Shown here one piece after another: positions 1 to 64,000 of a stretch of 64,000 bases of DNA (its first letter is position 1; each line of letters begins with the position of its first letter). The position numbers and the translations under genes are program-made. Origin of the DNA: Acetobacter musti (GTDB taxonomy: Bacteria; Pseudomonadota; Alphaproteobacteria; Acetobacterales; Acetobacteraceae). A model generated the notes under the pieces. The model saw only the letters and a list, made by a program, of their open reading frames with translations, was not told where the DNA came from and ran no database searches. Location: the NCBI RefSeq assembly GCF_011516835.1, contig NZ_WOTB01000006.1, positions 1-64,000 on the forward strand, read 5' to 3'.

Positions 1-57
1 CATGCGGGCTGCACGGTCACGAAACTCAGGTGGAAAACGCTTCGATTTGTTGCTCAT
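1..57 (-). CDS. IS3-family transposase OrfA, N-terminal fragment (runs off window)
   Basis: Nineteen codons on the minus strand start at an ATG at 57 and run off the window edge. The peptide MSNKSKRFPPEFRDRAARM matches the usual opening of IS3-family OrfA proteins, a basic patch followed by a PEF/PEL-x-R-x-R-A helix that begins the helix-turn-helix. The ATG lies about 50 bases inside a sequence that looks like an IS3 terminal repeat, which is the usual spacing. Only the N-terminus is visible, so subgroup and intactness cannot be judged. Confidence 0.6.
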   Translation of the reverse strand, partial: MSNKSKRFPPEFRDRAARM

Positions 58-111
58 GAATCCTTCTTACCTCTCGGGTCGTTCCGTCTCCACAAAACCC
101 GGGGCAATTCA
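1..111 (-). mobile_element. Terminal part of an IS3-family insertion sequence
   Basis: Reading the minus strand from 111, the sequence begins TGAATTGCCCCGGGTTTTGT, which has the form of an IS3-family terminal inverted repeat (TG start, GCCCCGG core). It is followed about 50 bases later by the orfA start at 57. The first three bases of this end are also the TGA stop codon of the neighbouring GH32 gene. The other end and the target duplication lie outside the window. Confidence 0.55.
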
Positions 112-1806
112 CTTGCGCAACGGATACAGTTCCAGGCTCTCAACCGTAGCGCCGGCCCCGCTCGTTTCCAGACGAAGGAAATCAAGCGGCGCAGCCGGAT
201 AAATCAGCGCCGTTCCAACCGAAAGACCGCCATTGGCAAAAATCTCCAGTGTACTGGCGTCAAGAATGATCCGGACGGAGAAATGCCGGTCATCAGGATT
301 GAGAACGGTAGAAAACTCACCCGTGAAAAACGGCTGTGCAAAACCATGCAGATTGTCCCGGTCAAGCCAGAGCTGACCCGAAAAGGCATCGAAGCCAATG
401 GTCAGCGTTTCCCCGTCATCGTTGCCAAAGACGATAATGAACCGTCCGGTCCGTCCCTTGTCACCGAGAGGCAGGTTGGCAGGCCGTTCATCAACCGTCA
501 CGCTCATGGTCAGATCAAGCGCCACCCCCGCTGGCAGCACGACCTGAGCACTCGCCCCCGCCGCCAGGCGATGAACCGGGAAGGGAAGCGGCGCCCCCCG
601 CACCGCCTCCAGCCCGCGAGGCTGCTGTGCGAGCCGAAGCCAGCCCGCAAAATCGCGCCGCAGAGTCATCGACCGCGGCACGGTCATGGCCCCCCGCCAG
701 CTCCGCGTCGGCAGCTCCTGGCAATACTGCCAGTTTCCGAGCCACGCCACGGAAACGGCCTCGTCACGCGGCATATTGTTATAAACCTGCAGCGCGTAAG
801 CATCTTTAGCGAAATCAGTCAGACCGATAACCGTGTCGTCGGGAATAAACCGCGTGCCGTCGAACTGACCGACGAAATACTGGGTAATGCTGCCGCCCGC
901 CGGCCCTCCCGGATTGACGGAAACAAAAAGAACCCAGCGCGACCCGCCGCCCTCAACAGCAATTTCAATGAGATTCGGACATTCGTAATCCACGCCAAAC
1001 AGGCCGGACGGACCAAAATCACTGAGATGAACCCAGTGAATCAGATCGATCGAGGCATAAAAGGCAATCTGATGCAGCCGGGCTCTGGCAACCACCATCA
1101 CCCATTGATTCGTCGGCCTGTGAAACTGAACCTGCGGGTCGCGGAACGAATTGCTGCCAATATCCAGAACCGGATTGTGCTCATATTCGGTAAAGGTCAG
1201 CCCCCTGTCCCGGCTGATGGCCAGAAACTGCGCCTGCCTTACTGGACTGGCTCGCGTATAAAGCGCGACAATACCGCCTTCGCCAGGCGGAAAGAGTCCG
1301 GTCGCATTGTGTTCGTCGATAACGGCACAGCCGGTATAAGCCTCGCCGTCCTTCGTCTCCGGAATGGCGACGGGCTGATCCTGCCAGTGCAGCAGATCGG
1401 AGCTGGTGGCATGTCCCCAGTGAACCCGTCCGGCATAGGGCGCGAAAGGATCGTACTGATAATAAAGATGATACTGCACACCATCGAAAACGAGCCCGTT
1501 CGGATCGTTCATAAACCCCGTCACCGGCGTAAAATGGACCGTCGGACGATACAGCGTGTCACTCTGAGTTTTAACCACCGGGCGAAATACCACGCCAGGC
1601 TGATCGGCGGGAGAGGGATGGGAGGCATTCGGTTCGGCGGCGCGGTCATGATCCGGCGCCTTCGGTGCAACGGGCTGTGACGGCCCCGACGACGCACCCG
1701 GCCCGTCAGCCGCACGCGCTGGCCGCGTAAACGCGACAGCGCTGAATGTGGCAAGAGACGTCAGCGCGCGACGGCGGTCCGGATCAGGTTTCAGTTCATC
1801 TGTCAT
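109..1806 (-). CDS. GH32 fructan hydrolase (levanase/exo-inulinase type), Tat-exported
   Basis: This 565-residue protein is a glycoside hydrolase family 32 enzyme that would cleave beta-fructosyl links in levan, inulin or sucrose. The N-terminus has a twin-arginine signal (DRRRALTSLA, then a hydrophobic run ending RPARA), so the enzyme is exported folded. The family motifs are present: MNDPNG near residue 100 with the nucleophile Asp, RDP (SFRDPQV) and ECPNL with the acid/base Glu. The C-terminal beta-sandwich runs to ESLELYPLRK. The length fits bacterial levanases and fructan fructosidases; the exact substrate cannot be told from sequence. The stop codon falls exactly at the end of an IS3-type element, so the last residues may have been altered by insertion. 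Its location beside polysaccharide genes fits fructan use. Confidence 0.88.
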   Translation of the reverse strand: MTDELKPDPDRRRALTSLATFSAVAFTRPARAADGPGASSGPSQPVAPKAPDHDRAAEPNASHPSPADQPGVVFRPVVKTQSDTLYRPTVHFTPVTGFMNDPNGLVFDGVQYHLYYQYDPFAPYAGRVHWGHATSSDLLHWQDQPVAIPETKDGEAYTGCAVIDEHNATGLFPPGEGGIVALYTRASPVRQAQFLAISRDRGLTFTEYEHNPVLDIGSNSFRDPQVQFHRPTNQWVMVVARARLHQIAFYASIDLIHWVHLSDFGPSGLFGVDYECPNLIEIAVEGGGSRWVLFVSVNPGGPAGGSITQYFVGQFDGTRFIPDDTVIGLTDFAKDAYALQVYNNMPRDEAVSVAWLGNWQYCQELPTRSWRGAMTVPRSMTLRRDFAGWLRLAQQPRGLEAVRGAPLPFPVHRLAAGASAQVVLPAGVALDLTMSVTVDERPANLPLGDKGRTGRFIIVFGNDDGETLTIGFDAFSGQLWLDRDNLHGFAQPFFTGEFSTVLNPDDRHFSVRIILDASTLEIFANGGLSVGTALIYPAAPLDFLRLETSGAGATVESLELYPLRK

Positions 1807-1914
1807 ATGGTCAGTCTAAGAGCCGCGACGGCGGGATGCCAGATGGCGTGTTTTGGGACTAGCCGCACTCGCATCGGGGTGGCACCTTCCCGGCGGTCAC
1901 CTAAGGAGGATCCG

Positions 1915-2304
1915 ATGTTCAGTCATGTCGTGCTCGGTAGTAATGATATCGAACGGTCCAAAAAATTTTACGACGCCATTTTTGAAGCGATCAGCATTCC
2001 GCCATCGGAAATCAACGCGAAAGGCCGGCTGGTCTACGCGCATCACGAGCAGAAACTCATGATCGGCAAGCCCATCAATGGCCAGCCCGCAACGCCCGCC
2101 AACGGCGGCACAGTCGCGTTCGGTGTCGGCAGCGCCGAACTCGTCGAAGCCTGGCACCGCGCCGGCGTGGCAAATGGCGGTGTAACCGCCGAAGATCCGC
2201 CGGGCGTGCGGAAAGGATCTGCCGGAGACCTCTATCTCGCCTATCTGCGGGACCCGGACGGAAACAAGCTCTGCGCAATGTACCGGCTGCCCGTCGCCGG
2301 ATAA
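1915..2304 (+). CDS. VOC family protein (glyoxalase/bleomycin-resistance fold)
   Basis: A 129-residue single-domain VOC protein starting MFSHVVLGSNDIERSKKFYD. The opening beta strand, the S-K-x-F-Y-D helix and the final LRDPDGNKL strand are typical of glyoxalase-like metalloproteins of the DUF/VOC group. I chose the ATG at 1915 because AAGGAGG lies about six bases ahead and the family starts here; the reading frame is open further upstream but those residues look non-coding. The substrate is unknown. It is transcribed away from the GH32 gene. Confidence 0.85.
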   Translation: MFSHVVLGSNDIERSKKFYDAIFEAISIPPSEINAKGRLVYAHHEQKLMIGKPINGQPATPANGGTVAFGVGSAELVEAWHRAGVANGGVTAEDPPGVRKGSAGDLYLAYLRDPDGNKLCAMYRLPVAG

Positions 2305-2324
2305 CGATATCCGGAAACGAATAC

Positions 2325-2345
2325 CCCGGAGGCTCTCCCTCCGGG
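2325..2345. terminator. Possible terminator hairpin after the VOC gene
   Basis: A perfect 8-bp stem (CCCGGAGG / CCTCCGGG) with a 5-base loop lies 20 bases after the VOC stop codon. No T-run follows, so it is at best a weak or Rho-assisted terminator for the converging VOC and flippase genes. Confidence 0.4.
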
Positions 2346-2423
2346 CACCGGTCTCAGGGATGCCGGGCGGAACCGGTTAACACCGTCACCGGATCAGCCC
2401 CGTCCGGATTAATGAAGCTCAGT

Positions 2424-3908
2424 TCAGCGCCTTCTCAGTCGCGAAGTCAGTCCTGAAAACCGGTCGAGAATCTGGTTCAGCATATCCCGCCGGAAGCCGG
2501 CCAGCAGCATGAGATAGACGCTGCACATGACAATACCGATTGCCAGACATTGCAGCAGATCGCTGTTCCGTATTCCGGGCAGCAGCGCACAACCCAGCCC
2601 GGCCGCCGCGGCGATACCGGAAAGAACGGCCGGCATCGCGTAGAACTCGAAAACAGTGGTCCATGCGACCCCGGCGCCGATCAGCACCAGATAAGAAAAC
2701 GCCGGCGGATAGGTGAAATAGTAAAGAGCAACCGCCAGCGCGACCCCCATGGGACCGTCCAGCCAGCCGCCAAGCAGAACCATGCCATAGAAAACCGGCG
2801 TGGAAACCAGCGCATACCGGAACGCCCGTGTAAACTCCCGCCGCGCGCTGAGAAACGCTCCGGTAATCCAGCTCATGGCATCAAAGGGAAGCCCAAGGCT
2901 GAGAATGACGACATAAGGAACAGCGGCCATCCAGCGCTCGCCAAACAGAAAATGCAGTCCCGGCTGCGCGAGGGCGGCCTGAAGGAAACAGAACGGCATC
3001 ACGAGATACCCCAGCAGGCGACTGGCCCGGACAACAGCTTCCCTCTGTCGTACAGGATCGCCGCGAAACTGGGTAAGAGCCGGGAAAATCACGTTGGTCA
3101 CGTTTCCCGCCAGCATCCGCACTGGCTGGGCAGAGAAACGAAACGCGAAGAAATAGTACCCGATCGTCGTCTTCGACGCGATCAGACCCAGGACGATATA
3201 ATCACCCTGATTAACCAGCTCTATCAGCGTCCGGCTGAGCAGAACAACCGTGCTGTTGCCGAAAAGATAGCGCAGCTGAGACACCCGGAACCGCCGGTTC
3301 GTACTGGGCGGAGAACGACGCCAGAACCAGACAGCCCGCGTCGCAGCGACAATCGGGAAGGGCAGGGCAAACGCATAGGCCCGCATGCCACAGGCTGCAA
3401 AAAGAATTGTCAGCAACTGAAGCGCAAAGATATCAAACGTGTTGTAGGTCGCGAGAAAACGAAAATCCATCTCCGCCCGGATACACACAGACGGAACCGT
3501 CGCCAGAGTGCGGAGCGGCGTCGCAATGGCAATCGCGATAATAAGCCCGACAAGATCCGGCGAGTGATACCAGCGCGCCGCATACGGCGCGAACGCGATC
3601 ATGCCGATCATGCCGGCCACACCAATGCCGAGACTCAGCCAGAAAGCCGGCGTGGTCCACTGCCCGATGCTCTTCTGCCGCTGGAGCAGCACATCGTCGA
3701 TGCCAAAACTGATCAGGGAGTTGGCAATCCCAGTCACCGTATAAGCCAGCCCGATGGCGCCGAAATCCTCCGGCATCAGCAACCGGGCAAGAATCAGTTG
3801 CGAAACAAAGCCGATCCCGCGCGCAGCGAAGCTCTGCACGACAAGCCACAAAAAGCCACTGGTGGTACTCTGCCCGACACCGGAGATTTTGCCGCGAGAC
3901 GCCGTCAT
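2424..3908 (-). CDS. Wzx-like polysaccharide flippase (MOP superfamily)
   Basis: This 494-residue polytopic membrane protein has about 12-14 hydrophobic segments. The N-terminus (SGFLWLVVQSFAARGIGFVS, then LILARLLMPEDFGAIGLA) matches WzxC/AmsL-type polysaccharide exporters, which flip undecaprenyl-linked repeat units across the inner membrane. In acetic acid bacteria such genes serve exopolysaccharide or capsule synthesis. It precedes no other assembly gene in this window, but two glycosyltransferases lie upstream on the same strand, separated by about 500 bases. The polymer it serves cannot be deduced. Confidence 0.82.
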   Translation of the reverse strand: MTASRGKISGVGQSTTSGFLWLVVQSFAARGIGFVSQLILARLLMPEDFGAIGLAYTVTGIANSLISFGIDDVLLQRQKSIGQWTTPAFWLSLGIGVAGMIGMIAFAPYAARWYHSPDLVGLIIAIAIATPLRTLATVPSVCIRAEMDFRFLATYNTFDIFALQLLTILFAACGMRAYAFALPFPIVAATRAVWFWRRSPPSTNRRFRVSQLRYLFGNSTVVLLSRTLIELVNQGDYIVLGLIASKTTIGYYFFAFRFSAQPVRMLAGNVTNVIFPALTQFRGDPVRQREAVVRASRLLGYLVMPFCFLQAALAQPGLHFLFGERWMAAVPYVVILSLGLPFDAMSWITGAFLSARREFTRAFRYALVSTPVFYGMVLLGGWLDGPMGVALAVALYYFTYPPAFSYLVLIGAGVAWTTVFEFYAMPAVLSGIAAAAGLGCALLPGIRNSDLLQCLAIGIVMCSVYLMLLAGFRRDMLNQILDRFSGLTSRLRRR

Positions 3909-4414
3909 GCCGCGCCATCATCCGCAACGACAGCCGACCCGGCTGCCTCGTCACTTTTTACATTCACGAAAACATCCTGGCTCGCGATGACCGCGAAGTT
4001 GCAAACAACAAAAACACACCTGCGATCTGACTAGGATAAATTTCTTCCGTCCCGCAAGATCGTTTATCCCGTCATCCGAAAGCAAAATCCGTCATGAGGA
4101 AGATAATCCGGTCATCAGTATTCTGCTCCTGGTTTTATAAAACGGGCACTCCTGTCACATCTGCTCCAGCCAGGTCTGATGTAGCCTGTGGATAGTTTCC
4201 CACAGCATGATCTGTCCGGATCACGGACGAAACAAGACAGCCGCTCTGCATCCATAACCCGAACCGATCTGCGTCCTGCGACTTAACGGAAACGGGAACA
4301 TCAGGGATCAGAGTGCTCCGTAGCCGGCCATCCGGCAACCGAACGGCTTTTCCAATGTCGTCAGAAAAATCCGGAATCAAAACTTAATCCGCTGGGAACG
4401 AACATTTTCATGAT
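3909..4414. other. Gene-poor spacer between flippase and glycosyltransferase
   Basis: About 500 bases with no convincing gene. An 81-codon frame on the minus strand (4135-4380) is open but lacks a ribosome binding site or a recognisable domain. The stretch is less GC-rich than the flanking core genes. Confidence 0.5.
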
Positions 4415-5578
4415 TCATTTATGGCCATAAATCAGCTTCCGCGGAAGACATGATTTGATCCATCCCCGGACACGATCCGACAATATCCCCCTGAATGCGG
4501 CACGTCCCGCCATCACAGGCCAGCGCCTTACCTCGGTGAGCATAAAGGCATCCACGGGATGTCCCGTGATCAGCAGGCGGATGGACGCGGAGAGAACCGC
4601 TTCACGGAAAACGACACATTCAGAAGAATGATAAACCGGAAGATTCCGCGAGATAGTCTCACGAATAAAACGGATATCCTGCCGGTCCGGTTCATAATCA
4701 CGGTAGTAACAGGTCTCCAGAAGCTTCGCCGATATCGCCAGCGCAAGCCAGTTCTTCTCATCAGATGAACACTGTTCGGCCAGGATAAGGTACATATCCG
4801 CGAGCGATCCGGCGGCATTCATGCGGCCGGACAGTGCGTCGGTAAACTCTATGTCCGGCAGGCCTTTTCGACGGCGCTGCGCCGACAGCGCGGAAATCTG
4901 CGACCAGACAGCAAGCTGACGCCCGCGTATAATCGAGGAACTCGAAATGCTGCCAGCGTGCATACGATAGGCACCAAGCTCTTCCGGTAAAACATGTAGA
5001 GACCCAAATTTCCGTAAACGCCAGTAGAGATCAGCATCTTCCGCGACAGGAAGTTTCCTGTAACCACCAGCTTTTTCCAGAGCGTCCCGGCGCATCATCA
5101 GCATGGGCTGCATGATATAAGGTTCGTTCGCCGGATAACTGTCATCACGGACAAGAGACAGGTCTTTCGCCCGGATAGCCTTCGAGGCAGGCGCGCCTCG
5201 CTCATCAATCGTTCTGGGCAAAGATGAAACGGCAACACAGTCAGGATTCGCCTCCAGCCAGGCAAGTTCCTTTTCAAAGCGATCCGGATCAGAAATGTCG
5301 TCCGCATCATGGCGTGCGATATAAGGCGCCGTACAGAGGGCAAGACCGGCGTTTACCGCGGATACAATACCACTATTTTTCTGAGTAATAATTGTTATTC
5401 TGTTATCTGTGTGCGCAAAAGATTCAAGAATTTCGTGACTCTCATCAGAAGACCCATCATCCACAATAATAAGCCGGAAGTCCTGTAATGTCTGACTGAG
5501 AATACTCTGAATGGTTTCGGGAAGAAATTTCGCACAATTATAAGTGGACATTACGACGTCAATGCGATTGCCGGACAT
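4415..5578 (-). CDS. Family 2 glycosyltransferase (copy 1)
   Basis: A 387-residue GT-A fold glycosyltransferase. The N-terminal catalytic domain begins IDVVMSTYNCAKFL and contains VDDGSSDES and the acidic RHDADD motif expected to bind the metal and nucleotide sugar. The C-terminal part is helical and uncharacterised. I chose the ATG at 5578 because GAGAGGA precedes it and the family starts here; the frame stays open 39 codons upstream. It closely parallels the next gene, including a shared NAGLALCTAPYIARHDADD segment, which indicates duplication. It probably adds one sugar to a surface polysaccharide; donor and acceptor are unknown. Confidence 0.85.
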   Translation of the reverse strand: MSGNRIDVVMSTYNCAKFLPETIQSILSQTLQDFRLIIVDDGSSDESHEILESFAHTDNRITIITQKNSGIVSAVNAGLALCTAPYIARHDADDISDPDRFEKELAWLEANPDCVAVSSLPRTIDERGAPASKAIRAKDLSLVRDDSYPANEPYIMQPMLMMRRDALEKAGGYRKLPVAEDADLYWRLRKFGSLHVLPEELGAYRMHAGSISSSSIIRGRQLAVWSQISALSAQRRRKGLPDIEFTDALSGRMNAAGSLADMYLILAEQCSSDEKNWLALAISAKLLETCYYRDYEPDRQDIRFIRETISRNLPVYHSSECVVFREAVLSASIRLLITGHPVDAFMLTEVRRWPVMAGRAAFRGILSDRVRGWIKSCLPRKLIYGHK

Positions 5579-5968
5579 TGAATTCCTCTCTGAGCTGAGA
5601 TCATTCCTGTTAATGATACAAGCCTCACTCCTGCCGACACGCAAATTCGATGAAGCAGCGCCGGTGATAAAGGCAGTTTTTAAGATGAAGGGCAATCTTT
5701 CCCGGACCCGCGATCAACAGTCGGGTTCAGTCCGACTGCGATAAAAGCGGTCAGGGACGGCAGCAAAGAGAAAAACTCCGCCGAACTGTCGATTAAAATT
5801 CCCGGCCGGGAAGCGCTATCCGGGCCATTAGCAGTCCGGTTCTGCCTCCACGCGATACCGGCAGTCGCTCCGACGCGCACAGAACCTCTGACTTCCTGCA
5901 GTGACACACAAACCGCCACTATCCTCGCAAGCCAGTCCAGCCGGAGAATAAAATCGCGTCAGTCAGGG
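5579..5968. other. Non-coding spacer between the two glycosyltransferases
   Basis: About 390 bases with only short, unsupported open frames. No RNA gene or repeat was recognised. The length suggests that the upstream glycosyltransferase copy may carry its own promoter here. Confidence 0.45.
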
Positions 5969-7123
5969 TTACGCCGCTGACCGGCGCCCCCTGCCACGAA
6001 TTTTCTTCAAAGGCGTCCTGATCGCCTGCGGTGCGGCAATGCGAAACAGAATACGCGCCAGAAGATTCGCTCTTCCGGGGGAGGGGACAATACGCAAAGC
6101 ATCCCTGATCCGCCTCGATATGGCCATTCTTATGCCAGCCGAGATCAGCGCCTCCCGGAAAACATCGTAATCTGAATCCCTGTAAAGCTTCTTTTCAAAA
6201 AAGGCCGAAGTCTGAATGAATTTTATATCATTCCCGGTCGGCTCGAACGGCCGGTAATAACAAAGCTCCAGAAACTTCGCGCAGGCCGCCGACTGAAGCC
6301 ACTCCTTTTCCGGCAGGGACAGTCCTCTGGAAGCCTCGAAGAAAATTTCCGTAAATTCCCGCGCCGCCCGGATGCGAGCTGACGCCTCTCCGGAGAAATC
6401 AATATCCGGTTCATTTTTCGCCCGCCGCTGATCCGACAAAGCCGCCAGCTGCGACCACACCGCCATCTGGCGCCCGTTTACGACCGACGCCGAAGACAAT
6501 GATGTCGGGTGCAGCCGGTAATCTCCGAGAATTTCACGAATAATATGCAGTTTTCCAATCTCCCGGAGCCTCCAGTAAAGATCGGAATCCTCGGAGTTAT
6601 AAACCTTCCGATAACCCTTAACGGCCAGCAGCGCGTCGCGGCGAACCATCAGCAGCGGGTGCAGCAGATAAGGCTCATAAGCCGGAATAGCAGAACTGTC
6701 CGCCCGTTCGATCATTCTGACAGTCGAAACCGATCCGGTGGGCCTGCCTTCCGCATCGATATGGCGCGCCTGCGCACTGACCGCGACACAGTCCGGATGA
6801 GCCGTCATCCACTCAAGCTGCCGCGTAAACCGCTCGGGATAAGAAAAATCGTCCGCATCATGCCGTGCAATATAAGGCGCAGTACACAGCGCCAGCCCGG
6901 CATTGAGAGCAGAAACGATCCCGGCATTTTCCTGATAATGGTATATTATTCTCGCATCTTCCTTTTGCTGATCGAGAATAATATCGCGCGTTCTGTCCGT
7001 CGATCCATCATCGACTATAACGATTCTTGTATCTGTTACTGTCTGCTCCCGAATACTCCTGATGGAGTCAAGAATATAGGACTCAGCATTATATGCGGGT
7101 ATAAGAACGTCTATTTCCGACAT
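5969..7123 (-). CDS. Family 2 glycosyltransferase (copy 2)
   Basis: A 384-residue paralogue of the neighbouring glycosyltransferase with the same architecture: MSEIDVLIPAYNAESYI at the start, VDDGSTDRT, the shared NAGLALCTAPYIARHDADD block and a helical C-terminal region containing a matching CYYRPFEP element. The C-terminus is basic (KKIRGRGRRSAA), which the other copy lacks. The start at 7123 fits the family but no clear ribosome binding site is visible. It faces away from radC across an AT-rich promoter region. Confidence 0.85.
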   Translation of the reverse strand: MSEIDVLIPAYNAESYILDSIRSIREQTVTDTRIVIVDDGSTDRTRDIILDQQKEDARIIYHYQENAGIVSALNAGLALCTAPYIARHDADDFSYPERFTRQLEWMTAHPDCVAVSAQARHIDAEGRPTGSVSTVRMIERADSSAIPAYEPYLLHPLLMVRRDALLAVKGYRKVYNSEDSDLYWRLREIGKLHIIREILGDYRLHPTSLSSASVVNGRQMAVWSQLAALSDQRRAKNEPDIDFSGEASARIRAAREFTEIFFEASRGLSLPEKEWLQSAACAKFLELCYYRPFEPTGNDIKFIQTSAFFEKKLYRDSDYDVFREALISAGIRMAISRRIRDALRIVPSPGRANLLARILFRIAAPQAIRTPLKKIRGRGRRSAA

Positions 7124-7180
7124 GCCATCATGCTACATTTAAAGTGAATTCTGAATTGTATGTCGGGATAATCCTCCAGT

Positions 7181-7263
7181 ATCAAGTTTATATATTTATT
7201 TTATGTCTAAAAATATAGAATAAAACAGATTATGTATTTCGTTGATCTTTATATAAACTTGAT
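7181..7263. promoter_or_regulatory. AT-rich 14-bp inverted repeat between glycosyltransferase and radC
   Basis: ATCAAGTTTATATA at 7181-7194 is repeated in exact reverse complement at 7250-7263, with 55 bases between. The whole stretch is far more AT-rich than the surrounding genes and lies between two divergent genes, so it probably holds their promoters. The arms could be protein binding sites or a long-range hairpin. Confidence 0.5.
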
Positions 7264-7280
7264 GTTCGTATGCTTATCTG

Positions 7281-8096
7281 GTGTGTTTATTTGAGTTTAT
7301 CAATAAACATTGCTTGGCAGGATCAATAATCTTGAGCAGGACCGGAGACGGATTTTCGGACGCGCGCGTTGCACCGGTAACGCTGCCCCGAACCCGCATC
7401 GTTCCCGACCCGTTACCAGCATCAGGACTCCCGGAAGCAGACATATTAACAGCGCCCCCGCTTTTCCCCATCGACGAGCTCCCGCAGGCGGACGACCGCA
7501 CCGCCCTGACCTGCCTCATCCGTCTCGCCATGCCCCGGCACGAAAGCCCGGAAACCCTGGCCGACACCCTGCTCACCCGCTTCGGATCTTTCGCCGCCAC
7601 GCTCACCACCACAGATCAGGCGCTGCGATCCGTCGCCGGAATCGGCCCTCATCTCCTGTCAGCAATCCGCGTCATGCAGGAAGCCGCCCTCAGACTTCAC
7701 CGCGCAGCCCTGCGCGACCGTGAAGTGCTGTCAGACCGCCCGCGCCTGTACGAATACCTCTCAGCCGTGCTGGCCCGTGAGGTCATCGAACAGTTCCGGA
7801 TTCTGTTTCTCAGCCCGGACGATCACCTGATCGCCGACGAAGCCCAGGCCAGAGGAACCGTCAACCATACACCCGTCTATCCGCGCGAAGTGGTGCGCCG
7901 CGCCCTCGAACTGGGAGCGGCGTCGCTGATTCTGGTCCATAACCACCCAAGCGGCGATCCCACCCCATCCCCGGACGACATCGCGATGACCCGTCAGGTC
8001 GGCGCAGCGGCAGCCGTGCTGGGCCTGACAATTCGCGACCACATCATCGTCGGCAACGGCCAGTGGCTGAGCTTCGCCGAAAAAGGCCTTCTGTAA
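7281..8096 (+). CDS. radC: RadC-family JAB-domain protein
   Basis: A 271-residue RadC protein. The N-terminal half has the helix-hairpin-helix-like region (SVAGIGPHLLSAIR) and the C-terminal half is the JAB/MPN metalloprotease-like domain with the zinc motif VHNHPSGDPTPSPDD near residue 220. The biochemical role of RadC is unsettled, and early claims of a repair function have not held up generally. The start is uncertain: the ATG at 7281 gives a short extra N-terminus, and a TTG at 7332 would give a start closer to the family. The gene is convergent with yceI, 40 bases away. Confidence 0.88.
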   Translation: MCLFEFINKHCLAGSIILSRTGDGFSDARVAPVTLPRTRIVPDPLPASGLPEADILTAPPLFPIDELPQADDRTALTCLIRLAMPRHESPETLADTLLTRFGSFAATLTTTDQALRSVAGIGPHLLSAIRVMQEAALRLHRAALRDREVLSDRPRLYEYLSAVLAREVIEQFRILFLSPDDHLIADEAQARGTVNHTPVYPREVVRRALELGAASLILVHNHPSGDPTPSPDDIAMTRQVGAAAAVLGLTIRDHIIVGNGQWLSFAEKGLL

Positions 8097-8136
8097 GACG
8101 CTTTACTGTAAGACAAAGTAATCCGGAATAACCGGA

Positions 8137-8745
8137 TCACTTCTGCTTCTCGAACGCCGCCGCGATCCTTAGTGTCACCTCATCCCCCACCAGCGGAACA
8201 TATTTGCTCACACCGAACTCACTCCGCCGGATCGTCGTCGTCCCTTCGAACCCGACCGTCCAGGCCTTGTCCATCGGATTGACACCGCCACCGATAAACG
8301 TGGCATTCAGCGTCACCGGACGCGAAACACCATGCAGAGTCAGAATGCCCTCGATCTCCGCAGAGCCGGTTGCTGTCGGCGTCACCTTCGAGGACACAAA
8401 CGTCGCTTTCGGATATTTCGCCGCGTCCAGCCAGTCCGTTCCGTTGAGTTCTCCCGTCAGCCGCGCACTCGTCGTCTGCACGCTTCCGATCCCGATCGAC
8501 ACGTTCAGCTTCGCGTCGGCAATATGCGCCGGGTCCAGCGTCAGCGTTCCCGCCGCGTCCGAAAACAGCCCCGTATAATCGGTAAAACCCATATGCAGGA
8601 CCGAAAACACAACCTGCGTGTGCGCCGGGTCAGCCGTATATACACTACTCGGAACCGTTGCCGGAATGGGAGCGGCCAGCACGGAACCAGATGTGACGAC
8701 CGCACCAAGAGCCGCGAACATCGTATTTCTGAAAGCAGTTTTCAT
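8137..8745 (-). CDS. YceI-family periplasmic lipid-binding protein
   Basis: A 202-residue secreted protein of the YceI family, which folds as a lipocalin-like barrel binding isoprenoid or other lipid ligands in the periplasm. The signal peptide runs MKTAFRNTMFAALGAVVTSG to about VLA-AP. The mature protein has the YTADPAHTQVVFSVLHMGF opening and the GxxTLHGVSRPVTL element characteristic of the family. The ATG at 8745 was chosen because it begins the signal peptide; a longer frame upstream overlaps the neighbouring dioxygenase gene and is unlikely. Confidence 0.88.
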   Translation of the reverse strand: MKTAFRNTMFAALGAVVTSGSVLAAPIPATVPSSVYTADPAHTQVVFSVLHMGFTDYTGLFSDAAGTLTLDPAHIADAKLNVSIGIGSVQTTSARLTGELNGTDWLDAAKYPKATFVSSKVTPTATGSAEIEGILTLHGVSRPVTLNATFIGGGVNPMDKAWTVGFEGTTTIRRSEFGVSKYVPLVGDEVTLRIAAAFEKQK

Positions 8746-8782
8746 TGTCTTTATCTTTCTGTTGTTCTCAAAATCGATACAC

Positions 8783-9598
8783 TCAGCCAAAGCGAAACCC
8801 GGACAGGGCCTTGCCCCGCACCGTATCGCCATAAACATGCCGGCCCCGGTCAGATCCCGCAGCGCCGGCAGCCACCATCAGCGGCAGCAGATGTTCCTCA
8901 CGCGGATGACAGATCCGGGCCGCCGGCGCCTCTTCCCATCGCAGTAAAGACGCATTGCGTTCAGCCGGAGCCGCCGTCACCGCCGCGACCAGCCAGGCAT
9001 CAAACGCACGGGAAGCCTCGTCAGCCGCAGGCACACCCGGTCTGAACAGACGCAGATTGTGAAAGCTCATGCCGGTAGCGACAATCAGAACATTCTCGTC
9101 CCGAAGAGCCTCAAGCGCCTCACCGGTCCGCAACTCCTGCTCAGCATCTAGATCAGAGCCAAGCGAAAGCTCGACAACCGGAATATCCGCATCCGGAAAT
9201 GCCAGCATGAACGGAATAAAGACCCCGTGGTCGAAACCCCGCTCTGCATCTCCGGCGCTCGCAATACCAGCACCAGCAAGGAGCCCCTGCACGCGCGCAG
9301 CAAGAGCAGGCGAACCGGGAGCCGGATATTTCAGACGATAGGTATGCTCCGGAAAGCCATAATAATCATAGATAAGATCTGGTGTTTCCCCGGATGTCAC
9401 TGTGGGTATTCCCGTCTCCCAGTGCCCGGAGACTGCCAGAATCGCATCAGGCCTGCGGGGCAGGGCAGAGGCAATACTGCGCAGATACGCGCCGAGATTT
9501 TCCCAGCCCGGATCATCCATGAAAAAGCACGGCCCGCCTCCGTGCGGAAGAAACAGCACAGGCTGACGAAACACATGTTCTCCGGAAACACCGGTCAT
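8783..9598 (-). CDS. LigB-type extradiol dioxygenase (DODA family)
   Basis: A 271-residue class III extradiol ring-cleavage dioxygenase of the 4,5-DOPA dioxygenase (YgiD) group. The likely metal ligands appear in HGGGPCFF near the N-terminus, SGHWET, FDHGVFIPF and GMSFHN. Family members open catechol-type rings using non-haem iron or zinc; the substrate here is unknown. I chose the ATG at 9598 because GGAGG lies just upstream; the frame is open a further 49 codons but without a ribosome binding site. The gene sits divergent to a LysR regulator, which commonly controls such catabolic genes. Confidence 0.83.
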   Translation of the reverse strand: MTGVSGEHVFRQPVLFLPHGGGPCFFMDDPGWENLGAYLRSIASALPRRPDAILAVSGHWETGIPTVTSGETPDLIYDYYGFPEHTYRLKYPAPGSPALAARVQGLLAGAGIASAGDAERGFDHGVFIPFMLAFPDADIPVVELSLGSDLDAEQELRTGEALEALRDENVLIVATGMSFHNLRLFRPGVPAADEASRAFDAWLVAAVTAAPAERNASLLRWEEAPAARICHPREEHLLPLMVAAGAAGSDRGRHVYGDTVRGKALSGFRFG

Positions 9599-9757
9599 TT
9601 CCACCTCCGCCGGAACAACTGACACATCGCCCGGCACAGGACCCGGCGCACAATCCCCGAACTGAGTAATGACGCCAGACCTGGCGCCCACATCAGACCG
9701 GTCAACAACAGACTGGGCAACCGCGTCCGGTATGTTAATCCTCATTCCATGAAACTC

Positions 9758-9780
9758 ATCTCACACCATAAGTGTGAGAT
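9758..9780. promoter_or_regulatory. Perfect palindrome, likely LysR-type operator
   Basis: A 9-bp perfect inverted repeat (ATCTCACAC and GTGTGAGAT, 5-base spacer) contains the T-N11-A core of LysR-type binding sites. It lies between the dioxygenase gene and the divergent lysR-type gene, 18 bases ahead of the probable regulator start. Confidence 0.6.
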
Positions 9781-9797
9781 ACCAGGCACTGCGAGGG

Positions 9798-10733
9798 ATG
9801 ATGCCGGACCGTGTAACAGGCATGCAGGTTTTCGTCCGCGTCGTCGCGCAGGGAAGCTTCGCCGCAGCGGCGCGGACCTTATCGCTCTCCCAGACAATGG
9901 TGACACGCCATATCTCCTCGCTGGAAGACAGGCTCGGAGTCACCCTGTTCCACCGCAGTACAAGGCGACTTTCCCTCACGGAAGCCGGACAGATCTATCT
10001 CGACGGCTGCCAGCGCCTGCTGGCCGATCTCGAAGGCATGGAACAGGAAGCCAGCGCCGGACGGATCGAGCCACGCGGACGCCTGCGCCTGAACGTGCCC
10101 GTCTCCTTCGCCATCCGCTACGTCGCCCCCGTCCTCGCCGAATTCAGCCGCCGGTATCCGCTGGTCCATGTCGAACTGGGACTGGATGACCGGGTCGTGG
10201 ATCTCATCGCGGAAGGATGGGACCTTACCCTCAGAATCAGACAGATGGCCGCCAGCAGCCTGAAGACGCGGAAACTGGCCGCCATCCGCTTCGTGGTCTG
10301 CGCCGCCCCGTCCTATCTCGCAAAATGTGGAACACCCCGCGCCATCGCGGACCTCGAACAGCACGCATGTCTGAGCTACACCCTCAGCGGCGTCACCGGA
10401 ATGAACCGCTGGAGTTTCGGCACCGACGGCAGCCGGACAGTCCCCGTCACCGGCCCGCTCAGCGCCAGCAACGGCGACGTCCTGCGCGAGGCAGCGATAG
10501 CAGGGCAGGGGATCGTCTATCAGCCACTTTTCATCGTCGCGGACGCCCTGCGCGCAGGCCAGCTGGTGCCACTCGTTCTGGACGCACCCCTGTTCGCAGG
10601 TCTTGAACTTCACGCGGTCTACGCACCCGCCGCGACAGTTCCGCCCAAAATACGAGCCATGATCGATTATCTGCTGGAATGCTACAGCCCGCATCCGCCA
10701 TGGGAAACTGGTCTGCCAGAGGGAATAGTCTGA
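9798..10733 (+). CDS. LysR-family transcriptional regulator
   Basis: A LysR-type regulator of about 311 residues. The N-terminal winged helix-turn-helix is clear (QVFVRVVAQGSFAAAARTLS then TRHISSLEDRLGVTLFHRST), followed by the two-subdomain effector-binding region. Adjacent ATGs at 9798 and 9801 follow GCGAGGG; a GTG at 9774 is inside the palindrome and is a less likely start. By position it should regulate the divergent dioxygenase gene and itself. A dispersed repeat begins 10 bases after its stop. Confidence 0.9.
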   Translation: MMPDRVTGMQVFVRVVAQGSFAAAARTLSLSQTMVTRHISSLEDRLGVTLFHRSTRRLSLTEAGQIYLDGCQRLLADLEGMEQEASAGRIEPRGRLRLNVPVSFAIRYVAPVLAEFSRRYPLVHVELGLDDRVVDLIAEGWDLTLRIRQMAASSLKTRKLAAIRFVVCAAPSYLAKCGTPRAIADLEQHACLSYTLSGVTGMNRWSFGTDGSRTVPVTGPLSASNGDVLREAAIAGQGIVYQPLFIVADALRAGQLVPLVLDAPLFAGLELHAVYAPAATVPPKIRAMIDYLLECYSPHPPWETGLPEGIV

Positions 10734-10743
10734 CGCTGAATAA

Positions 10744-11003
10744 GAGACTGCTTCGTAAGCTCGCCTGTGAAACCTTCTGTCAGTTATAAAGCTGTTTCCG
10801 GTAAGGCTTTTTATCGGAAAGATTCGGGAAACGCCGCCTTTCTGAAAAAAGACGGCACCCAAAAACTTTTAATTTTTTAAGGACTTATCATAAGGCGTAT
10901 CTTTGATACTGCCCGGAGTGAACAGATAACCGGGACGCAAAAAACATAACATCATCAGATCGTTACGAAATTTTTGTCCCTTCAGAACATTTGAAACAGT
11001 CCC
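10744..11003 (-). repeat. Dispersed MITE-like repeat, copy A
   Basis: This 260-bp copy is in opposite orientation to the other two. Its outer ends are GAGACTGCTTCG and the reverse complement of GGGACTGTTTCAAATG. Internal blocks shared with the other copies include a GATGATGTTATGTTTT box, a GCGTCCC box and AAAAGTTTTTGGGTGCCG. The bases flanking it are TAA and TCA, so a target duplication, if any, has decayed. It fills most of the roughly 400-base space after the lysR-type gene; nothing else was seen there. Confidence 0.75.
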
Positions 11004-11130
11004 TCACGAGCCACCCGGCACCAATCTGACGAAAGCGTGAAGATGCCACCGCAATGTCCTGTTTTGGCCGTATTCCGCCGCTTATCTCACGCGCTGATCC
11101 AACACCCGTTCATCGCCGGGAGTGCTGACG

Positions 11131-11637
11131 ATGAAATACATAACACTGATCGGAATGCTGACGTCCGGCTTTTCGGGACCAGCCGTACACGCGCAGGACT
11201 ATAAAACCCAGGTCGCAAACGCACGCTTCTTCAGCGACAGCGCCACGCGGCCGGTCACCGCAGCAGACGCCCGGACCCTGCATGCCGTCACATCCCTGAA
11301 ACAGGATGACGAAATCTATAAAAACTCCTGCGGAGAAAAGGTTATTCCCCGAATCATGGACCTCCGCCTCGACGGCAGCCTCACTTCAGTCAGCGCCGTT
11401 TTCATCGGCAGCTCCAGGCAATGTTTTGGAAAAGCCGGCTACCGCGTGACACTTATCGACAACAGATCGGGCCGCACCATCGGCTCGGCCGTGGCGTCCG
11501 GAATCAGCGTCCTGCAGACACAGCATGGCGGCGTCTGCGATCTCAGCTTTTCCGGCCCCGGCACGTCCTCTTCAGTCTGGCAGTGGGACCCCGCCAGCAG
11601 CCGCTATCGTCACGTCACGGATGTCGGGAACCGGTAA
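11131..11637 (+). CDS. Exported protein of unknown function
   Basis: A 168-residue protein with a clear signal peptide (MKYITLIGMLTSGFSG, cleavage near VHA-QD). The mature part has four cysteines (KNSC, RQCF and VCDL among them) that could form disulfides, and no recognised domain. The ATG at 11131 follows GGGAG by about eight bases, while a GTG nine bases upstream is an alternative. The gene stands alone, convergent with the stress protein gene. Confidence 0.65.
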   Translation: MKYITLIGMLTSGFSGPAVHAQDYKTQVANARFFSDSATRPVTAADARTLHAVTSLKQDDEIYKNSCGEKVIPRIMDLRLDGSLTSVSAVFIGSSRQCFGKAGYRVTLIDNRSGRTIGSAVASGISVLQTQHGGVCDLSFSGPGTSSSVWQWDPASSRYRHVTDVGNR

Positions 11638-11656
11638 ACCTCCGGTCCGGCGAACA

Positions 11657-11678
11657 GGCGGGATCGGAGAATCCCGCC
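11657..11678. terminator. Hairpin between convergent genes
   Basis: An 8-bp perfect stem (GGCGGGAT / ATCCCGCC) with a 6-base loop lies between the stop codons of two converging genes, where it could terminate both. There is no T-run. Confidence 0.5.
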
Positions 11679-11687
11679 GCGCCCCTC

Positions 11688-12563
11688 TCAGCGACTCATC
11701 AGAACGGGAAGAGTCGCCTCCTCCAGAACATGTCGCGTCACGCCACCAAGAATCAGCTGCCGCAGACGCGAATGCGAATAGGCGCCCATCGCCAGCATGT
11801 CGGCGCCAAAATCGGAACACGCCCCCAGCAGTCCCCGCCCGACATCGCGATCAATAGGCGAGAACTCCACCCGGTCAGCGGCGATATCGTGCATCGAAAG
11901 ATAATCGATCACCTCCCGCGCACTCGGCCCGCGACGCTGATAATCGCCGCAATGCAGAACGCGGACACGCTCCGCCGTGCTCGCCCAGGCCAGCACCCCA
12001 CGCAGTGCCGACGCCGCCTCCGCCGTGCCATTCCACGCGATCGCAACCCGTTTGACCATGTGAGTCATCGGTTCCCGAGGCGCAATGACCGCCGGACGGC
12101 CACTGTCGAACAGCACCGCATGCAGCGCCTCCGAAGACGAAATCTCGTCACCGCTGTCCGGATGCGGAACCAGCGTGAAATCCGACAGCCGCGCATGCCA
12201 CGGAACGATCTCGCTCTCCGACCCCTTGATGATGTTGAAGCTCATGCTGGGCTCGTCCTGCGGAAACGGAATCCGCGGCGCGACGACCGCAATCCCGCTC
12301 CGTTCGGCAAAGGTCTCGAACGCATGATGCACGGCACGCGTCCGCTTGCTGCCCTCGCGCTCAGCAGCGGACATCAGCTCCTCAACCATTCCGCCCGTAA
12401 GGCCTTCTCCCGCAAGAGGCGCAATATCCCGCCCGTCCGGGCTGACATGCAGAACGGCAAGATGGGCATTGAAACGACGCGCCATATTTCGCCCGAGAAT
12501 AAAAGCCGCCTCAGCATTCTGCGCACTGCTCAGCGGCAGCAGGATCTTTCTGACAATCTTCAT
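11688..12563 (-). CDS. Tandem universal stress protein (UspA family)
   Basis: A 291-residue protein of two fused Usp domains. The first half begins MKIVRKILLPLSSAQNAEAA, and the second ends with the ATP-binding signature G-x2-G-x9-G-S/T in the region MGAYSHSRLRQLILGGVT, followed by the terminal strand ATLPVLMSR. Tandem Usp proteins bind ATP and act in stress survival, though the precise role is unknown. The first half lacks an obvious ATP loop, so only the second domain is likely to bind nucleotide. The gene is monocistronic. Confidence 0.87.
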   Translation of the reverse strand: MKIVRKILLPLSSAQNAEAAFILGRNMARRFNAHLAVLHVSPDGRDIAPLAGEGLTGGMVEELMSAAEREGSKRTRAVHHAFETFAERSGIAVVAPRIPFPQDEPSMSFNIIKGSESEIVPWHARLSDFTLVPHPDSGDEISSSEALHAVLFDSGRPAVIAPREPMTHMVKRVAIAWNGTAEAASALRGVLAWASTAERVRVLHCGDYQRRGPSAREVIDYLSMHDIAADRVEFSPIDRDVGRGLLGACSDFGADMLAMGAYSHSRLRQLILGGVTRHVLEEATLPVLMSR

Positions 12564-12817
12564 GGCTTTCTCCTGCCCGGCATTGACGACACATCCGGGG
12601 CGCGGTTCCGGCGACCCGTATTGCGGCGAATATACGACATTAACGCGTCAGACTGCATGTAGTTACCGTAATGACACAGGCTCCGGACGCCAGAGACCGG
12701 ACATCGAAGACCGGATGACGACGCAGCAGAGCCATCCCCGGGAAGACACACCGGCTCCCGAAGCAGCCAGCCCGGACAACATGGTCAGGACCACAGCCAA
12801 TCCGGACACAGGCCATC

Positions 12818-13444
12818 TTACGGATAAAGCCGCGTCACATCCCACGCGCCCGGACCCCGAAACACCCAGACAGCGCGGTCATGCAGCCGGTAAGGCCGGT
12901 CCTGCCAGAACTCGAACCGCTCCGGCCTCATTCGAAATCCCGACCAGTTCGCCGGACGAGGCACCGGCTTCCCGTCATATTTCGCCTCCACTTCCTCCAG
13001 CCGCCGCTCGAAAATGGCCCGGTCGGCCAGCGGCCGGGACTGGTCGGACGCAATCGCGCCAAGCTGGGACATCCGCCGCCGGCTGGCGAAATACACGTCG
13101 GCTTCCTCCGTCGTCACGGGAAAAACCGGCCCCTCGATCCGGATCTGCCGCCGCAGACTCTTCCAGTGGAACAGAAGCGCCGCCGCCGGCGTCGCCGCCA
13201 GTTCCCGACCCTTCCGGCTCTCCAGATTCGTAAAGAAGGTAAAGCCGTCCCGGTCCGCCCCCTTGAGCAGAACGATCCGCGCGTCAGGCCGCCCCTCCGG
13301 GCTGACAGTCGCCAGAGTCATCGCATTCGGATCGTTCGGCTCAGCCGCTTCCGCCTCCTTCATCCACACATGGAAAAGATCGAACGGATCGGCAGAGAGA
13401 TCGATGAGCGGAGAGGTCGTGGTTTCAGATGCTTCTGCTGTCAT
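12818..13444 (-). CDS. pdxH: Pyridoxamine/pyridoxine 5'-phosphate oxidase
   Basis: This 208-residue FMN enzyme oxidises pyridoxine or pyridoxamine 5'-phosphate to pyridoxal 5'-phosphate, the last step of vitamin B6 salvage. Family signatures are present: MTLATVSPEGRPDARIVLLK, FFTNLESRKGRELA, the LFHWKSLRRQIRIEG FMN loop, and the C-terminal FWQDRPYRLHDR followed by VTRLYP. The ATG at 13444 gives the normal family length; the longer frame upstream would overlap the fabI leader. The gene is divergent from fabI. Confidence 0.95.
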   Translation of the reverse strand: MTAEASETTTSPLIDLSADPFDLFHVWMKEAEAAEPNDPNAMTLATVSPEGRPDARIVLLKGADRDGFTFFTNLESRKGRELAATPAAALLFHWKSLRRQIRIEGPVFPVTTEEADVYFASRRRMSQLGAIASDQSRPLADRAIFERRLEEVEAKYDGKPVPRPANWSGFRMRPERFEFWQDRPYRLHDRAVWVFRGPGAWDVTRLYP

Positions 13445-13589
13445 GTTTTTTTCCCGCTGACCGTAACGGTCCGGCATATGGCGTGCATCCAGGGCCGCCC
13501 TGCCGTCCGTTTCCGGGGTTGTTCCTGCCGTCTGGTTGTGCAACGACCCGTGCCATCTTGTCATCTCTCCAGCCCGTTGAGGTTTCTGC

Positions 13590-14444
13590 ATGTCTGAAGG
13601 CGCCGCCCCCCCTTCCGCCGGTGAACACCCCGTGACCGGAACACTGATGAAGGGTAAGAAGGGCCTCGTCATGGGCGTGGCCAATGACCGCTCAATCGCC
13701 TGGGCCATCGCGCAGGCCGTCGCGGCACAGGGCGGCGAAGTCGCCTTCACCTATCAGGGCGAAGCGCTCGGCAAACGCGTGAAACCCCTCGCCGAAAGCA
13801 TCGGATCATCGCTGGTCCTCCCCTGTGACGTCTCCGATGACGCCGCCATCGACGAAACCTTTGCCATCCTCGAAAAGGAATGGGGAACGCTCGATTTCGT
13901 CGTTCACGCCATCGGCTGGGCCGACAAGAAATATCTCCGCGGGCGCTACGTCGATACTCCACGCGAAGCCTTCCTCACCGCCATGGATATCTCCTGCTAC
14001 TCCTTCACCGCCGTCGCGAACCGCGCCTCGGCGCTGATGAAAAACGGCGGCTCCCTGCTGACCCTCTCCTATCTCGGCGCGGAACGCGTCATGCCGCATT
14101 ACAACGTCATGGGCGTCGCCAAAGCAGCCCTGGAAGCCTCCGTGCGCTACATGGCCGCCGATCTCGGGCGTGACGGAATCCGCGTCAACGCCATCTCAGC
14201 CGGTCCGATCAAAACCCTCGCGGCCAGCGGCATCGGCGATTTCCGCTACATCCTCAGATGGAACCAGTACAACTCGCCGCTGGAACGCAACGTCGCGCTG
14301 GAAGAAGTCGGCGGCGCCGGCCTCTACATGCTGTCCGACCTGTCGAAAGGCGTCACCGGCGAGGTCCACCACGTCGACAGCGGCTATCATATCGTCGGCA
14401 TGAAAAACCCGCTCGCGCCGGATATCTCTGTCGCCGGAGACTGA
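13590..14444 (+). CDS. fabI: Enoyl-[acyl-carrier-protein] reductase (NADH)
   Basis: A 284-residue FabI-type short-chain dehydrogenase catalysing the last reduction of each fatty acid elongation cycle. It has the divergent nucleotide loop typical of FabI (KGLVMGVANDRSIAWAIA), the AIGWADKKYL segment, and the catalytic Tyr-x6-Lys in HYNVMGVAK. The C-terminus is VDSGYHIVGMKNP, as in proteobacterial FabI. The first 18 or so residues before the core are variable, so a start at a later ATG (13647, MKGKKGL) is also possible. Confidence 0.95.
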   Translation: MSEGAAPPSAGEHPVTGTLMKGKKGLVMGVANDRSIAWAIAQAVAAQGGEVAFTYQGEALGKRVKPLAESIGSSLVLPCDVSDDAAIDETFAILEKEWGTLDFVVHAIGWADKKYLRGRYVDTPREAFLTAMDISCYSFTAVANRASALMKNGGSLLTLSYLGAERVMPHYNVMGVAKAALEASVRYMAADLGRDGIRVNAISAGPIKTLAASGIGDFRYILRWNQYNSPLERNVALEEVGGAGLYMLSDLSKGVTGEVHHVDSGYHIVGMKNPLAPDISVAGD

Positions 14445-14593
14445 CAGTAATCAACCGGCAACACAGGTTGATGGAACAGGGCCGACAGAACGGACCGGAA
14501 AATCCGGTCCGTAAACCCTGGCTGGTAAATCCTGGCAGATACGGCCAGACACACAACCGGCAGTCTTCGCCGGACAGGAAAGGCAGGTGAGGG

Positions 14594-15664
14594 ATGTCCT
14601 ATAACACTTTCGGCCATCTGTTCCGCGTGACCACGTGGGGCGAGAGCCATGGCCCCGCCATCGGCTGCGTGATCGACGGCTGCCCGCCGCGCATCCCGCT
14701 CACAGAGGCCGACATCCAGCCCTTCCTGGACAGCCGTCGCCCCGGTCAGTCCGCCTTCACAACCCAGCGGCGCGAACCCGACGAAGTCAGCATCGAATCC
14801 GGCGTGTTCGAAGGTCATACAACCGGAACGCCGATCTCCCTGGTCATCCGGAACACCGATCAGCGGTCGAAGGATTACGGCGAGATCGCCCAGACCTTCC
14901 GCCCCGGCCACGCCGATCTCACCTATTACCTGAAATACGGCATCCGCGATTATCGCGGCGGCGGCCGTTCCTCCGCCCGCGAAACCGCCATGCGTGTCGC
15001 CGCCGGCGCCGTCGCACGCCGCGTCCTCGGCGATGCCGTCCGGGTGCGCGGCGCCCTCGTCCAGGTCGGTCCGCACGGGATCGACCGCGACCGGTGGGAC
15101 TGGAACGAAACCACCAGCAACCCCTTCTTCTGCCCCGATCGCGAAACCGTCCCCCTCTGGGAGCAGTATCTCGGAGATATCCGCAAATCCGGCTCATCCG
15201 TCGGCGCCGTCGTCGAAATCGTCGCGGACGGCGTGCCACCCGGCCTGGGTGCCCCGATCTACGGCAAGCTGGACGCCGATATCGCCGCCGCCCTGATGAG
15301 CATCAACGCGGTGAAAGGCGTCGAAATCGGCGACGGTTTCGCAACCGCCGCCTATACCGGCCCCGAAAACGCGGACGCCATGCACATGGACGGCCGCGCC
15401 ATCGCCTTTGAATCCAACCACGCCGGCGGCATCCTCGGCGGTATCTCCACCGGCCAGCCGGTCGTCGCCCGCTTCGCCGTCAAACCGACCAGTTCCATGC
15501 TCACCCCCGTTCCCTCGGTCAATGTCGCGGGTGAAGACGTCCAAGTCGTGACAAAAGGACGACACGACCCCTGCGTGGGCATCCGCGCCGTCCCCGTCGG
15601 CGAAGCCATGCTCGCCTGCGTGCTCGCCGACCATATGCTCCGCCACAGAGGCCAGATCGGGTAA
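14594..15664 (+). CDS. aroC: Chorismate synthase
   Basis: A 356-residue chorismate synthase, which converts 5-enolpyruvylshikimate 3-phosphate to chorismate using reduced FMN. The three signatures are visible: [14 protein letters not shown] at the N-terminus, the [20 protein letters not shown] block, and [17 protein letters not shown] near the C-terminus. The length is normal. It follows fabI on the same strand after 149 bases, and may be co-transcribed. Confidence 0.97.
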
Positions 15665-15796
15665 AATCTCCCCGTATCTTCCGGACAGTCACGCCACAAA
15701 CCTCTCCGCAGAACAGACAGGATCGTCCTCCCTCTCTTGACGATCCCGTCCGCCGGTCCCCATCGTCGGAACAGTCACGACGTACCGGTCAGTCCC

Positions 15797-17119
15797 ATGA
15801 ACACCTATTTCACCCCGTCAGACCGGCAGCCGCAGCGTCCGCATGTGTTCGCGCTCGTCGTCGCGGTCACCTTCCTCTCCCTGCTCGTCTCGGCCGGCGT
15901 CCGCGCCACCCCCGGCGTACTGATGATGCCGCTGCAGGACGCGCTCGGATGGAGCAGGGCAGGGATCTCGGCCACCGCCGCCATCGGCATCTTCCTCTAC
16001 GGATTCGTCGGCCCGTTTTCCGCCGCCCTGATGCAGGCCGCCGGCATCCGGCGCACCCTGACCGGAGCCCTGCTGCTGATCGGCATCTCCACCGGCCTGT
16101 CGCTCGGCATGACCCGCCCCTGGCAGTTCCTGCTCACCTGGGGCATTTTTTCCGGCCTCGGCACCGGCGCCGTCGCCATGGTGCTCGGCGCCACCGTCGT
16201 CAACCGCTGGTTCGTCGCCCGGCGCGGAACCGTTATGGGCCTCCTCGCCGCAAGCACCGCAACCGGCTCACTCCTCTTCCTCCCGGCTCTCGCCGCGCTC
16301 GCCCACCATTATGGCTGGCGCGCCCCGGTCATCGCCGTGTCCGCCGCCTGCCTCCTCATGGCGCCCCTCGTCGCCTGGCTCCTGCCCGAACACCCCGCCG
16401 ATCGCGGCCTCCTCCCGCACGGCGCGCCGGATGATTACGAACCGCCAGCCCGCTCCGCCCGTAACCCGCTGCATGACGCCATCGCGGCCCTGACAACAGC
16501 ATTACGGAAACGGGATTTCTGGTTCCTGTTCCTGACATTCTTCGTCTGCGGCTTCACCACCAACGGCCTGATCGGTACCCATTTCATCGCCATCTGCGCC
16601 GATCACGGAATCGGCGAGGTCCCCGCCGCCGGCTATCTCGCGATGATGGGCCTGTTCGACCTGTTCGGAACAACAGCCTCCGGATGGCTGACAGACCGGC
16701 TGGACGCACGCTGGCTCCTGTTCAGCTATTACGGCCTGCGCGGACTCTCGCTGATCGCACTGCCGTTTATCGACTTCTCGCCTGAAAGTCTGATGATCTT
16801 CGGCGTGTTTTACGGTCTCGACTGGATCGCGACCGTCCCCCCGACACTGCGCCTCGCCAATCACGCCTTCGGCGACCGGGCCGCGCCCATCGTGTTCGGC
16901 TGGATCGTCTTCGGCCATCAGATCGGCGCCGCATGCGCCGCCTCGCTCGCCGGACTGCTCCGGCAGGAACAGGGAAGCTACCAGGACATGCTGGTCCTCG
17001 CCGGCTGCGCAGGTCTCATCGCCGCGCTCATGGCCCTCAGCATCGGACGAGGCCCTCACCCCGGCGCCACTCCACGCAGCACCACCTCACAACACCCTGC
17101 TCAGACCGAACCAGCCTGA
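15797..17119 (+). CDS. Major facilitator superfamily transporter
   Basis: A 440-residue protein with about 12 hydrophobic segments in two bundles, of the monocarboxylate/oxalate-formate-like MFS group (VSAGVRATPGVLMMPLQDALGWSRAGIS then FSGLGTGAVAMVLGA). The second half has the MFS loop DRLDARWLLFSYYGLR. The substrate is not evident. The start at 15797 (MNTYFTPSDRQ) places the first helix soon after; an upstream TTG start at 15737 is possible. It is convergent with the next gene, 15 bases apart. Confidence 0.85.
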   Translation: MNTYFTPSDRQPQRPHVFALVVAVTFLSLLVSAGVRATPGVLMMPLQDALGWSRAGISATAAIGIFLYGFVGPFSAALMQAAGIRRTLTGALLLIGISTGLSLGMTRPWQFLLTWGIFSGLGTGAVAMVLGATVVNRWFVARRGTVMGLLAASTATGSLLFLPALAALAHHYGWRAPVIAVSAACLLMAPLVAWLLPEHPADRGLLPHGAPDDYEPPARSARNPLHDAIAALTTALRKRDFWFLFLTFFVCGFTTNGLIGTHFIAICADHGIGEVPAAGYLAMMGLFDLFGTTASGWLTDRLDARWLLFSYYGLRGLSLIALPFIDFSPESLMIFGVFYGLDWIATVPPTLRLANHAFGDRAAPIVFGWIVFGHQIGAACAASLAGLLRQEQGSYQDMLVLAGCAGLIAALMALSIGRGPHPGATPRSTTSQHPAQTEPA

Positions 17120-17134
17120 CAACACCATCGCTTT

Positions 17135-19114
17135 TCAGAAACCCGCCTTCCGGCGCCTCTCATAAGAAGCCGCCATCACCAGAGCCGCAATCCACCCGAT
17201 CACCGTCCAGCCCAGCAGAAGATTAACCGCAAACACAGCAGGCTTCCGCATCGTGTCACGCACACAGGCAACACCGAACGGAACGAAATAGACAACCAGC
17301 CCTACAACGGAAATCAGCACCGTGAAAACAGGCGGCAGCCCCAGAATCGTCAGACCTTTATACCGCCCCTGAACAGCCGGAGCAGCAGGAGACACCGGTC
17401 CGGCAGAGCCCGGCGCAACTCCGGACTGCCCCGCCGCCGATCCCGCTCCCTGCACCGCGCCGGCAGTCCCGCCCACAGTCCCGCCGGCCACCCCCACCGC
17501 AGGCGTCCGCAGCAGAGCCGCCGCATCGTCATCCGAAAGAAACGTCGACGCATCAGGCCGTTTCGCAACACGCTGCCATGCCGCAATCGCATCCCGCGTC
17601 GCCTCGCCATACACACCGTCAGCAACCGACCCCGCCGGCAGCCAGCCCCCGTCAATCAGCTTCTGCTGCAGCGCGATATGCTCATCGAGCGGCCGCCGCG
17701 ATTCTTCCAGAGCTGCTCCCGAAAGACGCCCGCGATATTTCTCCGCCAGCCCGTCCATCCCGGCAATGTAACAGGAAGCCCCGTCCGCCGGCACCGTCTG
17801 ATCCGCCACACCCGGAACAGGCAACCCACACTGCACATTCATGGCGTTCTGATCGGCAATAACCTCCCGCTTCAGCGCATCCCATCCGTCCGGTCCAACA
17901 CGCTGCCGCAATGCATAATAAACCTGATCGAATTCCAGCTCATGCTTCGCCGCCTCGCTGTCCCGGCACAGCATTGCCGCCACCCCGTTCCGCTCCGGCG
18001 GCGGCGAACAGGAAAAATCCGGACGATACTGCCCCGATGCAGCTGTCTCCGATGCAGCCAGAGCAGAAGAGTCCGGAGTAGAAGACGATGGCGCCATGAC
18101 CGAAGCCACCTGCGCCTCTGAAACATAACCCGCACTGAGCAGAAACGACGCCAGAACCTCCGGGAAAGGCGCAGGCCGCTTCTCCGCGTCAGAACAGGTC
18201 TTCGGATTTCCCTTTTTCAGATCGCAGAGAGTCGGAAGAAACGCTTTGTCCGGATGACGGTCATAGCGGGACAGCATCCAGGACCAGCCCTGCGAAAACT
18301 CACCCATCCGCGCCTTCATCGCCACATAATCGGCCATAAAACCGTTCGGCTCGGATTTTCCCTGCTGAATCCAGAAATGCTCGCTCCGCTTCAGACTTCC
18401 TTCAAGCCAGGGCCGCACCGCCGGATCGGTCGTGATGTCCGAAAGCCTGCCCACATGATACCGCCAGATCACGTCAGGCGTGTACGATCCGGCATGGGAC
18501 GCAAACAGATAGAGAAAACGCCCGTCCTGCGTGATGATCTCCGGCACACCGTCCCCGTCGGCATCCGCGAAACCCGGCCGGTCCTCACCGCCGAGTTCAT
18601 CCGGAGATGTCGCCGTCCACCGTCCCCGAGCATCCCGCCCGATGATCGAAGTGATCGCGCAGCAATGCGCTCCCCCCGTATAAACCGACGCGACAACCTG
18701 CGGCACGCGCGATGCCGCATCCAGCCGCCGCAGATCGATCTGCAGATCCGACAAACCGCTGGCCTCGTCCCCGTAAGGACTCAGCGGAGCCGTAAACCTC
18801 GCCGCCGCGCCACGCGCGCCGCTGTCCTCAATACTCAGAATCGCCATTTTGCACGGCGCGGGCGGCGCGGCAGCCTGATCGCCCAGAAGCGTCGGAACCG
18901 CGCATCGCCGCGTCGGGGCAACCGTCACCCGTACCCTCAGCCCTCCGGCCGAAACCTCCAGCCCGCTCCGGTCCCCGAGCTCGGCATGAGCAAGCGGCGG
19001 CGCCGGTGCAGCCACCGCCACACCGGCACCGATCCAGGCGCTGCCTCCACAGAGAGCCGATACCGCAAAGCCCGCAATCAGCCGGACGGCGTAACCTCGT
19101 ATTCTGCCACGCAT
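17135..19114 (-). CDS. Exported multidomain protein with LprI-like, peptidoglycan-binding and superinfection-immunity-like regions
   Basis: A 659-residue protein with an unusual layout. An N-terminal signal sequence ends near VAVAAPAPP. A domain of unknown function follows and contains an FG-GAP-like acidic loop (DADGDGVPE, around residue 185). From about residue 375 a cysteine-bearing region (FSCSPP, MLCRDSEAAKHELEFDQVYYALR) resembles LprI/DUF1311 lysozyme-inhibitor-like domains. Next comes a peptidoglycan-binding-1-like repeat (DGVYGEATRDAIAAWQRVA). A Gly/Ala/Pro-rich linker leads to two transmembrane helices; the second carries NLLLGWTVIGWIAALVMA, the hallmark of the T4 superinfection-immunity (Imm) family. 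I infer an envelope protein anchored at its C-terminus. Domain assignments are from motifs only. It is divergent from dcm. Confidence 0.7.
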   Translation of the reverse strand: MRGRIRGYAVRLIAGFAVSALCGGSAWIGAGVAVAAPAPPLAHAELGDRSGLEVSAGGLRVRVTVAPTRRCAVPTLLGDQAAAPPAPCKMAILSIEDSGARGAAARFTAPLSPYGDEASGLSDLQIDLRRLDAASRVPQVVASVYTGGAHCCAITSIIGRDARGRWTATSPDELGGEDRPGFADADGDGVPEIITQDGRFLYLFASHAGSYTPDVIWRYHVGRLSDITTDPAVRPWLEGSLKRSEHFWIQQGKSEPNGFMADYVAMKARMGEFSQGWSWMLSRYDRHPDKAFLPTLCDLKKGNPKTCSDAEKRPAPFPEVLASFLLSAGYVSEAQVASVMAPSSSTPDSSALAASETAASGQYRPDFSCSPPPERNGVAAMLCRDSEAAKHELEFDQVYYALRQRVGPDGWDALKREVIADQNAMNVQCGLPVPGVADQTVPADGASCYIAGMDGLAEKYRGRLSGAALEESRRPLDEHIALQQKLIDGGWLPAGSVADGVYGEATRDAIAAWQRVAKRPDASTFLSDDDAAALLRTPAVGVAGGTVGGTAGAVQGAGSAAGQSGVAPGSAGPVSPAAPAVQGRYKGLTILGLPPVFTVLISVVGLVVYFVPFGVACVRDTMRKPAVFAVNLLLGWTVIGWIAALVMAASYERRRKAGF

Positions 19115-19340
19115 AATCCAGCCTTCCTCCTGCGGTTACGGGACGTTACAGCGTAAAAGGATGACCGGCTACAGAGTTCACCGCTCAGCGTCCGCTTCCA
19201 TAAAAGCAGGGCAGGGGACAACGCTCTCTCCGGTCCCGCAACAGGATCGTCCTCATCCACGGGAGCCTCTCAGGTGATGCGTCTCTCTTGCCTTCCGGGA
19301 ACCCGCACGACACCATGTCAGGAAATGACCCAGGTAAGAC

Positions 19341-20618
19341 ATGCCGGATAATCACCTCTCAGAGTCACACATACAGGCCGCACCAATAGCGGCCAAAGCA
19401 ACACTCCCCCCCGGTCCCGACACCGGCTCAGGCCCTGACTCCCATTCCGGCAAAAAACAGACCCGTCACGGGAAGCGCGACAGCAGTGCCCCGGACGATT
19501 CAGCCCTCGCCATGCTGCGCGGCCTCGCCGGAAGCCAGCCCGTCCCGCATCCACCCTCACGCTTCACCTTCATCGACCTCTTCGCCGGCATCGGCGGACT
19601 GCGCCGCGGATTTGACGCCATCGGCGGCCAGTGCGTCTTCACCTCCGAATGGAACAAATTCGCGCAGCAGACCTATGCCGCGAACTTCCCCGATAACCGT
19701 CCGATCGCCGGCGACATCACCCAGGTCAGCACAGCGGATATCCCCGATCACGACGTCCTCGTCGCCGGTTTCCCCTGTCAGCCCTTCTCCATCGCCGGCG
19801 TGTCAAAGAAAAACTCCCTCGGGCGCAGCCACGGTTTCGCCTGTGAAACCCAGGGCACCCTGTTCTTCGACGTCGCGCGCATCCTCAGAGACAAACGGCC
19901 CGCCGCGTTCCTTCTGGAAAACGTCAAAAACCTGCAAAGCCATGATGGCGGCAGGACTTTCGACGTCATTCTCCGCACGCTGAGAGACGAACTCGGTTAT
20001 CATGTCTGGCACCGCGTGATCGACGCAAAACACTTCCTGCCGCAGCACCGCGAGCGCATCGCCATCGTCGGCTTTCGCGAAAATGTCCCGTTCAGCTGGA
20101 ACGCACTGCATCTGCCGGAAAAAGGCGCATCCCGCCTGCGCACCATCCTTCACCCGGAAGACGGTTCCGAACCCGCCGAATCCCCCTTCACGGAAGCCCC
20201 GGACGGGAAAGTCAGCCCGAAATACGTGCTGACGGACAAGCTCTGGGCCTATCTGCGGAATTACGCCGCAAAACATCAGGCCGCCGGAAACGGCTTCGGC
20301 TTCGGCCTCACAGGTCCCGACGATGTCGCACGCACACTCTCCGCACGATATTACAAAGACGGATCGGAAATTCTCGTCAGCCGGGGCGAAAACAGAAACC
20401 CGCGCCGCCTGACCCCCCGCGAATGCGCCCGCCTCATGGGCTATCCGGACACGTTCCGCATCCCCGTCTCGGATACCCAGGCCTATAAACAGTTCGGAAA
20501 TTCCGTGGCCGTCCCCGTTTTCACGGAGGTCGCCCGCATCATGGCCCCGCATATCGCCACGCTCCTGGAAAACCCCGGCTCAGAACAGATCGCCGACCTC
20601 GTCACAGAAACGTTCTGA
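19341..20618 (+). CDS. dcm: DNA (cytosine-5-)-methyltransferase, Dcm type
   Basis: A 425-residue C5-cytosine methylase. Motif I is [15 protein letters not shown], motif IV with the catalytic Cys is [12 protein letters not shown], motif VI is LLENVKNL, motif VIII is QHRERI, and motifs IX-X are [11 protein letters not shown] and YKQFGNSV. The segment [25 protein letters not shown] closely follows E. coli Dcm, so CCWGG is the predicted target (inference). About 75 variable residues precede motif I, so the start could be internal. The vsr gene follows after 2 bases, as in E. coli, and no restriction endonuclease is adjacent. Confidence 0.93.
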
Positions 20619-20620
20619 CC

Positions 20621-21073
20621 ATGGCGGACGTCCACGATCAGGCCACCCGCAGCCGGAACATGGCCGCAATCCGCGGCAGCCACACAAAACCCGAACTCAT
20701 GATCCGCAAAGCCCTGCACGCCGCCGGCTTCCGCTTCCGCCTGCACGTCCGCGACCTGCCGGGAAAACCCGATCTCGTCCTGCCGAAATATCACGCCGTC
20801 ATCTTCGTCAATGGCTGCTTCTGGCACCATCACGACTGTCATCTCTTCCGATGGCCCGCCACCCGCGAACCCTTCTGGCGCGAGAAAATCGGCCGTAACG
20901 TCGCCAACGATGCAAAAGCCAACGCGGCTCTGCATGAAGAAGGCTGGCGGATCGCAACCGTCTGGGAATGCGCCCTGAAAGGAAAAACCCGCCTCACGCC
21001 AGCCACCGTCATCGAAAAACTGACCGTTTGGCTGCGCTCGGAAAACGACAGCCTGACCATCCGGGGCACGTAA
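20621..21073 (+). CDS. vsr: Very short patch repair endonuclease
   Basis: A 150-residue Vsr endonuclease that nicks 5' of the T in T:G mismatches formed when 5-methylcytosine deaminates. Typical features include the N-terminal RSRNMAAIRGSHTKPE, the catalytic core GKPDLVLPKYHAVIFVNGCFWHHHDC (Asp, zinc-binding His/Cys) and VWECALKGK. It starts 2 bases after the dcm stop, so the two are almost certainly translated from one mRNA and share the same target sequence. Confidence 0.95.
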   Translation: MADVHDQATRSRNMAAIRGSHTKPELMIRKALHAAGFRFRLHVRDLPGKPDLVLPKYHAVIFVNGCFWHHHDCHLFRWPATREPFWREKIGRNVANDAKANAALHEEGWRIATVWECALKGKTRLTPATVIEKLTVWLRSENDSLTIRGT

Positions 21074-21200
21074 AACCCGACTGCACCTCTCTGACATCAC
21101 CTCCGTAATGTCTCGTCGGCAAGTCACCTCCCGGGCATTCACTTGCGGTCACCATCACCCGGATCAGCATCCCGGCCAGTGAGAACCAGACAAACAAAAG

Positions 21201-21251
21201 TCAGATCGGAAAATCCTGATCAGATCAGCACAGATCAGAACGCAACAGATC
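21201..21251. repeat. Cluster of CAGATC/GATC motifs
   Basis: Five GATC sites occur within 48 bases (starting at 21204, 21218, 21223, 21233 and 21248), most inside a repeated CAGATCAG unit. They lie between vsr and the convergent hydrolase gene. The origin may be simple repeat slippage. Confidence 0.4.
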
Positions 21252-22119
21252 AGCGTGCTATGTCACTCCGTCCACCGAAACTGTCCCCCAGCCAGTTCTC
21301 CATCAGCCGGAAAGACTGCTTTGCCGCCCCGGCGTCGTAGCGGCAAAGCCCCGTCGTCGCCGTCGCCTCCGTCTCGGTAAAACAATGGACGGCATGACCG
21401 ATAATCACAAACTGCCACGGAGCCGGACTCAGCCGCATCTCCCGCGTGAAGCCCGCGAAATCCGGAGACGTCGTGTCATCATCGGCGCCGTTCATAACCA
21501 GAACCCGCGCCCTGATCTGTTTCGCAAGCTCCGGATCGTCCGTGGTCAGATTACCATGAAAAGACACGACAGCCGCCACATCCGCACCATTGCGGGCCAG
21601 ATCCAGAACCGCCGCGCCCCCGAAACAGAACCCGATCGCCGCCAGACGCCCCGTGTCCAGCGGCGCGCTGCCCGCCTGCGCCTTCAGTCGCGTCAGCGCG
21701 TAATCCACCCGCCGTCGCATCAGCGCCCGGTCGGCCAGCAGCGGCTGCACCGCCGCCCGTGCCTCGGCAGCGTTCTTCGGCCGCACCGTCGCGCCATACA
21801 TGTCCGTCAGCAGAATGACATAACGCTGCCCGGCAATCTGCTCCGCCTTGCGAACCGCATTGTCATTGATGCCAAACCACGCCGGCACCATCAGCAATCC
21901 GGGCCGCTTCGCCGAAACGGCATCGTCATAAACCAGAACACTCTCAAAGCGACTGTTCTCAAAATGCCAGGAAACCGGTTTCGCAACCATCCTGGCCAGC
22001 GCCGGCCTGCCCGCAGCGAGCCCCGCCCCCGTCAGCACCAGCATGACAGGCATCAGCACGCCCGGCACCGATACGGAAAAACACCGCCATGCGTAACGGC
22101 GGAACAGCAGCTTCAGCAT
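21250..22119 (-). CDS. Dienelactone hydrolase family protein, exported
   Basis: About 289 residues of an alpha/beta hydrolase. The catalytic Cys-Asp-His triad of dienelactone hydrolases is visible as GFCFGG, NGADDDTTSPDF and GHAVHCF. The start at 22119 (MLKLLFRRYAWRCF) gives a basic then hydrophobic N-terminus ending near ALA that looks like a signal peptide, unusual for cytoplasmic dienelactone hydrolases. The substrate is unknown. It follows the DUF2236 gene on the same strand after about 285 bases. Confidence 0.82.
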   Translation of the reverse strand: MLKLLFRRYAWRCFSVSVPGVLMPVMLVLTGAGLAAGRPALARMVAKPVSWHFENSRFESVLVYDDAVSAKRPGLLMVPAWFGINDNAVRKAEQIAGQRYVILLTDMYGATVRPKNAAEARAAVQPLLADRALMRRRVDYALTRLKAQAGSAPLDTGRLAAIGFCFGGAAVLDLARNGADVAAVVSFHGNLTTDDPELAKQIRARVLVMNGADDDTTSPDFAGFTREMRLSPAPWQFVIIGHAVHCFTETEATATTGLCRYDAGAAKQSFRLMENWLGDSFGGRSDIAR

Positions 22120-22404
22120 AGGCACCCCGATAAACACACTGGCTCCAGACATACCGGTAACTGCACATGGCAACTTCACACGGGCAACTGCACGCAGACA
22201 ATCGCACACCGATTATCAGCCGCCAGCCATCAGCGTCCGGACATCGCCTCTCTGGCCACAACCCGGCATATCCCCTGGCCCAGACCCGGCAAAGTCATGT
22301 TCCGGCCTGAAACAGCCCGCGACAAGTCTTTTCAGCATCCGCCAGCCCGGTAACAGCCAGATCATTCCCCCATCAGCCAGATCAGAAACCCGTCATCCGC
22401 ACCC

Positions 22405-23274
22405 TCAGGACCGGAACGCCCAGCGCACCGCCTCCGCCGCCCCGAACGTCGCCGCTCCCACAAGCGGCGCACCAGGCCCGGACGAGGACAGACCATGCAT
22501 CTCACGCGCCCAGTCCGGCAGCATGTCGATCGCCGCCTGCGTCAGCAACCGCTGTATCACCGCCCCGCCTGGAAAAGTCGTCGTGCTCTCCAGCAGAAAA
22601 CGACAGACCTCCCGGCTGCGCGCATCGCTGCGAAGCTCCGGCCGCCTGGCATCGATCTGCCGCAGCGCCTCCCGCTCCGAATACGGCACAGGATCAGCCC
22701 CCAGCCGTCGCCCGAACTGCGCCATCTCCAGAAAATACCGGTCCCGGTCCTCCCGGCTCATCCCGGGCTCCCCAAACCGCCGCCAGCCCGCCAGAAAACT
22801 CCGCGTCTCGGTCAGATGCACCCAGGCCAGCAGCGCCGGATCGTTCGCCCGATATGGCGTCCCGTCCGGCAGAACCCCCGTCACCCGTTCATGGATCGCC
22901 CGCACACGCGCAATGGCCGCCAGCGCGTCCTCACGATGGCCATAGGTCGTCACCGCGATAAACCGCGCCGTGCGCCGCAGCCGCCCCGCCATGTCCTCAC
23001 GGAAATTCGAATGATCCCACACACCCGCAAGAACCGCCGGATGCAGCATCTGCATCAGCAGAGCCGTCATGCCACCCACCGTCATCGATACGACATCGGC
23101 ATGAACACGCCGCACGACACTGCCAGGCGGAAACAGCACGTCCGTCGTCTGCCGAACAACTGGCTTTTCACCCCGGCTCCGGTCATTGAAAACATCGGAA
23201 ATCCGACGCGCAAGCCGCTGCTTCAGAAACCGGCTCCCGGGAATCTCAGGCAGGCGGGGCAGGGGCGATGACAT
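22405..23274 (-). CDS. DUF2236 protein (MpaB/latex-clearing oxygenase-like)
   Basis: A 289-residue all-helical protein of the DUF2236 family, related to haem b oxygenases such as the rubber oxygenase Lcp and MpaB. The conserved core is present: ADVVSMTVGGMTALLMQMLHP, GVWDHSNF, TARFIAVTTYG, and ALLAWVHLTETRSF with a His that could bind haem. The family includes oxygenases, but the substrate here is unknown. It is not in an evident operon. Confidence 0.82.
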   Translation of the reverse strand: MSSPLPRLPEIPGSRFLKQRLARRISDVFNDRSRGEKPVVRQTTDVLFPPGSVVRRVHADVVSMTVGGMTALLMQMLHPAVLAGVWDHSNFREDMAGRLRRTARFIAVTTYGHREDALAAIARVRAIHERVTGVLPDGTPYRANDPALLAWVHLTETRSFLAGWRRFGEPGMSREDRDRYFLEMAQFGRRLGADPVPYSEREALRQIDARRPELRSDARSREVCRFLLESTTTFPGGAVIQRLLTQAAIDMLPDWAREMHGLSSSGPGAPLVGAATFGAAEAVRWAFRS

Positions 23275-23581
23275 ACGAAAACGTCCTGACTGTTTTTCTC
23301 TGCTAACACGTCACCCCACACAGGGACGCAGCACATCACGATAACACAGCCGCGCGCCAGTCCCCGTATCGCAACTCGCATATCCCGCATGGAAGACCCG
23401 CCATCGACCCATACACCGCCACCCCGGTCTGACCCTCAGCCCCGCCTCTGAACGAAGGCGGGATCACAGCGTTTCCCATCAGCAGGGACAACACCGCCGG
23501 GCAACCGGCGGCCCTGCTCCCATCAGCACCCAGAACGATCCGGAACACAAACCCGGAACACAAACACAGACAGGTGATGTC
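23275..23581. other. Intergenic stretch
   Basis: About 300 bases between divergently oriented genes. I see no gene, repeat or RNA. It presumably holds the promoters for the DUF2236 gene and the small protein gene. Confidence 0.4.
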
Positions 23582-23752
23582 ATGATCCCGGTGTTTCTCG
23601 ACGACACAACCGACCCCCGTGCGCCCCGCGAAAGCGGCTGGTACATCATGGACGGTCAGCGCATCCTCGAAGAAGGTCCCTTCACAAGCCGCGAACAGGC
23701 CGCACTCTGGCTGGACTCAACAGAACCCGAACCCCCGTCCGACATCCCCTGA
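23582..23752 (+). CDS. Small protein of unknown function (56 aa)
   Basis: A 56-residue frame beginning MIPVFLDDTTDPRAP preceded by AGGTGA. The core pattern W-Y-I-M-D-G-Q-R-x4-G-P-F-T-S-R-E-Q-A-x2-W recurs in small bacterial proteins and looks like a short beta-hairpin plus helix. No cysteines, membrane segment or signal is present, and the function is unknown. It is too short to be found by usual length cut-offs but coding is supported by the motif and the ribosome binding site. Confidence 0.6.
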   Translation: MIPVFLDDTTDPRAPRESGWYIMDGQRILEEGPFTSREQAALWLDSTEPEPPSDIP

Positions 23753-24090
23753 ACACGGAAGAAAGCCGCACTCAGAGGAACTCTGTCCCCTGACGAGCCT
23801 CAGGGCAAAACCGGTAACAGTGCGAACCATCTGTACGACAGCACCTTCACCGGACCAGCAGTTCCGGGCGGCGAAGCGGAAGGTCCACTGTCGGATGGTA
23901 TGCCGGTCAGCCGGACAGTCCCGTGAACACTTTTCGCGACGGTCCGGAGCCGAGAGATTTCCCTCATTCATCTCTTCCCCGAAGCAATTTATGATTTCCT
24001 GCACGCCTCGTCGCACTTTCTGAACGGGGACGCCGCGCGACCTGCCCCTGAGCCGGCCGCTGGCGACAGACCAGCAACAGGAGAATATCC
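23753..24090. other. Intergenic stretch upstream of hchA
   Basis: About 340 bases without a supported gene or repeat. It probably contains the hchA promoter. Confidence 0.4.
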
Positions 24091-24960
24091 ATGAGCGATG
24101 AACAACTGAGCCGCGCGCCGGTGCCCGATCAGGCAGAGGACAACGCCTTCTTCCCGTCGAAATATTCCCTGACCCGATACACATCCCCAAAGACCGATTT
24201 CGACGGCACGACCTATCCTGAACCCTACACGGGCGGAAAGTGGAAGATCCTGATGATCGGCACGCAGGAGCGGTATCTGATGATGAAGGGCGGCGAGTTC
24301 TTTTCGACCGGCAATCATCCGGTTGAAACACTTCTGCCCATGTATCATCTGGACGCGGCAGGTTTCGAAATCGACGTCGCGACCATCTCCGGCGATCCGG
24401 TGAAGTTCGAGTGGTGGGCGTTCCCGCACGAGGACGAGGCTGTTAAGGCGACCTGTAAAAAATACGAACATCAGTTCAGGCAACCGAAGAAACTTGCAGA
24501 TGTGATCGGCAAAGGCCTCACTGCCGAAACCCCCTATCTCGGCGTGTTCATCCCTGGTGGTCATGGCGTGCTCAACGGCGTTCCGTTCAGCACGCAGGTG
24601 GGGGACATCCTGCGCTGGGCGCAGGCTGAAGAACGCTTCACAATCTCGCTCTGCCACGGACCAGCCAGCCTCCTGGCTACGGCGGCCGATGGTGGTCAGT
24701 TCGCTTATGACGGTTACGAGATGTGCGTCTTCCCTGACAGCCTGGACACCGGCGCCAACATCGAGATCGGCTACATCCCCGGGCCGATGGCATGGCTGGT
24801 CGGCGAAAGCCTGCGCAAGCACAACGTCAGAATCCTCAACACAGGCATCACCGGTCAGGTTCACCGCGACCGTCATCTGCTGACAGGCGACAGTCCGCTG
24901 GCGTCAAACAGGCTCGGTAAGCTCGCGGCTTCGACACTGCTCGAAGCTGTCAGTCAATAA
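24091..24960 (+). CDS. hchA: Protein/nucleic acid deglycase Hsp31 (DJ-1/PfpI superfamily)
   Basis: A 289-residue Hsp31-type protein that repairs methylglyoxal-glycated proteins and acts as a holding chaperone or glyoxalase III. The nucleophile elbow is [13 protein letters not shown], and the family landmarks [31 protein letters not shown] and [11 protein letters not shown] are present. It has a good ribosome binding site (AGGAGAATATCC) and normal length. A GC-rich inverted repeat lies just downstream. Confidence 0.93.
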
Positions 24961-24975
24961 ACCCGGATCTGAAGC

Positions 24976-25005
24976 GGCTGCGCGGCGTCATGTCACCGCG
25001 CAGCC
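24976..25005 (+). terminator. Terminator-like hairpin after hchA
   Basis: A 10-bp perfect stem (GGCTGCGCGG / CCGCGCAGCC) with a 10-base loop begins 16 bases after the hchA stop. No T-run follows. Confidence 0.5.
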
Positions 25006-25464
25006 ACACTGCCGATTCTGCGCACGAAAACGCAGGATGCAGCCGGACACCCGGTCCGCCCGTCCGGAAGGAAGCCGGCGATGATCGCTTCATGCTGTTT
25101 GCGGTATCCTCTGCGCGGGAAGAGATCGCTGATCGCACTGACCGGGTCGCGGGCAACTGGTCCGGTGATGGCTGCTTTCGGAAAGTCAGCGGAGATTCAG
25201 AGTGTTTCACCTGAAGCGCAGGCAGTCACTCCGGCAACCACGAACCGCCCCGGACCCGCGCCACAGTCTCCCTCCGGCACGTCCATGACAGAGACCGCAC
25301 TGCGCCACCCGCATACCTGCCTCTCCGGACCACGCCGCAAAACCCGGACAACAACCAGACCATACCCGCATCTCACTTCTCCCCCACCTTGCGAGACGAG
25401 ACCGTCTCGTCTACCACTGACTCCGCCATAACCCGTTCAGGCGCACGCCCGGAAGGAGTCCCGC
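25006..25464. other. Intergenic region ahead of the efflux operon
   Basis: About 460 bases without a convincing gene. Its right end carries the palindromic operator at 25394-25412. The rest shows only unsupported open frames. Confidence 0.45.
25394..25412 (+). promoter_or_regulatory. TetR-type operator of the RND efflux operon
   Basis: AGACGAGA and TCTCGTCT form a perfect 8-bp inverted repeat with a 3-base centre, the GAGACCGTCTC style found at many TetR-family operators. It lies 52 bases ahead of the tetR start and overlaps a possible promoter (TTGCGA at 25389, 17-base spacer), where bound repressor would block transcription. Confidence 0.7.
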
Positions 25465-26139
25465 ATGGGGATGAAACGACACAGCGGGCGTCCCGACACC
25501 AGAATGTCGGAAGAACTCGACGCCCTGATCCTCCGCACAGCCGCACGCCTGTTCGGCGAGCAGGGCTACGCCGCCACCTCCATCGAACAGATCGCCGCCG
25601 TCGCCGGCGTCGGCAAACAGACGATCTACCGCCGCCACCCGTCCAAGGAAGCCCTGTTCAGGAAAGTCATCACCGAACTCGGCAGCAGCTTTCTCACCGC
25701 CGCCGAACCGCCGGCAGACGCCGTCTCCACAGATCCCGTGCTCGCCCTGCGCAAGGCCATGCGCAGGCTGCTCGACCTCGTGCTCGCCCCGGAAACCATC
25801 GCCCTGAGCCGCACCTTCATCGGCGAAGGCTGGCGCTTCCCCGACCTCGTGGAACACGCCGGAGCCCACTTCTTCGACCCGCTCGAACAGATGATCTCAG
25901 GACTGCTGAAAGCCGTGGACAGGGCCGGCCGCCTGAAAAGCGGCTACGACCTTCAGGAAACAGCCGAAATTCTCTCGGGCCTGCTGCTGGGACGCCCTCA
26001 CCAGCAGGCCCTGTTCGGCCGTCTGGCCCTCGTCACACCACAGGAACGGGACCGCTACATGGACCAGGGGTGGAAAGCCGTCATGACCAGCCTTCTGAAA
26101 CAGCCGGACACCACACGCCCCGCCGGAGCCGAAGCATGA
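25465..26139 (+). CDS. TetR-family transcriptional regulator of the efflux operon
   Basis: A 224-residue TetR-type repressor. The N-terminal helix-turn-helix is AARLFGEQGYAATSIEQIAAVAGVGKQTIYRRHPSKEALF. The C-terminal ligand-binding domain resembles the AefR/TetR_C group (FIGEGWRFPDLVEH). It is the first gene of the operon and overlaps the next gene at ATGA, so repressor and pump are made from one mRNA. The palindrome just upstream is the likely autoregulatory site. The inducer is unknown. Confidence 0.92.
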   Translation: MGMKRHSGRPDTRMSEELDALILRTAARLFGEQGYAATSIEQIAAVAGVGKQTIYRRHPSKEALFRKVITELGSSFLTAAEPPADAVSTDPVLALRKAMRRLLDLVLAPETIALSRTFIGEGWRFPDLVEHAGAHFFDPLEQMISGLLKAVDRAGRLKSGYDLQETAEILSGLLLGRPHQQALFGRLALVTPQERDRYMDQGWKAVMTSLLKQPDTTRPAGAEA

Positions 26140-27239
26140 CCCGCCCGCCCGCCGTAACCGGCCTCACACTCGGCCTCATCGCCCTCCTGCTCAGCAGCTG
26201 CCACAAAAAACCCGCGAAACCGGACATCCGCCCGGTCCGCTCCATCGTGATACAATCCCCGGGCAGCACAGCGGATAACGATACAGGCAACACCCTGACC
26301 GGCCAGATCACCCCCCACCGCTCCGTCACCGTCGCCTTCCGCGTCCCCGGCAAGATCGTCGAGCGCGCCGTCGAGGCCGGCAGCATCGTCCACGCCGGAC
26401 AGCTCCTCGCCCGCCTGGACGACACCGTCGCCCGCCAGGCCGTCCGCGCCGCCCAGGCCGACGCCGACGCCGCGCGGGCCGCCCTCGCCCAGACCACCCC
26501 GCTGCAGAAACGCGCAACCGCGCTCATGCCGGTCAACGCCATCTCCCGCAACGAATACGACGACGTCATCCGCCGCTACAAAACCACCCAGGACGAGGTC
26601 CAGGCCACCCAGGCGCGGCTGCGCATCGCCCGCGAGGAGCTGGACCACACCCGCCTCACAGCCGACACAGACGGCGTCATCACCGACCGCCTGGCGGAAA
26701 CCGGAGAAGTCGTCGCCGCCGGCCAGCCCGTCCTGCGTATGGCCACCGACACAGGACGGGACGCCCAGTTCGACATGCCGGCGGATTTCCTCCGTGACGG
26801 TCTGGCCCCCGGCCAGATCATGACCGTCTGCCTGGACGCGGACCGCACCGTCTGCACCGACGCACAGATCTACGAGCTTTCCCCGGACGCCGACCCGCTC
26901 ACCAGAACCTACCGCGCCCGGGCGCTCCTGCGGCAGCCACCCCCGGCCATGACCCTCGGATCGGTCGTCACAGGCCACCTCGCCGGCGGCGCATCCTCCG
27001 GCATCCGCCTGCCTCCCTCCGCCCTGACCACGCAGGACGGCAAACCCGCCGTCTGGATCGTCAGACCCGACGGCCCGACCGTCACACCGCGACAGATCAC
27101 CATCGCCGGCTACACCGCCGGCAGCGTGACCATCGCCTCCGGCCTGAAACCCGGCGACCGCGTCGTCACCGCCGGCGTGCAGGCGCTCGTGCCCGATCAG
27201 AAAGTCTCCCTGCTGGATGAAGCCGATGTCCGGCCCTGA
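26136..27239 (+). CDS. RND efflux periplasmic adaptor (membrane fusion lipoprotein)
   Basis: A 367-residue adaptor that links an RND pump to the outer membrane channel. A lipoprotein signal is clear (LALLLSSC-like, with Cys at about residue 22). It then has the HlyD-type barrel-sandwich halves (GKIVERAVEAGSIVHAGQLLARLDD and DTDGVITDRLAETGEVVAAGQPV) around a coiled-coil rich in Ala/Arg/Gln. The ATG at 26136 overlaps the tetR stop. The longer open frame upstream is a shadow of tetR. It overlaps the pump gene at its end. Confidence 0.92.
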   Translation: MTRPPAVTGLTLGLIALLLSSCHKKPAKPDIRPVRSIVIQSPGSTADNDTGNTLTGQITPHRSVTVAFRVPGKIVERAVEAGSIVHAGQLLARLDDTVARQAVRAAQADADAARAALAQTTPLQKRATALMPVNAISRNEYDDVIRRYKTTQDEVQATQARLRIAREELDHTRLTADTDGVITDRLAETGEVVAAGQPVLRMATDTGRDAQFDMPADFLRDGLAPGQIMTVCLDADRTVCTDAQIYELSPDADPLTRTYRARALLRQPPPAMTLGSVVTGHLAGGASSGIRLPPSALTTQDGKPAVWIVRPDGPTVTPRQITIAGYTAGSVTIASGLKPGDRVVTAGVQALVPDQKVSLLDEADVRP

Positions 27240-30200
27240 AACCACCACCCCGGACACCACCAGCCCAGGCACCGCCACGCCTGAAAAAACAGTCCCCGGA
27301 AACGCCCCCGGCGCACCCGTCTCCGAACCGCCCCCGCCCGGCGGCGTCAACCTGTCCGGCTGGTCGCTCCGGCATAAAGCGCTCGTCCTGTTCTTCATGA
27401 TTCTGATCGGTGTCGCCGGCATCCGGTCGTATTTCAGCCTCGGCCGGAACGAAGACCCGCCCTTCACCGTCAAGACCATGGTCGTCCAGGCCTTCCTGCC
27501 CGGCGCCTCCGTGGAGGAAACAGCCCATCAGCTGACAGACCGGCTGGAGAAGAAACTCCAGGAAACCCCGTATTTCGATTACGAAAAAAGCTATACCCAG
27601 GCCGCAAAAACCACGATCCTCCTCAACCTTCAGTCCGGCACGCCAAAGGCGCAGGTGCCCGACATCTGGTATCAGGTCCGAAAAAAGATCGGCGACGACA
27701 AGGTTTTTCTCCCTTCCGATACCGTCGGCCCCTTCTTCGATGACGAATTCGGCGACACCTACGGCATCATCTACGGTTTTACCGCCGACGGCTTTTCCTC
27801 CCGTGAGCTGAGAGATTACGTCGAGACAGTCCGCGACGAACTGCTGCACGTCCCCGATGTCGCGAAAATCGACACGCTCGGCGCGCAGGATGAAAAAATC
27901 TACGTCGATTTCTCCGCCCGCCACCTGGCCCGGCTGGGCATCAACGGCGCCATGATCGCCGCCGCGCTCAAAGCCCAGAACACCCTCATGCCGTCCGGCA
28001 CCATCGATACCGGCAAGGAACAGATCCTCGTCCAGCCAACCGGAAAATTCGGGTCCGCCGAAGACATCGCCAACGTCACCGTCTACGCCGGCAACCGGAA
28101 GATCCGCCTCGGCGACATCGCAACCGTCACCCGCACCTACTCCGACCCGCCGCAGACCATGTTTCGCGTCAACGGCCAGGACGCCATCGGCCTGGCCCTG
28201 TCCATGCGCAGCGGCGGCGATGTGCTGGCCCTGAAAAAAAATATCGCCACGAAAATGGCCGAACTCCACGCCCGCATGCCCATAGGCATCGAGGCGCACC
28301 TGGTCGCCAATCAGCCCTCCGTCGTGCAGGCCGCCGTCGGCGATTTCACCACCGCCCTGTTCGAGGCCATCGCCATCGTCCTCGGCGTCAGCTTCCTCAG
28401 CCTCGGCGGCCGCGCCGGCACCGTAGTCGCCTTCTGCATCCCCTTCGTGCTGGCCGTCGTATTCGTCTGCATGAAATCCTCCGGCATCGACCTGCAGCGC
28501 GTCTCCCTCGGCGCCCTGATCATCGCCCTCGGCCTGCTCGTCGACGACGCCATGATCACCGTCGAAAGCATGGTGAGCAAGCTGGAGGAAGGCTGGGCCC
28601 TCACTCGCGCCGCAACCTTCGCCTACGTCTCCACCGCCTTCCCCATGCTGACCGGAACCCTGGTGACCGTCGCCGGCTTCATCCCCGTCGGCTTCGCCCG
28701 CAGCATCGCCGGAGAATACACCTTCTCCCTCTTCGCCGTGGTCGGCATCGCCCTCATCGTGTCCTGGTTCGTCGCCGTGCTCGTCGCCCCCCTGATCGGC
28801 GTCGCCATCCTGAAACCGGAAACCGCCAGAGAAGCAAAGAAACCCCGAAACGGCCGCATCCGCGCCACCTTCGAACGTATCCTTCTCCGCTCCATGCGCC
28901 ACCCGCGAATCACTGTGCTGGTAAGCCTCGCCGCCCTCGTCGTGTCCATCCTGCTCGCGCCGCTGGTGCCGAAACAGTTCTTCCCCGCCTCCGACCGCCC
29001 GGAACTGCTCGTCAACCTCTCCCTCCGCCAGGGCGCCTCCATTAAAGCAACCGCCGACATCTCCCGCCGCCTGGACGCCATCCTGCGCAACGACCCCGAT
29101 ATCGATCACTGGAGCTCCTATATCGGCCGCGGCGCCATCCGCTTCTACCTCTCGCTGGACGAGCAGCTCCCCAACGATTTCTTCACCCAGACCGTCATCG
29201 TCGCGAAAAGCGCCAAAGCCCGCGAACATCTCAGACTGCGCCTGGACGAACGCCTGAGCCGCGAATTCCCGGATATCGTGCACGGCCTGTTCCCGCTGGA
29301 ACTCGGACCGCCCGTGGGCTGGCCGGTCCAGTACCGCCTCAGCGGCAGAGATCCCGATAAAGTCAGGCACTACGCCCAGCAGGTCGCCCAGCTTATGGCG
29401 AAAAGCGGTCAGCTCCGCCTGATCAATTTCGACTGGGGCGACCCGGCCCGCAAACTGCGGATCGACGTCCGGCAGGAAGACGCCCGCCGCCTCGGCCTCT
29501 CCTCCGCCGCCATCGCCCTGATCATCAATTCCACCGTCACCGGCATCACCGCGACACAGCTCCGCGACAGCATCTACCTCGTGGACGTCGTCCTGCGCGC
29601 CAGCCGCGAGGAGCGCCTCTCCATCGAGGACCTGCGCAACCTCGACATCCGCCTCCCCGACAATCAGACCGTCCCGCTCTCCGCCGTCGCCGATGTCTCA
29701 TATGTCCAGGACTACCCGCTGATCTGGCGCCGCAACCGCCTGCCGACCATGACCGTTCAGGCCCAGCTCCAGGACGGCGTGCAGGCCGACGCCGCCGTCG
29801 CTGCACTCGCCTCCGACATCACCGCCTTCAACAGAAACCTGCCTTACGGCTACCACGTGGATGTCGGCGGAACCGTCGAGGAAAGCGCGAAGTCACAGGC
29901 TTCGGTCGTCGCCGTCATGCCCGTCATGGCCCTGGTCATGATGGCCGTGCTGATGATCCAGCTCCAGAGCTTCAGGCGCCTCGCCCTCGTGCTCAGCGTG
30001 GCCCCTTTCGGCCTCATCGGCGTGGTCGCCGCACTCCTCCTCACCGGCCACCCCATGGGCTTCATCGCCCTGCTCGGCCTCGTCGCCCTGGTCGGCATGA
30101 TCATCCGCAACTCCGTGATCCTGGTGCATCAGATCCAGATCGAACAGGAAAGCGGCAAACCGGAATGGGACGCCGTGCGCGACGCCGCCATGATCCGCTT

Positions 30201-30408
30201 CCGACCCATCATGCTCACCGCCGTCGCCGCCATCCTGGGCATGCTGCCCATCGCCTCCAGCGTGTTCTGGGGTCCCATGGCCGACGTCATCATGGGCGGC
30301 CTCGCCGTCGCCACCGTCCTCACCCTGATCTTCCTGCCCTCGCTCTACGTCATCTGGTTCCGTGTGTGCGAACCCGCACCGAAGGACGCGAAAGGGGCAA
30401 CCCCATGA
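27217..30408 (+). CDS. RND efflux transporter permease (AcrB/MdtB-like)
   Basis: A 1063-residue inner-membrane proton/drug antiporter with two repeats of six transmembrane helices and large periplasmic loops. The proton relay region is seen as LGLLVDDAMITVESM in the first half. Other landmarks are LIVSWFVAVLVAPL and the N-terminal FSLGRNEDPPFTVKTMVVQAFLPGAS. The first 45 residues are Thr/Pro-rich and precede the first helix. The start is either 27217 or 27226, both inside the adaptor gene. The substrate range cannot be predicted. It overlaps the outer membrane gene at ATGA. Confidence 0.95.
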   Translation: MKPMSGPETTTPDTTSPGTATPEKTVPGNAPGAPVSEPPPPGGVNLSGWSLRHKALVLFFMILIGVAGIRSYFSLGRNEDPPFTVKTMVVQAFLPGASVEETAHQLTDRLEKKLQETPYFDYEKSYTQAAKTTILLNLQSGTPKAQVPDIWYQVRKKIGDDKVFLPSDTVGPFFDDEFGDTYGIIYGFTADGFSSRELRDYVETVRDELLHVPDVAKIDTLGAQDEKIYVDFSARHLARLGINGAMIAAALKAQNTLMPSGTIDTGKEQILVQPTGKFGSAEDIANVTVYAGNRKIRLGDIATVTRTYSDPPQTMFRVNGQDAIGLALSMRSGGDVLALKKNIATKMAELHARMPIGIEAHLVANQPSVVQAAVGDFTTALFEAIAIVLGVSFLSLGGRAGTVVAFCIPFVLAVVFVCMKSSGIDLQRVSLGALIIALGLLVDDAMITVESMVSKLEEGWALTRAATFAYVSTAFPMLTGTLVTVAGFIPVGFARSIAGEYTFSLFAVVGIALIVSWFVAVLVAPLIGVAILKPETAREAKKPRNGRIRATFERILLRSMRHPRITVLVSLAALVVSILLAPLVPKQFFPASDRPELLVNLSLRQGASIKATADISRRLDAILRNDPDIDHWSSYIGRGAIRFYLSLDEQLPNDFFTQTVIVAKSAKAREHLRLRLDERLSREFPDIVHGLFPLELGPPVGWPVQYRLSGRDPDKVRHYAQQVAQLMAKSGQLRLINFDWGDPARKLRIDVRQEDARRLGLSSAAIALIINSTVTGITATQLRDSIYLVDVVLRASREERLSIEDLRNLDIRLPDNQTVPLSAVADVSYVQDYPLIWRRNRLPTMTVQAQLQDGVQADAAVAALASDITAFNRNLPYGYHVDVGGTVEESAKSQASVVAVMPVMALVMMAVLMIQLQSFRRLALVLSVAPFGLIGVVAALLLTGHPMGFIALLGLVALVGMIIRNSVILVHQIQIEQESGKPEWDAVRDAAMIRFRPIMLTAVAAILGMLPIASSVFWGPMADVIMGGLAVATVLTLIFLPSLYVIWFRVCEPAPKDAKGATP

Positions 30409-31817
30409 TCCGCCCCCGCTTCCGCCTCGCCCCCCTGCTGCTCGCGCCGCTGCTGCTCGCCCGCTGCGCCTGGCTCGCCCCGGACTACAAACGACCCTCC
30501 CTGCCGCTGCCGGACAGATGGAACGGCGCAGCAGCCGTCGCCCGTGACGATTCAGAATGGTGGCACAGCTACAACGACCCCGTCCTCGACCAGCTGATCG
30601 CCGACGCACTGAAAGACAGCGACGACATCGCCCTGGCGAAGAACCGCCTGAGCCAGGCCAGAGCCCAGTACGGGTACGCCTTCGCCAACCAGCTCCCCGC
30701 CATCTCGGTCGTCGGCGCGGACGCCTACGGCCAGGTCCATCTCAATGAATCCCTGCCCATTCCCCAGAAAATGAGCAATCTCGGCTTCGTCGGCGGCATG
30801 CTGACCTACGAGGTCGATCTCTGGGGCAAAAACGCCAGTCTGAGCAACGCCGCGAAAGCCGGCGTCCGCGCCGCCGCCTGCGCGGAGGACGCCGCCCGCC
30901 TCTCCGTCTCCGCCGGAACCGCGAAACTGTATTTCAGTCTCCGCGCCCTGGACGCCGAAGTCGCTATCCTCGAAGACGCCGTCCGCACCCAGGACGAACT
31001 TCTGGCTCTGGTGCAGCGGCAATACGATGTCGGCGCCGTGGACGCGCTCCTGTTCCAGGCCGCCACCGAACGCCGCGACACCGCCCACGCCGCCCTCCCG
31101 GACGCCCGCGACCAGCGCGACCGGGCGGAAAGCGCCCTCGCCGTGCTCGCCGGCCACTCCCCGAAAGACATCGCTCAGAACGACATCAGCCGCGGCCGCG
31201 ATCTTTACGATCTGACAATCCCCGAGCCAGCCCCCTCCGTCATGCCCTCACAGCTGATCGAGCGCCGCCCGGACATCGCCATGCACGAACAGATGCTGAT
31301 CGCCAGCAACTTCAACATCGGCCACGCCCGCGCCGCCTATTTCCCGTCCCTCTCGCTCGCAACTCTTGCCGGCGTGAACAACATCGATCTCAACAACCTC
31401 TACCGCGCCACCACACGCTCATGGGCTCTCCCGGCAGCCATGGCCGCCCCGGTTCTGGATTTCGGCCGCACGGAAAGCGGCGTGAAACTGGCCCGCGCCG
31501 CAAAGAACGAACAGGTCGTCCTCTACCAGCAGTCCATCCGTACCGCCTTCAAAGAAGTCCGCGACGCCCTGCTTGCCGAAAACACAGCCGCCGACCGCGA
31601 CAACAGCGATACCGAACGGGAAAAAGCCGCGGAAACACGGCTGCATCTCACAACCCTGCGCCAGGCCGAAGGCTGGTCCAGTCGGATCGACGTCCTCGCC
31701 GCCCGCTCCACACTGGAGCAGGAACAACTCACCCGCGTCGCCGCCCGCCTGCAGCGCCTCGACGCCTCGGTCGATCTTTACAAAGCCACCGGCGGCGGCT
31801 TTCGTATGTCCCGCTGA
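30405..31817 (+). CDS. Outer membrane efflux lipoprotein (NodT family)
   Basis: A 470-residue TolC-like channel. The N-terminus is a lipoprotein signal (LAPLLLARC with lipobox Cys about residue 20), followed by the usual L-A-P-D-Y-K-R-P start of NodT-family proteins. Two repeats contain the coiled-coil segments and the GYEVDLWGK and RPDIAMHEQ signatures of this family. It overlaps the pump stop codon, which completes a four-gene efflux operon. A longer frame upstream in the same register is a shadow of the pump gene. Confidence 0.93.
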   Translation: MIRPRFRLAPLLLAPLLLARCAWLAPDYKRPSLPLPDRWNGAAAVARDDSEWWHSYNDPVLDQLIADALKDSDDIALAKNRLSQARAQYGYAFANQLPAISVVGADAYGQVHLNESLPIPQKMSNLGFVGGMLTYEVDLWGKNASLSNAAKAGVRAAACAEDAARLSVSAGTAKLYFSLRALDAEVAILEDAVRTQDELLALVQRQYDVGAVDALLFQAATERRDTAHAALPDARDQRDRAESALAVLAGHSPKDIAQNDISRGRDLYDLTIPEPAPSVMPSQLIERRPDIAMHEQMLIASNFNIGHARAAYFPSLSLATLAGVNNIDLNNLYRATTRSWALPAAMAAPVLDFGRTESGVKLARAAKNEQVVLYQQSIRTAFKEVRDALLAENTAADRDNSDTEREKAAETRLHLTTLRQAEGWSSRIDVLAARSTLEQEQLTRVAARLQRLDASVDLYKATGGGFRMSR

Positions 31818-31840
31818 AGGCCTGAGGACTGCTCTGCAGG

Positions 31841-32491
31841 ATGGAACAGTGCGATCGGAATCCCGTCATGTCCGAAATTTTCGCCATGCTTGAGGACATT
31901 TCGGACGAGGTCAGAAGACCGGCAAAAAATGTCTTGTTCAGGCAGGGCGATCGCGCGGAATTTATTTATTTCGTCCACACAGGCGCTCTGAGAACAGACC
32001 ACCAGTCCGAGGACGGCCGCAATCTGGTTCTCGATTTTTTATGGGAAGGCGATTTCCTCGGCCTCGCCGAAAATGAATCATATTCCCGCTCAGCCATAAC
32101 GCTTGTGGATTCCATCCTGAAACGCATGCGCCGCGACAGCGTCCGAAAACTGTCGCACAGATATCCGGCTATCAAGGATCTGTTTCTGGCCCAGAAAAAA
32201 GCCTCCCTGGCCGCCGCCAGAACCCATATCATCCTGCTGTCCTGCCCGACAGCCGTGGAAAAGATCGTCGGATTTCTCGCCGCCTGCAGTGGACGATCCG
32301 AATATTTCGACAGACACACCAATGTCCTCACGCTCGTGATGAACCGAAAAGACATCGCGGATTATCTGGGAATATCCTTTGAGACCATCAGCAGAATATT
32401 CAGTTATCTCGAAAATGAAAATTACATCAGAAGAATTGATTCACGCACAATAAAACTGACCGAAAAAATCATGAACAATCTGATCTGCTGA
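31841..32491 (+). CDS. Crp/Fnr-family transcriptional regulator
   Basis: A 216-residue regulator with an N-terminal cyclic-nucleotide-type beta-barrel (RPAKNVLFRQGDRAEFIYFVHTGALR) and a C-terminal helix-turn-helix (MNRKDIADYLGISFETISRIFSYLE), whose ETISR recognition helix is FNR-like. The four N-terminal cysteines that bind an iron-sulfur cluster in true FNR are absent, so oxygen sensing that way is unlikely. It lies 23 bases after the efflux operon and could be co-transcribed. The gene becomes less GC-rich towards its end, which hints at separate origin. Confidence 0.88.
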   Translation: MEQCDRNPVMSEIFAMLEDISDEVRRPAKNVLFRQGDRAEFIYFVHTGALRTDHQSEDGRNLVLDFLWEGDFLGLAENESYSRSAITLVDSILKRMRRDSVRKLSHRYPAIKDLFLAQKKASLAAARTHIILLSCPTAVEKIVGFLAACSGRSEYFDRHTNVLTLVMNRKDIADYLGISFETISRIFSYLENENYIRRIDSRTIKLTEKIMNNLIC

Positions 32492-32687
32492 TATCCCGGA
32501 AAAGACATCCGGCGAGCCCCGCAGGCGATATATGGCGGCCCTGCATCACGACATATCCTCAGAGCCCGGACAGATCACCCGGAACACGCTCTCCGGACGC
32601 TTCAGACGGTCAGAATCCGCCGCACCGGCAACACTCCCCGAAAACCAGCAAGGCCGGGCAGGGGAGGGGAGCACGCTCCCGCCCCGG

Positions 32688-33748
32688 TCAGAGCGTGGCA
32701 GGCCGGAAAGAAGGCACACGAAGCGGATGGCGCTTCAGCCACGCCGTCACAGGCCGGTCGAAATACCGCCAGGCAAACCACCCCGCGAGGAGACATCCTG
32801 AGACAGACAGAAGAAAAATCGCCACCGGTGAAAGAACACCCTTCCTCGCCAGCGCATAAATGAAGAGCCCGAAAAATCCCTGCGCCACATAAAGCGGATA
32901 GGACATTTCCCCGAGAAACCCATCGAAACGCACAACCGGACGATCCGCCGCCGCCGACCCGAACAACACAGCCGCCGGCAGAACAAACAGCACGGCCGGC
33001 ACAGTCCAGGCATTTCCGGCCACAGGCGCGAACAGCACGAAGGACAGAAGTACGAAGGACAGCGCCGGCCAGAGCGGATTCCATCTCAGAACATTGCGGA
33101 GCCGATAAACAAGCACCCCGGCAAGAAAGCCATACGCAGCCCGGAGATAGCCATACCATACATCATGGATGGAAGGACCGAGATACAGCGAGTGACGATG
33201 GAGAAACGCCAGAACAATACCCGCCCCTGAAAGTATAACCAGTACCGCCAGAAACGATGTCCGCATCCCCGAAAGAAAACGCGCCCAGACGAGATTGATC
33301 GCCATTTCACAGGACAGAGACCACAATGATCCGTTACCGGGAAAAACAAAGTCACCCGGCTCCTGCGTGACCCACAATTTCGGAATAAGAAACAGGTTGA
33401 CCAGCGAATACCCGACGATCACCGGAACCGGATCGGTCCGGACATGCGCATATGTCCTCATGATCAGGAACCCACAGCCGAGAATGACCGCCAGACAGGA
33501 TAAAGGCATCAGCCGCAGAACCCTGCGGCGCACAAACTCTCCGTAACTGAGCTGGCCCGCCGCAAGCTGCCCCTCATTCGCGCTGGCAATGACAAAACCG
33601 CTGAGAATAAAGAAAAAATCGACGGCCAGATAAGCATGAGGCATGTAACTCCGCACCTCAGCCGCCTGCAGACTATGCAATAGACAATCGAAAGCGCACT
33701 CATGCCGCGCAGCGCATCAAGAAATCGGTAATGGATCTTCCTGTCCAT
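32688..33748 (-). pseudogene. Acyltransferase 3 (OafA/YrhL type) with a frameshift
   Basis: The gene starts at 33748 with AAGGA upstream and encodes MDRKIHYRFLDALRGMSALSIV, the normal opening of acyltransferase-3 proteins. The frame is then lost around 33680-33684: the continuation (HSLQAAEVRSYMPHAYLAVD, then FFFILSGFVIA) is in another frame and runs 330 codons to 32688. A single missing base, most simply a T in the TATTGCAT context, would restore one frame of roughly 350 residues and the motif order. The protein has several membrane helices. Intact members O-acetylate surface polysaccharides. It may be a true pseudogene, a phase-variable gene, or a sequencing error. Confidence 0.8.
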
Positions 33749-34042
33749 TCGGATATTCCTTAAATACGATTATAAATATATTAAATGAAATCGAATACAG
33801 TAAAGGCGAACAATAAAATTCCGGTTCCGCAGTATTCCGCGTCACCATCGTCACGCGCGCATTCATGCGCCGCAGTACCGCCTGTGCGCCACAACAATTC
33901 CAAAGTACAACTAAATGTGACTTTTCGTCACGCAGAGACAATCCCCACCTCACACCAGAAATGCAGTCCCGTGATCGCTGCGCCCCGCACGGGCACACAA
34001 TTTCCGCTATAACCACAGCCGTAAGATCAGGGAGGCCCCGCA

Positions 34043-35065
34043 GTGGACTGGCTCACGCCCCGACCCGAAGGACTGTTCTGCGTCCCCGGCGATTTCTACA
34101 TCGACCCACTGCGCCCCGTCGCCCGCGCCGTCATCAGCCACGGCCATTCGGATCACGCCCGCCCAGAACACGACCACGTCATCGCGACCCCGGAGACACT
34201 GGCCATCATGCGGCTGCGCATGGGAGAAGACCGCGCCGGCGCGATCCAGCAGGAAATCCCGTACGAAGAGCGCCTCTCCCTCGGCGACGTCACAATATGG
34301 CTCGCCCCCGCCGGACACGTCCTCGGAAGCGCCCAGATCGTCATCGAATACCAGGGGCAGCGTGCCGTCGTCAGCGGTGATTACAAACGCACTCCCGACC
34401 CGACCTGCCGCCCCTTCCAGGTCGTCCCCTGCGACCTCTTCGTCACCGAGGCCACCTTCGCGCTGCCCGTCTTCCGCTCACCGGACCCGGCCCACGAAAT
34501 CGCGAAACTCCTTCACGATGTCCACCTCTTTCCGGACCGCACCCACGTCGTCGGCTGCTACGCCCTCGGAAAATGCCAGCGTCTGATCGCACTCCTCCGT
34601 CAGGCCGGCTATGACGCCCCGCTCTGGCTGCACGGCGCCCTGCTTCCCATGTGCGCACTCTATGAAAACCACGGCATCGAACTGGGTGAATTAAAACCGG
34701 CAACCGTCGCGCAGAAGGCGGAACTGCGCGGCGGCATCGTCCTCGCTCCCCCTTCGGCCATCGCCGACCGGTGGGCGCGCAGACTGCCCGACCCGGTCGT
34801 TTGCCTCGCCTCCGGCTGGATGCAGGTCCGGCAGCGCGCAAAAGCCCGCGGCGTGGAACTTCCGCTGATCATCAGCGACCACGCCGACTGGGACGCGCTG
34901 CTCACCACCTGCGAACAGACCGGCGCCCCCGAAATCTGGGTCACCCATGGCCGCGAGGAAGCCCTCATCCACGCGCTCGGACTGCGCGGCATCAGAGGCC
35001 GCGCCCTGCGCCTCGTCGGCTATGAAGCGGAAGACGAGGAAGACATCAGCGAGGCCACGGAATGA
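34043..35065 (+). CDS. Ligase-associated metallo-beta-lactamase-fold DNA exonuclease
   Basis: A 340-residue metallo-beta-lactamase-fold protein of the group associated with bacterial ATP-dependent DNA ligases. The metal motif SHGHSDHARPEH (HxHxDH) lies near residue 33, with HVLGSAQ and SGDYKR further on. Its stop overlaps the start of the ligase gene by 4 bases. In the family this protein is predicted to trim DNA ends before ligation. The function is inferred from family and neighbour, not proven here. Confidence 0.88.
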   Translation: MDWLTPRPEGLFCVPGDFYIDPLRPVARAVISHGHSDHARPEHDHVIATPETLAIMRLRMGEDRAGAIQQEIPYEERLSLGDVTIWLAPAGHVLGSAQIVIEYQGQRAVVSGDYKRTPDPTCRPFQVVPCDLFVTEATFALPVFRSPDPAHEIAKLLHDVHLFPDRTHVVGCYALGKCQRLIALLRQAGYDAPLWLHGALLPMCALYENHGIELGELKPATVAQKAELRGGIVLAPPSAIADRWARRLPDPVVCLASGWMQVRQRAKARGVELPLIISDHADWDALLTTCEQTGAPEIWVTHGREEALIHALGLRGIRGRALRLVGYEAEDEEDISEATE

Positions 35066-36654
35066 TCGCCTTCGCCGCCCTGCTGGAACGTCTGGCGTTC
35101 ACACCGTCGCGCAACGCTAAGATCGCGCTGCTGAAAGACTATTTCACCATGGCGCCCGACCCGGACCGGGGCTTCGCTCTCGCCGCCATGGCCGGCGCCC
35201 TGTCGTTCTCCGCCGCGAAACCCGCCATGCTCCGCGCCCTCGCCATGGAACGGACCGACCCGGAACTGTTCGCCTGGTCTTACGATTATGTCGGTGATCT
35301 CGCGGAAACCGTCGCCCTCATCTGGCGCAGTGAAACCAGCCACCCGGACCGACCGCCCCCGGCCCTCGCCGAAGTTGTGACCGCGCTCCACACAACACCT
35401 AAAGCCGAACTTCCGGAACTCGTCGCCGGCTGGCTCGATGTCTCGGACAGCTCCTCGCGTTACGCCATCCTCAAACTCATCACCGGCTCCCTGCGCGTCG
35501 GCGCCTCGGCCCGCCTCGCGAAAACCGCACTGGCGGAAATCGCCGGCCTCGCCCCGGACGAAATCGAGGAAGTCTGGCACGGCCTGGAAGCCCCGTACCG
35601 CCCGCTCTTCGCCTGGATCGAAGGTCATGCTCCCCGCCCGGACCCGCAGGACGCCCCCGTATTCCGTCCCCCCATGCTCGCCCAGCCCCTGGACGACGTG
35701 GATCTCGCCACCTTCGATCCCCACGCCTGGCGCGCCGAATGGAAATGGGACGGCATCCGCGTCCAGCTCGTCAGCTCTCCCGGCGGCGAACGCGTCTACA
35801 CGCGCACGGCGGAAGACATCGGCCACGCCTTTCCCGAACTGGTCGCGATCATGAGCGATCTCGGCAGCCACGTCGTTCTCGACGGCGAACTGCTGGTCAT
35901 GCGCGACGACGAGCCCGCTCCCTTCGCCGACCTGCAACAGCGCCTGAACCGGAAATCACCCACCGCCGCCATGCTGCGCGATCTCCCCGCCGGCGTCCGG
36001 CTTTACGACATCCTGTTCGAGGACAGCGAAGACCTCCGCCCCCTCCCGTTCGACGCGCGCCGCAAACGGCTGGAAGCATGGTACGCCCGCCTCAGTCCGC
36101 CTCGCATGACCCTGTCCCCGCTGATTCCGTTCGAAAACTTCAGCGAACTCGCCGTCCTCCGTTCTTCCGCCCGCGAGGAAGGGATCGAGGGCCTGATGCT
36201 CAAACAGGCCGACAGCCCCTACGTCCCCGGTCGCCCGCGCGGCCCCTGGTGGAAATGGAAACGCGAGCCGCTGACCGTCGACGCCGTCCTCATGTACGCG
36301 CAGCGCGGCCACGGCAAAAGAAGCGGCTTCTATTCGGACTACACCTTCGGCCTGTGGCGGGACGGCGAAACCGGGCGCGAACTCGTCCCGATCGGCAAAG
36401 CCTATTCCGGCTTCACCGACGAAGAACTGAAATTTCTCGATCGCTGGGTCCGTGAACACACCACCGCCCGTTTCGGCCCCGTCCGCGAGGTCGAGCCCGG
36501 ACTGGTGCTGGAAATCGCCTTCGACGCCGCACAAAACTCAAAACGCCACAAAAGCGGCGTCGCCCTGCGCTTCCCCCGCGTGTCCCGACTCAGAACCGAC
36601 AAACCCGCCGCCGAAGCGGACGATCTCGCAACCTTCATCCGGGCCTTCCTGTGA
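35062..36654 (+). CDS. ATP-dependent DNA ligase (bacterial, LigB/LigC type)
   Basis: A 530-residue ATP-dependent ligase. The adenylated lysine is in EWKWDGIRVQL (Lys near 228), with later nucleotidyltransferase motifs DGELLVM, EGLMLK and WWKWKREPLTVD, plus an N-terminal helical DNA-binding region (FTPSRNAKIALLKDY). It overlaps the exonuclease gene. Family members act in end-joining or stationary-phase repair. The helicase and phosphoesterase often found with this pair are not adjacent here. Confidence 0.93.
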   Translation: MIAFAALLERLAFTPSRNAKIALLKDYFTMAPDPDRGFALAAMAGALSFSAAKPAMLRALAMERTDPELFAWSYDYVGDLAETVALIWRSETSHPDRPPPALAEVVTALHTTPKAELPELVAGWLDVSDSSSRYAILKLITGSLRVGASARLAKTALAEIAGLAPDEIEEVWHGLEAPYRPLFAWIEGHAPRPDPQDAPVFRPPMLAQPLDDVDLATFDPHAWRAEWKWDGIRVQLVSSPGGERVYTRTAEDIGHAFPELVAIMSDLGSHVVLDGELLVMRDDEPAPFADLQQRLNRKSPTAAMLRDLPAGVRLYDILFEDSEDLRPLPFDARRKRLEAWYARLSPPRMTLSPLIPFENFSELAVLRSSAREEGIEGLMLKQADSPYVPGRPRGPWWKWKREPLTVDAVLMYAQRGHGKRSGFYSDYTFGLWRDGETGRELVPIGKAYSGFTDEELKFLDRWVREHTTARFGPVREVEPGLVLEIAFDAAQNSKRHKSGVALRFPRVSRLRTDKPAAEADDLATFIRAFL

Positions 36655-36690
36655 AACTCTGAGGTCCTGAATCTCTGAATCCCGGCACAG

Positions 36691-37926
36691 TCAGAATTTG
36701 ATCTGAAACATCGACATCACGGACTGAAACCGCTCCGGCGAACGTCCGCCCGTCACACGCCCGTACTGATACTGCAGCGTCAGACGGATAATATCGAACG
36801 GATACCAGTTCAGCCCCGCCGTCCAGATTTTCTGGTCCCCGCCCGACCACACCGGCGCCCGCAGATCGGTCCGGGAATACCGTGCCGCCGCCTCCAGAAC
36901 CCCGGTGCCGTCACACATCACCGTCTGACGCCGGTCACAGACAGGATCGGAGAACGCTCCGCTTCGCGCCTTCCATTTCCGGGGCGACCCGACAAGCGTA
37001 TACGCCGCCATGCCATACCAGCCATTATAATGGATCGTGTTCACCACCGCCGGCGACCGCGTGTTGACAACAATCGTATAAGCCTCCCCCTGAACGAGAA
37101 GCCGCCGCCACTGAACCGCCGCCTCCAGCCCGAACGCCCCCGCGCTCCGGGCGGGAATGCTTCCCGTGCTGAGAAAATGACTGACCGCGCCGTTATTTCC
37201 CTCAGGCGTGTCCGAAAAGGACACGCTGCGACCATCCGGACCATCATTCGCAGGCCGAAAAACCCACTCCCCGGAAAACCCGAGATGAACCAGCGCGTCA
37301 CGACGTTTCAGCGCCAGTCCCGCAACACGAAACGCCATGCCCCGCTGATTGCCGTCATGCTCCGGACCGGAAGTGCCCGCCGTCGCCGAGACCGCGACAT
37401 GATACCGGTCGCCAAAGGTCTCCGCCTGAACTGCCTCACGCTCGATACCTGCGGCAAGATCACGGGTCACCGTCGAGATCGCCGACCGCTCGATGAAAAC
37501 CGTGTCGCCCTGCGCCTCATCCGATTCCAGCCCGAAACTCGGCTTGAAAACCCCGACCGTGAACCGGAAATGTTTCAGCCCCGTATAGGAAATCGCCCCC
37601 TCGAACAGCCGCATCGGGCCCCCAGGCGCCGGACCGAAATCCCAGATCCCGCCAATCTCCACCTGATCCCGGATCGTGACCCGCGCCCCGTTCCTCAGAC
37701 GCGCCCCTACGGCGCCGGTCCCGGGATGAGCCGGTTCAGCCGACGGAAAGCCACCGATATCAAGCTGATCGGTCGCATACGGTCTGATCGTGATCCCCCC
37801 GAACGTAAAATCCGGAATCGTCCCCCCAAACGCCGGCCCGACGGACAGAAACTCCATCATCGCAAGGGCAGTCACTGCCACAACGCCCTTCAGTCCTGCA
37901 GAACCACAGGCTCCGCCCCGACGCAT
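36691..37926 (-). CDS. Phosphate-selective porin OprO/OprP-family outer membrane protein
   Basis: A protein of about 411 residues with a signal peptide (MRRGGACGSAGLKGVVAV, cleaved near AFG). The mature part alternates short beta strands and ends in F (VMSMFQIKF), as outer membrane barrels do. Segments such as RIRDQVEIGGIWDF, GVFKPSFGLE and the C-terminal LTLQYQYGRV match the OprO/OprP porin family, which import phosphate and other anions. The start at 37926 was chosen because it begins the signal peptide; the frame is open another 75 codons upstream with no support. Substrate is not proven. Confidence 0.75.
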   Translation of the reverse strand: MRRGGACGSAGLKGVVAVTALAMMEFLSVGPAFGGTIPDFTFGGITIRPYATDQLDIGGFPSAEPAHPGTGAVGARLRNGARVTIRDQVEIGGIWDFGPAPGGPMRLFEGAISYTGLKHFRFTVGVFKPSFGLESDEAQGDTVFIERSAISTVTRDLAAGIEREAVQAETFGDRYHVAVSATAGTSGPEHDGNQRGMAFRVAGLALKRRDALVHLGFSGEWVFRPANDGPDGRSVSFSDTPEGNNGAVSHFLSTGSIPARSAGAFGLEAAVQWRRLLVQGEAYTIVVNTRSPAVVNTIHYNGWYGMAAYTLVGSPRKWKARSGAFSDPVCDRRQTVMCDGTGVLEAAARYSRTDLRAPVWSGGDQKIWTAGLNWYPFDIIRLTLQYQYGRVTGGRSPERFQSVMSMFQIKF

Positions 37927-38576
37927 GGCCAGATCAGATTCACAGATTTGCCCGGCAGATCCCGCCAGGGCAGCCAGTCCCTTCACCGCCATCCCGTCCG
38001 ACACTCTCGCCACTGCCGGGGAATATGCGTCGGAGAACATCACACCTGGTTTCCGCAAAGCTCCGGCTCCCGATCCCCGACAGCCAGCGCCGGCACCTGT
38101 GAAAATGCACGTAACGTCCGCTGATAAATCATTACAAACAGCTTCTGACACGCCGTCCGGTCTCGTGGAAACCCGGCCTCATCACCCTGACCCGATGCGG
38201 CCGGTCAAAAGGCGTTCATGTATTTTACAAACCGGAGACAAAACAGACCTCCGCCGATCATCCTTCCGGATTTAACAGACCGGGATCAAAGGGACTGCGT
38301 CCCTTTGTGGGGCTGGGGCAAAGCCCCGAAAAACCACTGTGTCTGTATTGGTAAAGTATACAAACACACGAAGAAAACCGCCCTGGCAAACGGAGAACGA
38401 CCGCAGCCATAGAGGGCCATCCTCTCTGCTTCGGAAAAACACCGAAATTTTAAAGGAAAATCCTGACGGTCAGACTGACAGTGACGATCATCCATCTCCA
38501 GAACGTCACACCCGCTTCCCGTAACGACCAGCCCCGAGCGACCACCGCATTCATCCGCTCGCGCCGTCAGCAGATG
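37927..38576. other. Long non-coding stretch with palindromes
   Basis: About 650 bases between the porin gene and rppH. At 38288-38306 there is a perfect 8-bp inverted repeat (AAAGGGAC / GTCCCTTT), followed within 30 bases by a GGGGCT/AGCCCC-type element. Such GC-rich hairpins are found between genes in acetic acid bacteria and may be remnants of repeats or terminators. No gene is supported. Confidence 0.5.
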
Positions 38577-39071
38577 CTACAAAAACCGCGTAAAGCCCGT
38601 CGCCAGCTTCTCATAAACCGGCTTCTTGAACCCGACATTCAGAAGCGGCAGATCCGCGAGCGGCACCCATTTCCATGCATCGAACTCACGATGCGCCTGG
38701 AGGTCGAGCCGGATCTCGCTCTCATCCCCGCTAAACCGCAACGCAAACCATTTTTGTGTCTGGCCGCGAAACTTCCCGCCCAGAGCCTTGCCGATCAGAT
38801 GGTCCGGCAGATCGTAGCTGAGCCAGTCCGGATATTCCCCGAGCAAGACAAGCGATGTCATGCCCGTCTCCTCCAGGACTTCCCTCAGCACCGCGTCCTC
38901 AGGCTGCTCGCCGTCATCAATGCCGCCCTGCGGGCACTGCCACACACCCTCATCCGGACCGCCGCCGGCGCCAGGCATGTCCGTACGCCGTGCGACAAAC
39001 ACCAGACCCTTACTGTTGAAAATCACAGCCCCGACATTGCGCCGCCAGGGAAGACCAGCCGGATCAGTCAT
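38577..39071 (-). CDS. rppH: RNA pyrophosphohydrolase
   Basis: A 164-residue Nudix hydrolase that removes pyrophosphate from 5'-triphosphate RNA and so triggers mRNA decay. The Nudix box is GGIDDGEQPEDAVLREVLEETG-like near residue 50 (GGI-x5-E...REVxEETG). WQCPQGG, WLSYDLPDHLI and QTQKWFALRF are RppH-type features. It ends the gpmI-to-rppH run and is read from the same strand as its neighbours. Confidence 0.93.
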   Translation of the reverse strand: MTDPAGLPWRRNVGAVIFNSKGLVFVARRTDMPGAGGGPDEGVWQCPQGGIDDGEQPEDAVLREVLEETGMTSLVLLGEYPDWLSYDLPDHLIGKALGGKFRGQTQKWFALRFSGDESEIRLDLQAHREFDAWKWVPLADLPLLNVGFKKPVYEKLATGFTRFL

Positions 39072-39086
39072 CGCCGCCTCACAGTT

Positions 39087-40433
39087 TCATCGCCCCGGCT
39101 TCGGTGCAGCCGGACCGGATGGAGCAACAGGGGCGGGCAGGGGCGTCGCCGTAACGGCCGACGGCCCGATCGCAGGTTCCCCCACCGTTACCGGAGCGGG
39201 CGGCGAAGAGGTGAGGGGAGACCTGACCGAACCCGCCTCGTGCGCGGCTGCCTCCGGGCGATCCTGATGCACGGAGCCAGACGGGATATGCGCCGGCGCC
39301 GGATTGTCACAAAGCGCGCTGACCGGAACAAGAGTCACACCCTTGTCGCCCAGCCCCCGGCTCCACTCCGCCAGCCGCTGCAACAGAACCGGACGCATCG
39401 GCCCCGCCACCGCAATCGCCTGACCGGAGCCTTTCGCCATCTCAACCAGATGCGCCAGCTGCCCGTCCACACCGGAACTGTCCGCGTCCGTATCAAGCGT
39501 GATCGCCGCGTTCCCGCCAACCACTGGCCCGACCCAGGACGTTCCCGGCGTCGCGTTCAGATAACGCAGCCCCCGCGCATCCAGTTCTTTGGAAACCATC
39601 CGGAAATCGGGCGACTGCGCATAGGCGTCGCCATCCAGCCCGGAAAACGCATTCGTCGCCCCGACATAACCGCTGAACCGCGACAGCGCCCAGTCCAGAT
39701 TCTGTTTGTCGGCAGTCGGTGTATGATCGTAGCCCAGCGCCCTCGGCCCCTCATCGTCCAGCGGCGCCGTCGAAGGCTCCATCGGCAGGGACAGGAAAAT
39801 CTCGTGCCCGCTCTGACGCGCCCCGTCCATCAGTGTCTGGCGCGCCGGCGCATAAGCCGGAATCGCGAAGGAAATGGTCCAGGGCAGAGACTGCAGCGCA
39901 ACCCGGCTCAGATCTTCCGACAGCCCGAACCCGTCGAGCAGAATTGCCACCCGCGCATTTCCCGGCGGCACGGCCGGCACCGTCGCCGCATAAACCCGAC
40001 GCGGCAAAGCCCCGTCGGCCCCGATCTTCGGCAGGCTGTGACCCGGCTCTCCCGGCGCATCTTCCAGCAGATCAGGCAACGGCGCCGGAATGGCGTGAAC
40101 ACCCGGCGGCAACGGCATACCCGGCGCTGCCGCGGAAGACGTATCCGCAGCCTCCTGCCGCACAGACGCAGGCGCTTCCGGGGCAGCAGGCACGCTTTCC
40201 GGGGACGCGTTTCCGGGACCAGACGCTTTTTCCGCCGTCACGCCATGCGGCCTGGCAGCCGGCATCGCGGAACGGTGAAGCGCCGAAAGCTCCTGCAGCG
40301 AAATGGCGGCAAGCAGGGCGACAACGGAAACGCCCCCCCAGAATTTGAAGAACAGCCGGCCCGATGGAGGCAGCCGCCGCCAGAAAGAAGCGGCAGGCAA
40401 ACGGCTCACCCCGGAAACAGGCATCCCGTCCAC
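39087..40433 (-). CDS. Divergent polysaccharide deacetylase family protein (DUF610/YibQ)
   Basis: A 448-residue protein with a signal-anchor helix near residues 25-50 (FFKFWGGVSVVALLAAIS), a Pro/Ala-rich linker, and a C-terminal YibQ-type deacetylase-like domain (ARVAILLDGFGLSED, FAIPAYAPARQTLMDGARQSGHEIFLSLPMEP). The family is a divergent relative of NodB deacetylases and is found next to ctpA and envC in many alphaproteobacteria, which fits a peptidoglycan role. Catalytic metal residues differ from classical NodB enzymes, so activity is uncertain. Confidence 0.85.
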   Translation of the reverse strand: MDGMPVSGVSRLPAASFWRRLPPSGRLFFKFWGGVSVVALLAAISLQELSALHRSAMPAARPHGVTAEKASGPGNASPESVPAAPEAPASVRQEAADTSSAAAPGMPLPPGVHAIPAPLPDLLEDAPGEPGHSLPKIGADGALPRRVYAATVPAVPPGNARVAILLDGFGLSEDLSRVALQSLPWTISFAIPAYAPARQTLMDGARQSGHEIFLSLPMEPSTAPLDDEGPRALGYDHTPTADKQNLDWALSRFSGYVGATNAFSGLDGDAYAQSPDFRMVSKELDARGLRYLNATPGTSWVGPVVGGNAAITLDTDADSSGVDGQLAHLVEMAKGSGQAIAVAGPMRPVLLQRLAEWSRGLGDKGVTLVPVSALCDNPAPAHIPSGSVHQDRPEAAAHEAGSVRSPLTSSPPAPVTVGEPAIGPSAVTATPLPAPVAPSGPAAPKPGR

Positions 40434-40455
40434 GCCCGGCTGTTCAGACTCGTCG

Positions 40456-41919
40456 TTAGTGATGGGGGGCCTCGCTCTTGGACGCGGTTGTGGCAGGAGC
40501 CGCAGGCGGCAGCCCCGCGACAGGGTCCGGAGCCGGAGCGCCGGCCATGTTGCGGACCACGCGGAGCCCTTCCTGCAACTGGAAATCCGTCGAGGGTTTC
40601 GTCATGTCATAGGCCGGCCAGTTTGCCGGCGGCTCATCCGGAATGTGGGACGCAATCGCCGGCAGATCGTCCCGCGCCGGCGGCTTCGTCTGGTTGCCAC
40701 CCTGATTCTTGATGATATGCGCCAGATCCGCCTCGCGAATGCTGAACACCGGATCTTCCCGGCTCTCTTTCACAATAATATCCGGCGCGATCCCCAGCCC
40801 CTGAATGGATCGCCCGGACGGCGTGTAATACCGCGCCGTCGTCAGCCGCACCGCGCCATTGCCCGGAATCGGCATGATCGTCTGCACCGACCCCTTGCCG
40901 AATGTCTTCGTACCAACCAGCACCGCCCGATGATGATCCTGTAACGCCCCGGACACAATCTCACTGGCCGAAGCCGAGCCGCCATTAATCAGCACAACGA
41001 CCGGCAGTCCGTCCGTCATGTCGGTCCCCTTCGCATCCCAGCGCTGACTGTCCTTCGGATGCCGCGCCCGTGTCGATACGATCTCGCCATTGCGGATGAA
41101 AGACGAGGACACATCGATCGCCTGATTGAGCAGTCCTCCCGGATCGTTCCGCAGATCGAGCACAAGCCCGCCGCTCAGCTTGCCGCCGGCCTGCTTCACC
41201 AGCTTCTCATATTCCCGGTGAAGCTCCGCCGACGTGTCCTCGGTAAACTGCGGCAGCCGGATATAACCGGTCTTGTCATACAGAACCGACTTCACACCCT
41301 CGATATGAATGATCTCGCGCGTCATCGTCAGAACAAGCGGTTTCGTCGCCTTCGGACGAATGATCGTCAGAGTGATCTTCGTATTCGGCTTGCCGCGCAT
41401 CTTCTCCACGGCATCGTTCAGCGGGCTGCCATCGATGTTATGCCCGTCAATGGCGACGATATAATCGCCCGGCTTGATCCCCGCCTTCCAGGCCGGCGTG
41501 CCGTCGATCGGCGACACCACGCGGACATGACCGTCCTCACCCTGCACCTCCAGCCCCAGACCACCGAACTTGCCCGTGGTCTGGACCTGCATGTCCGCAT
41601 ACTGCTTCTCGGTCATATAGGAACTGTGCGGATCAAGCCCGCTGAGCATGCCGTTCAGCGCATTGGTGATCAGATCCCGGTCGGAAACCGGATCAACATA
41701 ATTCGCCCGCACCAGATCGAAGATACTGCCGAACAGAGTCAGCAGGCGATAGGTCTCGGCATGGCTGGTCTCCGGCGACGCCGCCGGATCTGCCTCCGCG
41801 GCCTGAGCGACCGGCGCAAACGATCCCCCTCCCACGCCGGCGACATGAACAAGGCCAGGCCCCGCCACGATTCCGGTCAGGAAAGCGGCGCCGAACAGCA
41901 GGCCAGTGCGAAATGTCAT
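40456..41919 (-). CDS. ctpA: C-terminal processing peptidase (S41 family)
   Basis: A 487-residue periplasmic serine protease. An N-terminal signal peptide (MTFRTGLLFGAAFLTGIVAG) is followed by a helical region, a PDZ domain (VSPIDGTPAWKAGIKPGDYIVAIDG) and the S41 catalytic core with Ser in GGSASASEIVSGAL and Lys in TKTFGKGSVQT. A longer frame upstream is possible, but the signal peptide begins at this ATG. In this operon CtpA probably processes periplasmic or cell-wall enzymes. Confidence 0.92.
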   Translation of the reverse strand: MTFRTGLLFGAAFLTGIVAGPGLVHVAGVGGGSFAPVAQAAEADPAASPETSHAETYRLLTLFGSIFDLVRANYVDPVSDRDLITNALNGMLSGLDPHSSYMTEKQYADMQVQTTGKFGGLGLEVQGEDGHVRVVSPIDGTPAWKAGIKPGDYIVAIDGHNIDGSPLNDAVEKMRGKPNTKITLTIIRPKATKPLVLTMTREIIHIEGVKSVLYDKTGYIRLPQFTEDTSAELHREYEKLVKQAGGKLSGGLVLDLRNDPGGLLNQAIDVSSSFIRNGEIVSTRARHPKDSQRWDAKGTDMTDGLPVVVLINGGSASASEIVSGALQDHHRAVLVGTKTFGKGSVQTIMPIPGNGAVRLTTARYYTPSGRSIQGLGIAPDIIVKESREDPVFSIREADLAHIIKNQGGNQTKPPARDDLPAIASHIPDEPPANWPAYDMTKPSTDFQLQEGLRVVRNMAGAPAPDPVAGLPPAAPATTASKSEAPHH

Positions 41920-42186
41920 ACGGTCTCGTCTCCCGATGCCGGACCGTTGCGCACGGCCGGCAAGTCCCTCATCTCTCAGCACGAATCGCCCCGCCCGAAA
42001 CGGATGATCGGAGGCAAGTCTTACCATCCGGCTAAGTCACGACCTTAGCCGCTATCGGCTGCGCCGAAAACCGCCCCTCCGACGCAATCATGCCGGCGGA
42101 AGATTTTCCGATACGCATAATTCACAGAAAAATCGCGCCCACAACAAGCCCCCGGCCCGCCACGGCCCCCATTCCGGCCCGCACCG

Positions 42187-43791
42187 TCAGAGAAACGGCG
42201 CCGGATTGACCGATTTCTGACCATGCCGCACCTGCACCAGCAGCGTCGCGCCCCCGCCGCCCGGCATCGCCCCGATTGCCGCCCCCTTCACCAGAGACTG
42301 CCCCGTCGCGACATTCAGCATCCCGAGCCCGGCCAGCACGAACCGGTAATCCCGGCCGCAGTTCAGAATCAGCATCTGGCCATAACTGCGAAACGGCGCC
42401 GCGAATTCCACCGTCCCCGAACAGGGCGACCGTACACTCGCCCCGCCCGTCACGGCATAGCTGTTTCCCGTCGCCGGTCCCGCCTCGGTCTCCTCTCCCC
42501 AGGCGCTGATCAGCCGGCCCGCCACGATACTCCCGCCACCCGGCCTTCCGCCCCGAACCGAAGCATTCACGCCCCCGCTATCCACAGCAGGCGTCTCCAC
42601 AGCGGACCCCGCATTCGTCCCCGAACCAGTCCGTCCACCCCCCGCGCCACCCTGTCGTCGCGCCGCCACCCGCCGCCGCGCCGCTTCCGCGAGCTGCGCC
42701 TTCCTCGCCCGTTCCGCCGCTTCGACCTCCCGCTGCAACTGCGCCATCGCCGCCGCCTCCGCCGCCACAATCCTGTCAATCGCCGCCTGAAGCGCCGTGG
42801 CCCGGGCCGCCTCCTGAGACACATGCGCCGCCGCCCCCCGCGCCGCAGCGTTCGAGCGAAGCTGCGCATCCCGCGCCGCGCCCGCCTGAGCCGCCAGCGC
42901 CTGCTGCTGCGCGCTCTGCTGCCGTCGCACAGCGCCAATCTCATCCAGCCGCGCCGCAAGAGTCCGGTCCAGCGCCTCCAGCTCCGCGCGATGCCCCTGC
43001 AATACCTCCGCCCGCGCCTCCAGAGTCTTCGCCAGCCCCCGCACGACCAGAAGCCCCGTTACCTCCTGCTGCGCCGATAACGGACCAGTCAGAAGCGTGT
43101 CAGCCGGATAAAGCGACAGACGCTGCGCAACAGGCACAACCGGAGCCAGCGCCCGCGCCTCCTCGTCAAGCTCCGCCCGCAGCCGGTCCTGATCGTCATG
43201 CAGATCGTCAATCTGATCCTCAAGCGCCTGCAGCTTTGTCTCTGTCTGCTGCAACTGCCCCGCCGCCGAGACCGTCGCAGCCGAAAGCGCCGCCGCCCGC
43301 GTCCTGTCCTCCGCCGCCTGCGCCGCCGCCTGCGCGTTTACATTTCGCGCCGCCACCAGCCTGGCCTTCTCCGCATCCCGCTGCTGCCGCAACTGCGCTT
43401 CCTGAGCCCGCGCCGCCTCCAGCGCCGCCTGAGACGCCGAGGAACGTCCCGGCCCGGCGCCATGCGCCATCATGTGTGCGCCAGACGCATGAGCCCCGGC
43501 CACGCCCGGACCGCCAGCATGTGAACCTGCAGTATGTGAGCCGGCCCCGCGCGAGCTGGCAGTATGCGAACCGGACGCAGAAACGCCCGCCGCCCGATGT
43601 CCGCCAGCCGCGGCATGAGACTGTGTCCGCGCCATAACATCCGGCGACCGGCCCACCACAAGCAGGCCAGCCGTCACAACAGCCAGAAAGATCCGCACCC
43701 GACCACGCCCGGATGCACCACCACTCCGCAACCGGGATGACAGCTCAGCCTCCCCGTCCCGTAACGGCACAATGCGACCCCGTCTCTTCAT
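42187..43791 (-). CDS. EnvC-like murein hydrolase activator
   Basis: A 534-residue exported protein. After an N-terminal basic stretch and a membrane/signal segment (RIFLAVVTAGLLVV) comes a Gly/Ala/Ser/His-rich region, long coiled coils (QTETKLQALEDQIDDLHDDQDRLR, RKAQLAEAARRRVA), then a degenerate LytM/M23 domain. The catalytic His-x3-Asp region is not recognisable, though the final segment QVRHGQKSVNPAPFL is kept. Lost active-site residues are typical of EnvC, which activates amidases at the septum rather than cutting peptidoglycan itself. It is directly downstream of gpmI. Confidence 0.82.
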   Translation of the reverse strand: MKRRGRIVPLRDGEAELSSRLRSGGASGRGRVRIFLAVVTAGLLVVGRSPDVMARTQSHAAAGGHRAAGVSASGSHTASSRGAGSHTAGSHAGGPGVAGAHASGAHMMAHGAGPGRSSASQAALEAARAQEAQLRQQRDAEKARLVAARNVNAQAAAQAAEDRTRAAALSAATVSAAGQLQQTETKLQALEDQIDDLHDDQDRLRAELDEEARALAPVVPVAQRLSLYPADTLLTGPLSAQQEVTGLLVVRGLAKTLEARAEVLQGHRAELEALDRTLAARLDEIGAVRRQQSAQQQALAAQAGAARDAQLRSNAAARGAAAHVSQEAARATALQAAIDRIVAAEAAAMAQLQREVEAAERARKAQLAEAARRRVAARRQGGAGGGRTGSGTNAGSAVETPAVDSGGVNASVRGGRPGGGSIVAGRLISAWGEETEAGPATGNSYAVTGGASVRSPCSGTVEFAAPFRSYGQMLILNCGRDYRFVLAGLGMLNVATGQSLVKGAAIGAMPGGGGATLLVQVRHGQKSVNPAPFL

Positions 43792-43951
43792 CCGTCCGCA
43801 TTATCATGTCGAAGAATGAACGTCGTCTTCAGACGGCCACGCTCCGGACCAGCCAGCGCGAAACAAACATGTCTCACACTGGCCCATTCCGATGGTCCGG
43901 CTTTCTTCAGACCAACCCGCTTCAGGCCGGATCTTTTCAGACCGGCCCCGG

Positions 43952-45505
43952 TCAGACCGGCCCGCGCACAATCAGCGACTTCCCGGTCATCGCCTCAGGC
44001 TGCCGCAGCTTCATCAGCTCCAGCAGGGTCGGCGCCAGATCCGCCAGCCGGCCATGCCGCAGCGTCACATCTCCGGCCCCGGCCAGCACACACGGCACTT
44101 CATTCAGCGTATGCGCCGTATGTGGCTCGCCCGTCTCCTCGTCCCGCATCGTCTCGCAGTTTCCATGATCCGCCGTCACCAGCAGCGCTCCGCCCTGACG
44201 CCCGATCGCCTCCGTAATCCGCCCCAGCCCGGTATCCACCGTCTCCACAGCCTTAATCGCCGCCGACAGCACGCCCGTATGCCCCACCATGTCCGGATTG
44301 GCGAAGTTCAGCACAATCAGATCATATGCCCCGCTGTCGATCGCCTCCACCGCCTTATCCGTCAGCTCCGGCGCCGACATCTCCGGCTGAAGATCATACG
44401 TCGCGACCTTAGGGGAGGGGACCAGAATACGATCCTCGCCCGCCAGCGGCGTCTCCCGCCCGCCATTCAGAAAATACGTAACGTGCGGATACTTCTCCGT
44501 CTCCGCCATCCGCAGCTGCCTCTTCCCGGCCGCCGCGACCACGTCACCCAGCAATTCCACCAGGTTCTGCGGCGGAAACAGCACCGTCGTCAGCTTCGCC
44601 AGATCGTCGCTGTAGCGCGTCATCCCCACAGCCGCCGCGAAATGACGCACCACCTTCCGCTCAAATCCCGAAAATGCAGGATCGAGCAACGCCATCAGCA
44701 ATTCGCGAATACGATCCGCCCGGAAGTTGAACGACAGAATTCCGTCGCCATCCTTCGCCCCGGCAAAATCGCCAATCACCATCGGCTCGATAAATTCATC
44801 CGTCGTCTTCGCCGCATAAGCCCGCTCAATCACTTCAGCCGCCGAAGCCGCCCGCGCTCCCGTCCCACTCGTGATCGCGTCATAAACCCGCGACACCCGC
44901 TCCCAGCGATTGTCCCGGTCCATCGCATAATACCGCCCCGAAACCGTCGCGACCGTCACCCCGTCCGGCAACGCCTCCGCCAGCTGCCCCAGATACTCAC
45001 GCGCCGACTGAGGAGGCGTATCGCGCCCGTCCGTAAAGACGTGAAACGCAACCGGCACACCCGCATCCGTCACGATCTTCGCCAGCGCCACCGCATGATC
45101 CTGATGCGCATGCACCCCGCCAGGCGACACCAGCCCCATCAGATGACACGTCCCGCCCGATGCCTTCAGCGTTTCGACAAACGCCGTCAGAACCGGACTT
45201 GCCGCCAGACTTCCATTCCGGATCGCCCGCCCGATCCGCGGCAGCTCCTGCATCACAACCCGACCCGCGCCGATATTCAGATGACCGACCTCCGAATTGC
45301 CCATCTGGGCTTCCGGCAATCCGACATCCTCGCCGCTCGTGTCCAGAAACGTGTGCGGACATTCCGCCCAGAGCCGGTCGAATGTCGGTTTCCGCGCAAG
45401 ACGAACCGCATTATCGGCATCATTCTCGCGCCACCCAAACCCGTCCAGAATAACCAGCATGACAGGGCGGGGAGCAGACGAACGCGACTTTCCGGCATCA
45501 GACAT
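43952..45505 (-). CDS. gpmI: 2,3-Bisphosphoglycerate-independent phosphoglycerate mutase
   Basis: A 517-residue glycolytic enzyme interconverting 3- and 2-phosphoglycerate using two metal ions. Motifs are VMLVILDGFGWRE near the N-terminus, the phosphorylated Ser in MGNSEVGHLNIGAGRV, HVFTDGRDTPP, and the C-terminal metal site VTADHGNCETM. The length is normal. It starts the run gpmI-envC-ctpA-deacetylase-rppH on the minus strand. Confidence 0.96.
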   Translation of the reverse strand: MSDAGKSRSSAPRPVMLVILDGFGWRENDADNAVRLARKPTFDRLWAECPHTFLDTSGEDVGLPEAQMGNSEVGHLNIGAGRVVMQELPRIGRAIRNGSLAASPVLTAFVETLKASGGTCHLMGLVSPGGVHAHQDHAVALAKIVTDAGVPVAFHVFTDGRDTPPQSAREYLGQLAEALPDGVTVATVSGRYYAMDRDNRWERVSRVYDAITSGTGARAASAAEVIERAYAAKTTDEFIEPMVIGDFAGAKDGDGILSFNFRADRIRELLMALLDPAFSGFERKVVRHFAAAVGMTRYSDDLAKLTTVLFPPQNLVELLGDVVAAAGKRQLRMAETEKYPHVTYFLNGGRETPLAGEDRILVPSPKVATYDLQPEMSAPELTDKAVEAIDSGAYDLIVLNFANPDMVGHTGVLSAAIKAVETVDTGLGRITEAIGRQGGALLVTADHGNCETMRDEETGEPHTAHTLNEVPCVLAGAGDVTLRHGRLADLAPTLLELMKLRQPEAMTGKSLIVRGPV

Positions 45506-45917
45506 GAAAGGGGCCTTCTTTTCGAATTGTTGTTGCCCGCATCATGGCACCGACAGCGTGAAATTGCACTCCCGCCATGCCGTTCCGGACACACATCCAC
45601 GAGACTGCATCGCCACCCGACAGCGCACAGATCCAGAACCCTGTGCGGACCACAAATCTTCGATACGTCTGTCCAGTAAAATCAGCCACGGATCACATAA
45701 ACGATCCCACTCAGCACATGCGTGAAACGCCGTATGCCGGAGGAAAATACGGGCAATCCACCGCATCTGGCTTTCGGACAGCAAAACAGTTCATTCACAG
45801 GTTCTTTCGTCCCGATTGCCTGTGAATCACCGATCAACGCTCAGAACAACAAACTCACAGGTTCTGAACTCTGGACAGCCCGGAGGCAAACCAGCCACGA
45901 ACACTTAGTCAGACTTA
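45506..45917. other. Non-coding region upstream of gpmI
   Basis: About 400 bases with no supported gene. It contains a 9-bp inverted repeat (ATTCACAGG at 45793-45801 and CCTGTGAAT at 45819-45827) and, about 60 bases on, another TCACAGGTTCT copy. It borders repeat copy B. Confidence 0.5.
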
Positions 45918-46181
45918 GAGACTGTTTCAAAAGCTTCAAAGGAACAAATCTTTCATAACAGATTGATGATGTTATGTTTTTTTGCGTCCCGCTCGTCTGT
46001 TCGCTTCAGCCGGACGCAAAAGCATCCCACGACAAGCCTTTGATAAAACACAATAAAAGTTTCTAAGTTGCGCCATTTTTCAAAAAAAGCGGTATCTCCT
46101 GAGGCTTTTTGAAAAAAGCTTCACCAGAAACTTCTTTATAATTTGAAGCAGTTTTTGCAGGCATGCTTTTGAAACAGTCTC
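45918..46181 (+). repeat. Dispersed MITE-like repeat, copy B
   Basis: A 264-bp element with perfect 17-bp terminal inverted repeats (GAGACTGTTTCAAAAGC and its reverse complement) and a 3-bp direct duplication TTA at both sides (45915-45917, 46182-46184). It has no open frame for a transposase, so it would need an enzyme from elsewhere. It lies between gpmI and a small-protein gene. Confidence 0.85.
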
Positions 46182-46275
46182 TTATGCCGGCCTCCCGGTT
46201 CATCCGGTCCATGCTCATCCAATCAGACCGAATCACAACCGTTATGGCAGCACGTCACAGCAGACGGACGACCTT

Positions 46276-46470
46276 TCAGGAACCAGACGAGTCCTGCTTA
46301 TCGTCCTTCGTGTCCACATCCTCCGGCCCGGTCGATTTCCCCGATGACGGCGGATCGCTGGCCGGAAACGTCCCGTCTCCCGCCTCATCCAGCCGCTCCT
46401 GACATTCCGGACCGCAGCTTTCGCCAGCAACTTCCGTCTTCCCGGGAATGATTTTCGTTTTGTCACTCAT
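46276..46470 (-). CDS. Small acidic protein of unknown function (64 aa)
   Basis: A 64-residue acidic, hydrophilic protein. It has two cysteines (ESCGPECQ) and the segment DGTFPASDPPS, found in many small proteobacterial proteins whose role is unknown. The ATG at 46470 is preceded by AGGAGGACATT, a very strong ribosome binding site, which supports this start over a longer frame. A 9-bp inverted repeat lies just upstream. Confidence 0.7.
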   Translation of the reverse strand: MSDKTKIIPGKTEVAGESCGPECQERLDEAGDGTFPASDPPSSGKSTGPEDVDTKDDKQDSSGS

Positions 46471-46483
46471 AATGTCCTCCTGT

Positions 46484-46512
46484 GCGTTTTTCGCCGGACG
46501 CAGGAAAAACGC
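46484..46512 (-). promoter_or_regulatory. Hairpin in the leader of the small acidic protein
   Basis: GCGTTTTTC and GAAAAACGC form a 9-bp inverted repeat with an 11-base loop. In the minus-strand mRNA the hairpin would end directly before the ribosome binding site, so it could affect translation or be a terminator-like element. Confidence 0.4.
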
Positions 46513-46716
46513 CTGCAAGCGCAACGGGTTTGAAGAAATCCGGAATGTGAATAAAAATTATACGATTGTTAATCGCGGCCTGTTCCGGACGACCTTCTCC
46601 TGTCATGGCCGTTATCCATTTGACGCATCCCGGACCTCCCGGATTATAAGAGATCAATCCGGCACGTCTCTGTCGACGGGGCAGGGCAGCAGTCAGTACG
46701 GCAAAGGGGCCACGCC

Positions 46717-47175
46717 ATGTCCGACGAACCAAAACCCGTCTCATCACAGCCGGTCTCACTCTGCGGCACCCTGACCGAAGAGCAACTCCGCATTCTCAGA
46801 CAGCACGGCACCGAACGACCCGGCTCCAGCGATCTGAACTACGAAAAACGTGCCGGCATCTATCGCTGCGCCGCCTGCGGCACGCCGCTCTTTTCATCCG
46901 AAACCAAATATGAAAGCGGCAGCGGCTGGCCCTCCTTCTTCGACCCGATCCCCGGAGCCGTCGAAACGCAAACCGACACCAGCCTTGGCATGACCCGCAT
47001 CGAAGTGCACTGCGCGAAATGCAAAGGCCATCTCGGACACGTCTTCCCCGACGGACCGCCCCCGACCGGCCGGCGCTACTGCATGAACGGCATCGTCCTG
47101 GATTTCCGCCCGACTGACGAGAATACGACCGATCAGAACCTTGCCGGCCAGCATCCGGGTAACAAGCCCGGCTGA
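46717..47175 (+). CDS. msrB: Peptide-methionine (R)-S-oxide reductase
   Basis: A 152-residue MsrB that reduces the R form of methionine sulfoxide in proteins. Two CxxC pairs that bind zinc are seen ([11 protein letters not shown] and [11 protein letters not shown]), with the [12 protein letters not shown] signature and the catalytic Cys in [13 protein letters not shown]. The N- and C-terminal tails are longer than the minimal family. No signal peptide is present. Confidence 0.95.
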
Positions 47176-47315
47176 CCGGACCTCACAGTCAAATAACCCC
47201 GAAAGCAGGGCCGCGAAAAAGACACTCCAAAAAACCGGAAAACATCCCGGCTTCAGCAACACGGTCGCACAGACACACCCGGAAACAGACACATTTTACA
47301 CAGGCAAAGGCTTCT

Positions 47316-47981
47316 ATGACCGAAACAGCAGTATCCGAAAAAGCAGCGTCCTCCGGCAACGTCGTCGTCGTCACCCATCCACTCGTCCGCCACAAACTGA
47401 CGAGACTGCGTGACGCCAGCACCTCCACCGCCGGCTTCCGCCGTCTGGCACGGGAACTGAGCCTGCTTCTGTGCTACGAAGCCACACGAGACCTGAAGCT
47501 CGAACCCATCGAGATCAACACCCCCATCGAGCCGATGACCGGCGAGACACTCTCAGGCAAAAAACTCTGTTTCGTCTCAATCCTCCGCGCCGGTAACGGC
47601 ATCCTGGACGGCATGCTCGATCTCGTGCCCTCCGCCCGCGTCGGCCATATCGGCCTCTTCCGCGACCCGGAAACCCTGCGCCCCGTCGAATATTACATGA
47701 AACTGCCCGACGATATCGGAAACCGCGACTGCATCGTCGTCGATCCGATGCTCGCAACAGGCTACAGCGCCTCCGCCGCCATCGACAGACTGAAAAACGC
47801 CGGCGCCGGAAACATCATCTTCGTCTGTCTCCTCGCCGCCCCGGAAGGTATCGCCAGCCTGACAAAAGCCCACCCGGACGTAAAAATCATCACCTGCGCC
47901 GTCGATCGCGAACTCGACGACCACGGCTACATCCGCCCCGGCCTGGGTGATGCCGGTGACCGTCTGTTCGGAACAAAATAA
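47316..47981 (+). CDS. upp: Uracil phosphoribosyltransferase
   Basis: A 221-residue enzyme making UMP from uracil and PRPP. The PRPP loop is [19 protein letters not shown], and the C-terminal uracil site is [18 protein letters not shown]. The N-terminal [22 protein letters not shown] is typical of the family. It follows msrB on the same strand but with a 140-base gap and is convergent with flaF. Confidence 0.96.
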
Positions 47982-48183
47982 AACCCAATTCAGCGAACGA
48001 TTCAGGAAAATACAGAGCAGGACAGGGGAAAGACACTATTCTTGATAGTTCCACTCCGCTCCGGCATCTGAATTTCCGGCCTGAACCGAGCAGTAACAAC
48101 AATACAGCACCGGAACATTAAGAACAGGCAGCCAGCGGCTCTTCTGTTACGTAAACAACAAACGAATACTGGCCACAGTGTCC

Positions 48184-48582
48184 TTAGGCTGTTGCAAGCC
48201 TGAATGCCTGAGCAGGATTTTCGGACGATGAACTCTCCACAGCCCTCTCACGAAGTCCTTCAAGCATATCACGGTTAATATCGATCAGTGGCTTCAGGCT
48301 GATATTGTGCAGCATTGCACGGACACAGTAACGCGTTGCCCACATAGACAATTTGAAAAGGTCACCACGCAGAATTTCCGGCATGCCGTTATTCTCAACT
48401 CCGACTTCCCGCAGAACCGCCGACCATAGCTTCTGATTCATCGAAAGAGCATGCAGCCTTTCATTCTGTGTTTTAGCGGATTCCAGCATTGTAATGGACT
48501 GACTGAACGCCATAGCCTCAACCTGACGTGGCGTCATGCTGGTGACCAGGCTCCTGTTGTAGCGCTGAAGACCATAATTCAT
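48184..48582 (-). CDS. flaF: Flagellin biosynthesis regulator FlaF
   Basis: A 132-residue helical protein of the FlaF family, which promotes flagellin synthesis or secretion in alphaproteobacteria, opposing FlbT. The core LHALSMNQKLWSAVLREVGVENNGMPEILRGDLFKLSMW followed by LKPLIDINRDMLEGL follows the family pattern. It overlaps the upstream glycosyltransferase-like gene by 4 bases (ATGA), so the two are translationally coupled. Confidence 0.85.
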   Translation of the reverse strand: MNYGLQRYNRSLVTSMTPRQVEAMAFSQSITMLESAKTQNERLHALSMNQKLWSAVLREVGVENNGMPEILRGDLFKLSMWATRYCVRAMLHNISLKPLIDINRDMLEGLRERAVESSSSENPAQAFRLATA

Positions 48583-50300
48583 ACAAGCACCTCATCTTTG
48601 CTATATGTGTGATCTGATGGTTGCAAACGCGCAGTCCCCAGAAAATGCGGCAGTTCGCGAGCGGCCAGAGAAATCGCGTGTTGCAGACTCCCCGGCTCCG
48701 AACGAAAAATCCGCATCGTCGGATACCAGGGTGTGTCGTCGCGATCTTCCAGCCACCGCCAGCAGCAGTCGCTCCGTGTCAGCATCCACACCGGCTTTCC
48801 CAAAGCGCCAGCCAGATGCGCTACGGACGTATCAACGGAAATAATCAGATCGAGCGACTGAATGATCGCCGCAGTGTCCGCCATATCGCGAACATCATCC
48901 ATAGGATCGATAAGTGTCGCCAGGCCTGCTTCCCGGATTTCGTCGCGCGGCTCTCCGAGCTGCAGATTTACAAACTCCGCCTCCTTTTGCTCAAGGATCG
49001 GGAGAAAATCCTTCAGACTGGATGACCGCGCGCGATAAAAAAGACCATACTGAGCACGTTTGGCGCCACTCCAGACAACACCGATCCTTTTTTTGTTGCC
49101 CGGATCAGGCAACGAGGAAAAACGAGTCAAATCTTCCGGATACGGATGAAGGTAGGGAACCTCAGCGGGAATGGTCGTGCCGATAAAGCGCATCAGAGCA
49201 AACGGCAGACTTAGCAGCGGACAACTCAGATCATGCTCCGGTCGCTCGTCGATATCGCATACTTCAACCCAGACAGCCATATTGGCGAACAGCCGTTGCA
49301 ATGGCGCTTCAACCGCAACAATAAGACGCGTGCCGGTGTCTTTGAAAAACCGGATATAGCGAATGAACTGTATGCAATCGCCAAGCCCCTGATCGCCAAT
49401 CAGAAGAAGGGTTTTCCCGTGCACATCCTCTTCTCCACGCCAGGGACGACTCTCCCGACGCCGCAGCAATGCCGGACGCAACTCGTGCTGACGCCAACCT
49501 TTTTCAAATGCGCCACTTTTCAGCAGAGCAGCTGCCAGACCAAAACGGAGATCTTCATTCTCCGGTTCAATGGCGAGCCCGGCCTCACAATAGGGGATAG
49601 CCTCCTCCGAACGGTTCAGAGCCACCAGCGCACAGGCAATATTGTTGAGAAAAGCTGATGATTTCGGCAGGTCGGATTCCTGGTAAGCTTCAGAAATTCT
49701 GAGCGCAAAATCAAACTCACCGATGTTACCAAGCGCTGCAACAATAATAGGCGTATAACCAATCGTATCCGGATGGCGGGTCATGAGATCAATGAAAAGG
49801 GCGCTCCCTTCGGACGCACGCCCGGAACTGATCAGTTCCGCAGCCAGCGTGGAACACAGGACACTGTCATCCGGTCGTTTTTTCAGACACCAGGTCAGAC
49901 ACGCCACTGCGACATCGTGTTGCGACACCTCAGAAAGCAGCGATACGCCTTCAATGATAAGAGAACTGTTATCAGTATGATTTGCAACAAAGTTCAGAAT
50001 TTTAGGAACGGTCTGCTCAAACTCTCCGAGTTTCATTTTGCAGCGCAGAAACTGAATCTGCCACTCGGGGTTATCAGGCTGCAATCGTATAGCATCCTGA
50101 AAAGCATCGGCAGCTTCATTATGCTGCCCTGTCTGCCAAAGAAGCCTGCCTAATAACGCATATCCTTCAACCCACGAAGGCTTGCTCCGGATGCCCGAGC
50201 GAACTTGCGGAATCGCGCTTAAATAATCATTCTTTTCAAGAAGAGATGTAAGATCGTTTATATATTTTTGTTCAGTAGTCTGCGACAGAAATGCATTCAT
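48579..50300 (-). CDS. TPR protein with GT9-like glycosyltransferase domain
   Basis: A 573-residue protein with TPR repeats in about the first 260 residues (ALLGRLLWQTGQHNEAADAFQDAIRLQPDNPEW) and a C-terminal domain like heptosyltransferase/O-GlcNAc-type GT-B enzymes (GKTLLLIGDQGLGDCIQFIRYIRF, then SVDTSVAHLAGALGKPVW with the donor-binding site). Proteins of this layout often sit next to flagellin genes and are thought to glycosylate flagellin, which is my inference here. It is placed between flagellin and flaF. The sugar is unknown. Confidence 0.8.
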   Translation of the reverse strand: MNAFLSQTTEQKYINDLTSLLEKNDYLSAIPQVRSGIRSKPSWVEGYALLGRLLWQTGQHNEAADAFQDAIRLQPDNPEWQIQFLRCKMKLGEFEQTVPKILNFVANHTDNSSLIIEGVSLLSEVSQHDVAVACLTWCLKKRPDDSVLCSTLAAELISSGRASEGSALFIDLMTRHPDTIGYTPIIVAALGNIGEFDFALRISEAYQESDLPKSSAFLNNIACALVALNRSEEAIPYCEAGLAIEPENEDLRFGLAAALLKSGAFEKGWRQHELRPALLRRRESRPWRGEEDVHGKTLLLIGDQGLGDCIQFIRYIRFFKDTGTRLIVAVEAPLQRLFANMAVWVEVCDIDERPEHDLSCPLLSLPFALMRFIGTTIPAEVPYLHPYPEDLTRFSSLPDPGNKKRIGVVWSGAKRAQYGLFYRARSSSLKDFLPILEQKEAEFVNLQLGEPRDEIREAGLATLIDPMDDVRDMADTAAIIQSLDLIISVDTSVAHLAGALGKPVWMLTRSDCCWRWLEDRDDTPWYPTMRIFRSEPGSLQHAISLAARELPHFLGTARLQPSDHTYSKDEVLV

Positions 50301-50323
50301 ATCTAAATAAATTCCGTAAAAGT

Positions 50324-50350
50324 CCTGAGGGGAGCAAAGCCCCCCTCAGG
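50324..50350 (-). terminator. Terminator/attenuator after flagellin
   Basis: On the minus strand a perfect 9-bp stem (CCTGAGGGG / CCCCTCAGG) with a 9-base loop begins 7 bases after the flagellin stop and is followed by ACTTTTAC. This looks like a Rho-independent terminator that would let flagellin be made in excess over the downstream glycosyltransferase and flaF. Confidence 0.7.
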
Positions 50351-50357
50351 TTTCGTA

Positions 50358-51281
50358 TTAGCGGAACAGCGTGAGGATGTTCTGCGAAGACGATTTGGCA
50401 ACGGAGAGAGAAGAAATCGCGAGAGACTGCTTTGTCTGAAGCGATGTCAGCTTCGCGCTTTCTGCCGCCATGTCCGCGTCCGTCAGAGCACCGACGCCCG
50501 ATGTAAGAGAATCCGACAGATTAGCCGAGTAGGTCGACATGCCGGAGATGGTATTGGTCGCCGCACCAAACTTGGACGCATAGTTCGTCATTGTGGTGAT
50601 GGCGCTCTGCACCGTCTGAATCATCGCCTGCAGATCCGACGAGGAAGGCGTTGTTGCTCCAGTTTTGAAAACAGTGCTCAGTGACGAATACATCGACGTT
50701 GCCGCCGTGACGCTGCCACCGGATGTCAGGCCGCTGGTCAGATTCAGCGCGTCCGTAATGGCGCCCGTAGTCGTAACGGAAGATACCGTCTGGGTTGAAC
50801 CCTGAAGTCCCGTGACGTACTGAAGGGTGTTGGTGACGCTCTTGCCTGTGGCAGTCGAAACATCGCCGCTGCCGTCAAGAAGATTAACACCATTCATTGT
50901 CGCGTTGCGCGCAAATGTGTTGATCTGATCGAGATAACCTTCGACTTCCTGTCCGACCGTAGCGGTATCGATACCCGTCTGACCCACGGAAGTAACAGCC
51001 GCCTGAATCAGCTGCAATGTGCTGATGATGCTGGATGTTGCCGAAGTCGTCGTGCTGACCACCTGAGCAGCGAAAGACAGACCATCAGAAACAGCGGAAA
51101 GACCGGAAATATTACCGTTCATCGACTGTGCGATGGCATAAGAAGCGGGGTTGTCAGCAGCAGTAGAAACTTTCTGACCGGTCGAAACGGTGTTTTCTGT
51201 CGAGTCCAGTTCGTTCGTCGTTGCGTTCAGGCTCTCGAGCGCAACCATGGCCGAATTGTTCGTGTTAATCGAAAGTGACAT
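50358..51281 (-). CDS. Flagellin
   Basis: A 307-residue flagellin, the filament subunit. The conserved D0/D1 ends are clear: MSLSINTNNSAMVALESLNATTNELDSTENTVSTGQKVSTAADNPASYAIAQSM at the N-terminus and an SLQTKQSLAISSLSVAKSSSQNILTLFR-type C-terminus. The central variable part is short and Ser/Thr-rich, which suits O-glycosylation. GGAGAA precedes the ATG. No cysteine is present, as usual for flagellins. It follows flbT. Confidence 0.95.
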   Translation of the reverse strand: MSLSINTNNSAMVALESLNATTNELDSTENTVSTGQKVSTAADNPASYAIAQSMNGNISGLSAVSDGLSFAAQVVSTTTSATSSIISTLQLIQAAVTSVGQTGIDTATVGQEVEGYLDQINTFARNATMNGVNLLDGSGDVSTATGKSVTNTLQYVTGLQGSTQTVSSVTTTGAITDALNLTSGLTSGGSVTAATSMYSSLSTVFKTGATTPSSSDLQAMIQTVQSAITTMTNYASKFGAATNTISGMSTYSANLSDSLTSGVGALTDADMAAESAKLTSLQTKQSLAISSLSVAKSSSQNILTLFR

Positions 51282-51299
51282 CAGATTTTCTCCATGCGT

Positions 51300-51320
51300 T
51301 CACTGCATTTTTCGCAGTGA
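51300..51320 (-). promoter_or_regulatory. Hairpin in the flagellin mRNA leader
   Basis: TCACTGC and GCAGTGA form a perfect 7-bp stem with a 7-base A/T-rich loop, 19 bases ahead of the flagellin start and between flbT and flagellin. FlbT of Caulobacter acts on the flagellin mRNA leader, so this could be its target; that is inference. Confidence 0.45.
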
Positions 51321-51352
51321 TCTCATAAAGCGCCACAGGCACTAATATTGAG

Positions 51353-51787
51353 TTAAGATCCCCGAACCTCTTCCGGTAATTCCGACGATGGCGCGATACC
51401 CTGCAAAACCGCATCCTCATGCCGGATGATCCGGCGCGCCATTTTCAGCGCCCGATAAAAATTCCCTTCGGTCGCGACCTGCAGCGCATCGGACAGCAAA
51501 GTCCGCGCCGAATCAGACGTCGTTTCCTGCATAAAAGTCGTGATATAATAAGCCGCCTCCGCTAGAGCCGCCGCCCTTTCCTCCGGCGTCCCGACATAAG
51601 CCGTCTGCAGCGCATAATAGATCCGCCGCGCCGGCGTATCCGCTTCCTCAGGCCGCATGATCTGCCGCCCGAAAAGAAAATCCGCCCGGTTCGTCAGACG
51701 AATCTGCGCCGATGTCAGAAAATGCACCCCGGCGCCGTTCAGAATCATCCTGTCGCCGGCGTCGAGCCGGATACCAAGCCCCGCCAT
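51353..51787 (-). CDS. flbT: Flagellar biosynthesis repressor FlbT
   Basis: A 144-residue FlbT protein, a post-transcriptional regulator of flagellin in alphaproteobacteria. It has the family N-terminus (MAGLGIRLDAGDRMILNGA) and the FLFGRQIMRPEEADTPARRIYYALQTAYV core, followed by a helical C-terminus. The ATG at 51787 has GGAGGAG upstream, so I prefer it to a longer frame. It precedes the flagellin gene. Confidence 0.88.
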   Translation of the reverse strand: MAGLGIRLDAGDRMILNGAGVHFLTSAQIRLTNRADFLFGRQIMRPEEADTPARRIYYALQTAYVGTPEERAAALAEAAYYITTFMQETTSDSARTLLSDALQVATEGNFYRALKMARRIIRHEDAVLQGIAPSSELPEEVRGS

Positions 51788-51980
51788 TTTGCGTCTCCTC
51801 CATGCGTGTTTCGCAATGGAGACCTTATCCGCTCCGGAGATTGACAAATGGTTACTGACGATGCCCGAAATACAGAACGAAACCGGTTCTTCATCAGGAG
51901 AGTCTGAAACCACTCTTCTCCTCAGACGTCAGACACAGCATCGGAAGACGTCACAGAACCCGGAATCCAGGAGGTCCATA

Positions 51981-52190
51981 ATGTCCGATCACGTCTACAA
52001 ACTTATCGAAATCGTCGGCTCATCCCCCGAAAGCGTCGAGAAAGCCATCGCCAACGCCATCACCCGCGTGGGAAAAGACGAAAAACACGTCCGCTGGTTC
52101 GAAGTCATCAGCACGCGCGGCCATGTCGAGCACGGCAAAATCAGCCACTACCAGGTCACGCTCAAAATCGGCCTGACCCTGGAAGACTAA
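51981..52190 (+). CDS. Dodecin
   Basis: A 69-residue dodecin, a small protein that forms dodecamers storing flavin. The family pattern is visible: VYKLIEIVGSSPESVEKAI at the start, then ARxxxTxxHVRWFEV-like RVGKDEKHVRWFEV and a HYQVTLKIGLTLED end. The conserved Trp that stacks on flavin is in RWFEV. A GGAGG lies ahead of the ATG. The last base pairs overlap the stop of the convergent ilvA-type gene. Confidence 0.93.
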   Translation: MSDHVYKLIEIVGSSPESVEKAIANAITRVGKDEKHVRWFEVISTRGHVEHGKISHYQVTLKIGLTLED

Positions 52191-53383
52191 ACCCGCCGCA
52201 CCACATAGCGCGCCCGGAGCGCCTCAGTGATCTGCTCCGCATGGAGCGGATCACGCGCCTCGATCATCACCTCAAGCTCCGCCGCCTGCACCGATGGCGC
52301 CGCGAACAGCCGCTGATGCGACACCTCAAGAATGTTGCCGCCAGCCTCACCGATAATCCCGGAAATATCCGCCAGCACCCCTGGCCGGTCCGGAATCTCC
52401 ATACACAGCCGCAGCAGCCGCCCGTCCCGCAGCATCGCCCGCAGCAGCGTATTCGCCAGAATCCGCGTGTCGATATTCCCGCCCGTCACCGGCAGCCCCA
52501 CACGCTTCCCGGCAAACAGCTTCGGATTCGCCATCACAGCCGCCAGACCGGCCGCACCCGCGCCCTCGACAACCTGCTTGGCCCCCTCGGACATCACCGT
52601 AATCGCGTTCTCGACCGCCGCTTCCGAAACCACCAGAACCTTCGACGCCAGCTCCCGGATCACCTCATACGGCCGCCGCCCGATCTGCATCACGGCAATC
52701 CCTTCCGCGATCGTCGAACCACCGGGAGGCATGATCTCCTCGCCCGGAAACGCCGACAGCGAAGAAAAACTCTCCACCTGCACACCAATCAGCTCGATAT
52801 CCGGCCGCAATGCCCGCGCCGCCACCGCACAGCCCGCCAGCAGCCCGCCACCGCCAATCGGCACCACCAGCGCATCCAGCGGCCCCGCATCCTCCAGCAT
52901 TTCCAGCGCACAGGTGCCCTGACCGGCCATCACCGCGTCATCATCATACGGATGCACGAACACCCGGCCCTCGCGCTGCTGCAGATCCCGTGCAAACAGC
53001 GACGCCTCGGCAAAATTGTTGCCCTCAAGCACCACCCGCGCGCCCCAGGCCGCCGTCCGCGTCACCTTCGCCGAAGGCGTGAAACGCGGCATCACAATCA
53101 CCGCGTCAATCCCCAGCAGACTGGCATGACGCGCCACACCCTGCGCATGATTTCCGGCCGAAACCGTAATCACCCCGCGCGCCCGCTCCTCAGGCGTCAG
53201 CAGCGACAGCTTGTTCGCCGCCCCGCGCTCCTTGAACGAGCCCACCGCCTGAAGATTCTCAAGCTTGAGCGTAATCTCCGCGCCCGTCGCTTTCGACAAA
53301 CTCTGGGAGGGCAGGGTGGGCGTCCGCAGAACCCGCCCTTCGATCCGCTGCGCCGCAGCCCTGACATCGTCGAAAGTAATCAC
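52187..53383 (-). CDS. ilvA: Threonine ammonia-lyase (dehydratase) with ACT domain
   Basis: A 398-residue PLP enzyme converting threonine to 2-oxobutanoate, the first step of isoleucine synthesis or a catabolic route. The PLP lysine is in GSFKERGAANKL, SAGNHAQGVA and the GGGGLLAG phosphate loop follow, and the C-terminal 70-80 residues are an ACT-type domain (LCMEIPDRPGVLADISGIIGEAGGNI). The single ACT-like domain and 400-residue size resemble the tdcB/ilvA-like short class, so the catabolic or biosynthetic role is not certain. Confidence 0.9.
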   Translation of the reverse strand: MITFDDVRAAAQRIEGRVLRTPTLPSQSLSKATGAEITLKLENLQAVGSFKERGAANKLSLLTPEERARGVITVSAGNHAQGVARHASLLGIDAVIVMPRFTPSAKVTRTAAWGARVVLEGNNFAEASLFARDLQQREGRVFVHPYDDDAVMAGQGTCALEMLEDAGPLDALVVPIGGGGLLAGCAVAARALRPDIELIGVQVESFSSLSAFPGEEIMPPGGSTIAEGIAVMQIGRRPYEVIRELASKVLVVSEAAVENAITVMSEGAKQVVEGAGAAGLAAVMANPKLFAGKRVGLPVTGGNIDTRILANTLLRAMLRDGRLLRLCMEIPDRPGVLADISGIIGEAGGNILEVSHQRLFAAPSVQAAELEVMIEARDPLHAEQITEALRARYVVRRV

Positions 53384-53444
53384 GCGCGCAGTGTCCTCAG
53401 GCCCGGAAAGTCAGGCACAAACTAAAGTCCGGCATAAACAGAAA

Positions 53445-53918
53445 TCAGGCATAGATGACGGAGACGATCTCATACGTCCGGTCACCGCCCGGCGCCGGAA
53501 CCGACACGGTATCGCCAACCGACTTACCAATCAGAGACTTCGCCAGCGGTGAGGAAATCGACAGCAGACCCGCCTTGATGTCCGCCTCATGCACACCAAC
53601 GATCTGATAGGAGGCCTCCTTTTCGGTCTCCTCATCGATCAGCTGAACCCGCGCACCGAACTTCACCTGGTCGCCCGACAGCTTCGAAGGATCGATCACT
53701 TCCGCCGTGGAAACAATCTCCTCCAGCTCCATCACACGCCCCTCCACAAAGGACTGACGCTCGCGCGCGGCATGATACTCCGCGTTCTCCGACAGATCGC
53801 CGTGCTCGCGCGCCTCGGCAATGGCCCGGATAATCGCCGGGCGCTCCTCGCTTTTGAGTCTGCGCAACTCTTCCTCAAGTCGCTGCAGGCCGGATGCCGT
53901 CATCGGAGTTTTCTGCAA
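53445..53918 (-). CDS. greA: Transcription elongation factor GreA
   Basis: A 157-residue GreA that stimulates RNA polymerase to cleave backtracked transcripts. The N-terminal coiled coil contains [24 protein letters not shown] and the acidic tip [18 protein letters not shown], followed by the FKBP-like C-terminal domain ([23 protein letters not shown]). The size is normal. It lies downstream of carB. Confidence 0.97.
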
Positions 53919-54002
53919 GGTGCTTATCCTCGGGAAGTCATAAAGAATTGACCGGGAAGCGGAACCGCCAGCCCGGATAATGAAACACGCAGACAGGCCC
54001 CG

Positions 54003-54023
54003 CGGCGGGATTAAGCCCCGCCG
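54003..54023 (-). terminator. Hairpin between carB and greA
   Basis: A 7-bp stem (CGGCGGG / CCCGCCG) with a 7-base loop begins 16 bases after the carB stop on the minus strand. No T-run; may be a weak terminator. Confidence 0.4.
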
Positions 54024-54038
54024 AAAGGCTCTTTGCGC

Positions 54039-57293
<3,255 letters not shown>

Positions 57294-57301
57294 GGATCGT
57301 C

Positions 57302-58507
57302 TCAGTCCTCTGCGTCGGCCGGGTCGGAACCCATGGCTTTGATGCGATGAAGGTAGTTCTCAAAAAGCGGGACGGTAAAAGCAATGTCACCATGCGCCGG
57401 GCTGTAGATCATGCCCTTGCGGATCAGCGCATTGCGAAGCGGCGCCACCGCCTGCGTCCGCGAGCCCATCTGCGCGGCAATCGCCCCCGAACGATGCGCC
57501 CCCGGCCCAAGCTCGGACATCGCCTGACAGTACAGACGCTCACGCGGCGTCAGCCGCTCATAACGCATACGGAAAAATCCGGCATCCAGCGACGTCAGAG
57601 ACACCTCTGTCGCCACCTGAATGTCCCCCGCCAGAATGGTCTCCCCATGCGCCACATTCCACGCATGATAAGCCCATTCCTGCAGAAAATACGGATAGCC
57701 CTGCGTGATCCGCAGAACCTCGGCCACCGCTTCAGGCGTGAAATTCACCCCCTCACGCTCCGCCGGCGTCCGCAACGCGTCAGCGGACTCCTCCTCCGAA
57801 AGCGGCCCCAGTTCCGGAAAAGAAAAGAGCCGCTCGGAATAAGACCGCGACTGCCCCGTCAGCGCCACCACATGCGGCAGCCCCGCGCCCGCCAGCACCA
57901 CCGGCAATCCTTCGCGCATCACGCGATGCATCGCCATGATCAGCGCGCCCATATCCTTCTCGGAAAGATACTGGATCTCATCAATAAAGATCGCCACACC
58001 CGTCTTACGGGACTGCGCCGCATGACCCAGCGCCGACACCATGTCCGGAAGATCGCTTTCCAGATCGCCGCTATCCGCCGTACCCCTCTCGGGATCGACG
58101 TCCAGCTCGATCATCAGCCCCAGCGGGTGATGAATCCGCAGTCCCCCGGCAAAACTTTTCAGAACCCGCAACCCGCGCTTCACCTGCGCCGTCACCGCCC
58201 CGAGCCGGTCCAGCTCCAGCATCATCTTCCGGAACGGCGGCGCCAGAAGCTGCCCCAGCGACTTATCCTCATGCGCCTCGACAAAGCACGTCAGATAACC
58301 CGCGCTTTCCGCAAGCTGCTGAACCCGCCCCAGAACAACCGTTTTGCCCACCCCGCGAAGCCCGGTCGCAATAAAACTGCGCGCGCTCTTCCCGATCAGC
58401 GCCCGCTGCAGCACGACCCCCGCCTGGGTGAACAGCTCCTGCCGCCCCGCCAGCTCAGGCGGGGACGCCCCGGCCCCCGGCACATAAGGATTGCGAATAG
58501 GGTCCAT
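57302..58507 (-). CDS. AAA ATPase between carA and carB
   Basis: A 401-residue P-loop ATPase of the ORC/AAA16 kind. Walker A is [11 protein letters not shown] (around residue 52), Walker B is [11 protein letters not shown], and a winged-helix-like region lies at the C-terminus ([26 protein letters not shown]). Such proteins are often encoded in mobile or regulatory contexts, but the function here is unknown. It is squeezed between carA and carB with 9- and 8-base gaps, so it is part of that operon. It is not a known subunit of carbamoyl-phosphate synthase. Confidence 0.8.
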
Positions 58508-58516
58508 GAACCGAGA

Positions 58517-59962
58517 TCAGCCCGCCTTCACGCCCGAAGCCTGCCGCGCGTCGATCATCGCCACGAACCGCTCGAACAGATAGAAACTGTCCGAAGGACC
58601 CGGGCTCGCCTCAGGGTGATACTGCACCGAAAAAGCCGGCAGCGTGTTCGACGCAATCCCCTCGTTGGACCTGTCGAACAGGCTCACATGCGTCACCCGA
58701 ACCTCATTCGGCAGTGACCGTTCATCTACCGCGAACCCGTGATTCTGACTGGTAATCTCCACACGCCCCGTCGCCAGATCCTTCACCGGCTGGTTCGCCC
58801 CCCGATGCCCGCGCTCCAGTTTGTAGGTCTTGCCGCCCAGCGCCAGAGCCAGCAACTGATGCCCGAGACAGATCCCGAACACCGGCACACCCGCATCCAG
58901 CACACCCCGGATCGCCGGCACCGCATAAGCCGCCGTCGCCGCCGGATCGCCCGGCCCGTTGGAGAGGAAAACTCCCTCAGGCTTCAGCGCCAGAATTTCC
59001 TCCGCCGTGGTCGTCGCCGGAACCACCGTCACATCGCAGCCCGCCGTGGCCAGACAGCGCAGAATGTTCCGCTTCGCGCCATAATCGACCGCCACAACCT
59101 TTCGCAGCTTCGCCGGCAGCGGCTTCGTCGCCGAAGGCCACTCCCACACACCCTGCGACCAGCCATAGGGCTTCTCACAGGTCACGACCTTCGCCAGATC
59201 CATGCCCTCCAGCCCCGGCCAGGCCACCGCCGCCTTCTTCAGCGCCTCAATATCCAGCTTCCCGTCCACGACATGCGCCAGAACCGCCGTCTGCGGCCCT
59301 TTGTCACGGATACGAAGCGTCAGCGCCCGCGTGTCCACACCGCAGATCCCCGGAACCCCGCGCTCTTTCAGCCAGGCATCCAGACTCTCCGCCGACCGCC
59401 AGTTCGCAGGCTCCGTCAGATCCTGCTTCACCACCAGCCCCCGCGCCGAAACGCGCGCCGCTTCGTCGTCTTCCGCGTTCGTCCCCACATTCCCGATATG
59501 CGGAAAGGTGAAGGTGATAATCTGCCCGGCAAAAGACGGGTCCGTCAGCGTCTCCTGATATCCCGTCATCCCCGTCGAGAAGCAGATCTCCCCGATCGCC
59601 TCGCCGGTCGCCGGCGCGCCAAAACCCATGCCCCGGAACACCGTGCCGTCCGCCAGAACAAGCGCCGCCGTGGCGCCATCAGGGATTGCGCCGGACACTG
59701 CGCCGCTCTGCTCGGACATGATGGAATCCCGCTTCTGGTCATGTGATGAAAATTCAGAGGAAGAGGTCTCCGCGCCGGACGCCCCCGGCTGCAACGCCTC
59801 GATCGGAACACCCGCCGCTTTCGCCACAACCGGCCAGTGCTTCGGCGGAATCGCCCGCGCCTGCCGCCACTTGCGAACCGCCTCGGTGCCCACGCCCGTC
59901 AGCGACGCGATTTTTTCCGCACCGCCGATGCGCTCAATGATACTATCGACTGACAGAGACAT
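58517..59962 (-). CDS. carA: Carbamoyl-phosphate synthase small subunit with N-terminal HTH
   Basis: The glutaminase subunit that feeds ammonia to CarB. From the ATG at 59719 the protein is a standard CarA: ALVLADGTVFRGMGFGAP, GVDTRALT, and the class I amidotransferase triad with nucleophile Cys in FGICLGHQ and a QYHPEA His/Glu. Upstream in the same frame, starting at 59962 with AGGGGGAT ahead, is an 80-residue extension holding a Cro/YdaS-like helix-turn-helix (IIERIGGAEKIASLTGVGTEAVRKWRQARAIPPKHW) and a Ser-rich linker. I take 59962 as the start because the ribosome site is better there; translation from 59719 cannot be excluded. Confidence 0.88.
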   Translation of the reverse strand: MSLSVDSIIERIGGAEKIASLTGVGTEAVRKWRQARAIPPKHWPVVAKAAGVPIEALQPGASGAETSSSEFSSHDQKRDSIMSEQSGAVSGAIPDGATAALVLADGTVFRGMGFGAPATGEAIGEICFSTGMTGYQETLTDPSFAGQIITFTFPHIGNVGTNAEDDEAARVSARGLVVKQDLTEPANWRSAESLDAWLKERGVPGICGVDTRALTLRIRDKGPQTAVLAHVVDGKLDIEALKKAAVAWPGLEGMDLAKVVTCEKPYGWSQGVWEWPSATKPLPAKLRKVVAVDYGAKRNILRCLATAGCDVTVVPATTTAEEILALKPEGVFLSNGPGDPAATAAYAVPAIRGVLDAGVPVFGICLGHQLLALALGGKTYKLERGHRGANQPVKDLATGRVEITSQNHGFAVDERSLPNEVRVTHVSLFDRSNEGIASNTLPAFSVQYHPEASPGPSDSFYLFERFVAMIDARQASGVKAG

Positions 59963-60010
59963 TCCGAATATCCCCCTGATTGCTGACCTCCATATCAGTC
60001 CCAATCGTCC

Positions 60011-60055
60011 GTGGGAAGAAAATTCCCACCATGTGACAGGTGAGGGAAGTGGGAA
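60011..60055. promoter_or_regulatory. Repeated GTGGGAA motif in carA upstream region
   Basis: GTGGGAA-N5-TTCCCAC is a perfect 7-bp inverted repeat at 60011-60029, and a third GTGGGAA lies at 60049-60055. They sit between carA and the divergent YqeY-type gene, 49 bases ahead of the preferred carA start, where an autoregulatory site would be expected. Confidence 0.5.
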
Positions 60056-60112
60056 AAACTTTCTCCCGCCATCCCGCGTCACCCGTCACTCTGTTACCGA
60101 CCGGAGACCATC

Positions 60113-60583
60113 ATGACCGAGCCCACCTCCCTCCGCGCCCGTATCGCCGACGATACGAAAACCGCCATGAAAGCCGGACAGAAAGACCGCGTCAGCGCAC
60201 TCCGCATGATCGGCGCGAAAATCAAGGACGCCGACATCGCCGCCCGCACCACCGGCAAGGAACTCAGCGAGGACGACCTGATCGGCACGCTCCGCAGCAT
60301 GGTCAAATCCCGCACCGACTCCCTGAAAATGTATCTCGAAGGCGGCCGCGAGGACCTCGCCGAAAAAGAGCAGGCCGAAATTACCCTGATCCAGGAATAC
60401 CTGCCTGCCGAAATGGATGACGCCGCCCTCGAAGCCGCCGTCAAGGCCGCCATCACCGAGACCGGCGCCGCCACCATGAAAGACATGGGCAAAGTCATGG
60501 GCGCCCTGAAAGCAAAATTCGGCGCCTCACTCGACCTCGGACGCGCCAATGGTCTGGTCAAAACTACCCTGAACGCAGGCTGA
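60113..60583 (+). CDS. GatB/YqeY domain protein
   Basis: A 156-residue YqeY-like helical protein related to the tail of GatB amidotransferase subunits, possibly binding tRNA. The opening LRARIADDTKTAMKAGQKDRVSALRMI, the EYLPAEMDDAALEAAVKAAI region and the end AKFGASLDLGRANGLVKTTL match the family. The start follows GGAGACCATC. The function remains unclear in most bacteria. Confidence 0.92.
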   Translation: MTEPTSLRARIADDTKTAMKAGQKDRVSALRMIGAKIKDADIAARTTGKELSEDDLIGTLRSMVKSRTDSLKMYLEGGREDLAEKEQAEITLIQEYLPAEMDDAALEAAVKAAITETGAATMKDMGKVMGALKAKFGASLDLGRANGLVKTTLNAG

Positions 60584-60745
60584 AATCTCTCGCTCAGCCA
60601 TACTATTTTTCCGGGGCCTGGCCCCGGACCCCTGTACAGAACGCACCCCCCTGATCCCGCCGGCTCAGAATTACATCAGCCGCCCAGCCGGATTCATGAC
60701 GCCTCAGGTCACCGGTAAAAATCAATTATACTGCCGGAAAACCAG
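60584..60745. other. Spacer with GC-rich palindrome
   Basis: About 160 bases between yqeY and repeat copy C, with a 7-bp inverted repeat TCCGGGG / CCCCGGA at 60610-60628. No gene was seen. Confidence 0.4.
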
Positions 60746-60994
60746 GAGACTGTTTCAAAAGCCTCAAAGGGACAAAAACCTTTCAAAACAAACGGATAAT
60801 ATTACGTTTTCTATGTCCCGCTCGTCTGTTCGCCTCAGCCAGCCTTCAAAAGAATCTCACAACAAACCTTTGATAAAAAAATAAAAGTTTTTGGGTGCCG
60901 CCTTTTTTCAAAAAGGCGGCGTCTTCTGAAGCTTCTCCAGAAACCTCTCGATAATTCAAAGAAGAGTTCAAAAGCAGGATCCTGAAACAGATTC
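60746..60994 (+). repeat. Dispersed MITE-like repeat, copy C
   Basis: A 249-bp copy in the same orientation as copy B, with ends GAGACTGTTTCAAAAGCC and CTGAAACAGATTC and a 3-bp CAG duplication at each side (60743-60745, 60995-60997). It contains the best-preserved internal hairpin, an 11-bp stem GCCGCCTTTTT / AAAAAGGCGGC at 60897-60920, which looks like a terminator. No coding capacity. Confidence 0.8.
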
Positions 60995-61195
60995 CAGATG
61001 TTTTCAGGCTCCATGACCGCCCCCCCCGGAAGCAACCACCGGCAACCAGGCCTTCCGCAAACTTTACCGGTCATCAAAGCCGCCATCCCCGCTCACAACC
61101 GCAAACGGAACGCCTCACACACAAAAACAGACAGGCAACTCATGACCGCTGCACGCGTCCTGTTCACTGTCACGACAGAAACAGGACGCTTCCCC

Positions 61196-62386
61196 ATGAA
61201 AGCACTGACCTGGCAGAAAAAGGGTAAGATCACATGCGAAAGCGTGCCTGACCCGATCATCCTCGACGGACGCGACGCCATCATCAAAGTGACGGCCTGC
61301 GCCATCTGCGGCTCCGACCTCCATCTCATGGACGGGCTGATGCCCACCATGCAGTGCGGTGACATTCTCGGCCATGAAACCATGGGTGAAGTCGTCGAAG
61401 TCGGCCGCGACAACAAACGTCTTTCCGTCGGCGACCGTGTCGTCGTCCCGTTCACCATCTCCTGCGGCGAATGCCGTCAGTGCAGATGGGAAAACTGGAG
61501 CTGCTGCGAACGGACAAACCCGAACGGGAAACAGCAGGCCGAAACCTTCGGCTACCCGCTCGCCGGCCTTTTCGGTTACTCTCACATCACCGGCGGCTTC
61601 GCCGGCGGACAGGCGGAATATCTGCGTGTCCCCTATGCCGATGTCGGCCCGATCGTGGTTCCTGAAGACCTCAGCGACGAACAGGTCCTTTTCCTGTCAG
61701 ACATCTTCCCAACCGGCTATCAGGCCGCCGAATACTGCGAAATCACGCCGGAAGCCGAAAAGACCATCGCCATCTGGGGCTGCGGCCCGGTCGGTCAGAT
61801 GGCCATCCGCTCCTGCTTCCTCCTCGGCGCCCGACGCGTCATCGCCATCGATGAAGTCCCCGAACGCCTGGCCATGGCCCGCGAAGGCGGCGCGGAAACC
61901 ATCGACTTCCGCACCCATAATATTCAGGAAACCCTCATCGAAATGACGGACGGGCAGGGACCGGACGCCGTCATCGAGGCCGTCGGCATGGAAGCCCACG
62001 GCGCGGACACCACAGCACAGAAAATCGGCTCGGCTGTGATGTCGGCGGCAACGCTCGAACGCCCGTTCGCCCTCAACCAGGCCATTCTCGGATGCCGTCC
62101 CGGCGGAATTGTCTCAATGCCAGGCGTTTACGCCGGCGCCCTGGGACCGGTGATGATCGGCGCTCTCATGAACAAGGGCCTGACCCTGCGCACAGGACAG
62201 ACGCGCGTCCAGAAATATCTCGCGCCTCTGCTCGAACGTATCCGGAAAGGCGAAATCGATCCTTCCTTTGTCATCAGCCACCGTTCCGCCAGTCTCGAAG
62301 ACGGTCCTGAACTTTACAAAAAATTCCGCGACAAAACCGATTACTGCACAAAAGTCGTCTTCAGACCCCATGGTGTCGCAGCATAA
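61196..62386 (+). CDS. Zinc-dependent alcohol dehydrogenase (formaldehyde dehydrogenase-like)
   Basis: A 396-residue medium-chain dehydrogenase. Catalytic zinc ligands are in [13 protein letters not shown] and [12 protein letters not shown]; four structural-zinc cysteines are in [17 protein letters not shown]. The NAD(P) loop is GCGPVGQM. The protein resembles glutathione-independent formaldehyde dehydrogenase-type enzymes, but the substrate is uncertain. The start at 61196 ([11 protein letters not shown]) fits the family; an ATG 54 bases upstream is in frame. Confidence 0.9.
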
Positions 62387-62821
62387 GATAATCGTCCCCG
62401 TACCCGGCAAAATGCAGCGACCACGTTCCGTCCGGAAATAAAAGAATTCAGAAATATTCTGTTCTCAGAAGAAAAACCTGTCCACTTTCCTGAAATAAAC
62501 AATCCGGCTCGCCCGGACCGGTTGCGGGTCAGACAATCAGTCAGCCCGCGCCGGAATAAGCCTCATCATTTCCTATCCGGCTTTTTCTTATCAGCATGAT
62601 CTGAAACCCGCCATGAAATTTCCGGTGGAAAACCGATCAGCGAATTACCTGCCTGACGGGAAGACGCCTTCAGGCTCCATCTTCTCCCGTCCGGGCCACC
62701 GAAGAAATCCCTCACACAGGTCGTCCCGTCACATCACCCTGAAAAAACAAAACCTTTTTCAAAACTTCCGAACACGGTGCGGCGTTGGGACAGCATCGAA
62801 TAAGCAAAGGAAAAATATATC
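62387..62821. other. Intergenic stretch after the dehydrogenase
   Basis: About 430 bases without a supported gene, repeat or RNA. Its last part, rich in A and T, carries the ribosome site of the tiny membrane peptide gene. Confidence 0.45.
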
Positions 62822-62893
62822 ATGCCAATTCTGCTCTGGCTTCTCGGGGTGCCACTCCCCCTGATCCTCATCATCTTCCTCTTTTTCCGATGA
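62822..62893 (+). CDS. Tiny membrane peptide (23 aa)
   Basis: A 23-residue hydrophobic peptide starting MPILLWLLGVPLP and ending LFFR, preceded by AAAGGA. The LLWLLGVPL pattern recurs in very small proteobacterial membrane proteins of unknown role. Its TGA stop overlaps the ATG of the next gene (ATGA), so it is likely translated and coupled. It is too short for routine gene calling. Confidence 0.55.
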   Translation: MPILLWLLGVPLPLILIIFLFFR

Positions 62894-63759
62894 TCGGACC
62901 CGCTATGACAAAAGATATTGAGACACCGGCGCTTTTGCGCGCCGGCATATCCTGGCCCGCTGTTTCAGGAGGCGCCTTCGTCGCGGCGGCCGTATCCATT
63001 ATGCTGATCAGCCTCGGAGCCGGCTTCGGCTTCTCCGCTGTCTCCCCGGAAGCAGGGAATAATCCGTCAGCATTCACATTCACCGTGTGGGCGGCAATCT
63101 GGCTGATCGTCGTCCAGTGGATCTCATCGTTTTTCGGCGGCTATCTCGCCGGACGGCTCCGCGCACCACTCCTCTCAGCCCATTCGCGCGAAGTCATGTT
63201 CCGCGACACCGCCGGCGGCTTCGTCGCATGGGCCGTCGCCGTCGTCTTTACGGCTGCCATCATCGGCTCCGGCGCTTTTTCCCTCGCGGGAAGCGCCGGC
63301 AAAGCCTCAGGACATATCGCTGCGGCTGCCGTTTCAAAAAATACGGATATGCCATCAGGCTATATGCTCGATGCCCTGTTCCGTCCGGCCCAGCCCGACA
63401 ACGTCACCGGCAATGCCTCAGAAGGCAAAAACCCGGCCCCGGAAGCCGCGCGTATCCTGGCGACAGCAGCCACCGGAAGCATCAGCCCTCAGGACCGCGA
63501 CTATCTGACAAAACTCGTGGCCGCCCGCACCGGAACCTCCGCGGAGGATGCCGGACAACGTGTCGACCGGGCCATCGCAATGGAAAACGAAGCCATCAGT
63601 AAAGCGAAACACGCCGCCGAGCTCGCACGGAAAGCAGCCGCGTCGCTCGCTTTCTACACTTTCTTCTCCATGCTGGTCGGCGCGTTCATCGCCTGTGTCG
63701 CAGGCGCCATCGGCGGCCGGCAGCGCGACGCCCTGCAGAGAACTGAAGCGGAGTTCTGA
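62890..63759 (+). CDS. Membrane protein of unknown function
   Basis: A 289-residue protein with an N-terminal pair of hydrophobic helices (GAFVAAAVSIMLISLGAGFGF, WAAIWLIVVQWISSFFGGYLAG), a third around FVAWAVAVVFTAAIIGSGAF, a hydrophilic and Ala-rich middle, and a final helix (FYTFFSMLVGAFIACVAGAIGG). No known catalytic motif was seen. Its ATG overlaps the stop of the tiny peptide. Confidence 0.6.
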   Translation: MIGPAMTKDIETPALLRAGISWPAVSGGAFVAAAVSIMLISLGAGFGFSAVSPEAGNNPSAFTFTVWAAIWLIVVQWISSFFGGYLAGRLRAPLLSAHSREVMFRDTAGGFVAWAVAVVFTAAIIGSGAFSLAGSAGKASGHIAAAAVSKNTDMPSGYMLDALFRPAQPDNVTGNASEGKNPAPEAARILATAATGSISPQDRDYLTKLVAARTGTSAEDAGQRVDRAIAMENEAISKAKHAAELARKAAASLAFYTFFSMLVGAFIACVAGAIGGRQRDALQRTEAEF

Positions 63760-63868
63760 AATCCGAAAAACCCTGACTCTGAAAACCCTGGCGACAGCGG
63801 CAACATCCGCTCCGCCAGGTCAGACTCCCGGACCGGATGCAGAGAGCTTTCGCCAGCAGGAGAGCATA

Positions 63869-64000
63869 GTGGACAGGCCGGTCACCAGCGATATGTCCGC
63901 ACAGAGTCCGTATCAGAATACCGACCTGCTCCACTTCTGCCGCTCGGAAATAAGATTCGAAAGTGAGATGGTGGGCGTCCGGCTGAGCGCCCTCGTCAAC
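63869..64000 (+). CDS. Start of a hypothetical protein (cut by window end)
   Basis: A GTG at 63869 with AGGAGAG just ahead opens a frame of 44 codons that runs to the edge (in-frame ATG at 63893). The segment RSEIRFESEMVGVRLSALVN resembles the start of small membrane proteins found in many proteobacteria (E-x-R-F-E-x-Q/M-x3-R pattern). Only this part is visible, so the product is uncertain. Confidence 0.45.
   Translation, partial: MDRPVTSDMSAQSPYQNTDLLHFCRSEIRFESEMVGVRLSALVN

Follow-up and report, generated by a model that had tools for sequence, protein, structure and literature searches.

The locus was analysed within a 64-kb window, by which the whole stretch of DNA under study is meant. 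The minus strand of this window carries carA (58517 to 59962), a gene for an AAA-type ATPase (57302 to 58507) and, downstream of both, a gene (54039 to 57293) that we take from its translation to be carB. The divergent neighbour of carA, on the plus strand at 60113 to 60583, is yqeY (PF09424). The carA product has 481 amino acids before the stop codon and starts with the ATG at 59962, which is preceded by the ribosome site AGGGGG (59972 to 59977, minus strand). From this start codon the reading frame runs without interruption through a helix-turn-helix (HTH) domain of about 57 residues, a linker of about 40 residues and a complete CarA. The original prediction of an HTH extension that is in frame with CarA and has its own ribosome site was therefore correct. 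The CarA part scored 459 bits against the TIGR01368 profile (cut-off, 307 bits), and C365, H449, and E451, corresponding to the Cys-His-Glu triad of Escherichia coli CarA, were all in place and invariant among 47 sequences. With a score over the cut-off and an intact triad, the protein qualifies by its sequence as the glutamine-hydrolysing small subunit of CPSase.

The HTH domain (residues 1 to 57; 59792 to 59962, minus strand) matched NF046037, the carph-isopro domain, with 62.7 bits (59-63 bits) against a curated cut-off of 38 bits; since an NCBIfam model of the domain exists, the extension has already been noticed by annotators. Structure models were calculated from 69 and 46 relatives, hand-picked from 101 listed. 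The AlphaFold2 model of the HTH had a mean pLDDT of 84 and comprised helices at residues 5-12, 15-22, 26-35, and 40-50, and residues 60 to 90 of the linker (59693 to 59785, minus strand), with a pLDDT under 50, were predicted to be disordered. The top fold matches of the model were Cro proteins (3bd1 and 6on0; TM score of 0.74 to 3bd1), with a best Foldseek E-value of 0.016 and no match under 0.001. When the HTH profile was compared with the PDB, 3bd1 was matched with an E-value of 2.5e-4, 2hin/6on0 with 9.5e-4, and 1rzs, the Cro protein of phage P22, with 0.032. The domain stayed below the Pfam gathering cut-offs of P22_Cro (PF14549; 22.5 against 30.2) and YdaS_toxin (PF15943; 26.4 against 30), and its kinship to these families appears to be a resemblance in fold and profile only. 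The Cro proteins of N15, the Xfaso 1 prophage, and P22 are thus alike in fold and profile to the HTH of CarA, but they are free phage or prophage proteins, whereas the present domain is joined to a housekeeping enzyme. The predicted recognition helix is TEAVRKWRQA (residues 26 to 35; 59858 to 59887, minus strand), in which A28, K31, and W32 were conserved in all of the 151 fused sequences described below, R30 in 150, and R33 in 147; residue 34 was Gln in 141. The mean column identity over an HTH alignment of 70 sequences was 59%. Two small stand-alone YdaS-like HTH relatives, both above the Pfam YdaS cut-off, are also encoded in the window's genome (L002 and L003), and a 364-residue open reading frame of another genome (L193, genome G035) joins a Cro-like HTH to a different C-terminal part.

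Of 391 genomes belonging to the window's family, 383 had an NF046037 domain scoring above the cut-off. The family is taken to be Acetobacteraceae, the NCBI lineage of the relative Gluconacetobacter dulcium, but in the broader sense of the genome collection; vinegar producers and cellulose producers are among its members. A previous sample of 150 family genomes had the domain in frame with CarA in 144; in the remaining six the gene was frameshifted (G078), cut by a contig edge (G032), without the domain on CarA (G027 and G102), or not judged (G017 and G024). A single CarA match per genome was obtained in 120 of 120 genomes searched. Named relatives carrying the fusion include Gluconacetobacter, Asaia, and Acidocella (L046), the last of which NCBI assigns to a different family of this order, Acidocellaceae. 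The fused set used below consisted of 151 genes, namely the 144 and seven named records. In the compared region L043 (Novacetimonas cocois) equals L152 (G067) and L047 equals L236, leaving 149 distinct loci; a duplicate of the window's locus (L122), a frameshifted locus (L170), and one at a contig edge (L174) were kept outside the set. Four members with short CarA frames (L030, L112, L215, and L218) were excluded from the tree, which had 147 rows.

Upstream of carA, the putative proximal operator is an exact 19-bp palindrome without mismatch, GTGGGAA-N5-TTCCCAC, at 60011 to 60029 (GTGGGAAGAAAATTCCCAC), just as had been described at the outset. A further GTGGGAA had been noted there as a third copy of the half-site; it is present at 60049 but does not stand alone, being the better half of a degenerate palindrome at 60049 to 60067, the putative distal operator, which has two mismatches to the 19-mer and scored 14.3 bits, the second-best value at the locus. 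The centres of the two palindromes are 38 bp apart. GTGGGAA was not enriched in the 64-kb window (5 found, 7.7 expected), and TGGGAA-N5-TTCCCA occurred exactly once in the 4.7-Mb genome, against two occurrences of a reversed control pattern. The rarity of the palindrome in its own genome is no argument by itself, and the case from the single sequence is weak.

The comparison with relatives gave a different result. An exact GGAA-N5-TTCC was present within 200 bp upstream of 146 of the 151 fused genes. Dinucleotide shuffles contained it in 37 of 7550 cases, and among CarA genes without the domain it was upstream of only 1 of 73. The palindrome is consequently more than a chance occurrence because of its place and its conservation in relatives. 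Together with the spread of the domain, these counts bear out the conservation of extension and site across Acetobacteraceae that had been set beforehand as a refutation test of the original prediction. With a scoring matrix, which was trained on the very loci it scored, all 151 loci had at least one site over 8 bits and 133 had a second, which left 18 of 151 with no second site above that value; one locus had a third. For the 149 distinct loci the numbers were 149, 132, and 1. Beyond the upstream regions, 14 matches occurred in 631 kb of the same loci. Of 139 loci, 111 had their operators 37-41 bp apart and 13 had them 48-50 bp apart; the larger spacing would fit one added helical turn, which is suggestive only.

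CarA without the HTH was encountered in three genomes of two genera, G027 and G102 of one genus and G534 of the window's genus (1.7 Mb). In these three, none of the four best-scoring places per locus lay within about 420-450 bp upstream of carA; a place of 7.9 bits was located about 680 bp upstream in G027 and one of 8.3 bits about 960 bp upstream in G102. As nearly all other genomes have both, the simplest reading would be that HTH and sites were lost together, twice. Seven genomes were uninformative on this point: carA begins at a contig end in G024 and G609, the match in G736 starts from residue 134 only, and G017, G648, G652, and G764 had no CarA match at E 1e-40. In 60 genomes searched for exact sites, 55 were counted in 40 genomes, the other 20 having no exact copy of the full palindrome; by coordinate comparison 50 of the 55 were at carA and 5 elsewhere, and the reversed control pattern occurred 8 times. 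A wider regulon was rejected, as the own genome has a single exact site; places with up to two mismatches to it numbered 121 there, against 60 for the reversed pattern. The distribution of exact sites supports a single-target enzyme that would repress itself.

The palindromes could instead belong to a separate regulator or to yqeY, with the HTH serving otherwise, for example in DNA tethering or protein contact. The genome does encode other HTH proteins, such as the small relatives L002 and L003, and yqeY is divergent from carA in 136 of 151 loci. However, the site was kept in all 15 loci in which no yqeY was detected (585-1600 bp searched), and among the three loci without HTH the sites were gone from G027 and G102 although yqeY remained (no yqeY was detected in G534). 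Since they are kept without yqeY and absent without the HTH, the sites travel with the HTH and not with yqeY, which was rejected as their owner; the concentration of exact sites at carA speaks against a separate regulator as well, and we regard an explanation of this kind as improbable.

The base at position -1 of the half-site was compared with residue 34 of the predicted recognition helix. C-type half-sites (CGGAA) accompanied 7 of 9 rows substituted at this residue but 3 of 138 Gln rows, or 8 of 9 and 9 of 138 with a looser threshold. The association was strong by Fisher's test over the 147 tree rows (1.6e-8), but it comprised only 4-5 changes on the tree and a pair test was not significant. 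Residues 7 and 3, outside the recognition helix, scored slightly above residue 34 in the same comparison, and L218, too short for the tree, is substituted at residue 34 yet has mostly G-type sites. The apparent covariation of helix and operator is taken as support only.

The position of the sites relative to the start codon defined two classes. Class I comprised 66 loci in which the core of the proximal palindrome begins 27 bp before the ATG. In 60 of the 66, TTG occupied -35 to -33; the palindrome, 17 bp long, extended from -29 to -13, and a -10-like hexamer at -12 to -7 was followed by the ATG. The hexamer had A at -11 in 66 of 66 and T at -12 and -10 with frequencies of 0.61 and 0.67, but it is loose, with TAT in 21 of 66 only. 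In class I the palindrome thus takes up the whole 17-bp spacer between promoter-like elements immediately ahead of the ATG. With the operator in the spacer and the -10 element just before the ATG, the class I mRNA is predicted to start at or near the ATG. A ribosome-site-like sequence was missing in 91 of 97 loci with a site this close to the ATG, against 12 of 54 others, although the independent pairs relating a leaderless class to the missing ribosome site were too few for a test. Class II comprised 49 loci with a longer leader, the window among them. Here the right half-site TTCCCA was followed 17 bp on by TA (T 0.80, A 0.78), and from this pattern the operator would cover the proposed -35 element. 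In the window the proposed elements are TTCCCA at 60012 to 60017, within the proximal operator, and TATGGA at 59989 to 59994, both on the minus strand; a consensus promoter scan of the region upstream of carA found no promoter there.

This geometry bears on two further explanations. The palindrome could be an RNA hairpin acting as an attenuator or terminator of carA: inverted repeats can form hairpins, and on the carA strand there is one terminator-like match overlapping the region. The class I palindrome, however, lies between the proposed -35 and -10 elements and would be outside the carA transcript, and what is conserved are two equal sites of 17 bp; a terminator or attenuator was rejected by this position and is scarcely credible. 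Alternatively, HTH-CarA on the palindromes might activate or tune the promoter in the way of MerR, without blocking it. MerR-type activators also bind in the spacer between -35 and -10, where the class I site is situated, and the distal site is on the upstream side of the promoter. On the other hand, the class I spacer is already 17 bp, the usual optimum, so that a distortion would be unnecessary, the class II site covers the proposed -35 element, and the fold of the HTH is Cro-like. Activation of this type is accordingly considered unlikely, and repression is preferred.

An internal ATG (Met82; 59717 to 59719, minus strand) with a weak ribosome site lies in the linker of the window's carA and is a possible start of a short CarA. 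An in-frame linker ATG from codon 57 on was found in 104 of 151 loci, and a ribosome-site match of at least 4 bases at the right place in 82 of these 104, against 39.7 in synonymous shuffles (sd 4.2, largest 52 of 300). The matches peaked 6-11 bases before the internal ATG. In 39 of 151 loci the linker had no start codon, or a weak GTG or TTG only, and 14 of 151 had no start codon of any kind from codon 51 on; on the tree the linker ATG was gained or lost about 24 times. In many species one gene probably gives rise to both a long repressor-enzyme and a short enzyme without the HTH, as the matches before the internal ATG suggest. Where the internal start is missing, the long form is probably the working enzyme because 120 of 120 genomes hold a single CarA match. 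An internal start had been considered earlier with the HTH as a second product; the ATG with a ribosome site recurs in many relatives, but what it would add is a short CarA and not a separate HTH, and the site in the window itself is weak. One may also ask whether the extension is a relic or an annotation error, with translation at the internal ATG yielding the short CarA as the sole product. The 82 loci, of 151, in which an in-frame linker ATG is preceded by a ribosome site would agree with this. The identity of the HTH columns, the 39 loci without a proper linker start, and the inferred class I promoter, which would set the mRNA start at the ATG of the HTH, all speak against it, and such a relic is very improbable.

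We propose that CarA of this family is very likely both an enzyme and a repressor, whose HTH would occupy two palindromes overlapping the carA promoter and block carA, by which the enzyme would set its own level; conservation of the fusion and its sites points to the enzyme-regulator fusion repressing its own operon that had originally been suspected. The HTH would bind each palindrome as a dimer, and HTH-CarA occupying both, about 38 bp apart, would block RNA polymerase. The use of a tetramer is possible. The signal might be, as a guess, how much CarA is free of CarB or of substrate, and in many species the internal start would probably add a short CarA lacking the HTH. This proposal is backed by comparison of genomes, in which the fusion, the pairing of the putative sites, the place where they lie, their near restriction to carA, and the joint absence agree. 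A more extended scheme, plausible but tentative, would have one self-controlled promoter serve two proteins. These would be a long CarA, repressor and enzyme, leaderless in most species examined, and a short CarA translated from an internal ribosome site that is conserved. The former would sense either an excess of CarA or the state of the synthase, and would repress through the tandem operators, perhaps gripped by the enzyme tetramer, in place of the separate regulators of E. coli.

The operon context was also compared. For 111 relatives the sequence downstream of the fused carA extended over at least 1.5 kb; carB was present there in 104, whereas the ATPase gene stood between the two in only 8. 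A role of the embedded ATPase, which the original prediction had included, was dropped, and the ATPase was rejected as a partner of HTH-CarA for want of conservation. A search of 21 genomes, namely the window's and 20 relatives, with 13 of the 21 from the window's genus, found the arginine repressor ArgR (PF01316) in none. Therefore, an arginine repressor of carAB of the E. coli type is probably not available in these genomes, and the group may control arginine in another way.

Carbamoyl phosphate supplies arginine and pyrimidine synthesis, and in E. coli its synthesis is controlled by many separate regulators; ArgR, PepA, PyrH, PurR, RutR, and IHF act at carAB, with the enzymes PepA and PyrH sharing in the repression and PepA as a trigger enzyme (PMC6245113). 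The operon is the same, but in E. coli the regulators are separate proteins, whereas here CarA itself bears the predicted DNA-binding domain. Regarding the features of trigger enzymes, catalytic and predicted DNA-binding domains are joined in one polypeptide, and specific DNA sites at the controlled gene are indicated through conservation and joint absence. Known enzymes of this type include BirA and NadR, whose HTH is N-terminal, and PutA of E. coli, whose DNA-binding domain is a ribbon-helix-helix in contrast to the Cro-type HTH of CarA. PutA is also a different enzyme, switched by proline and membrane binding, and HTH-CarA probably has in addition a short form in many species. PutA is described as a trigger enzyme, a proline dehydrogenase acting as repressor at its own promoter region, and in a genome screen it bound a single spacer; HTH-CarA would resemble it as an enzyme with a DNA-binding domain repressing its own promoter region, here proposed from sequence (PMC8249747). 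BirA and NadR, likewise metabolic enzymes that regulate transcription, differ in enzyme and pathway and are called multi-target regulators there on unpublished data (PMC8249747). Among the literature matches listed, judged by titles and the beginnings of abstracts, none dealt with the function, operator or internal start of the HTH-CarA fusion. It appears that a whole bacterial family has moved the regulator onto the enzyme. A dedicated operator is associated with it, the geometry of the promoter is clear, and genomes without both parts serve as natural controls, so that the family offers a test case for the origin and state sensing of enzyme-repressor fusions.

When the fusion was looked for across the class, 81 of 387 genomes had domain matches (6 of these 81 belong to the family), and 26 of 30 non-family loci fetched could be parsed, none of which was a CarA. 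In many other Alphaproteobacteria the NF046037 domain heads other long proteins (loci among L259-L288, e.g., L271:1486-2808). Two such non-CarA proteins were searched against Pfam, and one had a match to Mitofilin (Mic60) of 45.6 bits, an odd combination of a Cro-like HTH with a Mic60-like protein.
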